This document shows, in pieces, positions 1 through 64,000 of a DNA stretch of 64,000 nucleotides. The position numbers were made by a program, and so were the translations under genes. Where the stretch lies: positions 62,001 to 126,000 of the forward strand of contig JAIMAL010000004.1 of NCBI GenBank assembly GCA_023511995.1, read 5' to 3'. The notes beneath the pieces were generated by a model that saw only the letters and a list, made by a program, of their open reading frames with translations, searched no databases and was not told the DNA's origin. This DNA comes from Burkholderiales bacterium. Lineage in GTDB: Bacteria; Pseudomonadota; Gammaproteobacteria; Burkholderiales; Thiobacteraceae. The first letter of the stretch is position 1. Each line of letters begins with the position of its first letter.

Positions 1-1200
1 CCGACCATGACCGCCATGGTGACCGGGTACAAAGCCCGCGAAGGCATGTTGTCCGTCAACCACCTGACGGCGCGCTATGAGTGCAACGCTGACGTGGTGG
101 CGGCGAACAGCCTGCCCACCATCCTGGAGCTTGCGGCGAAAGTGGGCAAGTCCACTGGTGTGGTGACGACGACTCGGATCACCCACGCCACGCCCGCGGC
201 GACGTATGCCCACACACCTGTGCGTGACTGGGAGGCGGATTCCAACCAGCCTGCCGGCTGTGGCGTGAAGGACATTGCCCGCCAGTTAATCGAACTGCCG
301 AACGAGGTGAAGAAGAGCCTCAAGGTGGCCCTGGGGGGTGGCCGCACCTACTTCCTGCCCAAGACCGTGACCGAGCCGGAATACGGCAAGAAAGGTCTGC
401 GCAATGACGGCCGCGACCTCACTGCGGAATGGGTGAGCACCCGCGGCGCCGGGGCGAAATACGTGTGGAACCGTGCCGGCTTTGACATGGCCGATCCGTC
501 CAACACCGAGTACCTGCTCGGCCTGTTCGAACCCAGCCACATGCAGTATGAGGCGGATCGTCCCAACGACAGGGCCGGTGAACCCTCCCTCACGGAGATG
601 ACGGAAAAGGCCATCAAAATGCTGCAGAAGAATCCGAAAGGGTTCTTCCTGATGGTGGAAGGGGGGCGTATTGACCATGCCCACCACGCCGGCAATGCCA
701 AGCGCGCCCTTCTCGACACCATCGAAATGGCACGCGCGGTGAAGAAAGCCTATGAGATGACCGATCCGGAGGACACCCTCATCATCGTCACCGCCGACCA
801 CAGCCACACCTTCACCATTGCCGGCTACCCGCACCGTGGCAACAACATTCTCGGCCTCGTGGCGGGCGTTCCGGAGATTGATGGCGATCCGGTCACCCTG
901 GATAAAGACAGGCTGGGGCTGCCCTATACCACGCTGGGCTATGCGAACGGTCCGGGCTGGCGTGACGCCATTGCCACCGGTCAGAAACGGCCCGACCTGA
1001 CGGGTGTGGACACCACGGCACTCAATTTCCTGCAGGAAGCCACAGTGCCGCTGTCCTCGGAAACCCACGCGGGTGAGGACGTGCCTGTTTTTGCCTCGGG
1101 GCCGATGGCGCACCTGGTGCGCGGCAGCATGGAGCAGAACTGGATCTTCCACGTCATGCGTGAGGCGTTCAATCTGAAGGAAGAGCGGGGCCGCCGCTGA
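1..1200 (+). CDS. alkaline phosphatase, PhoA family (5' end outside window)
   Basis: Periplasmic or secreted phosphomonoesterase that would release inorganic phosphate from organic esters. The reading frame is open from base 1, so the start, the signal peptide and the catalytic-serine segment lie upstream; the visible part begins PTMTAMVTGYKAREG, which directly follows the DSA nucleophile motif in this family. Metal-ligand motifs are present: VEGGRIDHAHHAGN (about residues 220-233 of the visible part) and TADHSHTF (about 265-272), plus a late ETHAGEDVPVFASGP segment carrying the last zinc histidine. About 399 residues are visible, consistent with a full-length enzyme of some 480-500. A strong terminator follows the stop codon. 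Its position next to a type II secretion-like operon suggests, by inference, that it could be a substrate. Confidence 0.9.
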   Translation, partial: PTMTAMVTGYKAREGMLSVNHLTARYECNADVVAANSLPTILELAAKVGKSTGVVTTTRITHATPAATYAHTPVRDWEADSNQPAGCGVKDIARQLIELPNEVKKSLKVALGGGRTYFLPKTVTEPEYGKKGLRNDGRDLTAEWVSTRGAGAKYVWNRAGFDMADPSNTEYLLGLFEPSHMQYEADRPNDRAGEPSLTEMTEKAIKMLQKNPKGFFLMVEGGRIDHAHHAGNAKRALLDTIEMARAVKKAYEMTDPEDTLIIVTADHSHTFTIAGYPHRGNNILGLVAGVPEIDGDPVTLDKDRLGLPYTTLGYANGPGWRDAIATGQKRPDLTGVDTTALNFLQEATVPLSSETHAGEDVPVFASGPMAHLVRGSMEQNWIFHVMREAFNLKEERGRR

Positions 1201-1217
1201 GGCGACGGGCAGTGGAA

Positions 1218-1250
1218 ACCGGCACGGTCACGACCGTGCCGGTCTTTTTT
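1218..1250 (+). terminator. Rho-independent terminator after the phosphatase gene
   Basis: Perfect 11-bp stem (1218-1228 with 1233-1243), loop CACG, followed by CTTTTTT. It lies 18 bases after the phosphatase stop and separates it from the next gene. Confidence 0.88.
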
Positions 1251-1270
1251 CATTGGGGTGAGGTATTCGC

Positions 1271-1984
1271 ATGATGAAACGCAGAGCTTTCATGGGGTTG
1301 TTGCTGGGTTCTGTGCTAGGGCTTGCTGCCTTGGCCGTGCACGGTGCCGAAGGGGAAGCCGCGCCTGCCTTCGTGCCCCTGGCCGCCAAGTACGAGGAGA
1401 GCCGTGGTTCAGGGCACGGAAGCGGGCGGGTGAGCCGCTGGTATTTCGTGCGTGGGGTAAGACAGGTGGAACTGGGCCGGGGGGCCTATGTGGAACTCTG
1501 GGAGCGCGATGACGGGGGAGAGGTCAGTTGGCAGCGAATCTTTCATGACGAGCGCAAGCTGATTGCATATACCCCGGGTGAGCTGCGCACTCAAAGACGG
1601 GCGCCAGCCTGGGAGGTTTTGAACACCATCATCGATGAGCGTCTCCTCACCTCCCTGCGGCGGGTGGGGTCGGCCTCGTTCAACGGGAGGCAGGCAACGC
1701 GTTACCGCGGGCAGGTGGGCGAAGAGCGCATCGAGGTGATCTGGCTGGAAAAGGAGAAACTGCCTGTGGAGGTTTCCCGCCGCGACCGTCACCACGCCTA
1801 CCGTCTGCGACTTCTCGAGCTGCGTGCCCTGCCCGGCAGGGACTGGCCCCGCGCAGATCTGGCACGGGCGGCAGATTATGAGTACATCGATGGCGCCGAT
1901 CTCGGCGATCGGGAATACGACCCCTTTGTACGAAAAGTCCTCGCCGTGGATGAGGCGCACGGCGCCGGAGGACATGCGCACTGA
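1271..1984 (+). CDS. exported protein of unknown function
   Basis: A 237-residue protein with a clear signal peptide (MMKRR, then a hydrophobic stretch ending near AVHGAEG, about residues 1-27). The mature part is rich in charged and aromatic residues and ends in a His-containing tail (GAGGHAH). Its strand-like alternation and segments such as RYRGQVGEERIEVIWLEKEKLPVEVSR recall LolA/outer-membrane lipoprotein-sorting folds, but no family was recognised with certainty. The start is taken at the first of two adjacent ATG codons (1271/1274). It lies two bases upstream of the next small exported protein and downstream of the phosphatase terminator, so it probably has its own promoter. A role in phosphatase or secretion function is only a guess from position. 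Confidence 0.72.
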   Translation: MMKRRAFMGLLLGSVLGLAALAVHGAEGEAAPAFVPLAAKYEESRGSGHGSGRVSRWYFVRGVRQVELGRGAYVELWERDDGGEVSWQRIFHDERKLIAYTPGELRTQRRAPAWEVLNTIIDERLLTSLRRVGSASFNGRQATRYRGQVGEERIEVIWLEKEKLPVEVSRRDRHHAYRLRLLELRALPGRDWPRADLARAADYEYIDGADLGDREYDPFVRKVLAVDEAHGAGGHAH

Positions 1985-1986
1985 AC

Positions 1987-2316
1987 ATGAGCGCGCGTCT
2001 CGTCTGTCGGTCCCTTGTTTTGGCGGGCACTTTGGTCTGGACGGCGGCCAACGGCCAGATTTACGGGGGCTGGGATGAGCAGGGTGAGCTGGTTCTCTCC
2101 GACCGTCCTTTCGCAGGCGCGTCACGCATCCTTTTCCTGCCTGTCGGAGGGGCACCCGTCCCCGACCAGGCCGCCCGTGACGCCGATGGCCCCTCCTGGC
2201 ACCACGGATCCGCCCCCTGCCACGCGCCCGGCGTCGCGCACCCGCACGCCCCCGCCTGGCAAGTCCTTTCTTGGCGAAGACTGAAAGGGAGGAGGCCGTG
2301 CAGGCTCGTCGGATGA
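1987..2316 (+). CDS. small exported DUF4124-like protein, possibly frameshifted
   Basis: The first 50 residues read as a signal peptide (to about ANG, residue 23) followed by QIYGGWDEQGELVLSDRPF, which matches the YxWxDxxGxxxxSDRP pattern of DUF4124 domains found at the start of many proteobacterial envelope proteins. After about residue 52 (near base 2140) this frame becomes implausible (Trp/His/Cys and Arg-rich, ending LKGRRPCRLVG). The +1 frame instead offers a Pro/Thr-rich tail, typical of a periplasmic linker, that stops at 2284 (ending PPPGKSFLGED). Either this is a frameshift in the gene or assembly, or a genuine short protein. It starts two bases after the preceding stop, so the two are probably cotranscribed. 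It converges on the pseudopilin operon. Confidence 0.5.
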   Translation: MSARLVCRSLVLAGTLVWTAANGQIYGGWDEQGELVLSDRPFAGASRILFLPVGGAPVPDQAARDADGPSWHHGSAPCHAPGVAHPHAPAWQVLSWRRLKGRRPCRLVG

Positions 2317-2328
2317 GCGTTGCCGGCG

Positions 2329-2841
2329 TCAGTCCTCTCCTGCGCGCAGATTGGCTCCCACGGAACGGGGGCCGCGTGGCGTTTCGGGGGAGGAGGGTTC
2401 GTAGATGAACTGCCAGCCGGCGTAGCTCGTCTGACCTTGGAAGTTGCGGTCGGCGGCATCGAAATGGGCGGTCTTGAGGGGGGGATCGGTGGACAGACTG
2501 AAAACCCCCACGATGCCGCCGGATGCGTCCCTGAGCAGTCCCCATTCGGTTTTGCCGGTCATGGGGTCGCGCCAGAGACGGCGGAGGTGGCGCACGGTGC
2601 CGGTGTGGCGGGGATCCAGGAGCAGATCCTCGAGTCTTTTGGGGTACTGGCCCACGCCGCCCGGCGTGCTTCGGTAGTATGAGCCGATGGCCTGGCGGAA
2701 CTGATGGCCGATGAACAAAAGCTCCGCTTCTTTTTCCCGCTTGTTCAGCGTGTGCCAGACAGTGGCGGCGGCGGCGAGGGCCGCGCCCTGGATGGCTACC
2801 ACGAGGAGTACGCCGAGATAGGTGAACCCCCTTGCCTGCAT
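2329..2841 (-). CDS. type II secretion-like pseudopilin (last gene of operon)
   Basis: Prepilin-like protein of 170 residues. A very short leader (MQARG) precedes the cleavage motif G/FTYLG, with Leu where the usual Glu+5 would stand, and a hydrophobic helix (about residues 6-30). The mature part contains a GQYPKRLEDLL segment and a DPMTGK segment typical of GspG-like major pseudopilins, although the conserved Glu5 is missing. It is the last of three consecutive pseudopilin genes on the minus strand, nine bases after its neighbour. The missing Glu5 resembles GspK-type minor pseudopilins, which start the pseudopilus tip, but the protein is much shorter than GspK. The function is inferred from motif and context. 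Confidence 0.78.
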   Translation of the reverse strand: MQARGFTYLGVLLVVAIQGAALAAAATVWHTLNKREKEAELLFIGHQFRQAIGSYYRSTPGGVGQYPKRLEDLLLDPRHTGTVRHLRRLWRDPMTGKTEWGLLRDASGGIVGVFSLSTDPPLKTAHFDAADRNFQGQTSYAGWQFIYEPSSPETPRGPRSVGANLRAGED

Positions 2842-2850
2842 CGTGTGCGT

Positions 2851-3231
2851 CTACCAGGAAGCGTAGGGGGTGCCATCGGAACCGTTGCCCGGGGCGCCGC
2901 TTCGCACGTCGCGGATCCCGCCCTCGGCCGGGTCGTCGGGCGGGATGGAGATCCACGTCATCGAACTTTCGGTGATGGGGTCCACGGGGATGGCGCGCAG
3001 GTATTTGCGCGTCACCAGGTCCTGCAGGTTGTTGGGGTATTGGCCCGTGTCACCGTAATACTTGTCCAGGGCATCGCGCAGTGTTGCCAGATTTTGCCGC
3101 AGCACCGCTTCCCTGGCGCGTTCCACACTGTGGAAGTAGCGGGGAAGGGCCAGCGAAAGCAAAGTGGCGATGATGGCCAGCACCAGCAGCAGTTCGATGA
3201 GGGTGAATCCCCGCTCTGTTGCGCTCGCCAT
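2851..3231 (-). CDS. GspG-like pseudopilin
   Basis: A 126-residue prepilin: leader MASATERG, cleavage before FTLIELLLVLAIIATLLS with Glu5 present, then the long N-terminal helix. It has the GspG-type signature GQYPNNLQDLVTRKYLRAIPVDPIT, followed by a short loop ending in DGTPYASW. It is shorter than the classical GspG (about 140) and lacks the full calcium-binding loop. Its stop lies next to the start of the last pseudopilin, and its own start abuts the stop of the preceding pseudopilin. It would be a structural subunit of the periplasmic pseudopilus, processed by a prepilin peptidase not encoded in this window. Confidence 0.85.
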   Translation of the reverse strand: MASATERGFTLIELLLVLAIIATLLSLALPRYFHSVERAREAVLRQNLATLRDALDKYYGDTGQYPNNLQDLVTRKYLRAIPVDPITESSMTWISIPPDDPAEGGIRDVRSGAPGNGSDGTPYASW

Positions 3232-3714
3232 TCACCACTCCCGGTAAGGAACGCCATTGAGACCCACTTCACTGCTCAGGGAATAGACATCGAACACATC
3301 TGCTCCCTCGCTGGGGGCGTCCGGCGGGCTGGCGTAGGAGCGCTTGCCCCAGGTGGCGGACGCTGGCGTAAGGGAGGCAGGCGCGAAGGGATCCCGGGGC
3401 AGGCGGCGGAGGAAATAAAGCCGGGAACGGTTCGGACTTTTGGCATCCTCGACCCCCTCCACCAGGATTTCCAGCCGTGGCGGATAGCCGCTGTCCCCCA
3501 CCTTCCTTTCGATGCGCCCCTCATCCCATGCCTTTTTGTAGGCATCGATGGCGGTGCGGATTTCCCGTAAGGCGCCGCGCAGCTCCACCTCCTTGCCCCT
3601 TTTGACCGCGAGCTCCACCATGGGCACGGCGATGGAGGCGAGCAGACCCACGATGGCCACCGTGATGACCATCTCGATCAGGGTGAAGCCGCCTGCCAAA
3701 GACGTTCTGCTCAT
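3232..3714 (-). CDS. type II secretion-like pseudopilin
   Basis: A 160-residue prepilin with leader MSRTSLAGG, cleavage before FTLIEMVITVAIVGLLASIAV, and Glu5 present. The mature part holds a long helix with AYKKAWDEGRIERKVGDSGYPPRLEILVEGV, then a LRRLPRDPFAP segment, the GspG-like layout with an insertion. It ends GLNGVPYREW, similar to the DGTPYASW end of its neighbour, so the two are probably paralogues. It overlaps the secretin stop by four bases (ATGA), indicating translational coupling. Confidence 0.85.
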   Translation of the reverse strand: MSRTSLAGGFTLIEMVITVAIVGLLASIAVPMVELAVKRGKEVELRGALREIRTAIDAYKKAWDEGRIERKVGDSGYPPRLEILVEGVEDAKSPNRSRLYFLRRLPRDPFAPASLTPASATWGKRSYASPPDAPSEGADVFDVYSLSSEVGLNGVPYREW

Positions 3715-5624
3715 TGGCTTCCCGTAGGCGGTACCACGGTGACAGGGGGAGAAGGTGTCTCCGCCGACTCGTCTGCCGGCGCAATGGAGCCGGCAGGGGA
3801 AACCGCTTTGCGCCCCACGGGACGCAGCTCGAGCGACGCGCCGCCCACAGCGGCCTCGGTGCCAGCGGGGAATTCCATGGCCGCCATTTCCGGCCGGACG
3901 AGGTTGCGCACGATGCGGGGGGTGATGAGCAGGATGATTTCGGTTTTTGCGGTTTCATCCCGCTGGGAGGAAAACAGTCTGCCCAGCAGCGGCAGGTCCC
4001 CCAGCCCGGGCACCTTGCTGGCATTCTGGCGGTCTTCATCACTGATCAAGCCGGCAAGGGCCTGGGTCTCGCCGTCTTTCAAGCGCAGTACCGTGGTGGC
4101 AGTGCGCGTGCCCACCTGATAGGTGAGACTGCCGCTTTGGCTGCGGATCTCGCGCACGATGCTGGAGACTTCCAGGCCCACCCGCATGCTGACCTCATTG
4201 TCCAAGGAGATGAGGGGCTCCACATCGAGCTTCAGGCCCACATCCAGGTAGTTCACCGATTCGGACACACCCACATTGGCCGTGGTGGTGGTGGTGATCA
4301 CGGGCACCCGCTCCCCAATGTGAATCCGGGCCTTTTCCTTGTTCCGCACGCGAATCCGGGGATTGGCGAGGATCTGCGCATCCCCGTCCTCCTTTTTCAG
4401 ATTGAGCTGCAGGTTGGGGGAGACGGCCACCTGTGCCCCGGTGAGGTTGCGCAGCGTGTCCACGGTGACCACGTTCTGCGCCTGGACCGGCGTGGTGACG
4501 ACGTTGACCCCACCCTGGAAGGTCTGCACGTTCTGCGTGGCGAGATTCAGCGCCGTGAACTGGTTGGGCCATTGAATGCCCAGGTCGAGGAGGCGGTTGC
4601 GCTTGACTTCCATCACCTCGACTTCCAGCACTACTTCCGGTTCGGCTTGGTCCTGTGCGGCAATCAGCTTTTCCGCCAGCCGGATGGCGGCGGGGGTGTC
4701 CTTCATCACCAGCAGATTAAGCCGCTCATCGATGAAGACGTCCCGTGTCTTGACCACCGCCTTGATCATGTTCAGGGTTTGTTTGACGTCGGCGTTGGTG
4801 AGATAAAACATTCTCACCACAAGCTCCTGGTACTCCTTCGCTTTCGCCGGTGTGTTGGGATAGATGAGTACGGTGTTTTCGTTGAGGACGCGTTTTTCCA
4901 GTTGGTTGGTGACGAGAAGCAGGTTGATCACGTCCTCGATGGAGGTGTTCTTGACGAACAGGGTGGCGCGCAGATCCGGCCGCACGTCACGATCGAAGAT
5001 GAAATTGATGCCGGTGGTCTGGGAGAGGACTTCGAAGATGGCACGCAAGTTGGCCTCCCGGAATTCCAGGGTTACCGGCTTGCGGAAGGCGGCGCCCAGC
5101 GTCGGGGTGGCGCGTCTGGCAGCGTCTTTTTCCTCGATTCTGGCCTCCAAGGCCCGGGCCTGGGCGTGGGCGGGATTTTCCATCAGGATCTGACGCAGGC
5201 CCCAGCGGGCCGCTTCCGTATCGCCCTCCTCGAAACTTTTCACGGCCCGCGTTAGCGCCTCCTCGTGACGGTGGTCCAGCGCGATGGCCTCGACCCCCTG
5301 CAGGGCGCGCCGGTTGTTGGGATCCAACTCAAGGATGCGGCGGTAGAGGGCTTCCGCCTCGGGAAATTGTTTGGCGGCACGCGCTTTTTCCGCCGTGGCC
5401 AGAAGCTCGGCGAGATAAAGGTCTCGGGCGCGCAGATAGTAGGTGCGGAATTCCAGCCTCTTGGGGTTTTCCCGCATGGCGGTCTCCAGCCGCGCCAGCC
5501 CCTCTTCGATCCTTCCTTGGGCGATCAGGGCGCGGCCATCGTCAAAGGCGATCTGGCCGGTGGCGCAGGCATTGAGGAGGAGCAGGGCGGCAAGCCATGC
5601 CCAGCGGCTATGCGGGGTTTTCAC
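3711..5624 (-). CDS. gspD: TPR-containing secretin, GspD/PilQ family, lipoprotein
   Basis: Outer-membrane secretin of 637 residues. A lipoprotein signal ends in the lipobox LNAC (Cys20). Residues about 25-150 form tetratricopeptide-like helices (repeated LxxGRxxEGLARLETAMRENP, AEALYRRILELDPNNRRAL). Residues about 182-215 are the STN/N0 domain (VTLEFREANLRAIFEVL), then N1-type NolW modules, and residues about 425-575 the secretin barrel (RIHIGERVPVIT; LKDGETQALAGLISDEDR; VPGLGDLPLLGRLF; TEIILLITPRIV). The built-in lipid anchor and TPR region are unlike classical GspD and resemble secretins that carry their own pilotin-like part. It overlaps both flanking genes by four bases. It forms the exit channel of the system encoded here. 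Confidence 0.93.
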   Translation of the reverse strand: MKTPHSRWAWLAALLLLNACATGQIAFDDGRALIAQGRIEEGLARLETAMRENPKRLEFRTYYLRARDLYLAELLATAEKARAAKQFPEAEALYRRILELDPNNRRALQGVEAIALDHRHEEALTRAVKSFEEGDTEAARWGLRQILMENPAHAQARALEARIEEKDAARRATPTLGAAFRKPVTLEFREANLRAIFEVLSQTTGINFIFDRDVRPDLRATLFVKNTSIEDVINLLLVTNQLEKRVLNENTVLIYPNTPAKAKEYQELVVRMFYLTNADVKQTLNMIKAVVKTRDVFIDERLNLLVMKDTPAAIRLAEKLIAAQDQAEPEVVLEVEVMEVKRNRLLDLGIQWPNQFTALNLATQNVQTFQGGVNVVTTPVQAQNVVTVDTLRNLTGAQVAVSPNLQLNLKKEDGDAQILANPRIRVRNKEKARIHIGERVPVITTTTTANVGVSESVNYLDVGLKLDVEPLISLDNEVSMRVGLEVSSIVREIRSQSGSLTYQVGTRTATTVLRLKDGETQALAGLISDEDRQNASKVPGLGDLPLLGRLFSSQRDETAKTEIILLITPRIVRNLVRPEMAAMEFPAGTEAAVGGASLELRPVGRKAVSPAGSIAPADESAETPSPPVTVVPPTGSQ

Positions 5625-6112
5625 GGAGTGTTCTCCATGGGCAGGGTCTGCCCCCTGTCTAGCGGCAGATAGGTGAAGCGGATCCCCCCTTCCTCGATGG
5701 CGTCGATCCGGTAGAGATCATCGATGATGTCGCCCACCCGCGCGGCGAGGGTGCGATCGCCATGGATGAGAAACAGAATGATCTGTCCCTCTTCGACCAT
5801 TTTCCCCAGGTAGGCGAAGGGCGGCGGTGGGGGAGTGGGCGCGGGTGGCGGCAACGGTTTTTCCCGTGGCGGCGGCACGTACCAGGAACGGGGTGCGAAG
5901 GCATCTTCGGCGGGGCGGATCTCTGCGTCCGCGTCAAGCGCGGCAGGCAGTTCCCCCTCGCGTGCCTGCGGCCGGCGGGCAGCGGAGGAAACCGGCGCCG
6001 GGGAAGGGCGCGTGATGTTTGCGTTGTCTTCGCGTTCCAGCCAAAGGCTCGCCACCACCGTCAGCACCAAAGCTCCGGCGAGCAGGAGGCGTTTGGGGAT
6101 TTTGCCTGCCAT
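5621..6112 (-). CDS. inner-membrane GspC/PilP-like coupling protein
   Basis: A 163-residue protein with one N-terminal membrane segment (about residues 8-24), a Pro-rich linker (PPPREKPLPPPAPTPPPPP) and a small C-terminal beta domain beginning FAYLGKMVEEGQIILFL. The arrangement and the FxYLGK motif match GspC HR domains and PilP, which join the inner-membrane platform to the secretin N0 domain. It lies directly upstream of the secretin with a four-base overlap, as pilP lies before pilQ. The family name is inferred from layout rather than strong sequence identity. Confidence 0.75.
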   Translation of the reverse strand: MAGKIPKRLLLAGALVLTVVASLWLEREDNANITRPSPAPVSSAARRPQAREGELPAALDADAEIRPAEDAFAPRSWYVPPPREKPLPPPAPTPPPPPFAYLGKMVEEGQIILFLIHGDRTLAARVGDIIDDLYRIDAIEEGGIRFTYLPLDRGQTLPMENTP

Positions 6113-6114
6113 CT

Positions 6115-6642
6115 TCAGCGGCCCTCGAAAAACAGGCTCAACGTCACCCGCGCCTCGACCTGTGGCGTGTCGATACTGTCCCGGCGGAAACCCACCTCAT
6201 CGAGCGTGGCGCCCGGCACCTCCGTGAGAACCGTGTCGAGGAAGGCGCGAAGCTGGGGATAGGTGCCCTGGAGGGGAAGGCTGATCTGGTAGCGAAGGAT
6301 TTTGCCGCTTTTGTCCGGCGTGAGACGGTATTCACCCTGCGCAAGGCTCAAACCCTGGCGTTCTGCCGCCAAGACGATCTGGCCCAATGCGGCAGGCCAG
6401 GCGTTTTCCCCCGGAAGCTCGGGTAACGCGGGCCGGAAGTTGTCGGGACCCTTCCGCTCCGTTTGCCCCAGACGGGCCTGCAGCGCGGCTTCCCGGGTTT
6501 CAAGCGTTCGTAGGCGCAGCGCATCCGGGCGCACCAGACCCAGGTAGGCGAGGGCACTGCCTGCGAGGAGGAACAGCGCCAGCATGCCGCCGCCACCCAG
6601 GCGTGCCGCGAGGTGCCTCAACCACCACGCCACTGCTTTCAT
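6115..6642 (-). CDS. PilO/GspM-like inner-membrane platform protein
   Basis: A 175-residue bitopic protein: one membrane helix (about residues 18-40), a coiled-coil-prone segment (LRLRTLETREAALQARLGQ), then a ferredoxin-like domain (YQISLPLQGTYPQLRAFLDTV) typical of PilO/GspM. The ATG at 6642 is chosen because it overlaps the preceding stop as ATGA; an upstream ATG at 6669 would extend nine residues into the previous gene. It would pair with the PilN-like protein in the assembly platform. Confidence 0.8.
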   Translation of the reverse strand: MKAVAWWLRHLAARLGGGGMLALFLLAGSALAYLGLVRPDALRLRTLETREAALQARLGQTERKGPDNFRPALPELPGENAWPAALGQIVLAAERQGLSLAQGEYRLTPDKSGKILRYQISLPLQGTYPQLRAFLDTVLTEVPGATLDEVGFRRDSIDTPQVEARVTLSLFFEGR

Positions 6643-7157
6643 GGCCGACCCCCGCCACCGGTCCCCCACTGGGCGAGCAGCGTGAAACGAACCGGGTGGG
6701 CCCCATCTGCCGACCGCGTCTCATGCTGAACGAGATGGAGGTGGGAGAGCACGCGACTTTCCTCAAGCCGCGCCACGTAGCTCAGCATGGCCTCCCAGTT
6801 GCGGGCTTCCGCCTCCAGGCGCAGCCGCCCCTGGGCTTCCGGTTGCAATACCAAAAGCGCAACGTCTTCGCCGCCGGCGGCTTCGATCCCCGAAAAGAGC
6901 TTTGTCCAGGGTGTGGCGAACCGCTGACGGATCCCGTCGGCCGCGGATTCCGTCGGTTCCCGCGGTGGGGCGGCCGGTTGCCGCAGCAGCTGGCGTTCGA
7001 GGCTGGCGACCCGCAGCTCTGTGGCGCGAAGCCGATCACGGACGGCGGCAGCGGACAGCCCCACAAAAAGGGCCGCCGCAAGCCCGGCGGCAAGCAGGGC
7101 CCAGATGCGCCGGTTGGGCCCGCTGCGGTGTACGAAATCTAGGCTGACTCCTTTCAT
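6639..7157 (-). CDS. PilN/GspL-C-terminal-like platform protein
   Basis: A 172-residue protein starting MKGVSLDFVHRS, with one membrane helix (about residues 17-37), a heptad-rich stretch (LRATELRVASLERQLL) and a C-terminal ferredoxin-like domain ending in an AQWGTGGG tail. The ATG at 7157 is preferred because it overlaps the PilM-like stop by four bases; an in-frame ATG at 7289 would add 44 residues rich in Arg, His and Pro that look like antisense of the preceding gene. With the PilM-like protein it forms the equivalent of a split GspL. Confidence 0.8.
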   Translation of the reverse strand: MKGVSLDFVHRSGPNRRIWALLAAGLAAALFVGLSAAAVRDRLRATELRVASLERQLLRQPAAPPREPTESAADGIRQRFATPWTKLFSGIEAAGGEDVALLVLQPEAQGRLRLEAEARNWEAMLSYVARLEESRVLSHLHLVQHETRSADGAHPVRFTLLAQWGTGGGGRP

Positions 7158-7978
7158 GGTCCGACCGGGGAGAAGGCAAGGGCGCAAAGACGCGCCATGC
7201 TGGTGGCTTCGGTGTGCGGGGGATGTTGAGGCAGGTGCTCGAAGCGCCAGGAGCCAGTTTCTTCCAACATGCCCTCCCCCACGCCCCACAGATAAACCCG
7301 GCGCGGGGGTTTCACTAGGCCGTGAAGCCTGCTGGTCCGCTCGAGCAGGGTGGGGATCTCCACGCTGAGGTGGGCGGTGGCGCGGCGGGTGGCGATTGCT
7401 TCCCAGACGCCTGCCCGGGCGAGCAGCAGAATCAACTTGTCCGCTTCCCGCAGGACAAACCAGGCCGAGGTTTCCCGAAGCAGGCTGCGCATGGTGTTGA
7501 TGAGGATGGCGAGATGGGGGGTGACCGAGACAAGTCGCAGGCCGTTCCCGTCGCAGCAGGCTTGAAGGCTTTCCAGAAGGCCACCATCGATGGCAGAGGA
7601 CAAAAGCGGCCGTCCGTAAACAGGCCGGTCCACGCAGACTGCCCAGTCCCGGGCTGCTTCACCGTGGACCTCGATGAACCGCTGCCGGGCATAGGCAATG
7701 AGTTCCGCCTCCGAAACGATGGCGTCAGTCCAGGGCAGCATCTGGTAACGGACGAAATGGTTAGACAGGACGACGAAGCCCCGCGCCTTGCGCAGTCCGT
7801 GTTCCGCCAGCATCTGTTGCAGGGTGGCGACAGCCCCACTCGCGGCTGGCATCGCCGGCGGGTAGTCGCGGCGCCCCTGCGCCACCTTCCGTTTCCCCCA
7901 TCCGCCCTGCCAGTGCGCCCACACCAGTTGATGGGGGGTGAGGGCGAGGAGCAGGCGGTCATGCCACGAACGTAACAC
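7154..7978 (-). CDS. PilM/GspL-like cytoplasmic protein
   Basis: A 274-residue soluble protein with no membrane segment. It has the actin-like layout of PilM and of the cytoplasmic half of GspL: an N-terminal strand motif (LLLALTPHQLVWAHW), then ARGFVVLSNHFVRYQMLPW, in which ARVVLSNxFVRY is characteristic of this family, and a later IDGGLLESLQACC stretch. It overlaps gspE by 20 bases. In type IV pilus and type II systems this protein links the ATPase to the PilN/PilO platform. Confidence 0.82.
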   Translation of the reverse strand: MLRSWHDRLLLALTPHQLVWAHWQGGWGKRKVAQGRRDYPPAMPAASGAVATLQQMLAEHGLRKARGFVVLSNHFVRYQMLPWTDAIVSEAELIAYARQRFIEVHGEAARDWAVCVDRPVYGRPLLSSAIDGGLLESLQACCDGNGLRLVSVTPHLAILINTMRSLLRETSAWFVLREADKLILLLARAGVWEAIATRRATAHLSVEIPTLLERTSRLHGLVKPPRRVYLWGVGEGMLEETGSWRFEHLPQHPPHTEATSMARLCALAFSPVGP

Positions 7979-9653
7979 GGTTGATCTCCGTTAGCGTGGT
8001 CTCCCCTGCGGCCACCAGGTCCAAAGCCGCCTCGCGCAGAAAACGCATGCCGTTTCGCCGGGCGGCCTCTTTGAGCCGGCGGATGGGTTCGCGAGCGACG
8101 ATGAGCTCACGGATTTCGTCGTTAAGAATAAGAAGCTCGGCAATCGCCTTGCGTCCCTTGTAACCGCTGCCCCGGCATTGACCGCAGCCCTGGCCGGCGA
8201 CGAAGCGGTAGTGGGAGACGGCGGCCTTTGACAAACCTGAGGCGGCCAGCAGGATCTCATCCGGCACCTGCTCGATGGCGCAGTGGGGGCAGTTCAGGCG
8301 CACCAGCCGCTGCGCCACGATCCCGTTGAGGGCGGAGACGAAGCTGTAGGGGTCGACGCCCATGTGCATGAAGCGCCCGATCACATCGAAGACGTTGTTG
8401 GCATGCACCGTGGTGAAGACCAGATGACCGGTGAGCGCCGCCTGCACGGCAATCTGGGCCGTTTCCACATCGCGGATCTCCCCCACCATGATCTTGTCCG
8501 GGTCATGGCGGAGAATGGAGCGCAAACCGCGGGCGAAGGAAAGTCCCTTCTTCTCGTTCACCGGAATCTGCAGGATGCCCGGAAGCTGATACTCGACGGG
8601 GTCCTCGATAGTGATGATCTTGTCGTGCCCGTGATTGATCTCGCTGAGAGCGGCATACAGCGTGGTGGTCTTGCCGGACCCCGTCGGTCCGGTGACGAGC
8701 AGCATGCCATACGGCTCCTGGGCGAGCCGCCGCATCCGGGCGAGAACGTGGGCATCGAAGCCAAGACAATCGAGGCGAAGACCGCGCAGATGATCGGACA
8801 GCGACTGTTTGTCCAGGATGCGCAAAACGGCATCCTCGCCGAAAAGCGAAGGCATGACCGATACCCGGAAATCCACTTCCCGTCCCTGGATGCTCACTTT
8901 GAAACGTCCGTCCTGGGGAATGCGCCGCTCGGCGATGTCGAGCTCGGCCATGACCTTGATGCGCGAGATCACCTGCTCCGCCATCTCGCTGCCACTGACC
9001 GCCCCCACCGCGGTGAGTACGCCGTCGATGCGATATTTGATGGCCAGGCCGCCGGCCGAGGTTTCCAGGTGGATGTCGCTCGCGCCGCTCCTCAGGGCAT
9101 CGTAGAGGGTGGAGTGCACCAGCCTGACCACTGGGCTCGTATCCTCGCTGATGGTCTTGAGCGACAGCTCTTCCGTCACTGCAGATGAAGCCTCCCCTGC
9201 CGTGCCAGTGGCAAGCAGGGCTTCGACGGCCCGCAGCGATTCCTCCTGGCGGGCAAGGTAGGCGGCCACGTCGGCGGGATGGGCAAGCACCCAGAAAAAC
9301 GGTTCGGCAATCCTCTCCTCCGCCCACGGCGACAAATGGGGCAGGAAGGGATCACCACAGACCAGCAACAGGCTGTTTTCACTGTCGCGGACGGCGATAC
9401 AGTGTTTCTGGATGGCCTCGGTGAGGGGCAGGCTGTCGAAGTCGGGCTTCAGGCGGTGCAATTCCGCCATCGACACCACCCGCATGTGAACGGTGGCACC
9501 CAGGGCCGCAGCGAAGGCCTGGGGCGCCAAGCCCAGTTTCTTCTCCAGCACCTCCATGAGCGGCCGCTGCGACTGTGCCGCCTCGGCGCGGGCCTGTTCC
9601 AGTACCTCGGGCGGAATGGCGCCGGCAAGGGGAAGGGATTCCACCGTGTTCAC
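7959..9653 (-). CDS. gspE: GspE/PilB-family secretion ATPase
   Basis: Hexameric ATPase that drives pseudopilus assembly. The 564-residue protein has an N1E/MshEN-like region (about 1-150), Walker A GPTGSGKTTTLY (about 323-334), the Asp box, Walker B with MVGEIRDVETAQIAVQAALTGH (about 395-416), and a C-terminal zinc element with CPHC and CGQC pairs (about 462-495). The four cysteines are the type II GspE/PilB tetracysteine motif. It overlaps gspF by four bases and the PilM-like gene by 20. Confidence 0.95.
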   Translation of the reverse strand: MNTVESLPLAGAIPPEVLEQARAEAAQSQRPLMEVLEKKLGLAPQAFAAALGATVHMRVVSMAELHRLKPDFDSLPLTEAIQKHCIAVRDSENSLLLVCGDPFLPHLSPWAEERIAEPFFWVLAHPADVAAYLARQEESLRAVEALLATGTAGEASSAVTEELSLKTISEDTSPVVRLVHSTLYDALRSGASDIHLETSAGGLAIKYRIDGVLTAVGAVSGSEMAEQVISRIKVMAELDIAERRIPQDGRFKVSIQGREVDFRVSVMPSLFGEDAVLRILDKQSLSDHLRGLRLDCLGFDAHVLARMRRLAQEPYGMLLVTGPTGSGKTTTLYAALSEINHGHDKIITIEDPVEYQLPGILQIPVNEKKGLSFARGLRSILRHDPDKIMVGEIRDVETAQIAVQAALTGHLVFTTVHANNVFDVIGRFMHMGVDPYSFVSALNGIVAQRLVRLNCPHCAIEQVPDEILLAASGLSKAAVSHYRFVAGQGCGQCRGSGYKGRKAIAELLILNDEIRELIVAREPIRRLKEAARRNGMRFLREAALDLVAAGETTLTEINRVTFVA

Positions 9654-10846
9654 CGCAGACTCCCTGCAAGTTCAAAGATGGGGAGGTAGAGGAGGACGAC
9701 GATGAGGCCGATCACCAGCCCGATCACCATCATCAACAGGGGTTCGAAAAGGCGCGTGAACCAATCCACCCAGCGGGCGGTTTCCTCGTCGTGGAATGTG
9801 GCGATCCGTTCCATCATCTCCCCCATGCGGCCACTGCGTTCCCCCACCCGCAGCAGGCGCAGGGCGACGGGGGTGGTCAGCCCGTGGGTTTCCATGGCGC
9901 CGGAGATGGGTCTTCCCGTGCGGATGTCCTCCCGCGCCTTGCACATCAGGCTGCGCAGGGTGGGGTGCAACAGGCCTTCCACCATGGCCAGGGCGGTGAC
10001 GATGGGGATGCCACCGTTGAGGAGCATGCCCAAGGTGCGGTAGAAGCGTGCCAGCTGGAACACCCGCAGCCGCTCGCCAACGGCCGGCACCTGCCACAGT
10101 TGCAGGCCCAGCCAGCGCCGGGTCGCCGGATGGGAAAGTCCATAGACGGTGAGCCCGCCCAGGACAACCGCGGCGGTGACGGCCTGCCAGGCGTGCCCTT
10201 CGAGGAAGCGACCCCAGGCGATCAGCCAGCGGGAGAGCAGGGGAAGATCGGTGGCGAGGTCGTCATAGACCTGACTGAAGCGGGGTACGACATAGCCCAG
10301 CAGGAACAATGTCACCAGCCCACCGACCACGATGAGGAGCGTGGGGTAGATGGCGGCGGAGAGAAGCTTTTTGCGCACGAGATCGAGCTGGGCCTGATAG
10401 CCGATGTAGCGGGCGAGGGCTTCCTGCAGGTTGCCCGTCCGCTCCGCAGCACGCAGGGTGGCGACGTAGAGGGGCGGGAAAACGCGGGGGAAACCTTCGA
10501 GCGCCTGGGAAAAACTGAGGCCCTCATAGAGCCTTTGCACCACCCCCTCGATGATCCGGCGCGCTTCAGCCTGCTGTTCCTTTTCCGCGAGGGCCTGCAG
10601 TGCCTCCACCAGCGACAAGCCTGCCTTCAGCAGGGCGAGGAGTTCAGCGCTGAACAAGGGGAGAGGAAAGCGGCTGCCACGCGGTCCCTTCGCGGCAAAC
10701 AGTGTCGGCAACCGCTGCGCCCGGACCGACAACACCGCATAACCCTGACTGGTGGCAAGCTGCAGGGCCTCCTCCTGACTGGGCGCATCCAGGCTGAGGG
10801 TCACGATGCCTTCGGCCGGGCGCATGGCTTTGAGCTTGAAGCGCAT
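9650..10846 (-). CDS. gspF: GspF-family inner-membrane platform protein
   Basis: A 398-residue polytopic protein with two GspF domains (about residues 60-185 and 265-390) and three membrane segments (about 165-190, 212-232, 370-392). Typical family motifs include LSFSQALEGFPRVFPPLYVATLRAAERTGNL and the repeated LRVGERSGRMGEMMERIA. The start MRFKLKAM is six bases after gspG. It forms the platform that interacts with the ATPase. Confidence 0.95.
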   Translation of the reverse strand: MRFKLKAMRPAEGIVTLSLDAPSQEEALQLATSQGYAVLSVRAQRLPTLFAAKGPRGSRFPLPLFSAELLALLKAGLSLVEALQALAEKEQQAEARRIIEGVVQRLYEGLSFSQALEGFPRVFPPLYVATLRAAERTGNLQEALARYIGYQAQLDLVRKKLLSAAIYPTLLIVVGGLVTLFLLGYVVPRFSQVYDDLATDLPLLSRWLIAWGRFLEGHAWQAVTAAVVLGGLTVYGLSHPATRRWLGLQLWQVPAVGERLRVFQLARFYRTLGMLLNGGIPIVTALAMVEGLLHPTLRSLMCKAREDIRTGRPISGAMETHGLTTPVALRLLRVGERSGRMGEMMERIATFHDEETARWVDWFTRLFEPLLMMVIGLVIGLIVVLLYLPIFELAGSLR

Positions 10847-10852
10847 GGCCCA

Positions 10853-11446
10853 TCACCAATTGGTGAGGTCTGCCGCTTCGCCCGTTCCACCGGGGCGGCC
10901 ATCGGCGCCCAGGGAGAGCAGATCGTATTCCCCATGCTCACCGGGGTTCCGGTAGACATAGGGATGACCCCAGGGGTCGACGGGAATGGCCTTGGTGAGA
11001 TAAGGACCCTTCCATTTGCTTTCGCCCGCGGGCTGCTCCACCAGAGCGTTCAGCCCCTGCTCCGTGCCGGGATAGTGCCCAATATCCAGGCGGTAGTGGT
11101 CCAGGGCCTTGGAAAAAGCATCGATCTGGGCCCTGGCGGTTTCCACTTTCGACTGCCCCAGGCGATTGAAAAGCTTCGGCCCCACAATGCCCACCAAAAG
11201 GCCGATGATGACCAGCACCACCAAAAGCTCGAGGAGAGAGAAACCCCGGCCACCCACGCGGGGACGTTGATGGGGGCACACAACGGTTTTCCCGGGCAGC
11301 CTGACGGGACGCACTTCTCGTGGCGAAAGCAACTTCACTGCTCCAACAACGGCGTGGTGACAAACACGGTCAGGCGGCGCAAGGCCGGGCACGATGGGCT
11401 GAAACGGCGGCGAGTATGCAGCAGTAATGTGACGGTTCCACGACAA
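10853..11446 (-). CDS. gspG: major pseudopilin GspG (true start uncertain)
   Basis: The prepilin motif RGFSLLELLVVLVIIGLLVGIVGP, GHYPGTEQGLNALVE, VDPWGHPYVYRNPG and the C-terminal DLLSLGADGRPGGTGEAADLTNW are classical GspG, including the calcium-loop Asp residues. The longest frame begins at 11446 and would give an implausible 67-residue leader. Shorter starts without a convincing ribosome site are GTG at 11338 (a GGAG lies only two bases before it) and GTG at 11281 (12-residue leader VCPHQRPRVGGR, the normal size). I favour one of the short starts. It is the first gene of the secretion operon. Confidence 0.85.
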   Translation of the reverse strand: MSWNRHITAAYSPPFQPIVPGLAPPDRVCHHAVVGAVKLLSPREVRPVRLPGKTVVCPHQRPRVGGRGFSLLELLVVLVIIGLLVGIVGPKLFNRLGQSKVETARAQIDAFSKALDHYRLDIGHYPGTEQGLNALVEQPAGESKWKGPYLTKAIPVDPWGHPYVYRNPGEHGEYDLLSLGADGRPGGTGEAADLTNW

Positions 11447-11461
11447 GGCACATCGGGGGCG

Positions 11462-11498
11462 AAAAAAATCCCCAGCCCCCGCAAGGGGACTGGGGATT
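11462..11498 (-). terminator. Rho-independent terminator after rhlE
   Basis: On the minus strand a 13-bp GC-rich stem (11498-11486 with 11479-11467; AATCCCCAGTCCC arm) is followed by a run of T (complement of the A run 11462-11468). It lies 30 bases past the helicase stop and isolates the secretion operon from it. Confidence 0.88.
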
Positions 11499-11527
11499 CG
11501 TCGCGGGGTGGCCGACGGATCCGAAGC

Positions 11528-13015
11528 TCAGAAGCTTTGGCTTCTCCCTCCGCGTCGGCTGCGTCCTTCGCCATGGCGTGTGTAAGCCTGGGCGCGGGGG
11601 CCTGAGCGGCTGCGGGGGCGGTCGTCGGCAAAGCCATCGGCCGGGGTGCGGCCAAAGCCGGTGAGCTGGCGTGCGGCGGGCTGTTTTGCCGTGTCGCGGT
11701 TGAAACCGGTCATGCTGCGGCTCGCACTGGTCCCGCCGGTCCGCGTGGCCTGTTCGTTACTGCGCCTGCCTGGCGAAGTGCCCCGTGGTGCGCCCTGGCC
11801 CTTGGCTTCCCACTTCCGTGGTCCGGAACCCTTGCCACGGCCGGCAGGATGCGGCCTTGGCGGACTGTCCGGCTGCGGCCGCGGTTCCAGGCCGGGAATG
11901 GTGGCGAGGGTCAGGTGTTTGCCGGTAAAGCGTTCGATTTCCCGGATCATGCGCTGCTCCTCCCGGGTGGCGAAGGTGATGGCGATCCCACTGCGTCCGG
12001 CACGGCCGGTGCGGCCGATGCGGTGAACGTAATCCTCGGCCTGCCGGGGTGCATCGAAGTTGATGACGTGGCTGATGCCGGCCACGTCGATGCCCCGGGC
12101 CGCCACGTCGGTGGCGACGAGGATGCGGGTTATGCCCCGGCGTAAGTCATCGAGGGTACGGTTGCGCTGGCGCTGTTGCATGTCGCCGTGCAGGGCGGCG
12201 CTGGGCACACCCTGATCGGTGAGCGCAGCGGACAAGGCTTCTGCGCCCCGCTTGGTGCCGGTGAAGACCACCGCCTGGCTGAGCGCGTCATCCTGGATGA
12301 GATGGGTGAGCAGGCGCATCTTATGCTGGCTGTTGTCGGCATACATCAGGCGCTGCTCGATATCGGCCCGCGTGCCGTCGGCGGTCGCAATCTCGATGCG
12401 GTGCGGCTGCCGCGTGAGCCGGCGGGCGAGCTTGCCCACCACGCCGTCGAGGGTGGCGGAAAAGAGCAGGGTCTGCCGTGTGACCGGGGTTTTCGCCACG
12501 ATGGCGTCGATATCATTGATGAAGCCCATGTCCAGCATGCGGTCCGCTTCGTCGAGGACCAAGGTTTGCAGCCGGGAAAAATCGACGCGGCCGCGTTCCA
12601 TGTGGTCCATCAGCCGCCCCGGTGTGGCGATGACGATATCGAGGGGCCCGGAGAGCGCTTTCAGTTGCAGGCCATAGGGCACGCCACCCACCAGGGCCGC
12701 GGTGCGCAACGCCCGAAGGTGCCGGCCATAGGTGCGCGCTGCTTTCTCCACCTGCAGGGCGAGTTCGCGGGTGGGGGTGAGCACCAGCACCCGCGGGCCA
12801 CGACCTTGAGCCGTGGCGGGCGAGCCAAGGCGCACCAGCGCGGGCAGCAGGAAAGCCGCGGTCTTGCCGCTGCCGGTGTGGGAGGACACCAGCAGATCAT
12901 GACCGGCGAGGGCGGCGGGGATGGCTTCCCGTTGCACGGCGGTGGGGTGGACATAGCCGGCATCGGTCAATGCCCGGAGGACGGCCTCGTTGAGGCCAAG
13001 TTCAGCAAAGTTCAT
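11528..13015 (-). CDS. rhlE: DEAD-box RNA helicase, RhlE type
   Basis: ATP-dependent RNA helicase, probably for ribosome assembly or RNA turnover. The 495-residue protein starts MNFAELGLNEAVLRAL. It contains the Q motif (HPTAVQREAIP), Walker A SSHTGSGKT (about 44-52), PTRELA, DEAD box VLDEADRMLDMGF (about 153-165), SAT (about 187-189) and HRIGRTGRAG (about 332-341). A basic, Gly/Arg/Ser-rich tail of about 120 residues follows residue 375, typical of RhlE RNA-binding extensions. A terminator follows. The 358-base upstream gap may hold a leader. Confidence 0.93.
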   Translation of the reverse strand: MNFAELGLNEAVLRALTDAGYVHPTAVQREAIPAALAGHDLLVSSHTGSGKTAAFLLPALVRLGSPATAQGRGPRVLVLTPTRELALQVEKAARTYGRHLRALRTAALVGGVPYGLQLKALSGPLDIVIATPGRLMDHMERGRVDFSRLQTLVLDEADRMLDMGFINDIDAIVAKTPVTRQTLLFSATLDGVVGKLARRLTRQPHRIEIATADGTRADIEQRLMYADNSQHKMRLLTHLIQDDALSQAVVFTGTKRGAEALSAALTDQGVPSAALHGDMQQRQRNRTLDDLRRGITRILVATDVAARGIDVAGISHVINFDAPRQAEDYVHRIGRTGRAGRSGIAITFATREEQRMIREIERFTGKHLTLATIPGLEPRPQPDSPPRPHPAGRGKGSGPRKWEAKGQGAPRGTSPGRRSNEQATRTGGTSASRSMTGFNRDTAKQPAARQLTGFGRTPADGFADDRPRSRSGPRAQAYTRHGEGRSRRGGRSQSF

Positions 13016-13373
13016 CGGTTACCTTCGATAAGGGAGCAGGCGCGCCAAACGCGCCGTGCCCGGGTGGGGCCATGCCGCCGGGGCGGATCAGGCCGGATCA
13101 ATCGCGGGGCCGGGGCCTTCAGGCAAATCCGGAAAGGCAAGGCGAAGCGATTGGCGTCTTTGTCACCGGCGCCAACCGTATGGGAATGCACCGCGGAAAA
13201 CGGGCAAGGGTCGGGGACGATGCTTTCGCGCGCCAGTTAATTCCGGCAGCACGAGGCTCGGCATGGTACGCCCCTCGCGGAAGAAAGTCCAACATTTTTT
13301 CGGCGCAGGTTGCGCAAAGGCGTTTGGCGGCGGTAGACTCAAGGCCAAGACTTGAACGGGTTGCGTGGGTCCC
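13016..13373. other. intergenic gap between rhlE and the copper island
   Basis: No gene recognised in 358 bases. It contains the divergent upstream regions of rhlE (minus) and of the copper island (plus). The only legible signals are the promoter-like pair at 13310-13339 and a short inverted repeat TCAAG-N7-CTTGA at 13339-13355 downstream of it. Confidence 0.5.
13310..13339 (+). promoter_or_regulatory. candidate sigma-70 promoter for the copper island
   Basis: TTGCGC at 13310-13315 and TAGACT at 13334-13339, separated by 18 bases, 35 bases upstream of the first island gene. The inverted repeat TCAAG-N7-CTTGA (13339-13355) overlaps the expected transcription start and could be an operator. 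This is by eye only. Confidence 0.35.
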
Positions 13374-13763
13374 ATGTCCGCCTACCGCGGGGTTTCCCTT
13401 TTTCTGCTGCTGCTGTGCCTTTTCACCCTCTCTGCGCGAGCGGTGGCGGGGGTGAGCATGCTGGGCTGCGCCTGGCATGGCGGCGGCGCGGCCCACGGGG
13501 CGATGGCCGGGGAGGGCCACCTGCACCATGAAACTGCCCCGCATGGGGGCGGCCATGCACCGGATTCCGAGGCAACAGTCCATCATTCCCCCTGCGATGG
13601 GAGCTGTGGCGAGTGCTGTGTCGGGATGAGTGGTCTGCCCGCCGCCGCCCTGCCCGTGGCGCCGCCCTACTCCCGGGTCAAACCCCCGGTTCTTGCCGAC
13701 ACGCCCTACGTGGGCCATGACCCCGAAGGGCCGGAACGTCCCCCCCGACACTTCGTTCTCTGA
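13374..13763 (+). CDS. small His/Cys-rich exported protein, CopL-like
   Basis: A 129-residue protein: signal peptide (SAYRGVSLFLLLLCLFTLSARAVAG), then a His/Gly-rich segment (HGGGAAHG, HLHHETAPHGGGHAP) and a Cys cluster, CDGSCGECC. It ends PERPPRHFVL. The combination of metal-ligand-rich body and a C-terminal DRPPR-like motif matches the CopL/DUF2946 type of copper-locus leader proteins. ATG 13374 is chosen because the signal peptide starts there; an in-frame ATG at 13365 is also possible. As the first gene of the copper island, it probably binds metal in the periplasm. Confidence 0.65.
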   Translation: MSAYRGVSLFLLLLCLFTLSARAVAGVSMLGCAWHGGGAAHGAMAGEGHLHHETAPHGGGHAPDSEATVHHSPCDGSCGECCVGMSGLPAAALPVAPPYSRVKPPVLADTPYVGHDPEGPERPPRHFVL

Positions 13764-13831
13764 TTTCCGGGTGCCCGGCTGCGCCGGGCGTTGTCGCGGG
13801 TTCGCCCGCATGCATCGGAACGGAGTGTCCC

Positions 13832-14119
13832 ATGATCCATCGTTTGCCCTTCGCGGCCGGGCTGTGGCTCGCCGCGCTTCCCGCCTTTGCCGGACTGCCC
13901 CCGGCGGCCGATCCGGAGCGGCCCGTGCCGGCCTTTTCCCCCGCGCCAGCGTTGGCCGACTACCGCCGCTTTGACGAAACGTCCCTTGACTGGGCAGCGG
14001 CCCATGCCCAGGTGGCGCCTCCCGGTGCTTCCGGGCAGGCGGCGTCCCCCGTCGCAGGCGGCGCAGAAAGCAGCGTAGAGCGGCCGGCCGGCGCGCATCC
14101 CCATCATTCCCACCACTAG
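13832..14119 (+). CDS. small exported protein of copper island
   Basis: A 95-residue protein with a signal peptide ending at ALPAFAG (about residue 21). The mature part has an ADYRRFDETSLDWAAAHAQV segment that I associate with small proteins preceding TolC-type genes in copper loci, followed by an Ala/Gly/Pro-rich stretch and a His-rich C-terminus (HPHHSHH). It lies nine bases before the TolC gene, so it is surely in the same operon. A periplasmic metal-binding or channel-associated role is inferred from this. Confidence 0.65.
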   Translation: MIHRLPFAAGLWLAALPAFAGLPPAADPERPVPAFSPAPALADYRRFDETSLDWAAAHAQVAPPGASGQAASPVAGGAESSVERPAGAHPHHSHH

Positions 14120-14128
14120 GAGGCGGCC

Positions 14129-15532
14129 ATGCGACGCGGAATTGTCGCGGCGTGTCTTCCCCTTTGGCTCACCGGTTGCGCCACCTTCAGCGAAGATCAC
14201 GGCTTTGCCGCGGTGCAGGCGCACACCCGGGCGCAACTGGGCAAGGAAGTGCGCTGGGTGCGGGACGAGGCGGCGCAGAAACAGCTTGCCGAGGAAATCC
14301 GGCAGCGGCTGGCTGCGCCCCTTGCCATGGATGATGCGGTGCAGATCGCGCTCCTCAACAACCCGGGACTGCAGGCCACCTACGCCGAACTGGGTATCGC
14401 CGAGGCGAACCTCGTGGCCGCCGGCCGGCTGCGCAACCCGGGTTTCACCTTCACCCGCCTCACCCATGGTGACGGGGACGACCAGGGGGTCGCCATCGAG
14501 CGCAAGTTTCTCTTCGATCTGTTGGGGCTGTTGACGCTGCCGGTGCGCACTGCGCTGGAAGAGCGGCGTTTTGCGCAAACCCAGCAACGGGTGAGCCAGG
14601 AGGTGCTCAGGCTCGCCTGGCAGACCCGCCGCGCCTGGATCGAGGCGGTGGCGGCGGAGCAGGCGGTGCGCCAGCTCGAACAGGCGCGTGAGGCGGCGGA
14701 TGCGGCGGGAATGCTGGCGAGCCGCATGGCTGCAGTGGGCAATATCAGCCGGCTGGATCAGATGCGCTATCACAGCTTCTATGCCGAAACGGCGGCGAGT
14801 CTTGCCCGGGCGCGCCAGCTTGCCCAAAGCAAACGGGAGAAACTGGCCCGCCTGATGGGGTTGTGGGGCGATGCCTTGAGCTTCCGCCTGCCGGAACAGC
14901 TGCCCGATCTGCCATCCATAACCGACGCCGAACAGGACCTGGAGGCAAAGGCGCTGCGCGAGCGGCTCGATGTCGCGATGGCCCGCCGGGAGGTGGAAGG
15001 GCTTGCCCAGTCGCTGGGGCTTACCCGCGCCACCCGCTTCGTCAACGTGCTGGAGGCAAGTTACCTGCGCAACACCGCCACTGGCGCATCGCGGGAGACC
15101 GGCTACGAAATCGAACTCACCATCCCCCTCTTCGATTTCGGTGAGGCGAAAGTGGCACGGGCGGAGGCGATTTACCTGCAGGCGGTGAACCGTCTGGCGG
15201 AAATCGCCGTCAACGCGCGCTCGGAAGTGCGCGAGGCCTACGCCGCCTATCGCACCGCCTACGATCTGGCGCGGCATTACACGGAGGAGGTCCTGCCCCT
15301 GCGCAAACGCATTTTGGAAGAGATGCTCCTGCGCTACAACGGCATGCTGATCAGCGTCTTCGAACTTCTAGCGGATGCGCGCAGCCAAGTGGCCACGGTG
15401 CAGGCCGCCATCGAGGCGCAGCGGGATTTCTGGCTCGCCCAGGTGGATTTGGAAGCGGCGCGGCGGGGCGGCGGGGTGCGCGGTGTGGCTTTCAACCCGG
15501 CGACATCCGCGCCCGAGGCGGACAAACACTGA
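14129..15532 (+). CDS. TolC-family outer-membrane efflux lipoprotein
   Basis: A 467-residue outer-membrane factor. The signal ends in the lipobox LTGC (Cys16). Two OEP repeats follow, with alpha-hairpin segments (AVQIALLNNPGLQATYAELGIAEANL near residue 70; LTIPLFDFGEAKVARAEAIYLQAVNRLAE near residue 330). It shares an operon with the multicopper oxidase rather than with an RND pump, a pairing seen in copper-resistance clusters. A second, unrelated TolC gene (19777) serves cusBA. It would provide the exit channel for copper or for an unknown partner pump. Confidence 0.88.
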   Translation: MRRGIVAACLPLWLTGCATFSEDHGFAAVQAHTRAQLGKEVRWVRDEAAQKQLAEEIRQRLAAPLAMDDAVQIALLNNPGLQATYAELGIAEANLVAAGRLRNPGFTFTRLTHGDGDDQGVAIERKFLFDLLGLLTLPVRTALEERRFAQTQQRVSQEVLRLAWQTRRAWIEAVAAEQAVRQLEQAREAADAAGMLASRMAAVGNISRLDQMRYHSFYAETAASLARARQLAQSKREKLARLMGLWGDALSFRLPEQLPDLPSITDAEQDLEAKALRERLDVAMARREVEGLAQSLGLTRATRFVNVLEASYLRNTATGASRETGYEIELTIPLFDFGEAKVARAEAIYLQAVNRLAEIAVNARSEVREAYAAYRTAYDLARHYTEEVLPLRKRILEEMLLRYNGMLISVFELLADARSQVATVQAAIEAQRDFWLAQVDLEAARRGGGVRGVAFNPATSAPEADKH

Positions 15533-15544
15533 ATGAGGAGTCCC

Positions 15545-16906
15545 ATGATCACACGCAGAACATTTTTGCAGACGGCCATGTTTCTGGGCGGCGGCGTGGT
15601 GGCCAAGGCGGCCCTGGCCCGAATCCCGGAAGAGGTGCGCATCACCGACCCCGCCACCCAGCCACCGCCCCCGCCGACTGCCGGTCCGCCCTACCGTCCC
15701 GTCGTCACCCTCAACGGCTGGAGCCTGCCCTTCCGCATGAACAACGGTTGGAAGGAATTCCATCTGGTCGCGGAGCCGGTGGTGCGGGAACTGGCCCCGG
15801 GCATGGTGGCTCACCTGTGGGGATACAACGGCACCAGTCCCGGCCCCACCCTCGAGTGTGTGGAAGGGGACCGGGTGCGCATCTTCGTCACCAACCGGCT
15901 GCCCGAGCACACTACGGTGCACTGGCATGGCATGCTGCTGCCCAACGGCATGGACGGCGTGGGCGGGCTCACCCAAGCCCACATCGAGCCGGGCAAAACC
16001 TTTGTCTATGAGTTCGAGGTGAAGAAGTCCGGCACCTTCATGTATCACCCCCATGCGGACGAGATGGTGCAGATGGCCATGGGCATGTACGGCGGTTTCA
16101 TCGTGCATCCGCGGAACGTCAACGAGCGCCGTGTGGACCGCGACTTTCTCTTCATCATGAATGCCTATGACATCGAGCCTGGCAGCCGCACGCCGCGCGT
16201 TGCCACCATGCTGGAATTCAACCTGTGGACTTGGAACAGCCGCGTCTTTCCCGGCATCGACCCCTTCGTCGTGCGTCTGGGCGACCGCGTGCGCATCCGT
16301 TTCGGCAACCTCACCATGACTAACCATCCCATCCACCTGCATGGCTATCACTTCGAAGTGACGGGCACCGACGGCGGCTGGGTGCCGAAGTCGGCCCGCT
16401 GGCCGGAGGTGACCGTCGATTGCGCGGTGGGCCAGATGCGCGTCATCGAGTTCGACGCCGTGCATCCGGGGGATTGGGCCATCCATTGCCACAAATCCCA
16501 CCACACCATGAATGCCATGGGGCATGCGGTACCCAACCTGATCGGCGTGGAACAGTCCGGCATCAGCGAAAAGATTGCCAAGCTCATCCCGGACTACATG
16601 GCCATGGGTAGCCGCGGCATGGCGGAAATGGGTAGCATGGAAATGCCCCTGCCCGACAACACCCTGCCCATGATGACGGGGCAGGGACCCTTTGGTCCGC
16701 TGGAGATGGGCGGCATGTTCAGCGTGGTGAAGGTGCACCCCGACGTGAAACCGGGCGATTACCGCGATCCCGGTTGGTACAGCCATCCGCCGGGAACGGT
16801 GGCGCGGGAGTGGACGGGGCAGGCGCCGGCCATCGAGCGCAGCGCCGCCGGGACGGACGAGCCCGCCTGGCGGGTACGCAAGCCCACCGGGCACGGCCAC
16901 CACTGA
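15545..16906 (+). CDS. TAT-exported multicopper oxidase (copper oxidase)
   Basis: Periplasmic cuprous/laccase-like oxidase of 453 residues. The twin-arginine leader is TRRTFLQTAM. All four copper motifs are intact: TTVHWHGM, MYHPHAD, HPIHLHGYHF and IHCHKSHHTMNAM (type 1 His-Cys-His-Met set). A Met-rich stretch follows the last motif (MAMGSRGMAEMGSMEMPLP, MMTGQG), as in CueO/CopA-type oxidases that bind Cu(I). The start is ATG 15545, preceded by GAGGAG at proper spacing; the ATG at 15533 overlaps that ribosome site. Stop and next GTG are 12 bases apart. Confidence 0.92.
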   Translation: MITRRTFLQTAMFLGGGVVAKAALARIPEEVRITDPATQPPPPPTAGPPYRPVVTLNGWSLPFRMNNGWKEFHLVAEPVVRELAPGMVAHLWGYNGTSPGPTLECVEGDRVRIFVTNRLPEHTTVHWHGMLLPNGMDGVGGLTQAHIEPGKTFVYEFEVKKSGTFMYHPHADEMVQMAMGMYGGFIVHPRNVNERRVDRDFLFIMNAYDIEPGSRTPRVATMLEFNLWTWNSRVFPGIDPFVVRLGDRVRIRFGNLTMTNHPIHLHGYHFEVTGTDGGWVPKSARWPEVTVDCAVGQMRVIEFDAVHPGDWAIHCHKSHHTMNAMGHAVPNLIGVEQSGISEKIAKLIPDYMAMGSRGMAEMGSMEMPLPDNTLPMMTGQGPFGPLEMGGMFSVVKVHPDVKPGDYRDPGWYSHPPGTVAREWTGQAPAIERSAAGTDEPAWRVRKPTGHGHH

Positions 16907-16918
16907 GGAGGTTTAGCC

Positions 16919-17431
16919 GTGAAAATTCTGACCGCAATCATGATTGCCCTCTGGGCATCCACTCCCGTCCACGCCCACAGCGGGGAAAAGCACGGCGCAT
17001 CGGCGCAAACGGAGGGGGGGCATGCCGCCGCGCTGGGTCAGCCGGGCGATGCGGCCCAGGTGACGCGCACCGTACGGGTGAGCATGAGTGATGCCATGCG
17101 TTTTGCGCCGGCCCGCATCGAGGTTAAACAGGGGGAGACCATCCGCTTCCGGGTGGAGAACCGGGGCAGACTGCGCCACGAAATGGTGTTGGGCACCCTG
17201 GCGGAGCTCAAGGCCCACGCCGAGCTCATGGCGCGCTTTCCCCACATGGAACACGACGATCCCAATGCCGTGACGGTAGAGCCCGGGCAGACGGGAGAGT
17301 TGATCTGGCAATTCACCCATCCGGGTACTTTCCACTTCGCCTGCCTGGTCCCCGGTCATTTCGAGGCCGGCATGCGGGGTACCATCATCGTGCGGGCAAA
17401 CGAGCCCGCTTCTTCGAGGAGGAAGCCATGA
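16919..17431 (+). CDS. periplasmic cupredoxin (plastocyanin/azurin fold)
   Basis: A 170-residue secreted copper protein. Signal peptide to about HAHSGEK (residue 20), a His-rich linker, then a cupredoxin domain (about 45-160). The expected type 1 copper ligands are seen: His in RLRHEMVLG, Cys in FHFACLVPGHFEAGM, followed by His and Met. It starts at GTG 16919 after GAGGAGG and ends with the ATGA overlap to the CusF gene. Such proteins in copper loci are thought to shuttle or store copper beside the oxidase. Confidence 0.85.
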   Translation: MKILTAIMIALWASTPVHAHSGEKHGASAQTEGGHAAALGQPGDAAQVTRTVRVSMSDAMRFAPARIEVKQGETIRFRVENRGRLRHEMVLGTLAELKAHAELMARFPHMEHDDPNAVTVEPGQTGELIWQFTHPGTFHFACLVPGHFEAGMRGTIIVRANEPASSRRKP

Positions 17432-17745
17432 AGGTGATTGAGACACTCGTTTTGGTGACTCTCTTGGGATCGCCGGCCGCCTATGCGGCCGATCAGCCGG
17501 CGGCCGCCGTGGCGGCCTCGCCGCTGGCGGAGGGGGAGGTGCGCAAGGTGGATAAGGCGGCCGGCAAGCTCACCATCCGGCATGGTCCGCTGGAGAACCT
17601 GGGTATGCCGCCCATGACCATGGTTTTCCGCGTCCGGGATGCCGCCATGCTGGACCAGGTGAAACCGGGCGACCGTATCAAATTCCTGGCGGAAAAAATC
17701 GATGGCGCCTACACTGTTACTCAGCTCAAGGTCGTCGCGCCGTAG
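17428..17745 (+). CDS. cusF: CusF-like periplasmic copper/silver-binding protein
   Basis: A 105-residue protein: signal peptide to AAYAAD (about residue 21) and an OB-fold CusF domain. The metal site reads RHGPLENLGMPPMTMVF: the His and the two Met of the E. coli CusF site are present, but the Trp that stacks on Cu(I) is replaced by Met in the GMPxMTM motif. The same substitution occurs in the CusF domain fused to CusB (22300-22500). Start ATG 17428 overlaps the cupredoxin stop. Confidence 0.87.
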   Translation: MKVIETLVLVTLLGSPAAYAADQPAAAVAASPLAEGEVRKVDKAAGKLTIRHGPLENLGMPPMTMVFRVRDAAMLDQVKPGDRIKFLAEKIDGAYTVTQLKVVAP

Positions 17746-17776
17746 TTCTTGCTCATATCACACCGAGGAGATTGCC

Positions 17777-18271
17777 ATGAAACGTCATATTGTGTTTTCC
17801 AGCCTGATTCTGTCCATTCTGGCGTTCCAACCCATACTGGCGGACGACGCGCACCACTCCGACCAGAAGGCGGGGCAGGTTGCGCGTGACACCGAGCAGG
17901 CCATCCAGAAGATGCAGACCCATGCCAAGCGTATGCAAAGCCTGCTGGAGAAGATGGCCAAGAGCAAGGACCCGAAAGAACGCCAGCAACTCATGCAGGA
18001 ATACATGAAAACCCTGCAGGAAAACGCCGCCATGGCGCAAGGCATGATGGGCATGGACTGCCCCATGATGGGATCCGGAATGGGGCAAGGCATGGGCATG
18101 GGCATGGGTATGATGGGCCAAGGCATGGGCATGATGGGTGGCGGTCAGGGCGGCATGGGCCCCGACGCCATGATGAACCGCATGCAGATGCTGGAGAAGC
18201 GTATGGACATGATGCAGATGATGATGGAGCAGATGTCCAAGGGGCAGCCTGCCGCCCCGGCCGCCAAGTAG
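17777..18271 (+). CDS. Met-rich periplasmic protein, probable copper sponge
   Basis: A 164-residue protein with a signal peptide ending at PILADDA (about residue 24), a helical middle (residues 30-95, many Lys/Gln/Met) and a low-complexity Met/Gly region (about 97-135) made of GMGMGM and GMMGQGM units. MNRMQMLEKRMDMMQMMMEQM follows. Methionine clusters bind Cu(I) and Ag(I) in copper-export proteins, so a buffering role fits the neighbours. The start at 17777 has GAGGAG upstream. No close family name was recognised. Confidence 0.72.
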   Translation: MKRHIVFSSLILSILAFQPILADDAHHSDQKAGQVARDTEQAIQKMQTHAKRMQSLLEKMAKSKDPKERQQLMQEYMKTLQENAAMAQGMMGMDCPMMGSGMGQGMGMGMGMMGQGMGMMGGGQGGMGPDAMMNRMQMLEKRMDMMQMMMEQMSKGQPAAPAAK

Positions 18272-18292
18272 CGCGTCGTTCAGGGAGCGGAC

Positions 18293-18517
18293 ATGCACTA
18301 CTTCGGATGGGAAGGCGGCATGGGCTGGGGCGGCCTGTGGATGGTGTTGTGGTGGGTCCTGCCCGTGATTGCCGTCGCAGCGCTGGTGATGTGGCTGGGG
18401 CGCGCGGATCGGCGCGGGCTGGACAAGACTGCGCTGGACATCCTGAAGGAACGCTATGCGCGCGGCGAGATCGACAAGGCCGAGTTCGAGCAGAAGCGGC
18501 GTGACCTGGAAGTCTAG
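18293..18517 (+). CDS. SHOCT-domain small membrane protein
   Basis: A 74-residue protein. A Gly/Trp-rich N-terminus (MHYFGWEGGMGWGGLW), one membrane helix (about 16-36), then a SHOCT domain: LDILKERYARGEIDKAEFEQKRRDL, a near-perfect family consensus. It is common near heavy-metal efflux genes. It starts 21 bases after the Met-rich gene and ends the intact part of the first copper operon, just before gene relics. Confidence 0.85.
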   Translation: MHYFGWEGGMGWGGLWMVLWWVLPVIAVAALVMWLGRADRRGLDKTALDILKERYARGEIDKAEFEQKRRDLEV

Positions 18518-18579
18518 GGCGCAAGATCACAGGCAATGTCGTGCATGCTCACGAACCGCCTACCGCCCGGCGCCGCTAT

Positions 18580-18803
18580 GGGCACGACTGTTTGCAGTGA
18601 TCGACACCCTGGATGCCATGACAACCGACCGTCCGTATCCCAACGCGCTGTCCTTCGATGACGCCAAGATGGAAATCCGCCGGCTGTCCGGCAGTCAGCT
18701 CGATTCCGTCGCGGTGCAGGCATTCCTGGCGGAAGAGCCGACGCTGCGCGAAATGGTGGCGCGCAAATGCGGTGACGCGCCGCCGATTTCCTTGCCGGGC
18801 TGA
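18580..18803 (+). pseudogene. relic of an HD-GYP-domain phosphodiesterase gene
   Basis: Without a start of its own, this stretch encodes the C-terminal part of an HD-GYP domain: ARLFAVIDTLDAMTTDRPYP, then LSFDDAKMEIRRLSGSQLD, then VAVQAFLAEEPTLREM, ending at a TGA at 18801. In intact c-di-GMP phosphodiesterases this follows the HD and GYP metal motifs, none of which is upstream here; the preceding bases read out-of-frame or as the SHOCT gene. It is a residue of a deleted gene, carried or stranded in the copper island. Confidence 0.75.
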
Positions 18804-18812
18804 AGGCGCGCC

Positions 18813-19222
18813 ATGGTCACCGATCCCGTATGCGGCATGCGCGTTAACGTACAGGATGCGGCCGGCAAGCTGTCCTATCAGAGCAAGGAATACTTCTTCT
18901 GCTCCGATCGTTGCCTGCTTCTGCGCGCTGGGCATCGCCACGCTGGCGGCCTGAGTGGTGGGTGTCGGCAAGGGTGCGGAGGCCGGCATCCTGATTCGCG
19001 GCGGCGAGGTGCTGGAGCGCGCCAAGAGCCTGACCACGGTCGTGTTCGACAAGGCCGGTACGCTCACCCGCGGCGAACCCAACGTCACCGACATCGTACC
19101 GCTGGGGGCTCGACGAAGGCGAAGTGCTGCGGCTCGCAACGGCGGTGGAGGCGGGCTCGGAGCATCCGCTGGGGGAGGCCATCGGGCGCGAGCTGGGGCG
19201 GCGGATGCGGGCCGTACAGTAG
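18813..19222 (+). pseudogene. decayed copper P-type ATPase (CopA) relic
   Basis: Pieces of a PIB-type ATPase in correct order but broken. The YHS domain (DPVCGMRVNVQDAAGKLSYQ, FFCSDRC) at 18813-18917 joins directly, with a frame change, to the CPC-helix region (ACFCALGIATLAA, CPC altered to CFC). A TGA at about 18953 interrupts; the frame then continues VVGVGKGAEAGILIRGGE and VVFDKAGTLTRGEPN (DKTGT altered to DKAGT) to about 19105. A last frameshift leads to EAGSEHPLGEAIGRELG and a stop at 19222. The membrane helices between YHS and CPC and everything after the N domain are missing. It cannot pump copper. Confidence 0.85.
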
Positions 19223-19333
19223 GCGGGGGAATCATGACCCGCGCGGTGATCCGGCGCGGGCACGCCCCCGAGCGGAGCGCAGCGGATGTCTGCGCGGTTG
19301 ACGCATGAAAGGCTTGTTGCCTAAGCTGATCTT

Positions 19334-19708
19334 ATGATGCGCAAGAAAACCCGTCGCTGGGTCGGCCTGCTCTGCGCCACCGTGCTGGTGTCAAGCCAGC
19401 TCGCCTTGGCGGCGCATGACTGCCCGCTTGCCGCGCGGGCGCCCGTGGCGATGGAGATGCCCGCTGACTGCACCGGGGAGATGGACGATGCGCGCTCGCC
19501 CTTGTGCCTGGCCCATTGTGCCCAGCCTGCGCAGTCGAATCAGGCGTCGTCGGTCGACCTCCCGCCCCTGATCCTGACCGGTCTGTGGATCCTGCCCACA
19601 GAGACGGGGACAGAACCTGCTTTGCCGGCGCGCGCTCGCGGGCCTGCGGTGGAACAGGCCGGCGCACCGCCTCCGCTTTATCTCCGGCTCCAGGTTTTTC
19701 GCAACTAG
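19334..19708 (+). CDS. small exported CopL/DUF2946-like protein before cusC
   Basis: A 124-residue protein with signal peptide MMRKKTRRWVGLLCATVLV...LAAHDC and a mature region with His/Cys/Met candidates (HDCPLA, MEMPADCTGEMDD, CLAHCAQPAQS). The CxxHC-QxxQS pattern resembles the short proteins placed in front of cus and czc operons. It starts 68 bases before cusC ends its leader and precedes cusC by 68 bases. No function is established; I infer periplasmic metal sensing or binding. Confidence 0.6.
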   Translation: MMRKKTRRWVGLLCATVLVSSQLALAAHDCPLAARAPVAMEMPADCTGEMDDARSPLCLAHCAQPAQSNQASSVDLPPLILTGLWILPTETGTEPALPARARGPAVEQAGAPPPLYLRLQVFRN

Positions 19709-19776
19709 GCTCACCCCGGTGAGTGCTGGGCGTGCCGTCCGCGGCACGCCGTCTCGTCAACCGTGGTGGAGCCATC

Positions 19777-21039
19777 ATGTTCACGCATTTCCTGATTTTT
19801 CCGGCCAGGTATTGGCTGTTCCTTCTCTCCTTCATCGCGCTGGTACCGGTCAGCCATGCCCTTTCTTTCGAAGAGGCGTTGCGTCTCGCGCAGGCGAGGG
19901 CACCCCAGGTGAGGGCCGCGGAGGACAGGCTAGCTGCCGCACGTGCAGTGGAGAAGGCGGCGGCTGCGTTGCCCGATCCGAAACTCGTCCTGGGCTTGGA
20001 CAACGTTCCGGTGGACGGTCCCGACGCGTACAGCCTCAGCCGCGACTTCATGACCATGCGACGCATCGCGTTGATGCAGGATGTTCCCAACCAGGCCAAA
20101 CGCGAGGCGCGCGTCGCCGCGGCGCGTGGCCAGGTGGCCGTGGCCGAGCTCGAGGCCGAGGTGGCCCGGCTGACCGTGTTGCGCGAAGCCGCGGTGGCCT
20201 GGATCGCCCGCCATACCGTGGAGCGCCAGTTGGCGCGCATCGATGCGCTTTCCGAGGAAAACCGCCTCTTCGAAGCCGCGGTGCGTGCCCGGGTGGCAGC
20301 CGGGAGTGCTGCGCCGACTGAAGTGGTGGCGCCGCGCCAGGAAGCGGCGCTGATCGCGGAACGTCGTGATGAATTGCTGGCACGCCGCAGCCAGGCCATC
20401 GCCGCCCTCCGGCGCTGGATCGGCCCGGCGGCGGACGAACCGCTGACGGGGCCGGCGCCGGATTGGCCGTTGGCGCCGGAGTTGCTGATGCACCGTCTGC
20501 ACCGGCATCCGGAACTGCGTGTTTTCGATGCGCGCTCCCGGGTCATGGATGCCGAGGTGGCAGCAGCGCAAGCCGAAAAAAGGCCGGACTGGTCGCTGGA
20601 ACTCGCCTACCAGCAGCGCGGGCCGCAGTTCAGCAACATGGCCTCCGTGCAGCTCCGCTTCGATCTGCCCCTGTTTCCGGGCGCGCGTCAGGATCCGAGG
20701 ATCGCTGCCAGGCAGGCTGAACGTGCGGCCCTGGATGCGGAACGTGACGCTGTCTTTCGCGAACACAGGGCAGCGCTGGAAGCCGACCTGGCCGATTATC
20801 TGCGGCTCAGTCAGGCGCTCAGGCGGCAGCGCGAGGTGCTGCTTCCCTTGGCGGAGGAGAAAGTCGCCCTGGCGCTGGCAGCGTGGCGCGGCAACCGGGC
20901 AAGCCTTGCGGACCTGATCGCAGCGCGACGGGAGCGCATCGAAGCCGAGCTGCGCGCCATTGCGCTGGAAGGCGAGCGACTTCAGCTCGCGGCGCGGCTG
21001 CGCTATGCCTATGCCGAGGACACAGGAGAACAAAAATGA
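19777..21039 (+). CDS. cusC: CusC-like TolC-family outer-membrane channel
   Basis: A 420-residue outer-membrane factor for the CusBA pump. Signal peptide to VPVSHAL (about residue 29), then two OEP domains with SFEEALRLAQARAPQVRAAEDRLAAARAV and, in the second half, VQLRFDLPLFPGARQDPRIAARQAE. No lipobox. Start ATG 19777 has GGAG seven bases before; the longer frame from 19723 lacks this. It overlaps cusB by four bases (ATGA). Confidence 0.9.
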   Translation: MFTHFLIFPARYWLFLLSFIALVPVSHALSFEEALRLAQARAPQVRAAEDRLAAARAVEKAAAALPDPKLVLGLDNVPVDGPDAYSLSRDFMTMRRIALMQDVPNQAKREARVAAARGQVAVAELEAEVARLTVLREAAVAWIARHTVERQLARIDALSEENRLFEAAVRARVAAGSAAPTEVVAPRQEAALIAERRDELLARRSQAIAALRRWIGPAADEPLTGPAPDWPLAPELLMHRLHRHPELRVFDARSRVMDAEVAAAQAEKRPDWSLELAYQQRGPQFSNMASVQLRFDLPLFPGARQDPRIAARQAERAALDAERDAVFREHRAALEADLADYLRLSQALRRQREVLLPLAEEKVALALAAWRGNRASLADLIAARRERIEAELRAIALEGERLQLAARLRYAYAEDTGEQK

Positions 21040-22502
21040 GGCCGCTGAACAAAATCCTTGCGCTGCTGCTCATCGCTGCGGGCCTGCTGGCCCTGGGCGC
21101 CCTCGCGGGCGGCTGGTGGGTGCGTCACACCGGCGAACGCAAGCCGGCCACACAGGGCGCTGGCCCACAGCCCGGGGGCGAACGCCGGGTGCTGTACTGG
21201 TACGACCCGATGTTCCCCCAACATCATTTTGACCGGCCAGGCAAATCGCCTTTCATGGACATGGAGCTGGTACCGAAATATGCCGACGAAGGGGAAGGGT
21301 CCGTCGGCGTGAAGATCGACCCGTCCCTCACCCAGAATCTGGGGATACGTCTGGCGACAGTGAAACGTCTTCCGCTGGCGAGCGAAATTCACGCGGCCGG
21401 GCTCGTCGGATTCAATGAACGTGCCGTGGCGGTGGTGCAAACCCGGGTCGCCGGTTTCGTCGAACGTGTCTGGCCGCTCGCCCCGGGGGATGTGGTGCGC
21501 GCGGGACAGCCGCTGGCGGAGCTCTTGGTGCCGGAATGGGCGGCCGCCCAACATGAGTGGCTTGCCATCCGTTCCAGCGGGGATGCGGGTCTTGCCGCCG
21601 CCGCACGCGAGCGCCTGCGCCTGTTGGGCATGCCGGAGCGCATGATTGAGACGCTGGAGCAGAGCGGCGTGGTCCAGTCCCGATACACGGTCACCGCGCC
21701 CATCGACGGCGTGCTCCAGGCGCTCGACGTGCGCACCGGCATGACGCTGATGGCAGGGCAGACACTGGCGCGTATCAATGGACTGGCCACGGTGTGGGTG
21801 GAGGCGGCCGTGCCGGAGGCCGTGGGGGCTTCTGTCGCGGTGGGCAATCGGGTGCAGGTGACGGTGGCCGGCGTGGCAGTCCCCCTCGAAGGGCACATCA
21901 CCCACATCGTGCCGGTGCTGAACGAAGCCACACGCACTTTGCGGGTGCGCATCGAACTGCCGAACCGGGACGGGCGTTTGCGGCCTGGCATGTCGGCCCG
22001 GGTCACCCTCCGCAACGAGTCGGCGCAGACGGCACCCGCCGTTCCCACCGAGGCCATCATCCGTACGGGCCAACGCACGCTGGTGATGCGGGCGGAAGAG
22101 GATGGACGTTACACGCCGGTGGAGGTGTCGGTCGGTGAGGAAATCGGCGACTGGACGGTCATCACCGCCGGCCTTGAGGAAGGTCAGAGAATTGTGGCCA
22201 GTGGCCAGTTCCTGATCGACTCGGAAGCCAAGTTGAGCGGTGTGATCGCGCAACCGGCCAGGGGAGAGGCGGCCTTGCATGCGGCAGAAGCCACGATCGA
22301 TGACATTGCCGGCGGGGAAATCACGCTCACCCATGGGCCCTTCCAGACTCTTGGCATGCCGGGCATGACCATGAGCTTCGCCCTGGCGCGGCCGGATGTC
22401 GCGCGCGGGTTTGCGCGAGGCGATCGGGTCAGGGTGTTCGTGCGGCAAACAGCCGATGGCCTGGTGGTCGAGCGGCTGGAGAAAATGGGAGGCAAACCAT
22501 GA
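21036..22502 (+). CDS. cusB: CusB-like periplasmic adaptor with C-terminal CusF domain
   Basis: Membrane-fusion protein of a Cu/Ag RND pump, 488 residues. N-terminal anchor (about 8-28), a heavy-metal-binding segment [20 protein letters not shown]...[12 protein letters not shown], then barrel-sandwich and beta-barrel domains (about 100-400). The last 80 residues form a CusF-like OB domain ([22 protein letters not shown]) with Met in place of the Cu(I)-stacking Trp. This fusion is known from SilB/CusB homologues. Start ATG 21036 overlaps cusC, and the end overlaps cusA (ATGA at 22499). Confidence 0.93.
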
Positions 22503-25500
22503 TTGCGCGCCTGATCCGCTGGTCGGTCGCCAATCGCTTCCTGGTGCTATTAGGCACGCTGTTTCTTGCCGCGGCTGGCCTCTGGTCGGTCATAACGACG
22601 CCGGTGGATGCGCTGCCGGACCTGTCGGATGTGCAGGTCATCATCCGCACCAGCTATCCGGGACAGGCGCCACAGATCGTCGAGAACCAGGTCACTTATC
22701 CGCTCAGCGCCACCATGCTCTCGGTGCCGGGCGCCAAGACGGTGCGCGGCTTCTCCTTTTTTGGCGACAGCTTCGTCTATGTGCTGTTCGAGGACGGCAC
22801 CGATCTCTACTGGGCGCGGTCGCGGGTGCTGGAGTACCTCAATCAAATCCAGGCACGACTGCCGGCCACGGCGCGCACCAGTCTGGGCCCGGATGCCACC
22901 GGCGTCGGTTGGATCTACGAGTACGCGGTGGTGGACAGGACCGGTCGGCATGATCTGTCGCAACTGCGGGCGCTGCAGGACTGGTTTCTGAAATTCGAAT
23001 TGAAGACCCTGCCCAACGTGGCGGAGGTGGCCACGGTGGGCGGTATGGTCAGGCAGTATCAGGTCGTGCTCGATCCGGTGAAACTGGCCGCGCTTGGCAT
23101 CACCCAGGCCGAGGTGAAGGACGCCATCGGCAAGGCGAATCAGGAGAGTGGCGGATCCGTCTTGACCCTCGGCGAAGCCGAACTGATGGTACGCGCCAGC
23201 GGGTACCTGAAATCGGCGGCCGACTTCCGGGCCATTCCGCTCAAGCTGGTGAACGGTGTGCCCGTTGTCCTCGGCGACGTGGCGACCATTCAGCTGGGGC
23301 CGGAGATGCGGCGTGGCATCGCCGAGCTCAATGGCGAGGGCGAAACCGTCGGCGGGGTGGTCATTCTGCGCAGCGGCAAGAACGCCCGCGAAACCCTTGC
23401 GGCGGTCCATGCGAAGCTGGAACAGCTCAAGGCCAGCCTGCCCCAGGGCGTGGAGATCGTCACCACCTACGACCGCAGCAAGCTGATCGACCGCGCGGTG
23501 GAAAACCTCACCCATAAACTCATCGAAGAGTTCATCGTCGTCGCACTGGTATGCGCCTTGTTCCTGTGGCATGTGCGGTCGTCGCTGGTGGCCATCATCT
23601 CGTTGCCGCTGGGCGTGTTGACCGCCTTCCTCGTCATGCGCTACCAGGGGGTGAACGCGAACATCATGTCGCTGGGCGGCATTGCGATCGCCATCGGGGC
23701 GATGGTGGATGCGGCCATCGTCATGATCGAGAACGCCCACAAGAAAATCGAGGCCTGGCAGCATGCGCATCCCGGCGAGACGCTCAAGGGGGAGGCGCAC
23801 TGGGAAGTGATGACCGAAGCGGCGGTGGAAGTGGGGCCCGCGCTGTTCTTCTCGCTGCTGGTCATCACCATCTCGTTCGTGCCGGTGTTCATGCTGGAAG
23901 CGCAGGAGGGCCGCCTGTTCGGCCCGCTCGCGTTCACCAAGACCTATTCCATGGCCGCGGCGGCCGGTCTGTCGGTGACGCTGATCCCCGTGCTGATGGG
24001 CTACTGGATACGTGGCAGGATCCCCGCAGAGGCGAACAACCCCATCAATCGCTGGCTCATCGGCGCCTACCGGCCACTGCTGGAGGCGGTGCTGGCGCGG
24101 CCGAAGACGACCCTCACGGCGGCGGGCCTGCTGTTTCTCACGGCAGCCTGGCCGATCAGCCGTCTGGGCGGCGAATTTCTGCCGCCGCTGGACGAAGGCG
24201 ATCTGCTCTACATGCCGTCGGCGCTGCCCGGGCTGTCGGCACAGAAGGCCGCCGAGTTGCTGCAGCAGACGGACCGCCTGATCAAGACGGTGCCCGAGGT
24301 GGCCAGCGTGTTCGGCAAGGCCGGCCGCGCCGAAACCGCCACCGACCCGGCGCCGCTGGAGATGTTCGAGACCACCATCCAGTTCAAGCCCCGTGAACAG
24401 TGGCGGCCCGGGATGACGCCGGAGAAACTCGTGGAGGAACTGGATCGGGTCGTCAGGGTGCCGGGGCTCGCCAATATCTGGATTCCGCCCATCCGCAACC
24501 GCATCGACATGCTGGCCACCGGGATCAAGAGTCCCATCGGCGTCAAGATTTCCGGCGGCGACCTGGCCGCCATCGACCGCATCGCCCAGCAAGTGGAGAC
24601 CGTCGCCAGGAAGGTGCCGGGCGTCTCGTCCGCTCTGGCCGAACGGCTCACCGGCGGTCGCTATGTCGATATCGATATCGATCGCGCTGCGGCCGCCCGC
24701 TATGGACTCAATATCGCCGATGTGCAAGCGGTCGTGTCCGGCCTCGTCGGCGGCGAAAACATCGGCGAGACGGTGGAAGGCCGGGCACGCTACCCCATCA
24801 ACCTGCGTTACCCGCGCGAATGGCGCGACACTGTCGGGCGGCTGACACAATTACCCATCGTCACGCCCCTCGGCAGCCAGATCACCTTAGGGATGGTGGC
24901 CCGCATCACGGTGGTGGACGGCCCGCCCATGCTGAAAAGCGAAAACGCGCGCCCGTCGGGCTGGGTGTATGTGGATGTGCGTGGTCGCGACCTGGCTTCG
25001 GTGGTGGCGGATCTGCGCGCCGCGGTCGCGCGCGAGGTCAAGCTCGAACCCGGCATGAGCCTGGCCTACTCGGGGCAGTTCGAGTTTTTGCAGCGCGCCA
25101 ATGCCCGTCTGAAGGTCGTCGTGCCGGCCACGCTGCTGATTATCTTCGTGCTCCTGTATCTCACCTTCCGGCGCCTTGACGAAGCCCTGCTCATCATGGC
25201 CACGCTGCCCTTTGCGCTCACCGGAGGAGTGTGGTTCCTGTACCTGCTCGGCTACAACCTCTCGGTCGCCACCGGTGTCGGTTTCATCGCGCTCGCAGGG
25301 GTTGCTGCCGAGTTCGGCGTGATCATGCTGCTCTACCTCAAACACGCTTGGCAGAAGCGCGTCGAAGCCGGCCTGCAAACCGAAACCGCACTCCTGGAGG
25401 CCATCCGCGAAGGCGCCGTGCTGCGGGTGCGTCCGAAGGCCATGACGGTGGCCGTGATCATCGCCGGCCTGCTGCCGATCCTGGTGGACAGCGGCACCGG

Positions 25501-25684
25501 CAGCGAGATCATGAGTCGCATCGCCGCGCCCATGGTGGGCGGGATGGTGACTGCGCCGCTGATGTCGCTGCTGGTGATTCCTGCGGCGTATCAGCTGATG
25601 CGGCGGCGCGCTTCGCGGGGAACGGCGGACGGCTCGCCCGTCTTTACGCGTTGTGCGATGTGCGCCAGGGCCTGTTCCACCTGA
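22499..25684 (+). CDS. cusA: CusA-like heavy-metal RND efflux pump
   Basis: Inner-membrane Cu(I)/Ag(I) exporter, 1061 residues, with 12 predicted membrane helices and the HME-RND hallmarks: [18 protein letters not shown] near the N-terminus, the TM4 proton-relay segment [17 protein letters not shown] (about 400) and [21 protein letters not shown] in the last third. The normal end of such proteins comes just after [13 protein letters not shown]; here some 24 further residues ([23 protein letters not shown]) are read through the antisense strand of the cphA 3' end before a stop at 25684. The tail looks acquired by a junction event. Confidence 0.93.
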
Positions 25685-28203
25685 TCCACCAGGATCAGAC
25701 AAAGGTCACCCGGCTCAAGACGGTCGAGGGCGGTATCGATGGCGGCGAACTCGCCACGGATTTCGCTGATGTTGTCGGTGCGCCCCGTTCTGGCCAGCCC
25801 CTCGCGCAGGAGGGCGAAGGTTTCCCCCGGTTGGCGGCCGCGCAGGCAGGCATCCTCAAAGAGGAGGATGTCGTCGAAGGCGCGGCCGATCACTTCTGCC
25901 TGCTGCCGGATGTCCTCGTCACGCCGGTCACCGGCCACGCTGATGACGATGCTGCGCCGGCGTGCGGGCATGGCCATCACCGCCTGCACCAGCGCCTGCA
26001 GGGCATCGGCGTTGTGGCCGTAGTCGGCAATGACGGTGGCACCGCGGTGGTCAAAGATATTGAAACGGCCGGGAACGGTCGCCGCATCGGAAGTGAAGCT
26101 GGCAAGCCCGCGCCGGATGACCTCCCAGGAAAGACCAAGGGCCCACGCGGCGCCGATGGCGGCCATGGCGTTTTCCACCTGGAAGCCGATGCGGCCGTTG
26201 TGCGTTAAGGGGATCCCGGCAAGGGGGAGGCGCAGTTCGAAATCGCCCTCGACGACGACGATATCCTCCCCTTCGCGGAACACCAGGCGTTTGCCCTGCG
26301 CCCGTTGCGCAGCGGCGACAGGGTGGTGCATGTCCTGGGCGAAAAAGGTGACGCTGCCGGGGCAGTGGCTGGCCATCGCGGCCACACGGGGATCGCAGGC
26401 ATTGAGCACCGCCACCCCGTCCGGGGAGACGTTCTGCACCACTACCCGTTTGACCACGGCCAGCTCATCGGCGTTGGTGATGAAGTTCATGCCCAGATGG
26501 TCTCCGCTGCCCACGTTGGTGACCACGGCCACCTTGCAGCGATCGAATCCCAGTCCTTCCCGTAAAAGCCCCCCACGCGCGGTCTCCAGCACGGCTGCAT
26601 CCACGTCGGGATGCATCAGCACATTGCGCGCGCTCTTGGGCCCGCTGCAGTCCCCGCTGTCGATCTGCTGGCCGTTGACGAACACGCCATCGGTGAGGGT
26701 CATGCCCACGCGGAAGCCGGCCGTGGCGAGCAGATGGGCGATGAGGCGGGTGGTGGTGGTTTTGCCATTGGTGCCGGTGACCGCCACCAAGGGGATGCGC
26801 CCGTCTTCACCCGGCGGGAACATCCAGTTGATGATGGCTTCGCCCACCGGCCGGGGTTTGCCGAAGGAGGGGGCAAGGTGCATGCGCAGCCCCGGCGCGG
26901 CATTGACCTCGACGATGCCGCCGCCCTGTTCCTCCAGCGGTTTCATCACCGTCTCGCAGACCACGTCCACCCCGCAGATGTCGAGCCCCACCATCTGTGC
27001 CGCCTCCACCGCGCGGGCGGCCACTTCCGGATGCACATCGTCGGTGACATCGGTGGCGGTGCCGCCGGTGGAAAGGTTGGCATTGTTGCGCAGCAGTACC
27101 CGACGGCCCTTTTCCGGCACGTCGTCCAATGTCAGGCCCTGCAGGGCGAGCTGGGCGAAGGCGATGTCATCCAGCCGGATTTTGGTGAGCAGGGTGGCGT
27201 GTCCTTCGCCGCGTCGCGGGTCGGCATTCACCAAAGCCACGAGCTCACGCACGGTGTGCACGCCATCGCCGATGACATGGGGTGGTTCCCGGCGCGCGGC
27301 GGCCACCAGGTGATGGCCCACCACCAGCAGCCGGTGGTCGTGACCGGGAATGAAGCGCTCCACCATCACTTCATCGCCATATTGGGCCGCCGCGGCAAAG
27401 GCGCGCAGAAATTGTTCGCGGTCGGTGACATTGACCGTGACGCCTTTGCCCTGATTGCCATCCCGTGGCTTGACCACCACCGGCAGCCCGATGGACAGCG
27501 CCACCTGCCAGCCGGTCTCGGCATCCCGCACCGGCCGGCCGGCGGGCACAGGCACCCCCGCCGCTTCCAGGAGCATCTTGGTGAGGTCCTTGTCCTTGGC
27601 GATGTCTTCGGCGATGGCGCTCGACCAGTCCGTCTCTGCGGCCTGGATGCGCCGTTGTTTCGATCCCCAGCCAAATTGCACAAGACTGCCTTCGGTCAGG
27701 CGCCGGTAGGGGATGCCGCGGGCCACCGCGGCCTGGACGATGGCGCCGGTGGACGGGCCCAGGCGCACGTCTTCGTCCAGCTCCCGCAGTCTGTGGAGCG
27801 CCGCAGCCAGGTCGAAGGGTGTATCGGCGTGGGCGGCGCGCAGAAGTGTTTCGGCGAGTTCCAGGGCCAGGCGCCCCACCCCCTCCTCGGTATATTCGAA
27901 CACCACCTGGTAGCGGCCGGCCTCCGGCGTGACCGCGGTGTGGCAGAAGCTCACCGGACAGCCGGCCTGGGCCTGCAGGGCCAGGGCGGCGAAGCCCAGG
28001 GCGTGGGCGAGGGAGACTTCGCCTTCGAAGCCGATGGGATGCATGGGGCCGATGTCGGGGAAGCGTGCCCGCAGGCGGCTTTCGAAACCGGGCAGGTGGT
28101 TGATGTTCCGTTCCTGCGGCGGGCAGAACACCAGGGCTTCGATGGAGGTGTGCCGGCTCCACACATTGGGCCCACGCAGGGCGCGAACGCGCTCGATTTC
28201 CAT
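25591..28203 (-). CDS. cphA: cyanophycin synthetase CphA
   Basis: Makes multi-L-arginyl-poly-L-aspartate, a carbon/nitrogen store. The 870-residue protein has an N-terminal cyanophycin-specific region (about 1-160), an ATP-grasp domain that adds Asp (about 220-480; [14 protein letters not shown]) and a Mur-ligase-like domain that adds Arg, with intact P-loop [12 protein letters not shown] (about 474-485) and a Mur C-terminal domain ([19 protein letters not shown], about 735). The last 30 codons overlap cusA on the other strand by 94 bases; the final [15 protein letters not shown] may be junction-derived. CphA' lies 35 bases upstream, so the two are cotranscribed. Confidence 0.95.
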
Positions 28204-28238
28204 GTCTGTCTCCTTGATCAGAACCGCCGGCGGTGGCT

Positions 28239-30419
28239 TCAGCCGGCAAGGCCCAGTTCCGCAGGCGGGCAGGTTTCCACGGCGGTGCGGATGAGGTCTT
28301 CGGGCAATCCCAGGGCAAGTCCGGCGGCGATGGCGGCGAGCACGCTTTCCACGCCCTCTCTGCCTGCCGCCGCGAGCCAGCCGATGGCTTCCAGGCGGGT
28401 GAAGGGACGCGCCTCGAGACCCTGGGCGCGCAGGATTTCGCCGTCCTGCGTGAAGACCGCGCTGCCCCCCTTCGCGCGATGGCGGGAAAGCGCCGCCACG
28501 CTGCCATCCCGGGCGTAGAGCATCACCGCTCCGTCACACAGTTCCGCCATTTCCACGGCGAGGGGGTCGCAGGCATTGAGCACCGCCACGCCCTCAGGCA
28601 GCACCACGTCCACCTGGGTGCGCAGCACGGTGTAGAGCTGTTCCGCATTGTCGATGTAGTACCGCCCGAGGCGCTCCCAGCCGCTCACGTCGGTGACGAT
28701 ACCCACCTGGCAGCGGTCGTAGGGCAGACCCTCGTCGAGGATCATTTCCGCCGGGGTTTCGAAGACGGCGGCATCGGCCATGCGGTTCATGAGGAGCTGA
28801 TGACCGGCAATCCAGCGGCAGCCATCGCGCACGGTGACGTGGCGGCGATCGAAGAAAACGCCATCCCGGCAGGCCAGGCCGGTGCGCTTGCCGGCAAGTT
28901 GGAGGAAGAGGGTGACCAGGCGGGCGATCAAGGTGGTGCCGCGCCGGCCGGTGATGCCGACGATGGGGATGCGGCCGGCGGCGCCGCTTTCCGGAAAGAG
29001 ATGATCGACGATGGCGCGGCCCACGGGGCGCGGCTGGCCCTCCGCCGGTTTGAGGTGCATGAGCAGACCGGGTCCGGCGTTGACCTCGACGATGGCACCG
29101 CCCTGTTCCGCAAGCGGGCGGGAGATGTCTTCCGCCACCAGGTCGATGCCGGCTACATCCAGGCCCACGATGCGGGCGGCAAGGGAAGCCGCTGCCGCCA
29201 CCTCGGGATGAACCCGGTCGGTGACGTCGAAGGCCACGTTGCCATTGCGCTGGATGAGGATGCGGGTGCCGGCCGGCGGCACGTCGTCACCGCGATAACC
29301 CTGGCGCGCAAGCTCCAGCTCCACGGCCGGGTCCTCCTCGATGCGGATCACGTTCAAGGGGTAATCCTCCGTGGTGCCGCGCCGGGGATCGGTGTTGATC
29401 TGGCTGTCGATGAGCTGGACGATGGTGGAGCGGCCATCGCCCGTGACCCAGGCGCTGCTGCCTTTGGCGGCGGCCACCACCTTGCCGCCCACCACCAGCA
29501 GACGGTGCTCATCACCGGGGACGAAGCGTTCCACGATGACCTCGCTGCCTTCCCGCTCCGCCAGGCGATAGGCCGCTTCTATTTCCTCGCGGGTCTTGAG
29601 GTCGAGGGAGACGCCGCGGCCATGATTGGCGTCCGTGGGTTTCACCGCCACCGGCAGCCCGATATCCTGCGCCGCTTCCCAGGCTTCTTCTGGGCTTTTC
29701 ACCACCCGACCCTGGGGCACCGGTACGCCGCAGGCGGCAAGCAGCCGCTTGGTGAGGTCCTTGTCGCAGGCGATGGATTCGGCGATGGCCGGGGTGCGGT
29801 CGGTCTCCGCCGTCCAGATGCGGCGGCTTTGTGCACCGTATCCCAGTTGCACCAAGTTGCCGTCGGTGAGCCGGATGTGGGGAATGCCCCGCTCGGTGGC
29901 CGCTTCCACGATGGAGGCGGTGGAGGGTCCGAGGCAAAGCCGGTCGGCCAGGTCCCGCAGCCTTTCCACCGTGCCCGCCACATCGAAGGGGGTGTCCTCG
30001 ATGGCGGCCATGACCAGATCACGGCCGGCCATGAGGCAGGCCCGACCCACCTCCTCGTGGCGGGTGCGCACCACCACCTTGTACACCCCCCGCACCGGCG
30101 TGCTGCGCGCCTTGCCGAAGCCCACCTTCATGCCGGCCAGGTTCATGAGTTCGATGGTGACGTGTTCCAGGATATGGGCGGGCCAGGTGCCTTCCTTCAG
30201 CCGTTTGAGGAAGCCTCCCCGTTCGCCGACGCCACAGCGGTGTTCCACGAGCCCCGGCAGCCAGGCGGTGAGCCGCTCATAGAAGCCGGGCAGGGTGTTG
30301 GAGGGGCAATCCTCCAGATCGCCGATATCCACCCAGGCCTCGAGCACGGGGCGGTAGGTCCAGAGATTGGGGCCGCGCAGGTAGACCACCCGCAGGAATT
30401 CGATGGAACGTTTGCTCAT
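28239..30419 (-). CDS. second cyanophycin synthetase, CphA' (CphA2-like)
   Basis: A 726-residue CphA paralogue. The N-terminal and ATP-grasp domains are intact (VKPTDANHGRG, about 265). The Mur-like part is degenerate: the P-loop reads TGRRGTTLIA where GTNGKTTT is expected, so the catalytic Lys is gone, and the protein stops where the Mur C-terminal domain would begin. It is therefore expected to have one working ATP site, like cyanobacterial CphA2, which repolymerises beta-Asp-Arg dipeptide. This is inference, not proof. Start ATG 30419 (MSKRSIEFLRVV) is chosen over 30668 because it aligns with CphA ([11 protein letters not shown]). Confidence 0.92.
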   Translation of the reverse strand: MSKRSIEFLRVVYLRGPNLWTYRPVLEAWVDIGDLEDCPSNTLPGFYERLTAWLPGLVEHRCGVGERGGFLKRLKEGTWPAHILEHVTIELMNLAGMKVGFGKARSTPVRGVYKVVVRTRHEEVGRACLMAGRDLVMAAIEDTPFDVAGTVERLRDLADRLCLGPSTASIVEAATERGIPHIRLTDGNLVQLGYGAQSRRIWTAETDRTPAIAESIACDKDLTKRLLAACGVPVPQGRVVKSPEEAWEAAQDIGLPVAVKPTDANHGRGVSLDLKTREEIEAAYRLAEREGSEVIVERFVPGDEHRLLVVGGKVVAAAKGSSAWVTGDGRSTIVQLIDSQINTDPRRGTTEDYPLNVIRIEEDPAVELELARQGYRGDDVPPAGTRILIQRNGNVAFDVTDRVHPEVAAAASLAARIVGLDVAGIDLVAEDISRPLAEQGGAIVEVNAGPGLLMHLKPAEGQPRPVGRAIVDHLFPESGAAGRIPIVGITGRRGTTLIARLVTLFLQLAGKRTGLACRDGVFFDRRHVTVRDGCRWIAGHQLLMNRMADAAVFETPAEMILDEGLPYDRCQVGIVTDVSGWERLGRYYIDNAEQLYTVLRTQVDVVLPEGVAVLNACDPLAVEMAELCDGAVMLYARDGSVAALSRHRAKGGSAVFTQDGEILRAQGLEARPFTRLEAIGWLAAAGREGVESVLAAIAAGLALGLPEDLIRTAVETCPPAELGLAG

Positions 30420-30661
30420 GACTGGCGGGGGCGGGAGAACGCGCGGTTCCCGGCTATCACACAGACGAAGAAGGAGAGAGGCACTGGGATATAATGCGGC
30501 GCTGGGCCGTTCCTGCGAAAATTTGTGAAGCATAACCGAAAACCGCCTTTCAAGGGTCATATCGCGGGTCTTGCCGGAACACGCCGTGGCTGGGAGCAGA
30601 TCGTCAACCGTCGGCGCTTCCGCCCGTTTTTCCTCCCCATAACGCATCACCTGCGGTTCCG
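30420..30661. other. divergent regulatory region of the cyanophycin locus
   Basis: 242 bases between divergent cphA' and the ABC exporter gene. A TATAAT (30490-30495) is present on the plus strand but no convincing -35 accompanies it. Nothing else is legible. Confidence 0.35.
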
Positions 30662-32917
30662 ATGACAAAGCCTGCTACCCCTTCCATTCCCCTCGAGCCC
30701 GGGGAAACGCTGCTTGCCACCCTCGAGCTGGATCTGGATACGGGGCTTCGTTTCGCCCACGGGCTCCTTGCCGTGACCGACCACAGGCTCCTTGCCTTGA
30801 CGCCGGACAAGGAGGGCTGGCAGGCCTGGCCCCTCGGCCCCGGTTTGCGGCTGGAGCAGAGCGATCACGCGGGGGTGGGCACGCTGGAGCTCATGGACGG
30901 GCAGGGGCGGCTTGCGGTCTGGCATTACACCCTGGGCCATCATCTGGCGGGCAGCCGCTTGGTGCGCGAGTTCCAGCGGGCTGTGGCAGCGCAGGCCGAG
31001 GGCAGGCCCATCGCGCCGGAGACCGAGGTCCTCTGTCCCACCTGTCGGGCTCCGCTGCCGCCGGAGGCGGAGGAGTGTCCCCTCTGTGCGCGGGAGACGG
31101 AGACGCCACCTTCTACCTGGGTGCTGTTGCGCCTCTGGCGGTTTGCCCGTCCCTACCGGGGCCGGCTCATCGCCGCCTTCCTCCTCACCCTCGCCTCCAC
31201 GGCGGCGGGGCTGGTGCCGCCTTATCTCACCATGCCGCTGATGGACGACGTGCTCATTCCCTACCAGAACGGGCAGCCCATCGACACCCGGCTGGTCCTC
31301 CTGCTACTCGGGGGGCTCGCCCTGGCGGCGGTGGTGGCCTGGGGGTTGGGCTGGGCGCGCACTTATCTGCTGGCTTTGGTGTCGGAGCGCATCGGCATGG
31401 ACCTGCGCACCGCGACCTATGAACATCTTCTGCGCCTCTCCCTGGAATATTTCGGCAGCAAACGCACCGGCGATCTCATGGCCCGCATCGGTTCCGAGAC
31501 GGACCGCATCAATGTTTTCCTCTCGCTCCATCTCCTCGATTTCGCCACCGACGTCCTCATGATCCTGATGACGGCGGTGATCCTCTTTTCCATCAATCCC
31601 TGGCTGGCGTTGGTGACGCTTCTGCCCCTGCCCTTCATCGCCTGGATGATCCACCAGGTGCGCGACCGGCTGCGCACCGGTTTCGAGAAGATCGACCGCG
31701 TCTGGTCCCAGGTGACCAGCGTGCTGGCCGACACCATTCCCGGCATCCGGGTGGTGAAGGCATTTGCCCAGGAGGAGCGGGAAGCCGAGCGCTTCCGCGA
31801 GGCGAACCGCCACAACCTGGCGGTGAACGACAAGCTCAACCGCACCTGGTCCCTCTTTTCCCCGACAGTGACGCTGCTCACCGAGGTGGGCTTGCTCGTG
31901 GTGTGGGCCTTCGGCATCTGGCAGGTGTCGCAGAACCAGATCACGGTGGGGGTGCTCACCGCCTTCCTCGCCTATATCGGTCGTTTTTACACGCGGCTCG
32001 ATTCCATGAGCCGCATCGTCTCCGTGACGCAGAAGGCGGCGGCGGGGGCCAAACGCATCTTTGACATCCTGGACCACGTCTCCACCGTGCCGGAGCCGGC
32101 GCGGCCGGTGCACCTTCCGCAGGTGAAGGGGCGCATTGAACTGAGCCACGTGGGCTTCCGTTACGGCAACCGTGCCGTGCTCCACGACATCAATCTCGTC
32201 ATCGAGCCGGGGGAGATGATCGGTCTGGTGGGACACTCCGGATCCGGCAAGAGCACCCTGGTGAATCTCATCTGCCGTTTCTACGATGTCACCGAAGGCA
32301 GCATCAGGGTCGATGGGGTGGACATCCGCCAGTTGCCCATTGCCGAATACCGGCGTCACATCGGTCTGGTGTTGCAGGAGCCCTTCCTCTTTTTTGGCAC
32401 CATCGCCGAAAACATCGCCTACGGCAAACCCGGCGCATCGCGGCAGGAGATCGTCGCCGCCGCGCGTGCAGCCCACGCCCATGAGTTCATCCTGCGGCTG
32501 CCCCAGGCCTATGACTCGCTGGTGGGCGAGCGGGGCCACGGTCTGTCGGGGGGCGAGCGTCAGCGTATCTCCATTGCCCGCGCCCTGCTCATCGATCCCC
32601 GCATCCTCATTCTCGACGAGGCGACGAGCTCCGTGGACACGGAAACCGAAAAGGAAATCCAGAAGGCGCTCGACAATCTGGTGGCGGGGCGCACCACCAT
32701 CGCCATCGCCCATCGTCTTTCCACCCTGCGCCGCGCCGACCGCCTGGTGGTGATGGATCGTGGCCGGATCGTGGAGATCGGCAGCCACGACGAGTTGATG
32801 GCCAGGCAGGGGCACTATTGGCGCCTCTACCAGGCGCAGGCGCGCAACGTGGATAAGGAGCAGGAAGAGATGGAAGCGGAGCTGCCCCCGGTGGTGAAGG
32901 CGGCAGGGGTGCCATGA
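30662..32917 (+). CDS. cyanophycin-locus ABC exporter with N-terminal zinc ribbon
   Basis: A 751-residue fused ABC half-transporter. Residues about 1-110 look like a PH-type beta domain (LATLELDLDTGLRF, LLAVTDHRLLAL). Residues about 124-142 form a zinc ribbon with CPTC and CPLC pairs. A six-helix exporter domain follows (about 160-450), then an ATPase domain with Walker A GHSGSGKST (about 522), LSGGE signature (about 628) and Walker B ILILDEA (about 648). It lies divergent from cphA and overlaps the DUF1854 gene (ATGA). The gene pair recurs with proteobacterial cyanophycin genes. The substrate is unknown. Confidence 0.88.
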   Translation: MTKPATPSIPLEPGETLLATLELDLDTGLRFAHGLLAVTDHRLLALTPDKEGWQAWPLGPGLRLEQSDHAGVGTLELMDGQGRLAVWHYTLGHHLAGSRLVREFQRAVAAQAEGRPIAPETEVLCPTCRAPLPPEAEECPLCARETETPPSTWVLLRLWRFARPYRGRLIAAFLLTLASTAAGLVPPYLTMPLMDDVLIPYQNGQPIDTRLVLLLLGGLALAAVVAWGLGWARTYLLALVSERIGMDLRTATYEHLLRLSLEYFGSKRTGDLMARIGSETDRINVFLSLHLLDFATDVLMILMTAVILFSINPWLALVTLLPLPFIAWMIHQVRDRLRTGFEKIDRVWSQVTSVLADTIPGIRVVKAFAQEEREAERFREANRHNLAVNDKLNRTWSLFSPTVTLLTEVGLLVVWAFGIWQVSQNQITVGVLTAFLAYIGRFYTRLDSMSRIVSVTQKAAAGAKRIFDILDHVSTVPEPARPVHLPQVKGRIELSHVGFRYGNRAVLHDINLVIEPGEMIGLVGHSGSGKSTLVNLICRFYDVTEGSIRVDGVDIRQLPIAEYRRHIGLVLQEPFLFFGTIAENIAYGKPGASRQEIVAAARAAHAHEFILRLPQAYDSLVGERGHGLSGGERQRISIARALLIDPRILILDEATSSVDTETEKEIQKALDNLVAGRTTIAIAHRLSTLRRADRLVVMDRGRIVEIGSHDELMARQGHYWRLYQAQARNVDKEQEEMEAELPPVVKAAGVP

Positions 32918-33381
32918 GTCTGGCGTTCACCTTGAGCCGCAACGCCTTCGGCCGCCTGGTGCTGGAGCTGCCCGATGGCAGCCGCCACGAAGGGGTCGTG
33001 CCGGTGCGTGCCTTCCCCATCACCGCACCCCGGGAAGGCGTGGCCCTGGTGGGGCCGGATGGTCATGAATGTCTTTGGATTCCCGATCTTGACGCGCTGG
33101 ATGAGGCGCGGCGCTCGCTGATCGAGGCGGCCCTCGCCGGCCGGGAATTCATGCCGGAAATCCGGCGCATTCTGCGGGTGTCCAGCTACGCCACCCCCAG
33201 CACCTGGGAGGTGGAAACAGACCGGGGGCGCACCCGCTTCGTGCTCAAGGGCGAGGAGGATATCCGGCCCCTGGGCGCCCACAGTCTCCTCATCGCCGAC
33301 AGTCACGGCATCCAGTTTTTCATCCGCGACGTCATGGGGCTGGACCGCACCAGCCGGCGCATCCTCGACCGTTTCCTCTGA
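32914..33381 (+). CDS. DUF1854 protein of the cyanophycin locus
   Basis: A 155-residue soluble protein with no signal peptide. Motifs: VVPVRAFPITAPREGVALV near the N-terminus, EFMPEIRRILRVSSYATPSTWEVETDRG in the middle and GIQFFIRDVMGLDRTSRRILDRFL at the end, which I recognise as DUF1854. It overlaps the ABC exporter by four bases, so the two products are probably made in step and may interact. The biochemical role is unknown. Confidence 0.85.
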   Translation: MSLAFTLSRNAFGRLVLELPDGSRHEGVVPVRAFPITAPREGVALVGPDGHECLWIPDLDALDEARRSLIEAALAGREFMPEIRRILRVSSYATPSTWEVETDRGRTRFVLKGEEDIRPLGAHSLLIADSHGIQFFIRDVMGLDRTSRRILDRFL

Positions 33382-33405
33382 GCGGGTGCCTGCAGGGGAC
33401 CTCAG

Positions 33406-33858
33406 TCAGTGGCCGTGGTGGGCGCTAGCGCCCAGCGCGCGCGCCTTGGCCTTGACTTCGATTTCCTCGCGGCCGCCGTCCTTCCGCTCCACCACCAGGG
33501 TGAGGGGCACCGTTTCGTCCGCCTTGATCTGACGCGTAAGTCCCATGAGCATGATGTGGTAGCCGCTGGGGGCAAGCGACACGGGCTTGCCGGCCGGCAG
33601 ATCGAGGCCGGGGATGGCGCGCATCTTCATCACGCCGCCTTCCATCTTCATTTCGTGGATTTCCACCGTCTGCGCCACGGGCGAGCGCGCGGCAATCAGC
33701 CGCGCATCCGTTTTCGCGGTGAGTTCCATGAAGGCCCCGGTGGCGGTCTGCGCCGGCACCGTGGCCCTGATCCAGGGGTTTTTCACTTCGACCTCGGCCA
33801 ATGCCGCACCGGCGACAAGGAGCGTCAGCATACCTGCGATGAGACTGGAACGTTTCAC
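33406..33858 (-). CDS. PCu(A)C copper chaperone
   Basis: A 150-residue periplasmic protein: signal peptide to AALAEVEV (about residue 21) and a PCu(A)C domain. The Cu(I) site is visible as HEMKMEGGVMKM (about 70-81) and HIMLMGL (about 100-106). A His-rich C-terminus (ASAHHGH) follows. Such chaperones deliver copper to cytochrome oxidase or buffer it. It is convergent with the DUF1854 gene and stands apart from the main copper island. Confidence 0.92.
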   Translation of the reverse strand: MKRSSLIAGMLTLLVAGAALAEVEVKNPWIRATVPAQTATGAFMELTAKTDARLIAARSPVAQTVEIHEMKMEGGVMKMRAIPGLDLPAGKPVSLAPSGYHIMLMGLTRQIKADETVPLTLVVERKDGGREEIEVKAKARALGASAHHGH

Positions 33859-34050
33859 GTTTTCCTCCGTGGAGTGGGGTGAATACGGCGTAAATCGGGA
33901 TGTTCAGGTTGGCCGCGCCGTTACGCTGGGCTGAAAGCGGTCAACTTGGGTTTTCGGGATTATGATGCCACAGCCGTTTTCTGGGGGCTGCGACAAATCG
34001 TCGCAGGCGGCGTTGGCTTCACCTTGCGGAGAGCACCGCCCCCGTGGTAG

Positions 34051-34074
34051 CGTTATATCCAGATTGGTATAACG
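34051..34074 (+). promoter_or_regulatory. ModE-like operator upstream of modABC
   Basis: CGTTATA (34051-34057) and TATAACG (34068-34074) form a perfect 7-bp inverted repeat over a 10-base spacer. It resembles the E. coli ModE box, which is also built of CGTTATA-type arms, and sits 37 bases before modA. This indicates molybdate-dependent repression. No modE gene is in the window. Confidence 0.72.
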
Positions 34075-34110
34075 AGGTGGGCCGTGGCGCTGGCAGGAAA
34101 GGGAGGCGGG

Positions 34111-34887
34111 ATGCGGGGTGCCTTCGGGCGGTTCGTGGTTTTCATCCTGATTGCGCTTTTTGCCTTGCCCAGCCCGGCGGCGCCGCTCACCGTCGCCGCG
34201 GCGGCGGATCTCAAGTTCGCCCTGGAAGACATCACGGCCGCCTTTCGCCGTCTCCATCCGGAGGCGCAGGTGGACGTGGTTTACGGCTCCTCGGGCAAAC
34301 TGCAGACCCAGATCCGTAACGGGGCTCCCTTCGATCTTTTTTTCTCCGCCGACATCGACTATGCCCGCGCGCTGGTGGAGGCCGGGCTTGCATCAGGCCC
34401 GGTGCGGCCCTATGGGCGGGGACGCATCGTTCTCTGGAGCACGCGCCTTGATGTGAGGCGCCTTTCGGTTGCCGACCTCAGCCAGCCCGGCATCCACCGC
34501 ATTGCGCTGGCCAATCCCCGACATGCGCCCTATGGCAGGCGGGCGGAGGAGGCCCTGCGCGCGGCCGGCGTGTGGTCGCGCCTTGCGCCGAAGCTGCTTT
34601 TCGCGGAAAACATCGCGCAGGCGGCCCAGTTCGTGCAGACCGGAGGCGCCGAGGTGGGCATCGTCGCCCTCTCCCTGGTGAAAAGCCCGCAGCTTGCGCA
34701 GGAAGGTGCCTTCGCGTTGATCCCGGAAGAATGGCATGCGCCCCTGGAGCAGGGCTTCGTCATCACCCGCCGCGGCATGGCGAACCCCCTCGCCCGCGCC
34801 TTTGCCGACTTCATGGAGACGGCCACGGCGCGGAACATACTGGAACGTTACGGTTTCCTGCCCCCCGGCGGGGTGAAGGCTGACTAG
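34111..34887 (+). CDS. modA: molybdate ABC transporter substrate-binding protein ModA
   Basis: Periplasmic molybdate/tungstate-binding protein, 258 residues. Signal peptide [23 protein letters not shown]; mature start with the family motif [16 protein letters not shown]; the oxyanion segment [13 protein letters not shown] and [15 protein letters not shown] are typical of ModA. ATG 34111 is preferred (AGGGAGG upstream, compact signal peptide); GTG 34084 would add nine residues. It lies behind a ModE-like palindrome and is one base from modB. Confidence 0.92.
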
Positions 34888-34888
34888 C

Positions 34889-35569
34889 ATGCTTTCTGCG
34901 GCGGATCTGGAAGCCTTGCTGCTGACCCTGCGACTGGCGGCGGTGACGACCGCGATCCTGCTCGTGCTGGCCACGCCCATCGCCTGGTGGCTCCATCACA
35001 GCCGCAGCCGGCTGGCGTCGGTGGTGGGGGCGCTGGTGGGATTGCCCCTGGTCCTGCCGCCGTCGGTGCTGGGCTTCTACCTCCTGGTGGCGATGGGGCC
35101 GGAAGGCCCGGTGGGGTGGCTCACCCAGCGGCTGGGGCTGGGCCTTCTGCCCTTCACCTTCGCGGGCCTGGTGGTGGGCTCGGTGCTCTACTCCCTGCCC
35201 TTCATGGTGCAACCCCTGCAGCGTGCCTTCGAAGCGGTGGGGACACGGCCGCTGGAAGCCGCCGCCACCCTGCATGCCTCGCCCCTGGACGCCTTTTTCA
35301 CCGTGGCCGTTCCCCTGGCTTTGCCGGGCTTTGTCAGTGGCGTGATTCTCAGCTTCGCCCATACCGTGGGTGAGTTCGGGGTGGTGCTCATGATCGGGGG
35401 CAATCTGCCGGGGACAACACGGGTGGCGTCCATACAGCTCTACGATCACGTGGAGGCCCTGGCCTATGGCGAGGCCCACCGGCTGGCGGCGGTTCTGTTG
35501 CTGTTTTCCTTCCTCATGCTGCTGATGGTGCATCTGTGGCAGCGGGGACGCGGGGGAGCTGGCGTGTGA
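34889..35569 (+). CDS. modB: molybdate ABC transporter permease ModB
   Basis: A 226-residue inner-membrane permease with five to six helices and the binding-protein-dependent EAA loop ([26 protein letters not shown], about 119-144) that contacts Mod[16 protein letters not shown] is the ModB-type helix. One base separates modA from its start, and its stop overlaps the modC GTG. Confidence 0.93.
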
Positions 35570-36630
35570 CGGACATCGAGGCGCGCTTTCGCCTGGTCCG
35601 CCCGGGCTTCGTCCTGGACGTGGATCTGTGCCTGCCGGGCCGGGGTGTTACCGTTCTCTTCGGACCTTCCGGCTGCGGCAAGACCACGTTGCTGCGCTCA
35701 ATCGCCGGCCTCGAGCGGGAGGCGCAGGGGCGCTGTGTGGTGAATGGCGAAGTCTGGCAGGACGAAGGCTGGCGCCTGCCCACCCACCGGCGCGCCGTGG
35801 GCTTCGTCTTCCAGGAGGCAAGCCTGTTTCCCCACCTCAGCGTGAAGGCCAACCTGGAGTACGGCCGCCGGCGGCTTAAGCGCCCCCCGCGCCTGGAGCT
35901 TAAGCCCCTCATCGATCTTCTCGCATTGCGGGAGCTGCTGCCGCGACGTCCCGCAGGACTTTCCGGGGGCGAGCGGCAGCGGGTGGCCATCGCCAGGGCG
36001 CTGGCCGCCGAGCCGCGCCTCCTCCTCATGGACGAACCCCTGGCGGGGCTGGACTTAAGCCGGCGTCGTGAAGTGCTGCCTTTCCTCAGGCGGTTGCGCG
36101 AGGAGCTGGACATCCCCATGCTCTACGTCACCCATTCGTCGGAGGAGCTCGCCTGGCTTGCCGACCATGTGGTGGTGCTGACTGAGGGCCGTGTTCAGGC
36201 AACGGGCTCCTTGCGCACCCTGTGCACCCATCCGGTTTTGGCCCGACAACTCGGTGAGGAGGCGGGGGTGGTGTTGCAGGGGGTGGTGGGGGAGGTGGAC
36301 GGGGCATGGGGGCTTGCGCGGGTGGATTTTGCCGGAGGCAGCCTGTGGGTGCGCCATGAGGGCGCGCCCGCAAGGCATCCGGTGCGGGTCCGGGTGCTGG
36401 CGCGGGATGTGAGCCTGGCCACGCACCCAGGCGTGACCAGCATTCAGAACCTGCTTGCGGGACGCCTCCATGCCATTCTCGACGACACCCACCCGGCCCT
36501 GTGTCTTGCCGAGGTGAAGGTAGGAGAAGAGGTGATCCTGGCGCGGTTGACGCGCCGCGCCTTGGCCCAACTGGGAGTGGCACTGGGGCAGCCCCTTTTT
36601 GCCCAGGTGAAGACCGCGGCGCTTTGCTGA
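35566..36630 (+). CDS. modC: molybdate ABC transporter ATPase ModC
   Basis: A 354-residue ATPase: Walker [11 protein letters not shown] (about 33-42), Q-loop [26 protein letters not shown] (about 128-142) and Walker [13 protein letters not shown]. The last 70 residues form a TOBE/Mop domain ([11 protein letters not shown]... [26 protein letters not shown]) that binds molybdate, as in ModC. GTG 35566 is chosen because it makes the four-base GTGA overlap with modB and begins VTDIEARF, the family N-terminus. Confidence 0.92.
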
Positions 36631-36683
36631 GCACCCTGGCGCTCGCCGCCCCGAATGATGGCGCGGCGGCCCGCCATGATGCT

Positions 36684-37055
36684 CTAGGCCTTGCCGAGGA
36701 GGGCAATGCTCTGCTCGAAGGGCCCCATGTATTTCATGGCCGTGATCATGGAGCCCTGGAACTTGAGCTTCTTGGTGAGCAGGGCGGCGCGGCCGGAGAG
36801 GGTGCCTTCCCGCAGCCGTTGCCAGTTTTCCGGACTGGCTTTCATGACAAAGTCGGGCTTGCGCGGCGCCTCACCGAAGGCGGTGGCGATGGCTTTCCCA
36901 TCCACCACCTCCAGATAGGCGCTGGGCTGGGAGCCATCCTCCCAGCCGTATTCGATGAGGGCGGAGAAGCCCTTGAGGCCACTCACCAGGGCCTCGTTGC
37001 GGTTCCAAAGTTCCTTGTAGCGCTCGGCCCAGGCGGCCGAAAGAAAATCGTCCAT
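36684..37055 (-). CDS. SCP2 sterol-carrier-domain protein
   Basis: A 123-residue single-domain protein of the SCP2 fold, which binds lipids or other hydrophobic ligands. Motifs: FLSAAWAERYKELWNRNEALV at the start, YLEVVDGKAIATAFGEAP, DFVMKASPENWQRLREG and LTKKLKFQGSMITAMKY. ATG 37055 follows GGGAGG on the minus strand; upstream in-frame codons run through the terminator of the preceding gene. It lies 47 bases after the second DUF2173 gene and is probably the third cistron of the sigma-54 unit, after a partial terminator. Confidence 0.87.
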   Translation of the reverse strand: MDDFLSAAWAERYKELWNRNEALVSGLKGFSALIEYGWEDGSQPSAYLEVVDGKAIATAFGEAPRKPDFVMKASPENWQRLREGTLSGRAALLTKKLKFQGSMITAMKYMGPFEQSIALLGKA

Positions 37056-37065
37056 CGTTCCTCCC

Positions 37066-37095
37066 AAAAAAAGCCGGCCGGCTGTTGCCGGCCGG
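37066..37095 (-). terminator. terminator or attenuator between DUF2173 and SCP2 genes
   Basis: On the minus strand a 9-bp GC stem (37095-37087 with 37082-37074, CCGGCCGGC) with loop AACA is followed by GC and seven T. It immediately precedes the SCP2 ribosome site, so it probably reduces SCP2 expression relative to the DUF2173 genes. Confidence 0.8.
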
Positions 37096-37102
37096 GGCGG
37101 CC

Positions 37103-37432
37103 TCAAGCCGCGGACAGCGCCTTGAAGATTTCGTTGAAGGAGGCTTCGCCAACCCGGGCGAAGACGCCGGTGTTGCCCATCACACAGACCGCATATTTGG
37201 GGCCGGCGACGGCGAAACCGGTGGCGGGCGTCCAGCCGGATTCTCCGCTCATGGCCGTGTAGCCGTCGGTCTGCATGCGCGCCATGTGCATGTTGGCGGC
37301 ACACATGGCGGCGGCCATGGCCGCCTCGTCCTCGGTGATGTCGCCGACGAAGCCGGTCAGCTTGCCGTCATCGGAAAAGGTGCCAGCGGCGAAAACGCCT
37401 TTGATTTTGAGCAGTGCATTCAGATCGGCCAT
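37103..37432 (-). CDS. DUF2173 family protein, second copy
   Basis: A 109-residue cytoplasmic protein, paralogue of the gene at 37443. It shares MADLxxLLxIxGxFAAGxFS, GFVGDITEDEAAMAAAMCAANMHMARM, the GFAVAGP core and the late VMGNTGVFAR. The DUF2173 fold is thought to be roadblock/longin-like, a dimerisation and ligand-scaffold fold. It follows its sister gene by 10 bases and ends before a terminator. No catalytic residues are evident; the Met-rich AANMHMARMQ helix is conserved in both copies. Confidence 0.82.
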   Translation of the reverse strand: MADLNALLKIKGVFAAGTFSDDGKLTGFVGDITEDEAAMAAAMCAANMHMARMQTDGYTAMSGESGWTPATGFAVAGPKYAVCVMGNTGVFARVGEASFNEIFKALSAA

Positions 37433-37442
37433 GATGGTCTCC

Positions 37443-37772
37443 TCAAACGGACGCCAGGGTGGCGAAGGCTTTGTCGAAATCCGTGTCCTTGTTGCGCACG
37501 AACACGCCCACGTTGCCCATGATCAGGGCGGAGTTTTCCGGGCCGGAGACGGCGAACCCCACCGCCGGCTCGAAGCCGTCCTTGCCGGTGTAGGCCGTCC
37601 AGCCGGAAGCCTCCATCTTCGCCATCAGCATGTTGGCGGCGCACATCTGTGCGGCCATCTTGGCCGCCTGAAGGCTGATGTTGCCCACATAGTTGATGAG
37701 CTCGCCGGTGGGCGAGAACTCGCCGGCGGCAAAGGCGCCGGGAATGCTCATGAGTTTTTTGAGATCTGCCAT
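37443..37772 (-). CDS. DUF2173 family protein, first copy
   Basis: A 109-residue protein of unknown function, first cistron behind the sigma-54 promoter at 37827-37842. Motifs: LMSIPGAFAAGEFSPTGELI, AAKMAAQMCAANMLMAKM, AVGFAVSGPENSALIMGN and VFVRNKDTDFDKAF. It is near-colinear with the second copy (roughly half of the residues identical by eye), so the pair arose by tandem duplication or forms a heterodimer. The AGGAGA-like site GGAGAG precedes the ATG. Confidence 0.82.
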   Translation of the reverse strand: MADLKKLMSIPGAFAAGEFSPTGELINYVGNISLQAAKMAAQMCAANMLMAKMEASGWTAYTGKDGFEPAVGFAVSGPENSALIMGNVGVFVRNKDTDFDKAFATLASV

Positions 37773-37826
37773 GTGACTCTCCTTGGGTTGACGGGAAACA
37801 GGGATGACCCCTGCACCGGAACCCTC

Positions 37827-37842
37827 AGCAACGCCCGTGCCA
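37827..37842 (-). promoter_or_regulatory. sigma-54 (-24/-12) promoter of the DUF2173 operon
   Basis: Minus strand: TGGCACGGGCGTTGCT. It matches the consensus TGGCACG-N4-TTGCW in every defined position. Initiation near 37815 would give a leader of about 43 bases to the first DUF2173 ATG. A sigma-54 activator gene lies divergent. Confidence 0.9.
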
Positions 37843-37882
37843 GCTTTGAAAGTTCTGTAAAATCAGTGGCTTGTGTGACAAT

Positions 37883-37923
37883 CGGGTGGTCCGTGTTGCA
37901 GCCGAAGCGTTGCGCACCACCCG
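37883..37923. promoter_or_regulatory. candidate activator-binding site (inverted repeat)
   Basis: CGGGTGGT (37883-37890) and ACCACCCG (37916-37923) are 8-bp inverted arms with centres 33 bases apart, three helical turns. It lies 41-81 bases upstream of the sigma-54 -24 element and overlaps TTGCGC-N16-TAGAAT (37910-37937), a possible promoter of the activator gene, so autorepression is also possible. Confidence 0.5.
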
Positions 37924-37991
37924 AAACGGGATAGAATTCCCATTCTGAACAACAATTTGTGCTCTGCGTTGCCGTTGCGCATCAGTGCCCC

Positions 37992-39347
37992 ATGGCCACC
38001 GCCCTCAGTGAACTCCTGCAGAACGAGGCCATCTTGGAAGGCCTGCTGGCCGGCCTCGACCAGGGCGTGTTGCTGGCCACGGTGGAGGGGGTCATTCTGT
38101 TCGCCAACGATGCCGTGCGCCATCTTTTGGAAATCCCCGCCGACCGGCCCCTGCGCAGCCTGAACGATGTGGGCGGCGTGAACCTGAGGCTCGCCATCAC
38201 CCGGGGGTTGATCGAACAGGGCTTCGATGATGCGGTAAGCCGCCGCCAGAAAGGGGTGGTGGAGCTGGAACGCTGGCTCGACCTGCCCTCGGGCCGACGC
38301 TGTTTCCGCCTGCGTACCGGCATCATCGAGCGCAAAACCGGCGGGGCGGTGCGGCTGGTGCTATTGCGGGACGTGACGGAGATGGCCCGCCTTAAGGAGG
38401 GCGTGCAGGGCGATGGCGGCCGCGAATTCATCACCCGGGATGCGCGTATGCTGGAGGTGTTGCGCCAGTTGCGCCAGGCCGCGCCCACCGAGGCCTATGT
38501 GCTCATGCAAGGGGAATCGGGCACGGGGAAGAACGTGCTGGCGCGCAGCCTCCACCGCTTGAGCCCCCGCGCCGCCCATCCCCTGGTGGAGGTGAACTGC
38601 GCCGCCATTCCCTCTGAGCTGCTGGAGTCGGAATTCTTCGGCCATGTCAAAGGGGCCTTCACCGGCGCTTCGAGCGACCGCATCGGACGCTTCGCCGCCG
38701 CCGACGGTGGCACCCTTTTCCTCGACGAAGTGGGGGAGGTGCCGCTGCATCTGCAGGCCAAATTTCTCAAGGCGGTGCAGGAGCGCAGTTTCGAGCCGGT
38801 GGGTTCCAATCGCAGTCAGACGGTGGATGTGCGCATCGTGTCCGCCTCCAACCGCAATCTCAAGGATGCGGTGGAGGCACGCCAGTTCCGCGCCGATCTC
38901 TACTACCGGCTGTCCGTCATCACCCTGCACATTCCCCCATTGCGTGCCCGCAAGGCGGACATTCCGCTCCTCATCGACCATTTCCTCGACCGCCTCTACA
39001 CGCGGGGCTACGCGCGCGCCACCCTGGCTCCGGAAGCCCTGCGGCTGCTCCTCGACTACCCCTGGCCCGGCAACGTGCGGGAACTGGAAAACGCCCTGGA
39101 ACACGCCCTCATCTGCGCCGTGGATGGGGTGATCCAGCCGGAGAGCCTGCCCCAGGACATCCGCGACTACCACAGCAGGGGGCCGCTGCCGGTGACGGGC
39201 AAGAGCGAAGATGCTGACAGTCACCAGCGGGGCCAGATCCTCTTCGCCCTCAAGCGTTGCGACGGCAACAAGGCCGCCGCCGCCAAGATGCTGGGCATCG
39301 ACCGAACCACTCTCTGGCGCCGCATGCGGCGTCTGGGCCTCAACTGA
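37992..39347 (+). CDS. sigma-54-dependent activator, PAS-AAA+-Fis
   Basis: A 451-residue regulator. Residues about 5-130 are a PAS domain (LLAGLDQGVLLATVEGVILFAN), with no receiver domain, so it likely senses a cytoplasmic signal directly. The AAA+ domain has Walker A GESGTGKN (about 174; Asn after Lys is unusual but tolerated), the sigma-54 contact loop GAFTGA (about 220), Walker B GGTLFLDEVGE and the arginine-finger region. A Fis-type helix-turn-helix ends the protein (NKAAAAKMLGIDRTTLWRRMRRL). Start ATG 37992 is used; GTG 37959 would add 11 residues, and neither has a good ribosome site. Confidence 0.92.
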   Translation: MATALSELLQNEAILEGLLAGLDQGVLLATVEGVILFANDAVRHLLEIPADRPLRSLNDVGGVNLRLAITRGLIEQGFDDAVSRRQKGVVELERWLDLPSGRRCFRLRTGIIERKTGGAVRLVLLRDVTEMARLKEGVQGDGGREFITRDARMLEVLRQLRQAAPTEAYVLMQGESGTGKNVLARSLHRLSPRAAHPLVEVNCAAIPSELLESEFFGHVKGAFTGASSDRIGRFAAADGGTLFLDEVGEVPLHLQAKFLKAVQERSFEPVGSNRSQTVDVRIVSASNRNLKDAVEARQFRADLYYRLSVITLHIPPLRARKADIPLLIDHFLDRLYTRGYARATLAPEALRLLLDYPWPGNVRELENALEHALICAVDGVIQPESLPQDIRDYHSRGPLPVTGKSEDADSHQRGQILFALKRCDGNKAAAAKMLGIDRTTLWRRMRRLGLN

Positions 39348-39363
39348 CCCCTTAAGCCTGCCC

Positions 39364-39774
39364 ATGCGAAACTGGTATTTTCCCGCCCTTCTTGCCTTCG
39401 TTTTCTGGGGCCTGTGGGCCCTTTTCCCCAAGATCACCACGCGCCTTATTGATCCCCGCAGCGCCCTGTTCTTCCAGGCGGTGGGGGCCTTCAGTGTGGC
39501 GCTGATAGTGTTGGCGACCCTGGATTTCCGGCCCCAGTGGGAGCCGCGGGCGGTGGGGTTGGCCCTTCTCACCGGCATGCTGGGCATGACCGGCGGCATT
39601 GCCTACATGTACGCCATTGCCCGCGGGCCCGCCATGCTGGTGTCGGTGCTCACCGCCCTCTATCCCCTGCTCACCGTGGTGCTTGCCTGGGCCTTCATGG
39701 GCGAGCAGGTGGGGCTGCGCCAGTGGGCAGGCATCTGCCTCGCCCTGCTGGCCATGGTCCTTCTGGCCGGCTGA
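39364..39774 (+). CDS. single-domain EamA/DMT-family transporter
   Basis: A 136-residue protein with four membrane helices, half the size of the usual ten-helix EamA transporters. Motifs: MRNWYFPALLAFVFWGLWALFPK at the start and a late VSVLTALYPLLTVVLAWAFMGEQVGLRQWAGICLALLAMVLL, the EamA hallmark. It likely works as a homodimer, as do small EmrE-like members. Start ATG 39364 is 16 bases after the regulator stop, so it may share that transcript. Substrate unknown. Confidence 0.82.
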   Translation: MRNWYFPALLAFVFWGLWALFPKITTRLIDPRSALFFQAVGAFSVALIVLATLDFRPQWEPRAVGLALLTGMLGMTGGIAYMYAIARGPAMLVSVLTALYPLLTVVLAWAFMGEQVGLRQWAGICLALLAMVLLAG

Positions 39775-39944
39775 ATCCCCTCAAGCGACGGCGCCGGCCT
39801 GCCGTTATGCCACATTTGTAGGGCGCGCAGGCGGGATGGATGGCGAGGCAGAGGCGACGTGACTTGCCGGAACGCCGCGAAGGCCACGCCGGCCTAATCA
39901 TCAATCTCGGGTTATGGGACATGGCTTGCCTGGTGGAGGCAAAA

Positions 39945-42440
39945 ATGACACGCAATCCCCTCGCGGATCTGGAACTTGACCGGCCCGGTCTCGATGCCGC
40001 TGGCTGGCGACGTTCCTTGAGCAACCATCTGGTGTACAGCATCGGCAAGGACCCCATCACGGCCACCGACCGGGACTGGTTTTACACCGCGGCCACTGCC
40101 GTGCGGGAAAGGCTCATCGAACGCTGGATGGAAACCATGCGCAGCTATTACCGCGCCGACACCAAGCGCGTGTACTACCTCTCCATGGAATTCCTCATGG
40201 GCCGCACTCTGATGAACAGCGTCCTCAACATGGGGTGCGAGCCGGCGTTCCGCGAGGCGGTGGAAAGCCTCGGGCTCGATCTTGCCGCGATCCGCGAGGT
40301 GGAACACGAGGCGGCCCTGGGCAATGGCGGTCTGGGGCGGCTTGCCGCCTGTTTCCTCGATTCCATGGCGACGCTGGGCATCCCCGGCTACGGCTACGGC
40401 ATCCGCTACGAGTACGGCATGTTCAGGCAGAAAATCGAGAACGGTAGCCAGGTGGAGCACCCGGACAACTGGTTGCGTTACGGCAACCCCTGGGAGTTCC
40501 CCCGTCCGGAGGTGCTCTACCAGGTCAAGTTCCACGGCCGCGTGGTGAGCCACACCGACGAACACGGCCGCACGCGTCATCACTGGATCGACACCGACGA
40601 CGTGATGGCCATGGCCTACGACACGCCCATTCCCGGCTTTGGCACCGATACCGTCAACAACATGCGCCTGTGGGCGGCGAAGGCGACACGGGACTTCGAT
40701 CTCGCCTATTTCAACGAGGGCAACTACATCAAGGCGGTGGAGCAGAAGAACGAATCGGAGAACCTGTCCAAGGTGCTCTACCCCGACGACACCACAGAAA
40801 TGGGCCGGGAGCTGCGCTTGAAGCAGCAGTATTTCTTCGTTTCCGCCTCACTGCAGGACATCCTCTTCCGCTACCAGAAGCATCACCGTGGCTTCGACCA
40901 GTTGCCGGAGAAAGTGGCCATCCAGCTCAACGACACCCACCCGGCGATCGCCATTGCCGAACTCATGCGCATCCTCGTCGACCAGCATGGCCTCGACTGG
41001 ACGCACGCCTGGGACATCACCCGCCGCGTGTTTTCCTACACCAACCACACCCTGATGCCGGAGGCCCTGGAAACCTGGCCGGTGCCCCTCTTCGAGCGGG
41101 TGCTGCCGCGTCACCTGCAGATCATCTATGAGATCAACCATCGCTTCCTCCAGGAGGTCGCTCACCGTCACCCGGGTGACCACGAGCTTCTGCGCCGGGT
41201 GTCCCTGATCGAGGAATCCACACCGAAACGGGTGCGCATGGCACATCTGGCGGTGGTGGGATCCCACAAGGTCAACGGCGTGGCGGCGATTCACACCGAG
41301 CTCATGCGGCAAACCATCTTCGCCGACTTCCACCGCCTGTGGCCGGAAAAAATCGTCAACATCACCAATGGCATCACGCCCCGGCGCTGGCTCAACCAGG
41401 CCAACCCGGAGCTTGCCCGGCTCATCACTTCCCGCATCGGGGCTGGCTGGCTGCGGGACCTGGACCAACTGGAGCGGCTTGCGCCCCTCGCCGACGATGC
41501 CGACTTCCGCCATGCCTTCGGCGAAGCCAAACGGGCGAACAAGCTCCGGCTGGCGGGGCTGATCCGCAACCACCTCGGCATCGAGGTGGATCCGGATTCC
41601 CTCTTCGATGTGCAGGTGAAACGCATCCACGAATACAAGCGGCAGCTCCTGAATGTGCTGCACGTGATCACCCTCTACAACCGGATTCGCGCCAATCCGG
41701 CGGGCGATCATCTGCCGCGCACGGTCATTTTCGGCGGCAAGGCGGCGCCCGGTTACAGGATGGCCAAGCACATCATCCGCCTGATCCACGACGTGGCCGA
41801 GGTGGTCAACCATGATCCGCTGGTGGCCGGCCGGCTGCGGGTGGTCTTCATTCCCAACTATGACGTTTCCACCGCCCAGGACATCATCCCCGCCGCTGAT
41901 CTTTCCGAGCAGATTTCCACGGCGGGGACGGAGGCTTCCGGGACGGGCAACATGAAGTTCGCCCTCAACGGGGCGCTCACCATCGGCACATTGGATGGGG
42001 CCAATATCGAAATCCGCGCCGCGGTGGGGCCGGAAAACATTTTCATTTTCGGCCTCAATACGGAGCAGGTGGCGGCGCTCCGTGCCCAGGGCTACGACCC
42101 CTGGCGCTACTATCAGGAGAACGGCGAGCTGCGCCAGGTGCTGGACATGATCCGCGACGGATTCTTCTCCCCGGGCGAGGCGAACCGGCACCATCCCATT
42201 TTCGATGCCCTCACCCACGGCGGCGATCATTTCCTGCTGCTTGCCGACTATGGCGCCTACGTGAGTGCGCAGCAGGAGGTGGAGCGCGTCTACCGGGACC
42301 GCGAGGACTGGCTGCGCCGCGTCGTGCTCAACGTGGCCCGCATGGGGCGCTTCTCCTCCGACCGCAGCATCCGTGAATACGCGGAGAAAATCTGGAACGT
42401 GAAGCCCGTCCGGCGGCGCCGCGCAACGCGGGGGATGTGA
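39945..42440 (+). CDS. glgP: glycogen/starch phosphorylase
   Basis: Releases glucose-1-phosphate from alpha-1,4-glucans. The 831-residue protein has the family core: YYLSMEFLMGRTLMNSVLN, EAALGNGGLGRLAACFLDS, NDTHPAIAIAELMRILVD, VKRIHEYKRQLLNVLH and the PLP-lysine region EASGTGNMKFALNGALTIGTLDGANIEI. ATG 39945 follows GGTGGAGG with correct spacing; the open frame upstream to 39840 is not protein-like. The stop faces pilR four bases away, so the two genes converge. Confidence 0.95.
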   Translation: MTRNPLADLELDRPGLDAAGWRRSLSNHLVYSIGKDPITATDRDWFYTAATAVRERLIERWMETMRSYYRADTKRVYYLSMEFLMGRTLMNSVLNMGCEPAFREAVESLGLDLAAIREVEHEAALGNGGLGRLAACFLDSMATLGIPGYGYGIRYEYGMFRQKIENGSQVEHPDNWLRYGNPWEFPRPEVLYQVKFHGRVVSHTDEHGRTRHHWIDTDDVMAMAYDTPIPGFGTDTVNNMRLWAAKATRDFDLAYFNEGNYIKAVEQKNESENLSKVLYPDDTTEMGRELRLKQQYFFVSASLQDILFRYQKHHRGFDQLPEKVAIQLNDTHPAIAIAELMRILVDQHGLDWTHAWDITRRVFSYTNHTLMPEALETWPVPLFERVLPRHLQIIYEINHRFLQEVAHRHPGDHELLRRVSLIEESTPKRVRMAHLAVVGSHKVNGVAAIHTELMRQTIFADFHRLWPEKIVNITNGITPRRWLNQANPELARLITSRIGAGWLRDLDQLERLAPLADDADFRHAFGEAKRANKLRLAGLIRNHLGIEVDPDSLFDVQVKRIHEYKRQLLNVLHVITLYNRIRANPAGDHLPRTVIFGGKAAPGYRMAKHIIRLIHDVAEVVNHDPLVAGRLRVVFIPNYDVSTAQDIIPAADLSEQISTAGTEASGTGNMKFALNGALTIGTLDGANIEIRAAVGPENIFIFGLNTEQVAALRAQGYDPWRYYQENGELRQVLDMIRDGFFSPGEANRHHPIFDALTHGGDHFLLLADYGAYVSAQQEVERVYRDREDWLRRVVLNVARMGRFSSDRSIREYAEKIWNVKPVRRRRATRGM

Positions 42441-42444
42441 TACC

Positions 42445-43803
42445 TCACTCGATGCCGAGGCGTTCCAGGCGGTAGCGCAGGGCGCGGAAGGTGATGCCCA
42501 GCAGGCGGGCGGCGGCAGTCTTGTTGTAACGGGTCTTTTCCAGCGCCTCCAGGATCGCCTCCTTCTCCACGCGATCCAGATACTCCTGCAGCGGCCATTT
42601 GGCGCCGGGTTCCCGCTCTGCCTCCTGCGCCGCCTCGGGCACGGAGAGATAAAGGTCCTGACTGCCGATTTCCGCGCCGTTGGCCAATGCCAGGGCGCGT
42701 TCGAGGATGTTTTCCAGTTCCCGCACGTTGCCGGGGAAACTGTAGTCCTGCAATGCCGCCACCGCGTCCGCGGTGAGACGCGGCATCGGCTGGTTGGCGG
42801 CGGCGGCCAGACGGGCGAGGATGGCTTCGGCGATGACGGGAATGTCCTCGCGCATCTCCCGCAGCGCGGGCATGCGCACCTCAATGACATTCAGGCGGTA
42901 GTAGAGGTCCTGGCGGAAGCGCCCGCTTTCCACGAGCTGGGCGAGATTCTGATGGGTGGCGCTGATGATGCGCACGTCCACCGGTTCCTCCTGGGTGGCG
43001 CCTACCCTGCGCACGCTTTTTTCCTGGATGGCGCGCAGAAGTTTCACCTGCATGGGGAGCGGCAGATCGGCCACCTCGTCGAGGAAGAGGGTGCCGCCAT
43101 GGGCAGCCTGGAAAAAGCCTTCGCGATCCGTCTCGGCGCCGGTGAAAGCCCCCTTGCGGTAGCCGAAAAACTCGCTTTCCATGAGATTTTCGGGAATCGC
43201 CCCACAGTTCACGGCGATGAAGGGTTTGTCGCGCCGGTTGCTGCGCTCGTGGATGAGGCGCGCGGCCAGTTCCTTGCCGCTGCCCGATTCGCCCGTGATG
43301 TGTACCGGGGCCTGACTGCGGGCCAGCTTGTCCAGCATCGCCCGCACCTGCTGGATGGCGGGGGAGTTGCCGAGCAGCACGCGGCTTACTGTGCGTTCAC
43401 TGGTCTTCTCCGGCACCTTGAGCGCCGATTTCACCAGCGCCCGCAACTGTTCCAGGGAAACGGGCTTGCACAGGTAGTCGAAGGCGCCGGCCTTGAGTGC
43501 GGCCACCGCATTCTCCGCGCTACCGAAGGCGGTGATCACCGCCACCGGCAGTTGGGGATGATGCTGGGCAATGTATTCCACCAGTTCCAGGCCGGTGCCG
43601 TCCGGCAGGCGCATGTCGGTCAGACACAGATCGAACCATTCCTCCTCGAGGCGCTGTCGGGCCTCATTGACCTTCATCGCCCGCTGGGGTTCCAGTCCCA
43701 TACGCAGCAGCGTGAGCTCGAGAAGCTCAAGGAGGTCCGCCTCATCGTCCACGATGAGGACACGCGGTGTGGTGGCGTCGGTGGGTCGCTGGGGCCGTTT
43801 CAC
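42445..43803 (-). CDS. pilR: NtrC-family response regulator, PilR
   Basis: A 452-residue sigma-54 activator. Receiver domain (about 14-125) with phospho-acceptor Asp in LTDMRLPDG, AAA+ domain with Walker A GESGSGKE (about 172), GAFTGA loop (about 218) and Walker B GGTLFLDEVAD, and a C-terminal Fis helix-turn-helix (NKTAAARLLGITFRALRYRLERL). It overlaps pilS by four bases. In pseudomonads and other proteobacteria PilR turns on pilA; no major type IV pilin gene is in the window. Confidence 0.9.
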   Translation of the reverse strand: MKRPQRPTDATTPRVLIVDDEADLLELLELTLLRMGLEPQRAMKVNEARQRLEEEWFDLCLTDMRLPDGTGLELVEYIAQHHPQLPVAVITAFGSAENAVAALKAGAFDYLCKPVSLEQLRALVKSALKVPEKTSERTVSRVLLGNSPAIQQVRAMLDKLARSQAPVHITGESGSGKELAARLIHERSNRRDKPFIAVNCGAIPENLMESEFFGYRKGAFTGAETDREGFFQAAHGGTLFLDEVADLPLPMQVKLLRAIQEKSVRRVGATQEEPVDVRIISATHQNLAQLVESGRFRQDLYYRLNVIEVRMPALREMREDIPVIAEAILARLAAAANQPMPRLTADAVAALQDYSFPGNVRELENILERALALANGAEIGSQDLYLSVPEAAQEAEREPGAKWPLQEYLDRVEKEAILEALEKTRYNKTAAARLLGITFRALRYRLERLGIE

Positions 43804-45389
43804 GGTTCTCCCTTGCCGCAGATGCGGAACTGGCCACCCGGGGCGAGCTCGATGTAATCCAGACTGGCTTGGTTGGCCTCACTGAGCTGGCGCGCGATAT
43901 AGAGGCCCAGACCCGTGCCCGTGCTCTCCGTGGTGAAAAAGGGTTCGAACAGGTGGGCCTGGTCCTCCGGTGGCACCCCGGGTCCATCGTCTATGACATC
44001 CAATTGTACAACACCGGGCGCAAGCCCCCGGCTCGCCACCAGGCGGATGCTGCCCGGGCGTTTCGAGCCATGCCGCCAGGCATTGCGGCACAAATTCCAC
44101 AGCACCTGATGCAGATGGTAACGGTCGAAATAGAGCGTGAGATCGTCATCGCATTCCACGGAGAAGGTGGCGCGGGGGATTTTCTCCACCTGGCAGAATT
44201 CGTCGGCGAAGCTTAGGAGATAGGGCGCAAGGCGCAGCGCCTCCGGGTTGCCGCGGTCCTTGCGGTTCAACTGCAGGATGTCCTGCACCATGCGGTCGAG
44301 GCGGAAAGTGTTGTCGCGGATGATTTCCAGCAGGCGCCGCTGTGTCGCATCGGCGGTGTCCTCCTGCAAAAGTTGCGTGGCATGGCCGATGGCGGAAAGC
44401 GGGTTGCGGATTTCGTGGGCGATGTTGGCGGTGAGCCGGCCCAGCGCCGCCAGTTTCAACTGCTGCGCCTGCGCCTGGGCCCGACTCATGTCCTCAAGGA
44501 AAATCACCGCCCCCAGCCGCTTGTCACCCCGGACCGGCACGAAACGCACGCGGAAGGGCTGCGCCTGCGCCGCCCGCAGGGGCAGAAGATCGATGTCGCT
44601 GGCCTCCCGCCAGGTGCCGAAATGCCGCGCCACCTCCGGCGCGTAGCGGTCCAGGGTCACCACACCGCGGGGGCCGGGCAGCGGCCCCAGGATGCGTTCC
44701 GCCTGGGGATTCACCTGCCGCACATGGCCTTCGCCGTCCACCACCACCACGCCGTCCTGCATGTCCTGGATGATGAGCTGATTCACCAGATCCAGATTGG
44801 CAAGATCCAGGCCACGCTGGCGGGCGAGCTCCTCGGTCGCGTAAAGGCGTTTGCCCAGGTATTGGGCCAGGCCGGCCACGGCGAAGAAACTGAGGGACAA
44901 AAGCCCGGTCTGGAAATATTCCGGATTGCCATCGGCCCCCCACGCCCACAGGGTCTGTTCCAGAAGCACGGCGAGGGTGGCCACCGCCGCGTGGAACATG
45001 GCCAGCCGCCCCTCGGCCACCAGACTGGACGCAGCGAGGGTGATGAGCAAAAGCAGACCGAGGCCGCTTGCCATGCCGCCGCTGGCATACATGAGGACGG
45101 AGACGAGGGCCACATCCGCCAGCACCTGCGCGCTCAATTGCAGCTCGAAGCGCGGCCAGCGGTTGTGTGTGGTCACCATCAGCACACCGCCAAACAGGAT
45201 ATAGAGCAGGCTCGTCACCACGAAGAGCGTGGGCGCGGCCCGGCCGATGACGATCTGCTCCTTGAGCAGCAGATGGGCAAGCAGGATGACCCCGGCGACG
45301 ATCAGCCGGTAGAGATTGAAATAGTGCAGCGACTGCCAGAAGCCATCGCGCACACGCTCGGTCTGGCGGAGGGCGGCCTCGGACCACAT
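43800..45389 (-). CDS. pilS: PilS-like sensor histidine kinase
   Basis: A 529-residue kinase: six membrane helices (about 25-190), a PAS domain (about 205-310, LIIQDMQDGVVVVDGEGHVRQVNP), H-box LTANIAHEIRNPLSAIGHATQLL (about 335-358), N, G1 (DDGPGVPPE) and G2 (GTGLGLYIARQL) boxes. It overlaps pilR by four bases and lies 11 bases after the PP0621-like gene. The membrane part detects a signal, in PilS the level of PilA in the inner membrane. Confidence 0.92.
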   Translation of the reverse strand: MWSEAALRQTERVRDGFWQSLHYFNLYRLIVAGVILLAHLLLKEQIVIGRAAPTLFVVTSLLYILFGGVLMVTTHNRWPRFELQLSAQVLADVALVSVLMYASGGMASGLGLLLLITLAASSLVAEGRLAMFHAAVATLAVLLEQTLWAWGADGNPEYFQTGLLSLSFFAVAGLAQYLGKRLYATEELARQRGLDLANLDLVNQLIIQDMQDGVVVVDGEGHVRQVNPQAERILGPLPGPRGVVTLDRYAPEVARHFGTWREASDIDLLPLRAAQAQPFRVRFVPVRGDKRLGAVIFLEDMSRAQAQAQQLKLAALGRLTANIAHEIRNPLSAIGHATQLLQEDTADATQRRLLEIIRDNTFRLDRMVQDILQLNRKDRGNPEALRLAPYLLSFADEFCQVEKIPRATFSVECDDDLTLYFDRYHLHQVLWNLCRNAWRHGSKRPGSIRLVASRGLAPGVVQLDVIDDGPGVPPEDQAHLFEPFFTTESTGTGLGLYIARQLSEANQASLDYIELAPGGQFRICGKGEP

Positions 45390-45400
45390 GATCGGCGAAA

Positions 45401-45631
45401 CTAGTGACGGCGCAGACGGCGGTGTTCCTCGCTGCAGAAGAACTCACCGCCGCTCAGGATCGCCTCGCTGCGCGGCGTGTTCACCCCGCACACCACACAG
45501 CGCACCATGTCCTCACCCTGCTCCGGCAGGCGCGCGCTGTCCGGCTGGCGCGGCGTGGCCAGGTTGCGGAAATAGGTCTTGAGAACGAGATAGAGGAGAA
45601 AGAGGCCGAGGAGAAAAACGAGCAAGCGCAT
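45401..45631 (-). CDS. PP0621-family small membrane zinc-finger protein
   Basis: A 76-residue protein: a membrane helix (LVFLLGLFLLYLVLKTYF), a linker and a treble-clef-like end with CVVCGVNTPRSEAILSGGEFFC and SEEHRRLRRH, giving three Cys plus His as probable zinc ligands. It is recognised as the PP0621 type. It is placed in front of pilS and is probably cotranscribed. Function unknown. Confidence 0.85.
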   Translation of the reverse strand: MRLLVFLLGLFLLYLVLKTYFRNLATPRQPDSARLPEQGEDMVRCVVCGVNTPRSEAILSGGEFFCSEEHRRLRRH

Positions 45632-45749
45632 GGGCCGGCTGATCCGAAACAGGGGCTGATGTCTGAGGGCGCATCATATCACCCCCCTGGCCCGGCGGTT
45701 GTCCGCCCCACCTGGAGCCCCAGCGGGGCCTCCTCGGAGCGGAAAGATT

Positions 45750-45826
<77 letters not shown>

Positions 45827-46051
45827 TGGTGGGAGACCATGGCCGTGCGGGTTTTGCGCCTGCACGGGGCATGGGCGGGTCATCGCGGGAAGGTCCGGCA
45901 GCCGTTGCCGCCCGGGCTGAACAGCCGTGGCACTTCGGGCGTGCCGCGTGTGGCCGGGTTGGCTGCTCCGCAGCGTGAATGTCGCCGTGTGGCTTGCTTG
46001 AGCCGGCCTTCTCTCGCCCCGGGCGCTTCGCTGGGGCTGGCTGCATTCACG

Positions 46052-47020
46052 CTAGTGGTTCCGCGAGACCGCGAAAGCTGCCAATTCTAGCAGGGTCTGT
46101 TTGTAATTTGAATCCGGGAGCGGCTGGATGGCCTGGCAGGCGGTCTCCGCCTCGCGTCGTGCCGTCGCCGCGGCGTAATCCAGGGCGCCGCTGTCCCGGA
46201 TGGCGGCGCAGACGGCGTCGAAGTCGGCCAGGCCCCCCGTTTCGATGGCTCGGCGGACGACGGCGGCCTGGGCAGGGGTACCGTGGCGCATGGCATAGAT
46301 GAGGGGCAGGGTGGGCTTGCCCTCCGCCAGGTCATCGCCCAGGTTCTTGCCGATTTCCGCCTGCTGGCCGGAATAATCCAGCACGTCGTCGATGAGCTGA
46401 AAGGCCGTGCCCAGGTGCATGCCGTAGGTGGCCATGGCTTCTTCTTCCGCTGTCCCCGCCTGGCCCAGCACCGCGCCGAGGCGGCAGGCGGCTTCGAAGA
46501 GCTTGGCCGTCTTGTAGCGGATCACCCGCAGGTAGCGTTCCTCGTCGATGTCAGGATCGTGGCAGTTCATGAGCTGCAGCACCTCGCCCTCGGCGATGAC
46601 GTTGGTGGCATCGGCGAGGATTTCCATCACGCGGTGGCTGCCCACCCCCACCATCATCTGGAAAGCACGGGAGTAGAGAAAATCCCCCACGAGGACGCTC
46701 GCGGCGTTGCCAAAAAGGGCGTTGGCGGTCTGTCTGCCCCGCCTGAGGCTGGATTCGTCCACCACGTCGTCATGGAGCAGCGTGGCGGTATGGATGAATT
46801 CCACCACCGCCGCCAGGTCGTAGTGTTTCTCACCCCGGTAACCGAACGCGCCGGCCGACAAAAGCACCAGCGCCGGCCGCAGCCGCTTGCCGCCGCTGGC
46901 GATGATGTATTCGGAGACCTGACGGATGAGCAGCACATCGGAGTGGAGGCGATGGCGGATCACCGCGTCCACACGCTGCATGTCCCCTTCGATGAAGCGG
47001 CGGATTTGCTCAAGTTGCAC
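46052..47020 (-). CDS. ispB: octaprenyl-diphosphate synthase, IspB
   Basis: Trans-polyprenyl diphosphate synthase, 322 residues, for the ubiquinone side chain. The two Asp-rich motifs are LLHDDVVDESS (about 81-91) and QLIDDVLDYSG (about 208-218); GGKRLRPALVLLSA binds the diphosphate. The ending PLPDSNYKQTLLELAAFAVSR is typical of IspB. It is divergent from exbB across a 301-base gap. No assignment of chain length is possible from sequence alone. Confidence 0.93.
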   Translation of the reverse strand: MQLEQIRRFIEGDMQRVDAVIRHRLHSDVLLIRQVSEYIIASGGKRLRPALVLLSAGAFGYRGEKHYDLAAVVEFIHTATLLHDDVVDESSLRRGRQTANALFGNAASVLVGDFLYSRAFQMMVGVGSHRVMEILADATNVIAEGEVLQLMNCHDPDIDEERYLRVIRYKTAKLFEAACRLGAVLGQAGTAEEEAMATYGMHLGTAFQLIDDVLDYSGQQAEIGKNLGDDLAEGKPTLPLIYAMRHGTPAQAAVVRRAIETGGLADFDAVCAAIRDSGALDYAAATARREAETACQAIQPLPDSNYKQTLLELAAFAVSRNH

Positions 47021-47321
47021 GGAGTCGGCCGGAATGGAGAGGGAAAAGCGTATGGTAGGGAGGCGGCGGGGGATGGGTCAAGGAAAGCGGATGGGCTTCG
47101 GGTTTGCTGATGGGTCTCATCACTCGAAGGGGCAAGCGGTTTTGCAGTACCGGGGATGTTGTTCGTCGGCAGGCCGGAAGTTGCGGCTCTCGCGCGCGGC
47201 AGGCGATAGGCGTCTTCGCCCAAGTCTCTTGCAGCATCTGGCCATGCCAATGGCGAATCTGGCCTTGCCCATCCTGCCGCCGCAGGATAAAGTTACGGCC
47301 ATTTGTTTGGGGAGGCAGCGG
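47021..47321. other. intergenic region between ispB and exbB
   Basis: 301 bases without a convincing gene. Contains the promoter candidate at 47265-47293 and the upstream region of ispB on the other strand. No terminator or repeat seen. Confidence 0.5.
47265..47293 (+). promoter_or_regulatory. candidate sigma-70 promoter of the exbB-exbD-lpxK operon
   Basis: TTGCCC (47265-47270), 17-base spacer, TAAAGT (47288-47293); the GGGGAGG ribosome site and the GTG start of exbB follow within 30 bases. Weak -10, read by eye. Confidence 0.35.
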
Positions 47322-47927
47322 GTGCTCAGCATCATCGAACAGGCAGGTTGGCCGATCTGGCCGCTCATTTTCGCTTCCATCGTTTCCCTTGGCATCATCG
47401 GCGAACGGCTGTGGACATTGCGCGCAAGCGTCATCGCCCCCCGGAACCTGCTGCCCCAGGTGCTGCAGGAGCTCAAGGACAAGGGGATTACCCCCGAGCT
47501 CCTCGACCGGTTGGCGCGGAAAGCGCCCCTGGGCCGCATCTTCGCCGCGGCGCTGCGCAATGCCAACAGCACGCGGGAAGTGATGAAGGAGGCGGTGGAG
47601 GAGGAAGGGCGCGCCGTGGCGCACGAACTGGAGCGCTTCCTCACCACCCTGGGCACTATCGCCACCGCGGCGCCCCTGTGGGGCCTGTTCGGCACGGTGA
47701 TCGGCATGGTGGAAATCTTCGCCTCCCTCAAGGTTTCCGGCGGTGATCCGGCGCAGTTGGGGCATGGCATTTCCATTGCTCTCTACAACACCGCCACCGG
47801 TCTTCTGGTGGCCATCCCCAGTCTGATTTTCTACCGCCATTTCCGCGCCAGGATCGACGCCCTGATCGTGGAGATGGAGCAGCAGGCCATCAAGCTCGTG
47901 GAAGTGCTCCACGGCGAACGGCGGTGA
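47322..47927 (+). CDS. exbB: MotA/TolQ/ExbB-family proton-channel protein
   Basis: A 201-residue inner-membrane protein with three helices and the family core TAAPLWGLFGTVIGMVEIFASL (about 109-130) and ALYNTATGLLVAIPSLIFY. It works with ExbD to pass proton-motive force to outer-membrane transport. GTG 47322 is chosen because GGGGAGG lies six bases before; the open frame continues far upstream without protein character. It is seven bases from exbD. In betaproteobacteria this pair precedes lpxK; its TonB partner is elsewhere. Confidence 0.9.
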   Translation: MLSIIEQAGWPIWPLIFASIVSLGIIGERLWTLRASVIAPRNLLPQVLQELKDKGITPELLDRLARKAPLGRIFAAALRNANSTREVMKEAVEEEGRAVAHELERFLTTLGTIATAAPLWGLFGTVIGMVEIFASLKVSGGDPAQLGHGISIALYNTATGLLVAIPSLIFYRHFRARIDALIVEMEQQAIKLVEVLHGERR

Positions 47928-47934
47928 AAAGGCC

Positions 47935-48354
47935 ATGGATTTCCGGCGCGGGCGGGAACGGGAGAGCGTGGAGATCAACCTGATCTCCATGATCGACGTG
48001 CTCCTGGTGATCGTCATTTTCCTCGCGGTGACCACGTCGTTTTCCCAGATCGCCCAGTTGCAGATCACCCTGCCCACGGCCCAGGCGGAGAAGCCCGCGG
48101 AGCAGCCGGCGGCCGTCAACGTCGCCGTGGATGCGGCGGGCCGCTATGTGGTCAACGGCAAACCCTTCGTCGGCAAGGGGGCGGAAGCCCTGAGCCAGGC
48201 CCTGCGCCAGGCGGCGGGTGGCCAGCAGGATCCGATGATCGTGATCAGCGCCGACGCCAATGCCACCCACCAGTCGGTGATCAACGTCATGGAAGCGGCC
48301 CGACTCGCGGGCTATGCCCGCATCACCTTCGCCACCCAGAGCGAGCGCCGCTGA
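47935..48354 (+). CDS. exbD: ExbD/TolR-family protein
   Basis: A 139-residue protein: N-terminal INLISMIDVLLVIVIFL with the conserved Asp in the membrane helix (about 20) that carries protons, then a periplasmic domain (about 45-135) ending MEAARLAGYARITFAT. It follows exbB by seven bases and precedes lpxK by ten. Confidence 0.92.
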   Translation: MDFRRGRERESVEINLISMIDVLLVIVIFLAVTTSFSQIAQLQITLPTAQAEKPAEQPAAVNVAVDAAGRYVVNGKPFVGKGAEALSQALRQAAGGQQDPMIVISADANATHQSVINVMEAARLAGYARITFATQSERR

Positions 48355-48364
48355 GCCCGATGCA

Positions 48365-49435
48365 ATGAGCCCTGCGGTCCGTTCGCCCGGGGGCTTCTCC
48401 CGCTGGCTAGAAGGGCAGTGGGAGCGGCTTACCCCCTGGCATCTCCTGCTGCTGCCGCTGGCGGTCCTTTTTGGTCTTCTGGCCGCGTTGCGGCGAAGCT
48501 TCTACCGCTGGGGTCTGCTGCCCATCACCCGTCTTTCCGTGCCGGTCATCGTGGTGGGCAACATCGCCGTCGGGGGCACCGGCAAGACGCCGCTGGTCAT
48601 TGCCCTGGCCAGGCTTCTGCGCGAGGCCGGCTATCAGCCGGGCATCCTCAGCCGCGGCCACGGCGGCCGTCAGCGGCAGCCTGCGCCGGCGGGCCCCGAG
48701 GCCGATCCAGCGGAGGTGGGCGATGAACCCGTCCTGCTTGCGCGCCGCGCCGGCTGCCCGGTGTGGGTGGGGCGGGCGCGGGGGAAGGTGGCGCAGGCGA
48801 TGCTTGCCGCGCATCCGGAAGTGGATGTGCTCTTGAGTGACGATGGCCTGCAGCATTACGCGCTGGCCCGGGATGTGGAGATCGCCGTCGTCGATGCCCA
48901 GCGGTGGCTCGGCAACGGGCAGCTTCTGCCGGCGGGGCCGCTGCGGGAACCCGGCTGGCGGCTGCAGACGGTGGACTGTGTGGTGATCAACGGCTGGCTC
49001 GCCAGCGCCCCCCTCAAGCGCAACGAATTCACCATGCGCCTCGTCGGCGATCTGCTCTACAATCTGCGTAACCCCTTGCTCAAGGCGCGGCCCGAGGTGT
49101 TCGCCGGCCAGACCGTCTGGGCGATGGCGGGAATCGGCAACCCCCAGCGCTTCTTCGATCATCTGCGCCGGCTGGGGCTTCGCATCGTACCGCGGGCGTT
49201 TGCCGACCATCATCCTTTCACCCCGGCGGACCTGGCGCAGGCAGGGGAGGCGCCCATCGTGATGACGGAAAAGGACGCGGTCAAATGCGCCGCCTTTGCT
49301 GGCGACAACGTCTGGGTGTTGCCGGTTGTGGCAGAACTGGATCCCCGCCTGGCCGCCGCCGTGCTTGACCGGCTCGCCCAACGAAAGGCCAATGCAGCAG
49401 GCCACCCGGAGTCGGGGAACGCCGATGCGCCATGA
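48365..49435 (+). CDS. lpxK: tetraacyldisaccharide 4'-kinase, LpxK
   Basis: Phosphorylates the lipid A disaccharide precursor. The 356-residue protein has an N-terminal membrane helix (about 23-43), P-loop VVGNIAVGGTGKTPL (about 60-74), and LSDDGLQHYALARDVEIAVVD, which includes the catalytic Asp-Asp. The late MTEKDAVKC motif is characteristic. ATG 48365 (MSPAVRSPGG) is used. The order exbB-exbD-lpxK-trm112-kdsB is common in betaproteobacteria. Confidence 0.94.
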   Translation: MSPAVRSPGGFSRWLEGQWERLTPWHLLLLPLAVLFGLLAALRRSFYRWGLLPITRLSVPVIVVGNIAVGGTGKTPLVIALARLLREAGYQPGILSRGHGGRQRQPAPAGPEADPAEVGDEPVLLARRAGCPVWVGRARGKVAQAMLAAHPEVDVLLSDDGLQHYALARDVEIAVVDAQRWLGNGQLLPAGPLREPGWRLQTVDCVVINGWLASAPLKRNEFTMRLVGDLLYNLRNPLLKARPEVFAGQTVWAMAGIGNPQRFFDHLRRLGLRIVPRAFADHHPFTPADLAQAGEAPIVMTEKDAVKCAAFAGDNVWVLPVVAELDPRLAAAVLDRLAQRKANAAGHPESGNADAP

Positions 49436-49515
49436 TCGTGCCCCTCGCGCGAAGGCGGGGGGGAGGGGAAAGGGTGGGAAGCCTGCCCGTGTTTGACGCT
49501 TGAAGAGAGTGCCCC

Positions 49516-49701
49516 ATGGACCCCAAACTGCTGGAAATCCTCGTCTGTCCCCTGTGCAAGGGGCCCCTCGTCTATCGGCGTGAGGCGCAGGAACTCATCT
49601 GCCGCGCCGATCGGCTGGCCTTTCCCATCCGGGACGACATTCCGGTGATGCTGGAGGAAGAGGCGCGGCCGCTGCCGCCGGAGGAGGAGGTGGAAGGATG
49701 A
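49516..49701 (+). CDS. Trm112-family protein
   Basis: A 61-residue protein: [18 protein letters not shown] with the CPLC pair, then [26 protein letters not shown]. This is the classical bacterial UPF0434/Trm112 protein next to lpxK and kdsB. The second zinc pair has one Cys only (LIC). In eukaryotes Trm112 activates methyltransferases; the bacterial role is unclear. Confidence 0.92.
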
Positions 49702-49744
49702 AGGCCCCTCCGGCTGGCCGGCCCAAAGGGGGGATGCTCGTGCC

Positions 49745-50524
49745 ATGATCCCCTTCAAGGTGGTGATTCCTGCCCGCTATGCCTCCACCCGTCTGCCGGG
49801 CAAGCCGCTGGCGGACCTCGGCGGCAAGCCCATGGTGGTGCGGGTAGTGGAGCAGGCGGCGCGTTCCGGGGCGCAGGAAATCTGGGTTGCCACCGACCAT
49901 CCGGAGGTCCAGCGGGCAGTGGAGGCGGCAGGCCACGCGGCGCTTCTCACCTCGCCCGACCATGCCTCGGGCACCGACCGCATCGCCGAGGTAGCGGCCC
50001 GTCTGGGCTGGCCGGAGGAAACCGTCGTCGTCAACGTGCAGGGGGACGAGCCCCTCATCGATCCGGAACTCATCCGCGAGGTGGCGGCGGCCCTCGCTGC
50101 CCACGACAGCGCCGCCATGGCCACCGTCTGCCATCCCTTCCACGATCTTGCCACCATGTTCAATCCCAATGTGGTCAAGGTCGTGCTCGACCGGGCGGGG
50201 TTTGCCCTCTATTTTTCCCGCGCTCCCATTCCCTACGGACGCGAGGCCTTTCTCAACATGCCTTCGCGCCTGCCGCCAGAGATGCCGGCCTATCGACACA
50301 TCGGCCTTTATGCCTACCGCGCCGGCTTTCTGCGCCACTATGCGACCCTTGAGCCGGCGCCCATCGAGCAGTTCGAGGCCCTGGAACAGTTGCGGGCGCT
50401 GTGGCATGGCCATCGCATCATCGTTGCCATCACCGACCGGACCCTGGCCCCAGGCGTGGATACCCCGGAGGATCTTCAGCGGGTGCGCGCTCAAGTATCC
50501 AGACCTGAGACGGGAGGCTTATAA
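49745..50524 (+). CDS. kdsB: CMP-KDO synthetase, KdsB
   Basis: 3-deoxy-manno-octulosonate cytidylyltransferase, 259 residues, for lipopolysaccharide. Motifs: [19 protein letters not shown] (CTP loop), [23 protein letters not shown] and [17 protein letters not shown]. It completes the lpxK-trm112-kdsB unit. A 233-base gap to adk follows. Confidence 0.95.
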
Positions 50525-50595
50525 AGGGATAAAAACATTTTGCGGCGCGGCGGCGCACCGTGGGAAATACCCTGCCGCGGCGATGGTATGATTGA

Positions 50596-51414
<819 letters not shown>

Positions 51415-51426
51415 ACGTCCACGACC

Positions 51427-51777
51427 ATGCCCCCCATGAGCAAAATTCCCGATTTCACGCCCGCCGAGCTCGACGTGGTGAAGCAGACCGTGCGCGAGCG
51501 CTACGGCAAGGAGGTGAACGTGGAGGAGGCACAGGCGGAAATCCGCATGTATCCGGACGACCGCGAGCTCACCGAAGTCCCCTGTCTTTACTGGGCGGAG
51601 CGGGGCTGCCAGTTCGTCATCTTCAAGGTGGGCGAGGGGCGCTACCGCAACCAGTTCTTCTATTCGGTGCGGGAACAGTATGGGACCGGGCGCAGCGAGT
51701 ACGACGACATCCTCGACTGCGTCCTCACTCTGTTGCGCGTGCAGGCCGACCACGAAGCCCAGCGCGCGGGATTCTGA
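51427..51777 (+). CDS. conserved protein of unknown function between adk and pfp
   Basis: A 116-residue soluble protein. Segments: DFTPAELDVVKQTVRERYGKEV, EAQAEIRMYPDDRELTEVPCLYWAERGCQFVIFKVGEGRYRNQFFY and DDILDCVLTLLRVQADHE. Nearly all residues are charged or aromatic, with two Cys (PCLYW, RGCQF) and no signal peptide. ATG 51427 or 51436 (MSKIPDF) may be the start. It is cotranscribed with adk and probably with the phosphofructokinase. I recognise no named domain. Stable position beside pyrophosphate-using enzymes suggests an accessory role, which is inference. Confidence 0.75.
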   Translation: MPPMSKIPDFTPAELDVVKQTVRERYGKEVNVEEAQAEIRMYPDDRELTEVPCLYWAERGCQFVIFKVGEGRYRNQFFYSVREQYGTGRSEYDDILDCVLTLLRVQADHEAQRAGF

Positions 51778-51812
51778 ACTTTGCCTGGAAAGCCAAACGG
51801 AGGGAGACAGCC

Positions 51813-53081
51813 ATGGCGAAAAAGAAAATGAACGCGTTCTATGCCCAGTCCGGCGGCGTGACCGCCGTCATCAATGCCTCTGCCTGCGGCGTCATCGAGA
51901 CGGCGCGCAAGCACAAGGACAAAATCGGCAAGGTCTATGCCGGCCGCAATGGGATCATCGGCGCCCTCACCGAGGATTTGATCGACACCAGCAAGGAATC
52001 GGCGAAGGCGATCGCCGCCCTGCGCTACACGCCTGCCGGGGCCTTCGGTTCCTGCCGTTACAAGCTAAAAAGCCTGGAGGAAAACAAGCGGGAATACGAG
52101 CGGCTCATCGAGGTCTTCCAGGCCCACGATATCGGTTATTTCTTCTACAACGGCGGGGGGGATTCCGCCGACACTTGTCTCAAGGTGTCGCAGCTCGCGG
52201 AAAAAATGGGTTACCCCATCCAGGCCATCCACGTGCCCAAGACCGTGGACAACGACCTGCCCATCACCGACTGCTGCCCGGGTTTTGGCTCCGTGGCCAA
52301 GTACATCGCCATCTCCACCCGGGAAGCGAGTTTCGACGTCGCTTCCATGGCCAAGACGTCCACCAAGGTGTTCGTGCTGGAAGTGATGGGGCGCCACGCC
52401 GGCTGGATCGCGGCGGCCGGCGGCATGGCCGCCGACAATGAACACAACATTCCCATCGTCATCCTCTTTCCGGAAGTGGAATTCAACCAGGAAAAATTCC
52501 TCGCCGCGGTCAAGGAGAAGGTGGAGAAATTCGGCTACTGCACGGTGGTGGTGTCGGAGGGGTGTCGTTATCCCGACGGCCGCTTCCTCGCCGAGGCCGG
52601 CAGCCGCGATGCCTTCGGCCACGCCCAGCTCGGTGGGGCGGCGCCCGTGGTGGCGAACATGATCAAGGAAGGTCTGGGCTACAAATACCACTGGGCGGTG
52701 GCCGACTATCTGCAGCGTGCAGCGCGCCACATCGCTTCCAAGACCGACGTGGAACAGGCCTATGCGGTGGGCAAGGCGGCGGTGGAGCTCGCCCTCAAGG
52801 GCTACAATTCGGTGATGCCCACCATCGTGCGCGTTTCCGACAAGCCCTACCGCTGGAAGATCGGCATGGCCCAGCTCAAGGACGTGGCCAACAAAGAGAA
52901 GATGATGCCGCGCAATTTCATCACCCCCGATGGCTTTGGCATCACCCCCAAGTGCCGCGCCTATCTTTCCGGCCTCATCAAGGGCGAGGACTATCCGCCC
53001 TACAAGGACGGTCTGCCCAACTACGTGCGGCTCAAGAACGTGGCGGTGCCGAAAAAACTGAAGGGCGAATTCAAACTCTGA
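51813..53081 (+). CDS. pfp: PPi-dependent 6-phosphofructokinase
   Basis: Reversible fructose-6-P + PPi to fructose-1,6-bisP + Pi; 422 residues. NGGGDSADT (about 112-120) carries Asp where the ATP enzymes have Gly (GGDGS), and VPKTVDNDLP (about 141-150) has the Lys typical of PPi enzymes (ATP enzymes: PGTIDND). MGRHAGWIAAAG binds fructose-6-P. ATG 51813 follows GGAGGGAG. With hppA downstream it forms a pyrophosphate-based energy module. Confidence 0.92.
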   Translation: MAKKKMNAFYAQSGGVTAVINASACGVIETARKHKDKIGKVYAGRNGIIGALTEDLIDTSKESAKAIAALRYTPAGAFGSCRYKLKSLEENKREYERLIEVFQAHDIGYFFYNGGGDSADTCLKVSQLAEKMGYPIQAIHVPKTVDNDLPITDCCPGFGSVAKYIAISTREASFDVASMAKTSTKVFVLEVMGRHAGWIAAAGGMAADNEHNIPIVILFPEVEFNQEKFLAAVKEKVEKFGYCTVVVSEGCRYPDGRFLAEAGSRDAFGHAQLGGAAPVVANMIKEGLGYKYHWAVADYLQRAARHIASKTDVEQAYAVGKAAVELALKGYNSVMPTIVRVSDKPYRWKIGMAQLKDVANKEKMMPRNFITPDGFGITPKCRAYLSGLIKGEDYPPYKDGLPNYVRLKNVAVPKKLKGEFKL

Positions 53082-53124
53082 GGCGGGCGGACAAAGAGGC
53101 GCCCCAAGCCAAAGGAGCGAAGCC

Positions 53125-53343
53125 ATGACGCTTGAGCGGGCAAGGGAACTCCTCCTCGTGCAGGCGGGGTTCGGCAGCTTCTACAACGGTAATTCCGCCA
53201 AGCTCATCCTGTCCGAGGTGCAACGCGAGCATGGCCAGGCGGCGGTGGACCGCCTCATCGTCGAATGCGGACTGGACCGGGTGTTCGGCTTTACACCCGG
53301 CACCCGCTTTGAGAATGGCATTGCCTACACTCGCTACGAATAA
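53125..53343 (+). CDS. small conserved protein between pfp and hppA
   Basis: A 72-residue soluble protein: [36 protein letters not shown], then [34 protein letters not shown]. Helical first half, basic and acidic residues balanced, no membrane segment. AAAGGAG precedes the start by a standard distance. No family recognised with certainty. It is bound between the PPi-phosphofructokinase and the H+-pyrophosphatase and probably shares their transcript. Confidence 0.75.
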
Positions 53344-53423
53344 GCGGCGGCCGCCCCCGGCCCTTGTTCGGGGCGCGGCAGGGTTCACAACAACCACAAC
53401 CCGACGCACAAGGAGGAAGGAGC

Positions 53424-55487
53424 ATGTCCCAGGCACTTGTCTTCTCGCTCATCTGCGCGGCATTGGCCATCCTGTATGGGGTGCTGTCCATCCGCTGGAT
53501 CCTTTCGCTGCCGGCCGGCAATGACCGCATGCGGCAAATCGCCGCCGCCGTGCAGGAAGGGGCCCAGGCCTATCTCAAACGCCAGTACACCACCATTGCC
53601 CTGGTGGGCGTGGTGTTGTTCGTTCTCATCTGGGTCTTCCTGAGCCTGGGCACCGCCCTGGGATTTGCCGTGGGGGCGGTGCTCTCCGGCGCGGCGGGCT
53701 TCATCGGCATGAATATCTCGGTGCGGGCCAACGTGCGCACCGCCGAGGCCGCCAACCGGGGGCTCGATGCCGCCCTCAACGTGGCCTTTCGCGGCGGCGC
53801 CATCACCGGGCTTTTGGTGGTGGGGCTGGGCCTCCTCGGCGTGGCCGGTTACTACGCGGTGCTTTCCCATCTGGGGGTGCCCACCCGGGAGGCGGTGCAT
53901 GCCCTGGTGGGGCTCGGCTTCGGCGGCTCCCTCATCTCCATCTTCGCCCGCCTGGGCGGGGGCATTTTCACCAAGGGTGCCGACGTGGGCGCCGACCTGG
54001 TGGGCAAGGTGGAAGCGGGCATCCCGGAGGATGATCCCCGCAACCCGGCGGTGATCGCAGACAACGTGGGGGACAACGTGGGCGACTGCGCCGGCATGGC
54101 CGCCGACCTCTTCGAAACCTACGCCGTGACCATCATCGCCACCATGCTTCTGGGGGGGCTCATGGGAGCAAGCAGCCACACGGGCGCCGCCGTGGCCTAC
54201 CCCCTGGTGCTGGGCGGAGTGTCCATCCTCGCCTCCATCATCGGCACCTTCTTCGTCCGCGCCCGGGAGGGGGGCAAGATCATGAACGCCCTCTACCGGG
54301 GGCTGATCGTGGCGGGGGTGATCGCCCTCATCGCCTTCTACCCCGTCACCACCTGGATGTTCGGTGCGGGCCTGCCCCTTGCCGATGGCAGCAGCCTACC
54401 GGCGCTCAATCTCTACCTCTGCGCCCTGGTGGGTTTGGCCCTCACCGCGGCTATGGTGGTCATCACCGAGTATTACACCGCCACCGAATTTTCGCCGGTG
54501 CGCCATATCGCCGAAGCCTCCACCACGGGGCATGGCACCAACATCATCGCCGGCCTGGGTGTTTCCATGCGCGCGACAGCGCTCCCGGTGCTGGCGGTGT
54601 GCGTGGCCATCGCCGCCTCCCATGAGCTGGCGGGCCTGTATGGCATCGCCGTGGCGGCCACTGCCATGCTCTCCATGACCGGCATCATCGTCGCCCTGGA
54701 TGCCTACGGACCCATCACCGACAATGCGGGGGGCATTGCCGAGATGGCCGAGCTGCCGGACAGCATCCGCAACATCACCGACCCCCTGGATGCGGTGGGC
54801 AACACCACCAAGGCGGTGACCAAGGGCTATGCCATCGGGTCGGCGGGCCTGGCCGCCCTGGTGTTGTTCGCCGACTACACCCACACCCTGGAGGCCGGGG
54901 GCAAGCTGGTGGAATTTTCGCTCGCCGATCCGGCGGTCATCATCGGCCTCTTCATTGGCGGCATGGTGCCTTACCTCTTCGCCGCCATGGGCATGGAGGC
55001 GGTGGGGCGGGCGGCAGGGAGCGTCGTCGTCGAGGTGCGGCGCCAGTTCCGCGAGATCGCGGGCATCATGGAGGGGCGGGCCAAGCCGGATTACTCGCGG
55101 GCGGTGGACATGCTCACCCGCGCCGCCATCCGGGAAATGATCGTCCCCTCCCTGCTGCCCATCCTCGTTCCCATCGCCGTGGCGGTGGTCATGGGCGTCG
55201 TCATGGGCCCCGGCGCGGGCACCAAGGCCCTTGGTGGGGTGCTTCTCGGCTCCATCGTCACCGGGATTTTCGTTGCCATTTCCATGACCACCGGTGGCGG
55301 TGCCTGGGATAACGCCAAGAAATACATCGAGGAAGGCCATTTCGGCGGCAAGGGTTCCGACGCCCACAAGGCGGCGGTGACCGGCGACACCGTCGGCGAC
55401 CCCTACAAGGACACGGCCGGACCCGCCATCAACCCCCTCATCAAAATCATCAACATCGTCGCCCTGCTGATCGTGCCCCTGCTCTGA
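53424..55487 (+). CDS. hppA: membrane H+-translocating pyrophosphatase, K+-independent type
   Basis: Pumps protons with PPi hydrolysis; 687 residues and about 16 helices. The catalytic loops are [35 protein letters not shown] (about 185-220) and late [20 protein letters not shown]. The position that sets potassium dependence reads GNTTKA (about 457), i.e. Lys, as in K+-independent enzymes; K+-dependent ones have Ala. It follows an AGGAGGAAGG ribosome site. It may recover energy from PPi made in biosynthesis. Confidence 0.95.
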
Positions 55488-55519
55488 GGGGTGCTACCCC
55501 TGCGCCGCTTGCGGAAATG

Positions 55520-55546
55520 AAAAAGCCACCCCCTCGCGGGGGTGGC
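55520..55546 (-). terminator. terminator of the cold-shock gene (possibly bidirectional)
   Basis: 9-bp stem GCCACCCCC / GGGGGTGGC (55525-55533 with 55538-55546), loop TCGC. On the minus strand it is followed by five T, 44 bases after the cspA-like stop. In the plus direction it lies 33 bases after hppA without a T run. Confidence 0.75.
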
Positions 55547-55589
55547 CATCATGGGGTGTGGTCCGGCTTGTGACCCTACGCCGGCCGAC

Positions 55590-55793
55590 TCAGACAGGCC
55601 GGATATTGGAGGCCTGCTTGCCTTTCGGGCCCTGGGTCACGTCATATTGGACCTTCTGGCCTTCCTTCAGGCTTTTGAAGCCTTGGGCCTGAATGGCGGA
55701 GAAATGGGCGAACAGGTCGTCCCCTCCGTCGTCCGGCGTGATGAACCCGTAACCTTTCGCGTCGTTGAACCATTTGACGGTGCCAGTTGCCAT
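55590..55793 (-). CDS. cold-shock protein (CspA family)
   Basis: A 67-residue single-stranded nucleic acid chaperone: [24 protein letters not shown] (RNP1 KGYGFI) and DLFAHFSAI (RNP2), ending [12 protein letters not shown]. It stands alone between hppA and clpS, with its own terminator; the upstream 236-base gap is long enough for a structured cold-shock leader. Confidence 0.95.
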
Positions 55794-56029
55794 GCTGCTC
55801 TTTCCTTACTCAAAAACGGACGGTCACTCCAACCAGTTTGCTCCAAAGGCGCAGCGGCCACACCGCCGGTTCCTTCAAAGTCAAAGACCAAGGCCAGTTT
55901 GCGCCCCCCGTCTGCGGAAGTCAAGCGGGGGCAGCCGGTGAGGGCGTAAGACACAAGGCGCGGGCCAGGTCGGGGCCTTGAAAAAAGCCGGCGGGGAGTC
56001 CAAATTAATAGGCTGTCGAGGCAGGTACC

Positions 56030-56338
56030 ATGGCATTGGACGATCAACTTACCCCGGTGCGCGAGGTGGAGGAGAGCCGGGTCAAACCCCCGCCTCTCTA
56101 TAAAGTCATCCTCCTCAATGACGATTACACACCCATGGACTTTGTGGTCGTGGTCCTGATGCGCTTTTTTCACATGGACCGGGAACAGGCCACGCGGGTG
56201 ATGCTCAAAGTCCACAGGGAAGGGCTCGGCGTGTGCGGGGTCTTCCCAAAGGATATTGCAGCGACGAAGGTTGATCTGGTAGTCTCGTTTGCAAGGCAAC
56301 ACCAGCACCCGTTGCAGTGTGTGATGGAAGAAACCTAA
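56030..56338 (+). CDS. clpS: ClpS adaptor
   Basis: N-end-rule adaptor for ClpAP, 102 residues. The core [41 protein letters not shown] with the DD binding residues for N-degron is intact, as is the [14 protein letters not shown] segment. It is 18 bases from clpA. Confidence 0.95.
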
Positions 56339-56356
56339 GGCAGCAGGGTCGCCGCT

Positions 56357-58624
<2,268 letters not shown>

Positions 58625-58641
58625 AGGCTAAGCGCGGCCAC

Positions 58642-58666
58642 AAGCCGGGCGCGTCCCGGCTTTTTT
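58642..58666 (+). terminator. Rho-independent terminator after clpA
   Basis: 8-bp stem AAGCCGGG / CCCGGCTT (58642-58649 with 58655-58662), followed by further T to 58666, 18 bases past the clpA stop. Confidence 0.9.
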
Positions 58667-58767
58667 CATGGGCGCCGCGGGGAAAGGATGCTGCGCCGCA
58701 AGAGGAAGCCGTAGCCTTTGCCGGTTCGCGTTCCGGGCTGATCCTCCGGCTGTTCAGGGAGAAAACC

Positions 58768-59145
58768 ATGCGCCGCATTTGCTTCGAGCTGGGGCAAGTC
58801 AAGCTTACGGCCCGCCTGCGCGACACCCCCACCGCCGATGCCATCTGGGCAAGCCTGCCCCTCAAGTCGGTGGCCCAGACCTGGGGCGAGGAGGTCTATT
58901 TTTCCGTGCCCGTGGAAGCCCGCCTGGAGAAGGATGCCCGGCAGGTGCTGGAACCCGGTGAAATCGCCTTCTGGGTGCAGGGGCAGGCGATTGCCATCGG
59001 TTTCGGCCCCACACCGGTTTCCCGGCACGGGGAAATCCGGCTCGTCACCCGCTGCAATGTCTGGGCGGATGCCGAGGGCGAGGTCACCGGTCTGCGCGCC
59101 GTGCGGCAAGGGGACCGCGTCCGGGTGAGCGCCCTTTCGACCTGA
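58768..59145 (+). CDS. cyclophilin-like fold protein (TM1367 type)
   Basis: A 125-residue protein: MRRICFELGQVKLTARLRDTPTADAIWASLPL, WGEEVYFSVPVEARLEKDARQVLEPGEIAFWVQGQAIAIGFGPTPVS, then RLVTRCNVWADAEG. It is recognised as the small cyclophilin-like beta-barrel family of unknown substrate. Its last 62 bases overlap, on the other strand, the end of the potassium-channel gene. It has no signal peptide. Confidence 0.82.
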   Translation: MRRICFELGQVKLTARLRDTPTADAIWASLPLKSVAQTWGEEVYFSVPVEARLEKDARQVLEPGEIAFWVQGQAIAIGFGPTPVSRHGEIRLVTRCNVWADAEGEVTGLRAVRQGDRVRVSALST

Positions 59146-60823
59146 AAAGCTTCTCCCAGACGAAACCGGAGGGTCGCTCCACCCCCGTCACCAGGTACGT
59201 GAAGCTGTTGTAATTGCGTGCGATCCAGGACAACTGGCGGCGGGCTTCGACGCGGCCGGCGAGCAGAAGCTGATCCCCGGGCTCGAGGGGCAGGTTTTCC
59301 TCCGGCACCAGGATTTCCGTGGCGCCGCGTTTGACGAGGAGGGCGAGACCGGGCAGACGCTCGTCGCGGTTACGCGGGTCGCGCCAGAGGTCCGCCACCG
59401 TCACCGTCATTCCCGCCACCAGCCCCGCATAGATGGCCGGTGCCTCCGCCGGCGTGATGTTGAGCCCCCAGGTTTCTGGCGCCTCCTCGCCGACGATCCC
59501 ACCCAGACGCGCCACGAGCTGGTTGGCCCACTCATTGCCCTGTTTGCGGGCAAGCTCCAGGAACTCACTGAGCAGCGGCGTGGTGAGGAGCGCGAAAATC
59601 TTGTGGGCGATGACACTGGACCGCCGCATGACGAGGTCCAGCCCCGCGGCGCGGAAGAGGGCCTCGTTCTGCGTTTCGTTTTGCCGGGCGACCATGAACA
59701 GGCGCGGGTTCAACATGCGCGCCGTCATGATGATGGAAAGATTGTTGGCATCGTTGTCGGTGCCGGCAACGATGCCCACCGCCTCACGGATGCCGGCCTG
59801 CTCCAGGGTTTCCGCCTCGGTGCCCCGCCCCACCACGCTGCCTTCCGGCGGCTGGGTGTGGGCGGGGTCGGCCTCCACCACGGTGGCCACCACGCCCTCC
59901 CGCGTCAGCCGCGCATGGACGGCCTTGCCGAACCGGCCGTAGCCACACAGGATCCAGCGTCCCACCGGCGGGAAGATGGGCTCCCGCAGCGGCTCGTGGG
60001 GGGCGGCGGTCATCCATTCATAGAGCAGGTACATGCCGGGGGAGTGCAGCGCCATGGCCAGCCGGCCGGCAAAGGTATCGAAGGCGTTGATGATGTGATC
60101 GGTGCCGAAGGAGGCCATGTTGGCGGCCACGTCCAGGGTGTCTGCCCGACAGATGGCAGCGAGCTTCGGTCGCAGCAGTTTGACCGTGATCGCCACCTTC
60201 AGGTTGACCTCGTCCCGGTTGGTGAGGGCGATCACCCCCAGGCAGTGGGGATGGGTGAGGCCGGCGCGGAGCAGAACCGCCGGCTGGGCGGCATCGCCCC
60301 GCAGCCCCGGCACCACCATGGGTAGCTCCTCGAGTTCCAGGAGGGCGATGCGTTCCGGGTCGATGTCCAGTACCACCGCCTGGATGCCGGAATCGGCCAG
60401 CGCGCGCACGAGCAGTGCGCCGGTATCGCCATAGCCGCAGACCAGATAGAAGGGCTCGCGCAGTCTGCGCACCGCGCGGGTGAAGGCATTCTCCACCCGG
60501 ATCAGGCGGATGGCGGGGTCCTGCAGGGTGGCGAGCAAAGCGCCGATGGCATAGAGCCAGACGATCACCGACGCATAGATGGTGCCGGTCAACCACATGC
60601 GCTGGGCGTCGGTGAAGGGATGGGGCAGCTCGCCAAAGCCAATGGTGGTGGCGGTGTAGCTCACCACGTAGAAGGCATGGAAGAAACCCATCCGCCAGGG
60701 CCGCCCCTGATCATCCACGCCGGGGATGAGCACCAGGCCCAGCACCGCCACCGCATAGACCAGGACGAGGAGCACCAGCGGCGTGCGCAGCCGGCGCAGC
60801 AGCAGGAAAAGGACGTTGTGCAT
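59084..60823 (-). CDS. two-RCK potassium channel protein
   Basis: A 579-residue K+ channel. Two membrane helices flank the pore (about 12-36 and 72-100) with filter TTIGFGEL (59-66; Phe for Tyr of TVGYG). RCK/TrkA-N domains follow at about 120-240 (LVCGYGDTGALLVRALADSG) and 300-420 (ILCGYGRFGKAVHARLTREG), and a TrkA-C domain at the end (LPLEPGDQLLLAGR). ATG 60823 (MHNVLFLL) is used; extra upstream codons overlap the DUF6394 gene. It is seven bases after DUF6394, so they are coexpressed. Confidence 0.88.
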   Translation of the reverse strand: MHNVLFLLLRRLRTPLVLLVLVYAVAVLGLVLIPGVDDQGRPWRMGFFHAFYVVSYTATTIGFGELPHPFTDAQRMWLTGTIYASVIVWLYAIGALLATLQDPAIRLIRVENAFTRAVRRLREPFYLVCGYGDTGALLVRALADSGIQAVVLDIDPERIALLELEELPMVVPGLRGDAAQPAVLLRAGLTHPHCLGVIALTNRDEVNLKVAITVKLLRPKLAAICRADTLDVAANMASFGTDHIINAFDTFAGRLAMALHSPGMYLLYEWMTAAPHEPLREPIFPPVGRWILCGYGRFGKAVHARLTREGVVATVVEADPAHTQPPEGSVVGRGTEAETLEQAGIREAVGIVAGTDNDANNLSIIMTARMLNPRLFMVARQNETQNEALFRAAGLDLVMRRSSVIAHKIFALLTTPLLSEFLELARKQGNEWANQLVARLGGIVGEEAPETWGLNITPAEAPAIYAGLVAGMTVTVADLWRDPRNRDERLPGLALLVKRGATEILVPEENLPLEPGDQLLLAGRVEARRQLSWIARNYNSFTYLVTGVERPSGFVWEKLFRSKGRSPGRGPLAARRADR

Positions 60824-60830
60824 GGCGCGG

Positions 60831-61214
60831 TCAACGCCGGATGGCGAGGGTTTCCGCGATGAAGAGGACCACCGAGGTGAGGTTGGCAAGCAGCGCCCCG
60901 CCGGAGAGGGAGACGATGGCCGCCATCAGATGCGGGGTCAGGCCACCCGGATGCACGTGTTCCGCGTACGCCCACACCGAAGCCGCGGCGATGAGCTGCA
61001 GATCGGCCACCAGACTGGTGGCGAGCAGAACGGCTCCGAGATGCGTGCGATCACCCAGCTTGAGCACGGTGGCGATGAGGTTCACCACCAGCGCAGCATA
61101 GAGTTCATAGATGCTGTGGTGGGTGGGATTGTCGATTTCGCCCACGTAGAAACCGAAATTGAGCGTGAGTGCAAGAACGATGAAAAAGGCAAAAACGACT
61201 TTCTCCAGATTCAT
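60831..61214 (-). CDS. DUF6394 membrane protein
   Basis: A 127-residue protein with three to four helices: MNLEKVVFAFFIVLALTLNFGFYVGEIDNPTHHSIYELYAALVVNLIATVLKLGDRTHLGA. It is recognised as DUF6394, which commonly sits in front of the TrkA-type channel in proteobacteria. The first helix ends at a conserved GEIDNPTHH. It is the first gene of the two-gene unit; a structural partner of the channel is inferred from position. Confidence 0.82.
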   Translation of the reverse strand: MNLEKVVFAFFIVLALTLNFGFYVGEIDNPTHHSIYELYAALVVNLIATVLKLGDRTHLGAVLLATSLVADLQLIAAASVWAYAEHVHPGGLTPHLMAAIVSLSGGALLANLTSVVLFIAETLAIRR

Positions 61215-61399
61215 GGCTGCGTCTCCTCCGCACCGGGGTCTGCTGGAGCTTGTCCGGGCCCGGTCAGGGCAAAGTGTAACCCAAACGCTGCCGCGGCTGG
61301 CGGCAGCATAATGCGTGGGGAAAGCGGCGGCGGGAGCGGGCCGACTGCCGTTTGCGCCATGTTAGGATTAAGCCTCTTCGACAACGCGGAGTCGATCCC

Positions 61400-63688
61400 A
61401 TGCAAGCCCTGCCTTCGAGCCACATCCGCAAACGTGACGGGCGCATCGTGCCCTTCGACCCCCAGCGCATCATCAACGCCGTGCGCCGCGCCATGGAGGC
61501 GGCCGCTGAGGGCGATCTCGAACACGACCCGCCGCGGGTGGCCGAGGCGGTGCTGAAGGCCCTGGCGGAGCGCTTTCCCGCAGGCCACATTCCCCATGTG
61601 GAGGAAATCCAGGATCAGGTGGAGGAGTCCCTCATCCTGCTCGATTTCCCGAAGACGGCCAAGGCCTACATCCTCTATCGTCACGAGCGGGCGAAAATCC
61701 GCGAGAAGGTGAAGGAGGTGCCGGAGCACGTGCGGCGGCTGGCGGCGGAAAGCAAGCGGTATTTCCGCAGCCCGCTGTCCGAATTCGTCTATTACCGCAC
61801 CTATTCCCGCTGGATCGACGAGGAGGGGCGGCGGGAGACCTGGATCGAGACGGTGGACCGCTACATGGACTTCATGCGGGAAAACCTGGGGGAGCGGCTG
61901 AGCGAGGCGGAATACGCGGAGCTGCGGCAGGCCATCCTCACCCAGGAGGTGATGCCCTCCATGCGCCTTTTGTGGTCGGCGGGCAAGGCGGCGCGCAACA
62001 ACAACGCCGCCGCCTACAATTGCTCCTTCATCGCCCCCACGCAGCTCGACGATTTCGCCGAGATCATGTTCCTGCTCATGTGTGGCGTCGGTGTCGGGTT
62101 TTCCGTGGAAAGCCAGAACGTCCAGCTTCTGCCCATCATCCGCCGGCAGACGGGAGAGATGCTGCCCACCCATGTGGTGGAGGACAGCAAGGAGGGCTGG
62201 GGCGATGCCCTCAAGCTGGGCCTCAAGACCTGGTATGAGGGGCGGGACATCCGCTTCGATTTCTCCCGCGTGCGGCCGGCCGGCGCGCGGCTCCACACCA
62301 TGGGTGGACGCAGCTCGGGCCCGGGGCCGCTGAAAGCACTGCTGGAATTCGCGCGCGGCAAGATCCTCGCCAATCAGGGCAAACGTCTTTCCAACCTGGA
62401 CGTGCACGACATCATCTGCAAGATCGGCGAGGTGGTGGAAATGGGTGGCGTGCGGCGCTCGGCGCTCATCTCCCTTTCCGATTTCGATGATGACGATCTG
62501 CGCACGGCGAAAAGCGGCCATTTCTACATCAACAATCCGCAGCGGGCGATGGCCAACAATTCTGCCGTCTACGAGGCGCGGCCGCGGGCGGTGGATTTCC
62601 TGGAGGAGTGGCTGGCCCTGGCCAAAAGCGGCAGCGGCGAGCGCGGCCTGTTCAACCGCGGCGGGCTGCCGAAGCAACTGCCCGCCCGCCGCTGGGCCGG
62701 CTTCGAGCCCTACTGGCCGAAAAGCGGCACCAATCCCTGCGGCGAGATCATTCTGCGCTCGAAGCAGTTCTGCAATCTGACGGAAGTGGTGGCCCGCGCC
62801 GGGGACGACGAGGCGGCGCTTTCGCGCAAGATACGGCTCGCTGCCATTCTCGGCACCTATCAGGCGACCCTCACCCATTTTCCCTACATCTCCGATGAAT
62901 GGCGGAAAAACTGCGAGGAGGAGCGCCTGCTTGGCGTGTCCATTACCGGCATGTGGGACTGCGCGACGGTGCGCGATCCCGCTGTGCTTTCCCGCCTGCG
63001 GGAGATCGCTGTCGCCACCAATGCCCAATATGCGGCGCGTTTCGGCATCAACGCCGCCACCGCGGTGACCTGTGTCAAACCCTCGGGCACGGTGTCGCAG
63101 CTTGTGGATTCCGCCTCCGGCATGCACCCCCGCTATGCCCGCTACTACCTGCGGCGCATCCGCATCTCGGCGACGGATCCCCTCTTCACCATGCTCAAGG
63201 AACAGAAATTCCCCTACCACCCCGAGGTGGGGCAGCTCGAGGCCTCCGCCACCAGTTTCGTCCTGGAATTTCCGGTGAAGGCGCCGGACGGGTGTATCAC
63301 CCGCAACGATCTCGACGCCCTGCAGCAGTTGGAATTCTGGAAGACGGTCAAGCTCCACTACACCGAGCACAACCCTTCCGTCACCATCTCCGTTGGCGCC
63401 GACGAATGGATTGCCACCGCCGACTGGCTCTACCGCAACTGGGATCTGCTCGGGGGGCTCTCCTTCCTGCCCCGCACCGACACCGTTTATGAACTTGCGC
63501 CCTACGAAGAGATCACCGCGGAGGAATACGAAAGGCGGATGGCGGCCCTGCCGCGCATCGACTTTTCCCATATCGTGGTGTACGAAAAGGAGGACACCAC
63601 CAAGGGCGCCAAGGAATTCGCCTGTGTTTCGGGCCAGTGCGAGATCGATCCCGAGGAGGGGTCGCTGGCTGCGGCGCCGGGGCGCTGA
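61400..63688 (+). CDS. nrdJ: B12-dependent class II ribonucleotide reductase
   Basis: Makes deoxynucleotides without oxygen dependence; 762 residues. ATP-cone (about 8-100; IRKRDGRIVPFDPQRIINAVRRAMEAA), Cys pair partners in NNAAAYNCSF (about 206) and KQFCNLTEVV (about 455), thiyl-radical Cys in GTNPCGEIIL (about 442) and a C-terminal shuttle pair CVSGQC (about 742-747). The CxxxxC spacing and overall layout match the adenosylcobalamin triphosphate-reductase group. ATG 61400 is preferred over 61352. Confidence 0.9.
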   Translation: MQALPSSHIRKRDGRIVPFDPQRIINAVRRAMEAAAEGDLEHDPPRVAEAVLKALAERFPAGHIPHVEEIQDQVEESLILLDFPKTAKAYILYRHERAKIREKVKEVPEHVRRLAAESKRYFRSPLSEFVYYRTYSRWIDEEGRRETWIETVDRYMDFMRENLGERLSEAEYAELRQAILTQEVMPSMRLLWSAGKAARNNNAAAYNCSFIAPTQLDDFAEIMFLLMCGVGVGFSVESQNVQLLPIIRRQTGEMLPTHVVEDSKEGWGDALKLGLKTWYEGRDIRFDFSRVRPAGARLHTMGGRSSGPGPLKALLEFARGKILANQGKRLSNLDVHDIICKIGEVVEMGGVRRSALISLSDFDDDDLRTAKSGHFYINNPQRAMANNSAVYEARPRAVDFLEEWLALAKSGSGERGLFNRGGLPKQLPARRWAGFEPYWPKSGTNPCGEIILRSKQFCNLTEVVARAGDDEAALSRKIRLAAILGTYQATLTHFPYISDEWRKNCEEERLLGVSITGMWDCATVRDPAVLSRLREIAVATNAQYAARFGINAATAVTCVKPSGTVSQLVDSASGMHPRYARYYLRRIRISATDPLFTMLKEQKFPYHPEVGQLEASATSFVLEFPVKAPDGCITRNDLDALQQLEFWKTVKLHYTEHNPSVTISVGADEWIATADWLYRNWDLLGGLSFLPRTDTVYELAPYEEITAEEYERRMAALPRIDFSHIVVYEKEDTTKGAKEFACVSGQCEIDPEEGSLAAAPGR

Positions 63689-63689
63689 C

Positions 63690-64000
63690 ATGCGGCTGGG
63701 CATCGATCTCGGGGGTACCAAGATCGAAATCATCGCCATCGATGAGGCGGGGCGGGAGCAGCTGCGCCGCCGGGTCCCCACGCCGCAGGGTGATTACGCT
63801 GCGACCCTGCAGGCGATTCATGAGCTCGTGCGGGCGGCGGAGGCGGAACTGGGCACCTGCGGCCGGGTGGGCATTGGCACACCGGGGGCGCTTTCCCGCG
63901 CCACCGGCCGCATGAAGAACGCCAATTCGGTCTGGCTCAACGGCCAGCCCCTCAAGGAGGACCTAGAGCGGCTTCTGGCGCGGCCGGTGCGCATCGAAAA
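63690..64000 (+). CDS. ROK-family sugar kinase (3' end outside window)
   Basis: The first 103 residues: RLGIDLGGTKIEIIAIDEAGREQLRRRVPTPQGDY with the ROK phosphate-1 loop DLGGTK, then GIGTPGALSRATGRMKNANSVWLNGQPLKEDLERLL, in which NANSVWLNG is typical of fructokinase/glucokinase ROK proteins. Starts one base after the nrdJ stop (TGACATG), so the two are read as one unit. The catalytic and zinc residues lie outside. Confidence 0.88.
   Translation, partial: MRLGIDLGGTKIEIIAIDEAGREQLRRRVPTPQGDYAATLQAIHELVRAAEAELGTCGRVGIGTPGALSRATGRMKNANSVWLNGQPLKEDLERLLARPVRIE

Follow-up and report, generated by a model that had tools for sequence, protein, structure and literature searches.

Reciprocal active-site losses in paired betaproteobacterial cyanophycin synthetases suggest an enzyme divided between two paralogues

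The N domain of the cyanophycin synthetase SuCphA1 carries a zinc-peptidase-like site, Cx19HxxEH, which cuts cyanophycin into primers; the site is described as present in most CphA1 enzymes and missing from CphA2 (PMC9262961). According to the same source, the SuCphA1 N domain is slow and yields mainly tetramers rather than dipeptides, the T. morbirosei CphA1, which lacks the N site, is primer-dependent, and a CphA1 without the site becomes primer-independent when the SuCphA1 N domain is supplied in trans, either alone or within G-/M- mutants. Heterodimers of N-G+M+ and N+G-M- protomers are active as well, and without primer they are somewhat weaker than enzymes whose protomers each combine every site (PMC9262961). 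In the ATP-grasp (G) domain, Arg323, the large loop and Arg458 bind or house the incoming aspartate (PMC9427784, the source from which the roles of the G-domain residues discussed below were assigned), and the substitution H267A is reported to inactivate the G domain of SuCphA1. Adjacent synthetase genes are also in print: pairs from Sideroxydans and Gallionella were annotated as CphA1/CphA2 (PMC5178258), an adjacent pair was presented as two copies (PMC5670224), and a 'Group 1' cluster comprises two cphA genes and an ABC transporter gene with no cphB (PMC10687191).

Here we analyzed such a pair in a 64,000-nucleotide stretch from a Burkholderiales bacterium of the Thiobacteraceae (GCA_023511995.1, contig JAIMAL010000004.1, positions 62,001 to 126,000; hereafter the window). 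The gene cphA' (28239..30419, minus strand), whose name was coined in a first-pass annotation of this DNA, encodes a 726-residue CphA1 paralogue consisting of an N domain, a G domain and a truncated Mur core. A 35-nt gap containing AAGGAG before the CphA ATG (28204..28238, minus strand) separates its stop codon from cphA (25591..28203, minus strand), which encodes an 870-residue synthetase; the two genes are closely linked on the same strand and probably cotranscribed. On the other side, a divergent intergenic region (30420..30661, no strand assigned) leads to the gene of a putative exporter, the cyanophycin metabolism-associated ABC transporter (30662..32917, plus strand), in which Walker A, LSGG and Walker B are present, and to that of the cyanophycin metabolism-associated DUF1854 protein (32914..33381, plus strand). 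Both match their NCBIfam models well above the cut-off (NF052233, 1424.7 bits against 880; NF052234, 235.5 against 150). A scan of 25300-33600 for sigma-70-like promoters gave one match against 0.7 expected, and none between cphA' and the ABC gene.

For comparison we assembled 80 named loci (the best 80 of 544 relatives) and 60 loci from genomes of the same order in addition to the window; among those best 80 of 544, Thiobacillus, Sulfuriferula and Sulfuricella account for most of the closest named relatives of CphA', which suggests that the host is a betaproteobacterium as the class was formerly defined. The raw set contained 141 CphA' and 137 usable CphA sequences, four loci (L107, L146, L178 and L194) having CphA' and no usable CphA. 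Reduction at 95% identity left 101 CphA' (15 full-length and 86 truncated) and 98 CphA sequences, with the window in both; it also removed duplicates where both sources cover one genome, as with L137 and L145; the raw locus counts still include them. Loci L029-L057, whose flanks cut CphA, were excluded from the aligned table and entered a motif check only, as did L010-L012 and L215-L216. Nineteen single synthetases, 10 of the same order and 9 of the same class, served as controls; L212-L214, which comprise fragments and a single Mur-like protein, were excluded from this group. In all 137 loci (of 140) in which both genes were found, CphA' precedes CphA on one strand. An apparent CphA'-CphA fusion in genome G352, a 1575-residue open frame, was rejected because CphA' ends within it and CphA starts in another frame.

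The first-pass annotation had noted the loss of the Mur-type ATP site in CphA', and our analysis bears this out. At the position of TGTNGKTT in SuCphA1 the protein reads TGRRGTT (28932..28952, minus strand), in which Lys499 is replaced by threonine, and the Asp585-His586 pair of the SuCphA1 M domain is replaced by E582-R583 (28671..28676, minus strand). The claim that CphA' ends before the Mur C-terminal domain also holds: its alignment to CphA1 structures stops at approximately chain residue 721, and that of the neighboring CphA extends to 874-875. In CphA', Pfam detected ATP-grasp and the cyanophycin N domain and no Mur domain, while CphA matched both Mur domains; CphA' does not reach the NCBIfam equivalog TIGR02068 (710 bits, cut-off 850) and passes the subfamily model NF010623 (1030 against 877). 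In the non-redundant set, the P-loop NGKT was kept in 1/86 truncated CphA', 15/15 full-length CphA' and 98/98 CphA, and identical counts were obtained for the DH pair, which indicates that the degeneration is not due to chance. Loss of the Mur site and loss of the C-terminal domain co-occur across the CphA' set; one protein, from L159, is truncated later than the others and has both P-loop and DH intact. The full-length CphA' come from genera including Cupriavidus, Ralstonia, Pandoraea and Achromobacter. A quick tree of 76 CphA', of which only three are full-length and from which L201 was omitted, needs two changes between the full-length and truncated states and is also compatible with a single truncated clade (p-AU 0.83). 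Modelling of the degenerate domain, which had been proposed as a check, gave a confident fold: the AlphaFold model of CphA' has a mean pLDDT of 82.9 and a pTM of 0.68, block means over residues 481-720 range from 82-97, and VIA-align superimposed the Mur part onto S. aureus MurE with 2.2 Å rmsd over 224 residues (Z 25.3). The confident fold of what remains characterizes it as a domain preserved in an inactive state, not as debris; in this genome the Mur domain of CphA' would be folded yet without activity, and it stops short of the lid.

The same annotation had left CphA' with the ATP-grasp site only, which is not correct. The Cx19HxxEH site known from the N domain of CphA1 is complete in this protein (30162..30242, minus strand), with H60, C62, H82, E85 and H86 corresponding to H57, C59, H79, E82 and H83 of SuCphA1, and all eight SuCphA1 residues that mark an inverzincin-like endo-cyanophycinase N domain (H57, C59, F67, R70, H79, E82, H83 and E87) are present as HCFRHEHE. 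In CphA this site is lost, with an alignment gap across His57 and Cys59. At 95% non-redundancy, C59/H79/E82/H83 occur in 101/101 CphA', 0/98 CphA and 18/19 single synthetases, and the motif was found in 34/34 CphA' from 34 further loci, some of which repeat genomes already counted. The N site is the sole site that is never lost in the CphA' examined. Its erosion in CphA is incomplete: Cys59 and His57 are retained in 0 of 98 sequences, His83 in 2, Arg70 in 3 and Glu87 in 6, as against 91/98 for His79 and 65/98 for Glu82. Columns of the N domain beyond the site also differ between CphA and CphA'.

The G domain of CphA' (approximately residues 164-480; 28980..29930, minus strand) is preserved in part. 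Its ATP, magnesium and acyl-phosphate residues are kept (K220, K261, H267, R309, D431, E450 and N452), the ATP residues in 99/101 sequences. The aspartate pocket is lost: Arg323, which contacts the β-carboxylate, is replaced by G320 (29460..29462, minus strand), Ser396 to Gly399 of the large loop are deleted at N394-V395-A396 (ANLSTGGIA to GNVA; 29232..29240, minus strand), and Arg458, which contacts the α-carboxylate, is replaced by L453 (29061..29063, minus strand). All of R323, S396 and R458 are kept in 0/101 CphA', 98/98 CphA and 18/19 single synthetases at 95% non-redundancy; L022 is the one exceptional sequence among the 19 controls. The same pocket loss is seen in full-length CphA' whose Mur site is intact. 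Pocket loss and N-site retention are thus common to the CphA' examined, whereas the loss of the Mur site is a trait of a subset. CphA of the window, which had been described as intact, is so in its aspartate pocket and Mur site, but not in its N site or at position 267, where histidine is replaced by glutamine. His267 is kept in 98/101 CphA', 2/98 CphA and 18/19 single synthetases, with glutamine in 96/98 CphA. Because H267A inactivates the SuCphA1 G domain, a CphA with Gln267 may be impaired when alone. We also considered a reciprocal swap of His267; five loci deviate from histidine in CphA' and glutamine in CphA, both copies having histidine in two and CphA' having arginine beside glutamine in CphA in three, and none is swapped. 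There is accordingly no sign of one His267 being shared by the two proteins.

The site losses and retentions, the gene order and a fixed four-gene module (see below) are established at the level of sequence; the function of each site is predicted by analogy with SuCphA1 and TeCphA1. On this basis we propose, with a probability of roughly 0.6, that reciprocal loss has split a duplicated synthetase in two, with CphA' as the peptidase or primase subunit and CphA as the ligase subunit. One old duplication of cyanophycin synthetase 1 in a betaproteobacterial lineage would have given rise to both proteins, and reciprocal loss would then have divided the sites between them. The N domain of CphA' would cut β-Asp-Arg chains into short primers while its ATP-grasp domain would no longer recognize aspartate; CphA would add aspartate through its G domain and arginine through its M domain without making primers of its own. 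The two proteins would probably work together, perhaps as a hetero-oligomer. The activity of trans N domains and of heterodimers in SuCphA1 makes such a division of labor mechanistically possible, and the CphA-CphA' complex proposed in the first-pass annotation fits the data well; complex formation itself, and cyanophycin as the product, are presumed. The retention of the ATP residues and of His267 suggests that in most lineages the G domain of CphA' does something beyond the role of a pure peptidase. Further observations speak against the split: Gln267 in CphA, the persistence of His79 and Glu82 in many CphA, the N-domain differences beyond the site, and the conservation of the CphA N domain, which almost equals that of CphA' despite its lost site (mean pairwise identity 0.598 vs 0.634). 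The review statement on wild-type R. eutropha cited below counts against it as well.

The reading originally offered for CphA' was that of a CphA2-like polymerase which recycles β-Asp-Arg dipeptides through its ATP-grasp site. The parallel holds in so far as CphA' and CphA2 have both lost the Mur site and the lid (PMC9427784), and the near-universal ATP, magnesium and acyl-phosphate residues together with His267 would suit a polymerase; loss of Arg323, the ligand of the β-carboxylate of free aspartate, would moreover permit a β-amidated acceptor. It does not extend to the N site, which is missing from CphA2 and which recycling does not explain, and a dipeptide would still present the α-carboxylate bound by Arg458, which is lost too. 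A kinship with CphA2 is contradicted by the sequence and fold of CphA', which are nearer to CphA1: the best CphA1 match has an E value of 1.1e-144 as against 2.1e-59 for the best CphA2, Foldseek TMq values are 0.59-0.64 to CphA1 and 0.41-0.44 to CphA2, and a search with the Mur remnant alone, at E up to 10, hit five chains of CphA1 and none of CphA2. Judged indirectly from the match ranges in searches of solved structures, both CphA2 structures match the net length of CphA1 where the loop of CphA' is deleted. That the pocket is also lost in full-length CphA' which retain the Mur site likewise argues against a CphA2-like protein. Recycling beside de novo synthesis finds no support in the genome of the window either, in which there were 0 matches for TIGR02069 (cyanophycinase), PF03575 (Peptidase_S51), PF01112 (IaaA), TIGR01975 (IadA) and PF04952 (AstE/AspA), and thus no known source of β-Asp-Arg. 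We consider this reading quite unlikely.

The conserved ATP residues nevertheless imply that the G domain of CphA' may still ligate something other than aspartate. One candidate is the chain itself: the domain would activate the C-terminus of one oligomer and join it to the N-terminus of another, so that CphA' would both cut and rejoin chains. The residues that activate a carboxylate are kept while Arg323, Arg458 and the pocket loop are lost, as might be expected if the N-terminus of an oligomer has neither carboxylate free. We know of no example of a chain ligase of this kind, and regard it as very unlikely. A natural experiment bears on both proposals. In genome G091, which lies outside the order, CphA' (L027) has 674 residues, and a portion of its G domain that includes the large loop is missing; its G site reads RK-RADT instead of KKHRDEN, so that the ATP residues are destroyed, and its Mur site reads GASDTS with A-T in place of D-H. 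Despite the loss of both ATP sites the N site is intact (HCFRHEHE), the partner CphA has its aspartate pocket and Mur site intact, and the ABC and DUF1854 genes adjoin. This pair, L027/L013, falls outside the counted set. A G domain without its ATP residues is at odds with a CphA2-like polymerase and with a chain ligase alike, and the case as a whole favors the proposed split. In L201 the ATP-grasp site of CphA' is also eroded with the N site kept, in a milder form than in G091.

To place the pair phylogenetically, we computed a G-domain tree by a quick method from 38 pairs, 19 single synthetases and three CphA1 references with GshAB as outgroup, after removal of the trait columns. CphA' forms one clade (SH-aLRT 100) and CphA another (98), and the two are sisters (86, not starred). 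Single synthetases are not sisters of the pair: they fall beside A. baylyi CphA1, beside the cyanobacterial references or in groups of their own; they are therefore a control for the kind of enzyme, not for the lineage. One duplication suffices to explain the tree, so that the counts given above reflect long retention rather than many origins and are not independent events. Another possibility is that CphA' is in decay and persists purely as a structural partner. Its Mur core does erode (mean pairwise identity 0.455, compared with 0.68 in CphA of the same 83 pairs), but its N domain (0.634) and G domain (0.663) are conserved, the catalytic residues of these two domains at 97-100%, and two matches persist in 131/135 genomes of the pair type (counted by hand; the other four are partial or cut). 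We give mere decay very little credence.

The division into two synthetases is inherited together with the two neighboring genes. The order was represented by 399 genomes, of which 131 contain two CphA' matches, 11 a single synthetase, 253 no match and 4 a partial one. Two matches were taken as a pair without a copy-by-copy check, and G443 and G608, whose best match is only of CphA strength, are doubtful, as their CphA' may be partial or absent. The ABC gene was found in 130/131 two-match genomes, 0/11 single-synthetase genomes and 0/253 genomes without a match at E <= 1e-250, a threshold that weaker or cut copies would escape; for the DUF1854 gene the numbers are 129/131, 0/11 and 0/253 (E <= 0.001). 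The ABC gene adjoins cphA' in 136/140 loci, 129 divergent (three of them labelled "other" solely on account of a long CphA' open frame) and 7 in the same direction, and occurs in 0/10 single-synthetase loci. It is unlinked yet retained in G386, where it lies 13 kb away, and in G417, G454 and G476.

Cyanophycinase behaves differently: it exceeds the cut-off in 10/131 two-match genomes versus 11/11 single-synthetase genomes (Fisher p 4e-11, kinship ignored), a contrast that rests on two single-synthetase genera. Similarly, cyanophycinase was reported in 2.8% of 903 beta-proteobacterial CphA1 genomes, a scarcity called unanticipated (PMC10206079). Together with the lack of a match in the genome of the window, these figures would agree with CphA' being the missing betaproteobacterial cyanophycinase, an endo-hydrolase that mobilizes the store beyond primer making; the low cyanophycinase count also weakens the dipeptide-recycling view. 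However, the SuCphA1 N domain is slow and yields mainly tetramers, no IaaA, IadA or AstE/AspA is found in the genome to complete breakdown, and single synthetases retain the N site although cyanophycinase is present. A hydrolase of the store appears rather improbable to us. Alternatively, the four genes could form a pathway for trimming and export instead of a nitrogen store, in which CphA would build β-Asp-Arg chains, the N domain of CphA' would trim them to a set length and the ABC/DUF1854 proteins would export the oligomer. Such a pathway would account for the lack of cyanophycinase and dipeptidases and for an exporter that is co-inherited almost without exception, even in the unlinked cases. 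It would also account for the statement of a review that cyanophycin was not observed in the wild type of R. eutropha, an organism with two homologues (PMC11362209). On the other hand, another review names Bordetella species among cyanophycin-containing organisms (PMC8560796), and the ABC protein is a putative exporter with a presumed substrate. We view an export pathway as unlikely, if worth bearing in mind.

If the synthetase is indeed split between CphA' and CphA, copies annotated as CphA2 would be primer-making subunits and that annotation would be misleading here; heterologous production with one betaproteobacterial gene would fail or lag, and the partner would cure it. The pair would also be a clear case of a multi-site enzyme divided by reciprocal loss, with a series of losses visible from full-length CphA' to one in which both ATP sites are gone. 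Why many Betaproteobacteria hold two synthetases and handle cyanophycin without cyanophycinase can now be addressed.

Within the passages of open-licence PMC literature searched, we found no description of reciprocal loss site by site. Of the known systems, CphA1 (SuCphA1, 7LG5; TeCphA1, 7WAC) resembles CphA' in its N-G-M order, Cx19HxxEH site and G-domain ATP residues, with 37-38% identity in structural alignment; unlike CphA1, CphA' is devoid of the aspartate pocket, the Mur P-loop, the Asp-His pair and the Mur lid, and is accompanied by a paralogue with the opposite losses. CphA2 (7TA5, 8FXH) likewise has neither Mur P-loop nor Mur lid, but CphA' differs from it by keeping the N site, by its proximity to CphA1, by the second synthetase at its side and by a genome with no known dipeptide source. 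The published betaproteobacterial two-synthetase pairs share with our locus the gene pair, the ABC transporter and, according to NCBIfam, the DUF1854 neighbor, and very probably represent the same module; the passages of PMC5178258 and PMC10687191 that deal with them are silent on the active sites of each copy. T. morbirosei CphA1 has lost the N site, as has the paired CphA; it keeps His267 (NHGRG, 7lgn alignment), whereas the paired CphA has glutamine at this position and a partner that bears the N site.

In one of the compared genomes, G091 (loci L027 / L215), degeneration of CphA', the truncated CphA1 paralogue, extends to both ATP-dependent sites, which are destroyed; the site in the N domain is still intact. 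This CphA' adjoins a CphA with an intact pocket and Mur site, together with the ABC and DUF1854 genes.

In the window, the ABC exporter encoded by the module (30662-32917, + strand) carries an additional segment of ∼150 residues ahead of its membrane part. This segment is covered by the NCBIfam model NF052233 ('cyanophycin metabolism-associated ABC transporter') and contains two zinc-ribbon-like CxxC motifs. On one side of the module, cphA (25591-28203, - strand) and an RND efflux open frame (22499-25684, + strand) overlap tail-to-tail by 94 bases (25591-25684). The module is followed by genes for a PCu(A)C copper chaperone and a modA-type molybdate binding protein (together 33406-34887), and neither gene looks like a module member.

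At six loci from single-synthetase genomes (L202, L203, L205, L208, L209 and L211), the single CphA adjoins another open frame that is Mur-ligase-like and 409-459 aa long. Some of these genomes, for example G314 and G470, also encode a cyanophycinase ∼2 kb further along. This arrangement, sometimes including the cyanophycinase, is a distinct cyanophycin cluster within the same order as the pair. Separately, a plasmid of Microvirga ossetica encodes a protein with a CapA family annotation (L139:1779-4793) that bears a CphA1-like N/G region with an altered ATP-grasp loop (33.7% identity to SuCphA1, the reference cyanophycin synthetase 1, over 80% of the query).

The paired CphA is itself altered at SuCphA1 position 267, which is glutamine in 96 of the 98 non-redundant sequences comprising the window protein and its relatives; histidine is retained in 18/19 single synthetases, which served as control. 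In SuCphA1, the H267A mutant has an inactive G (ATP-grasp) domain.
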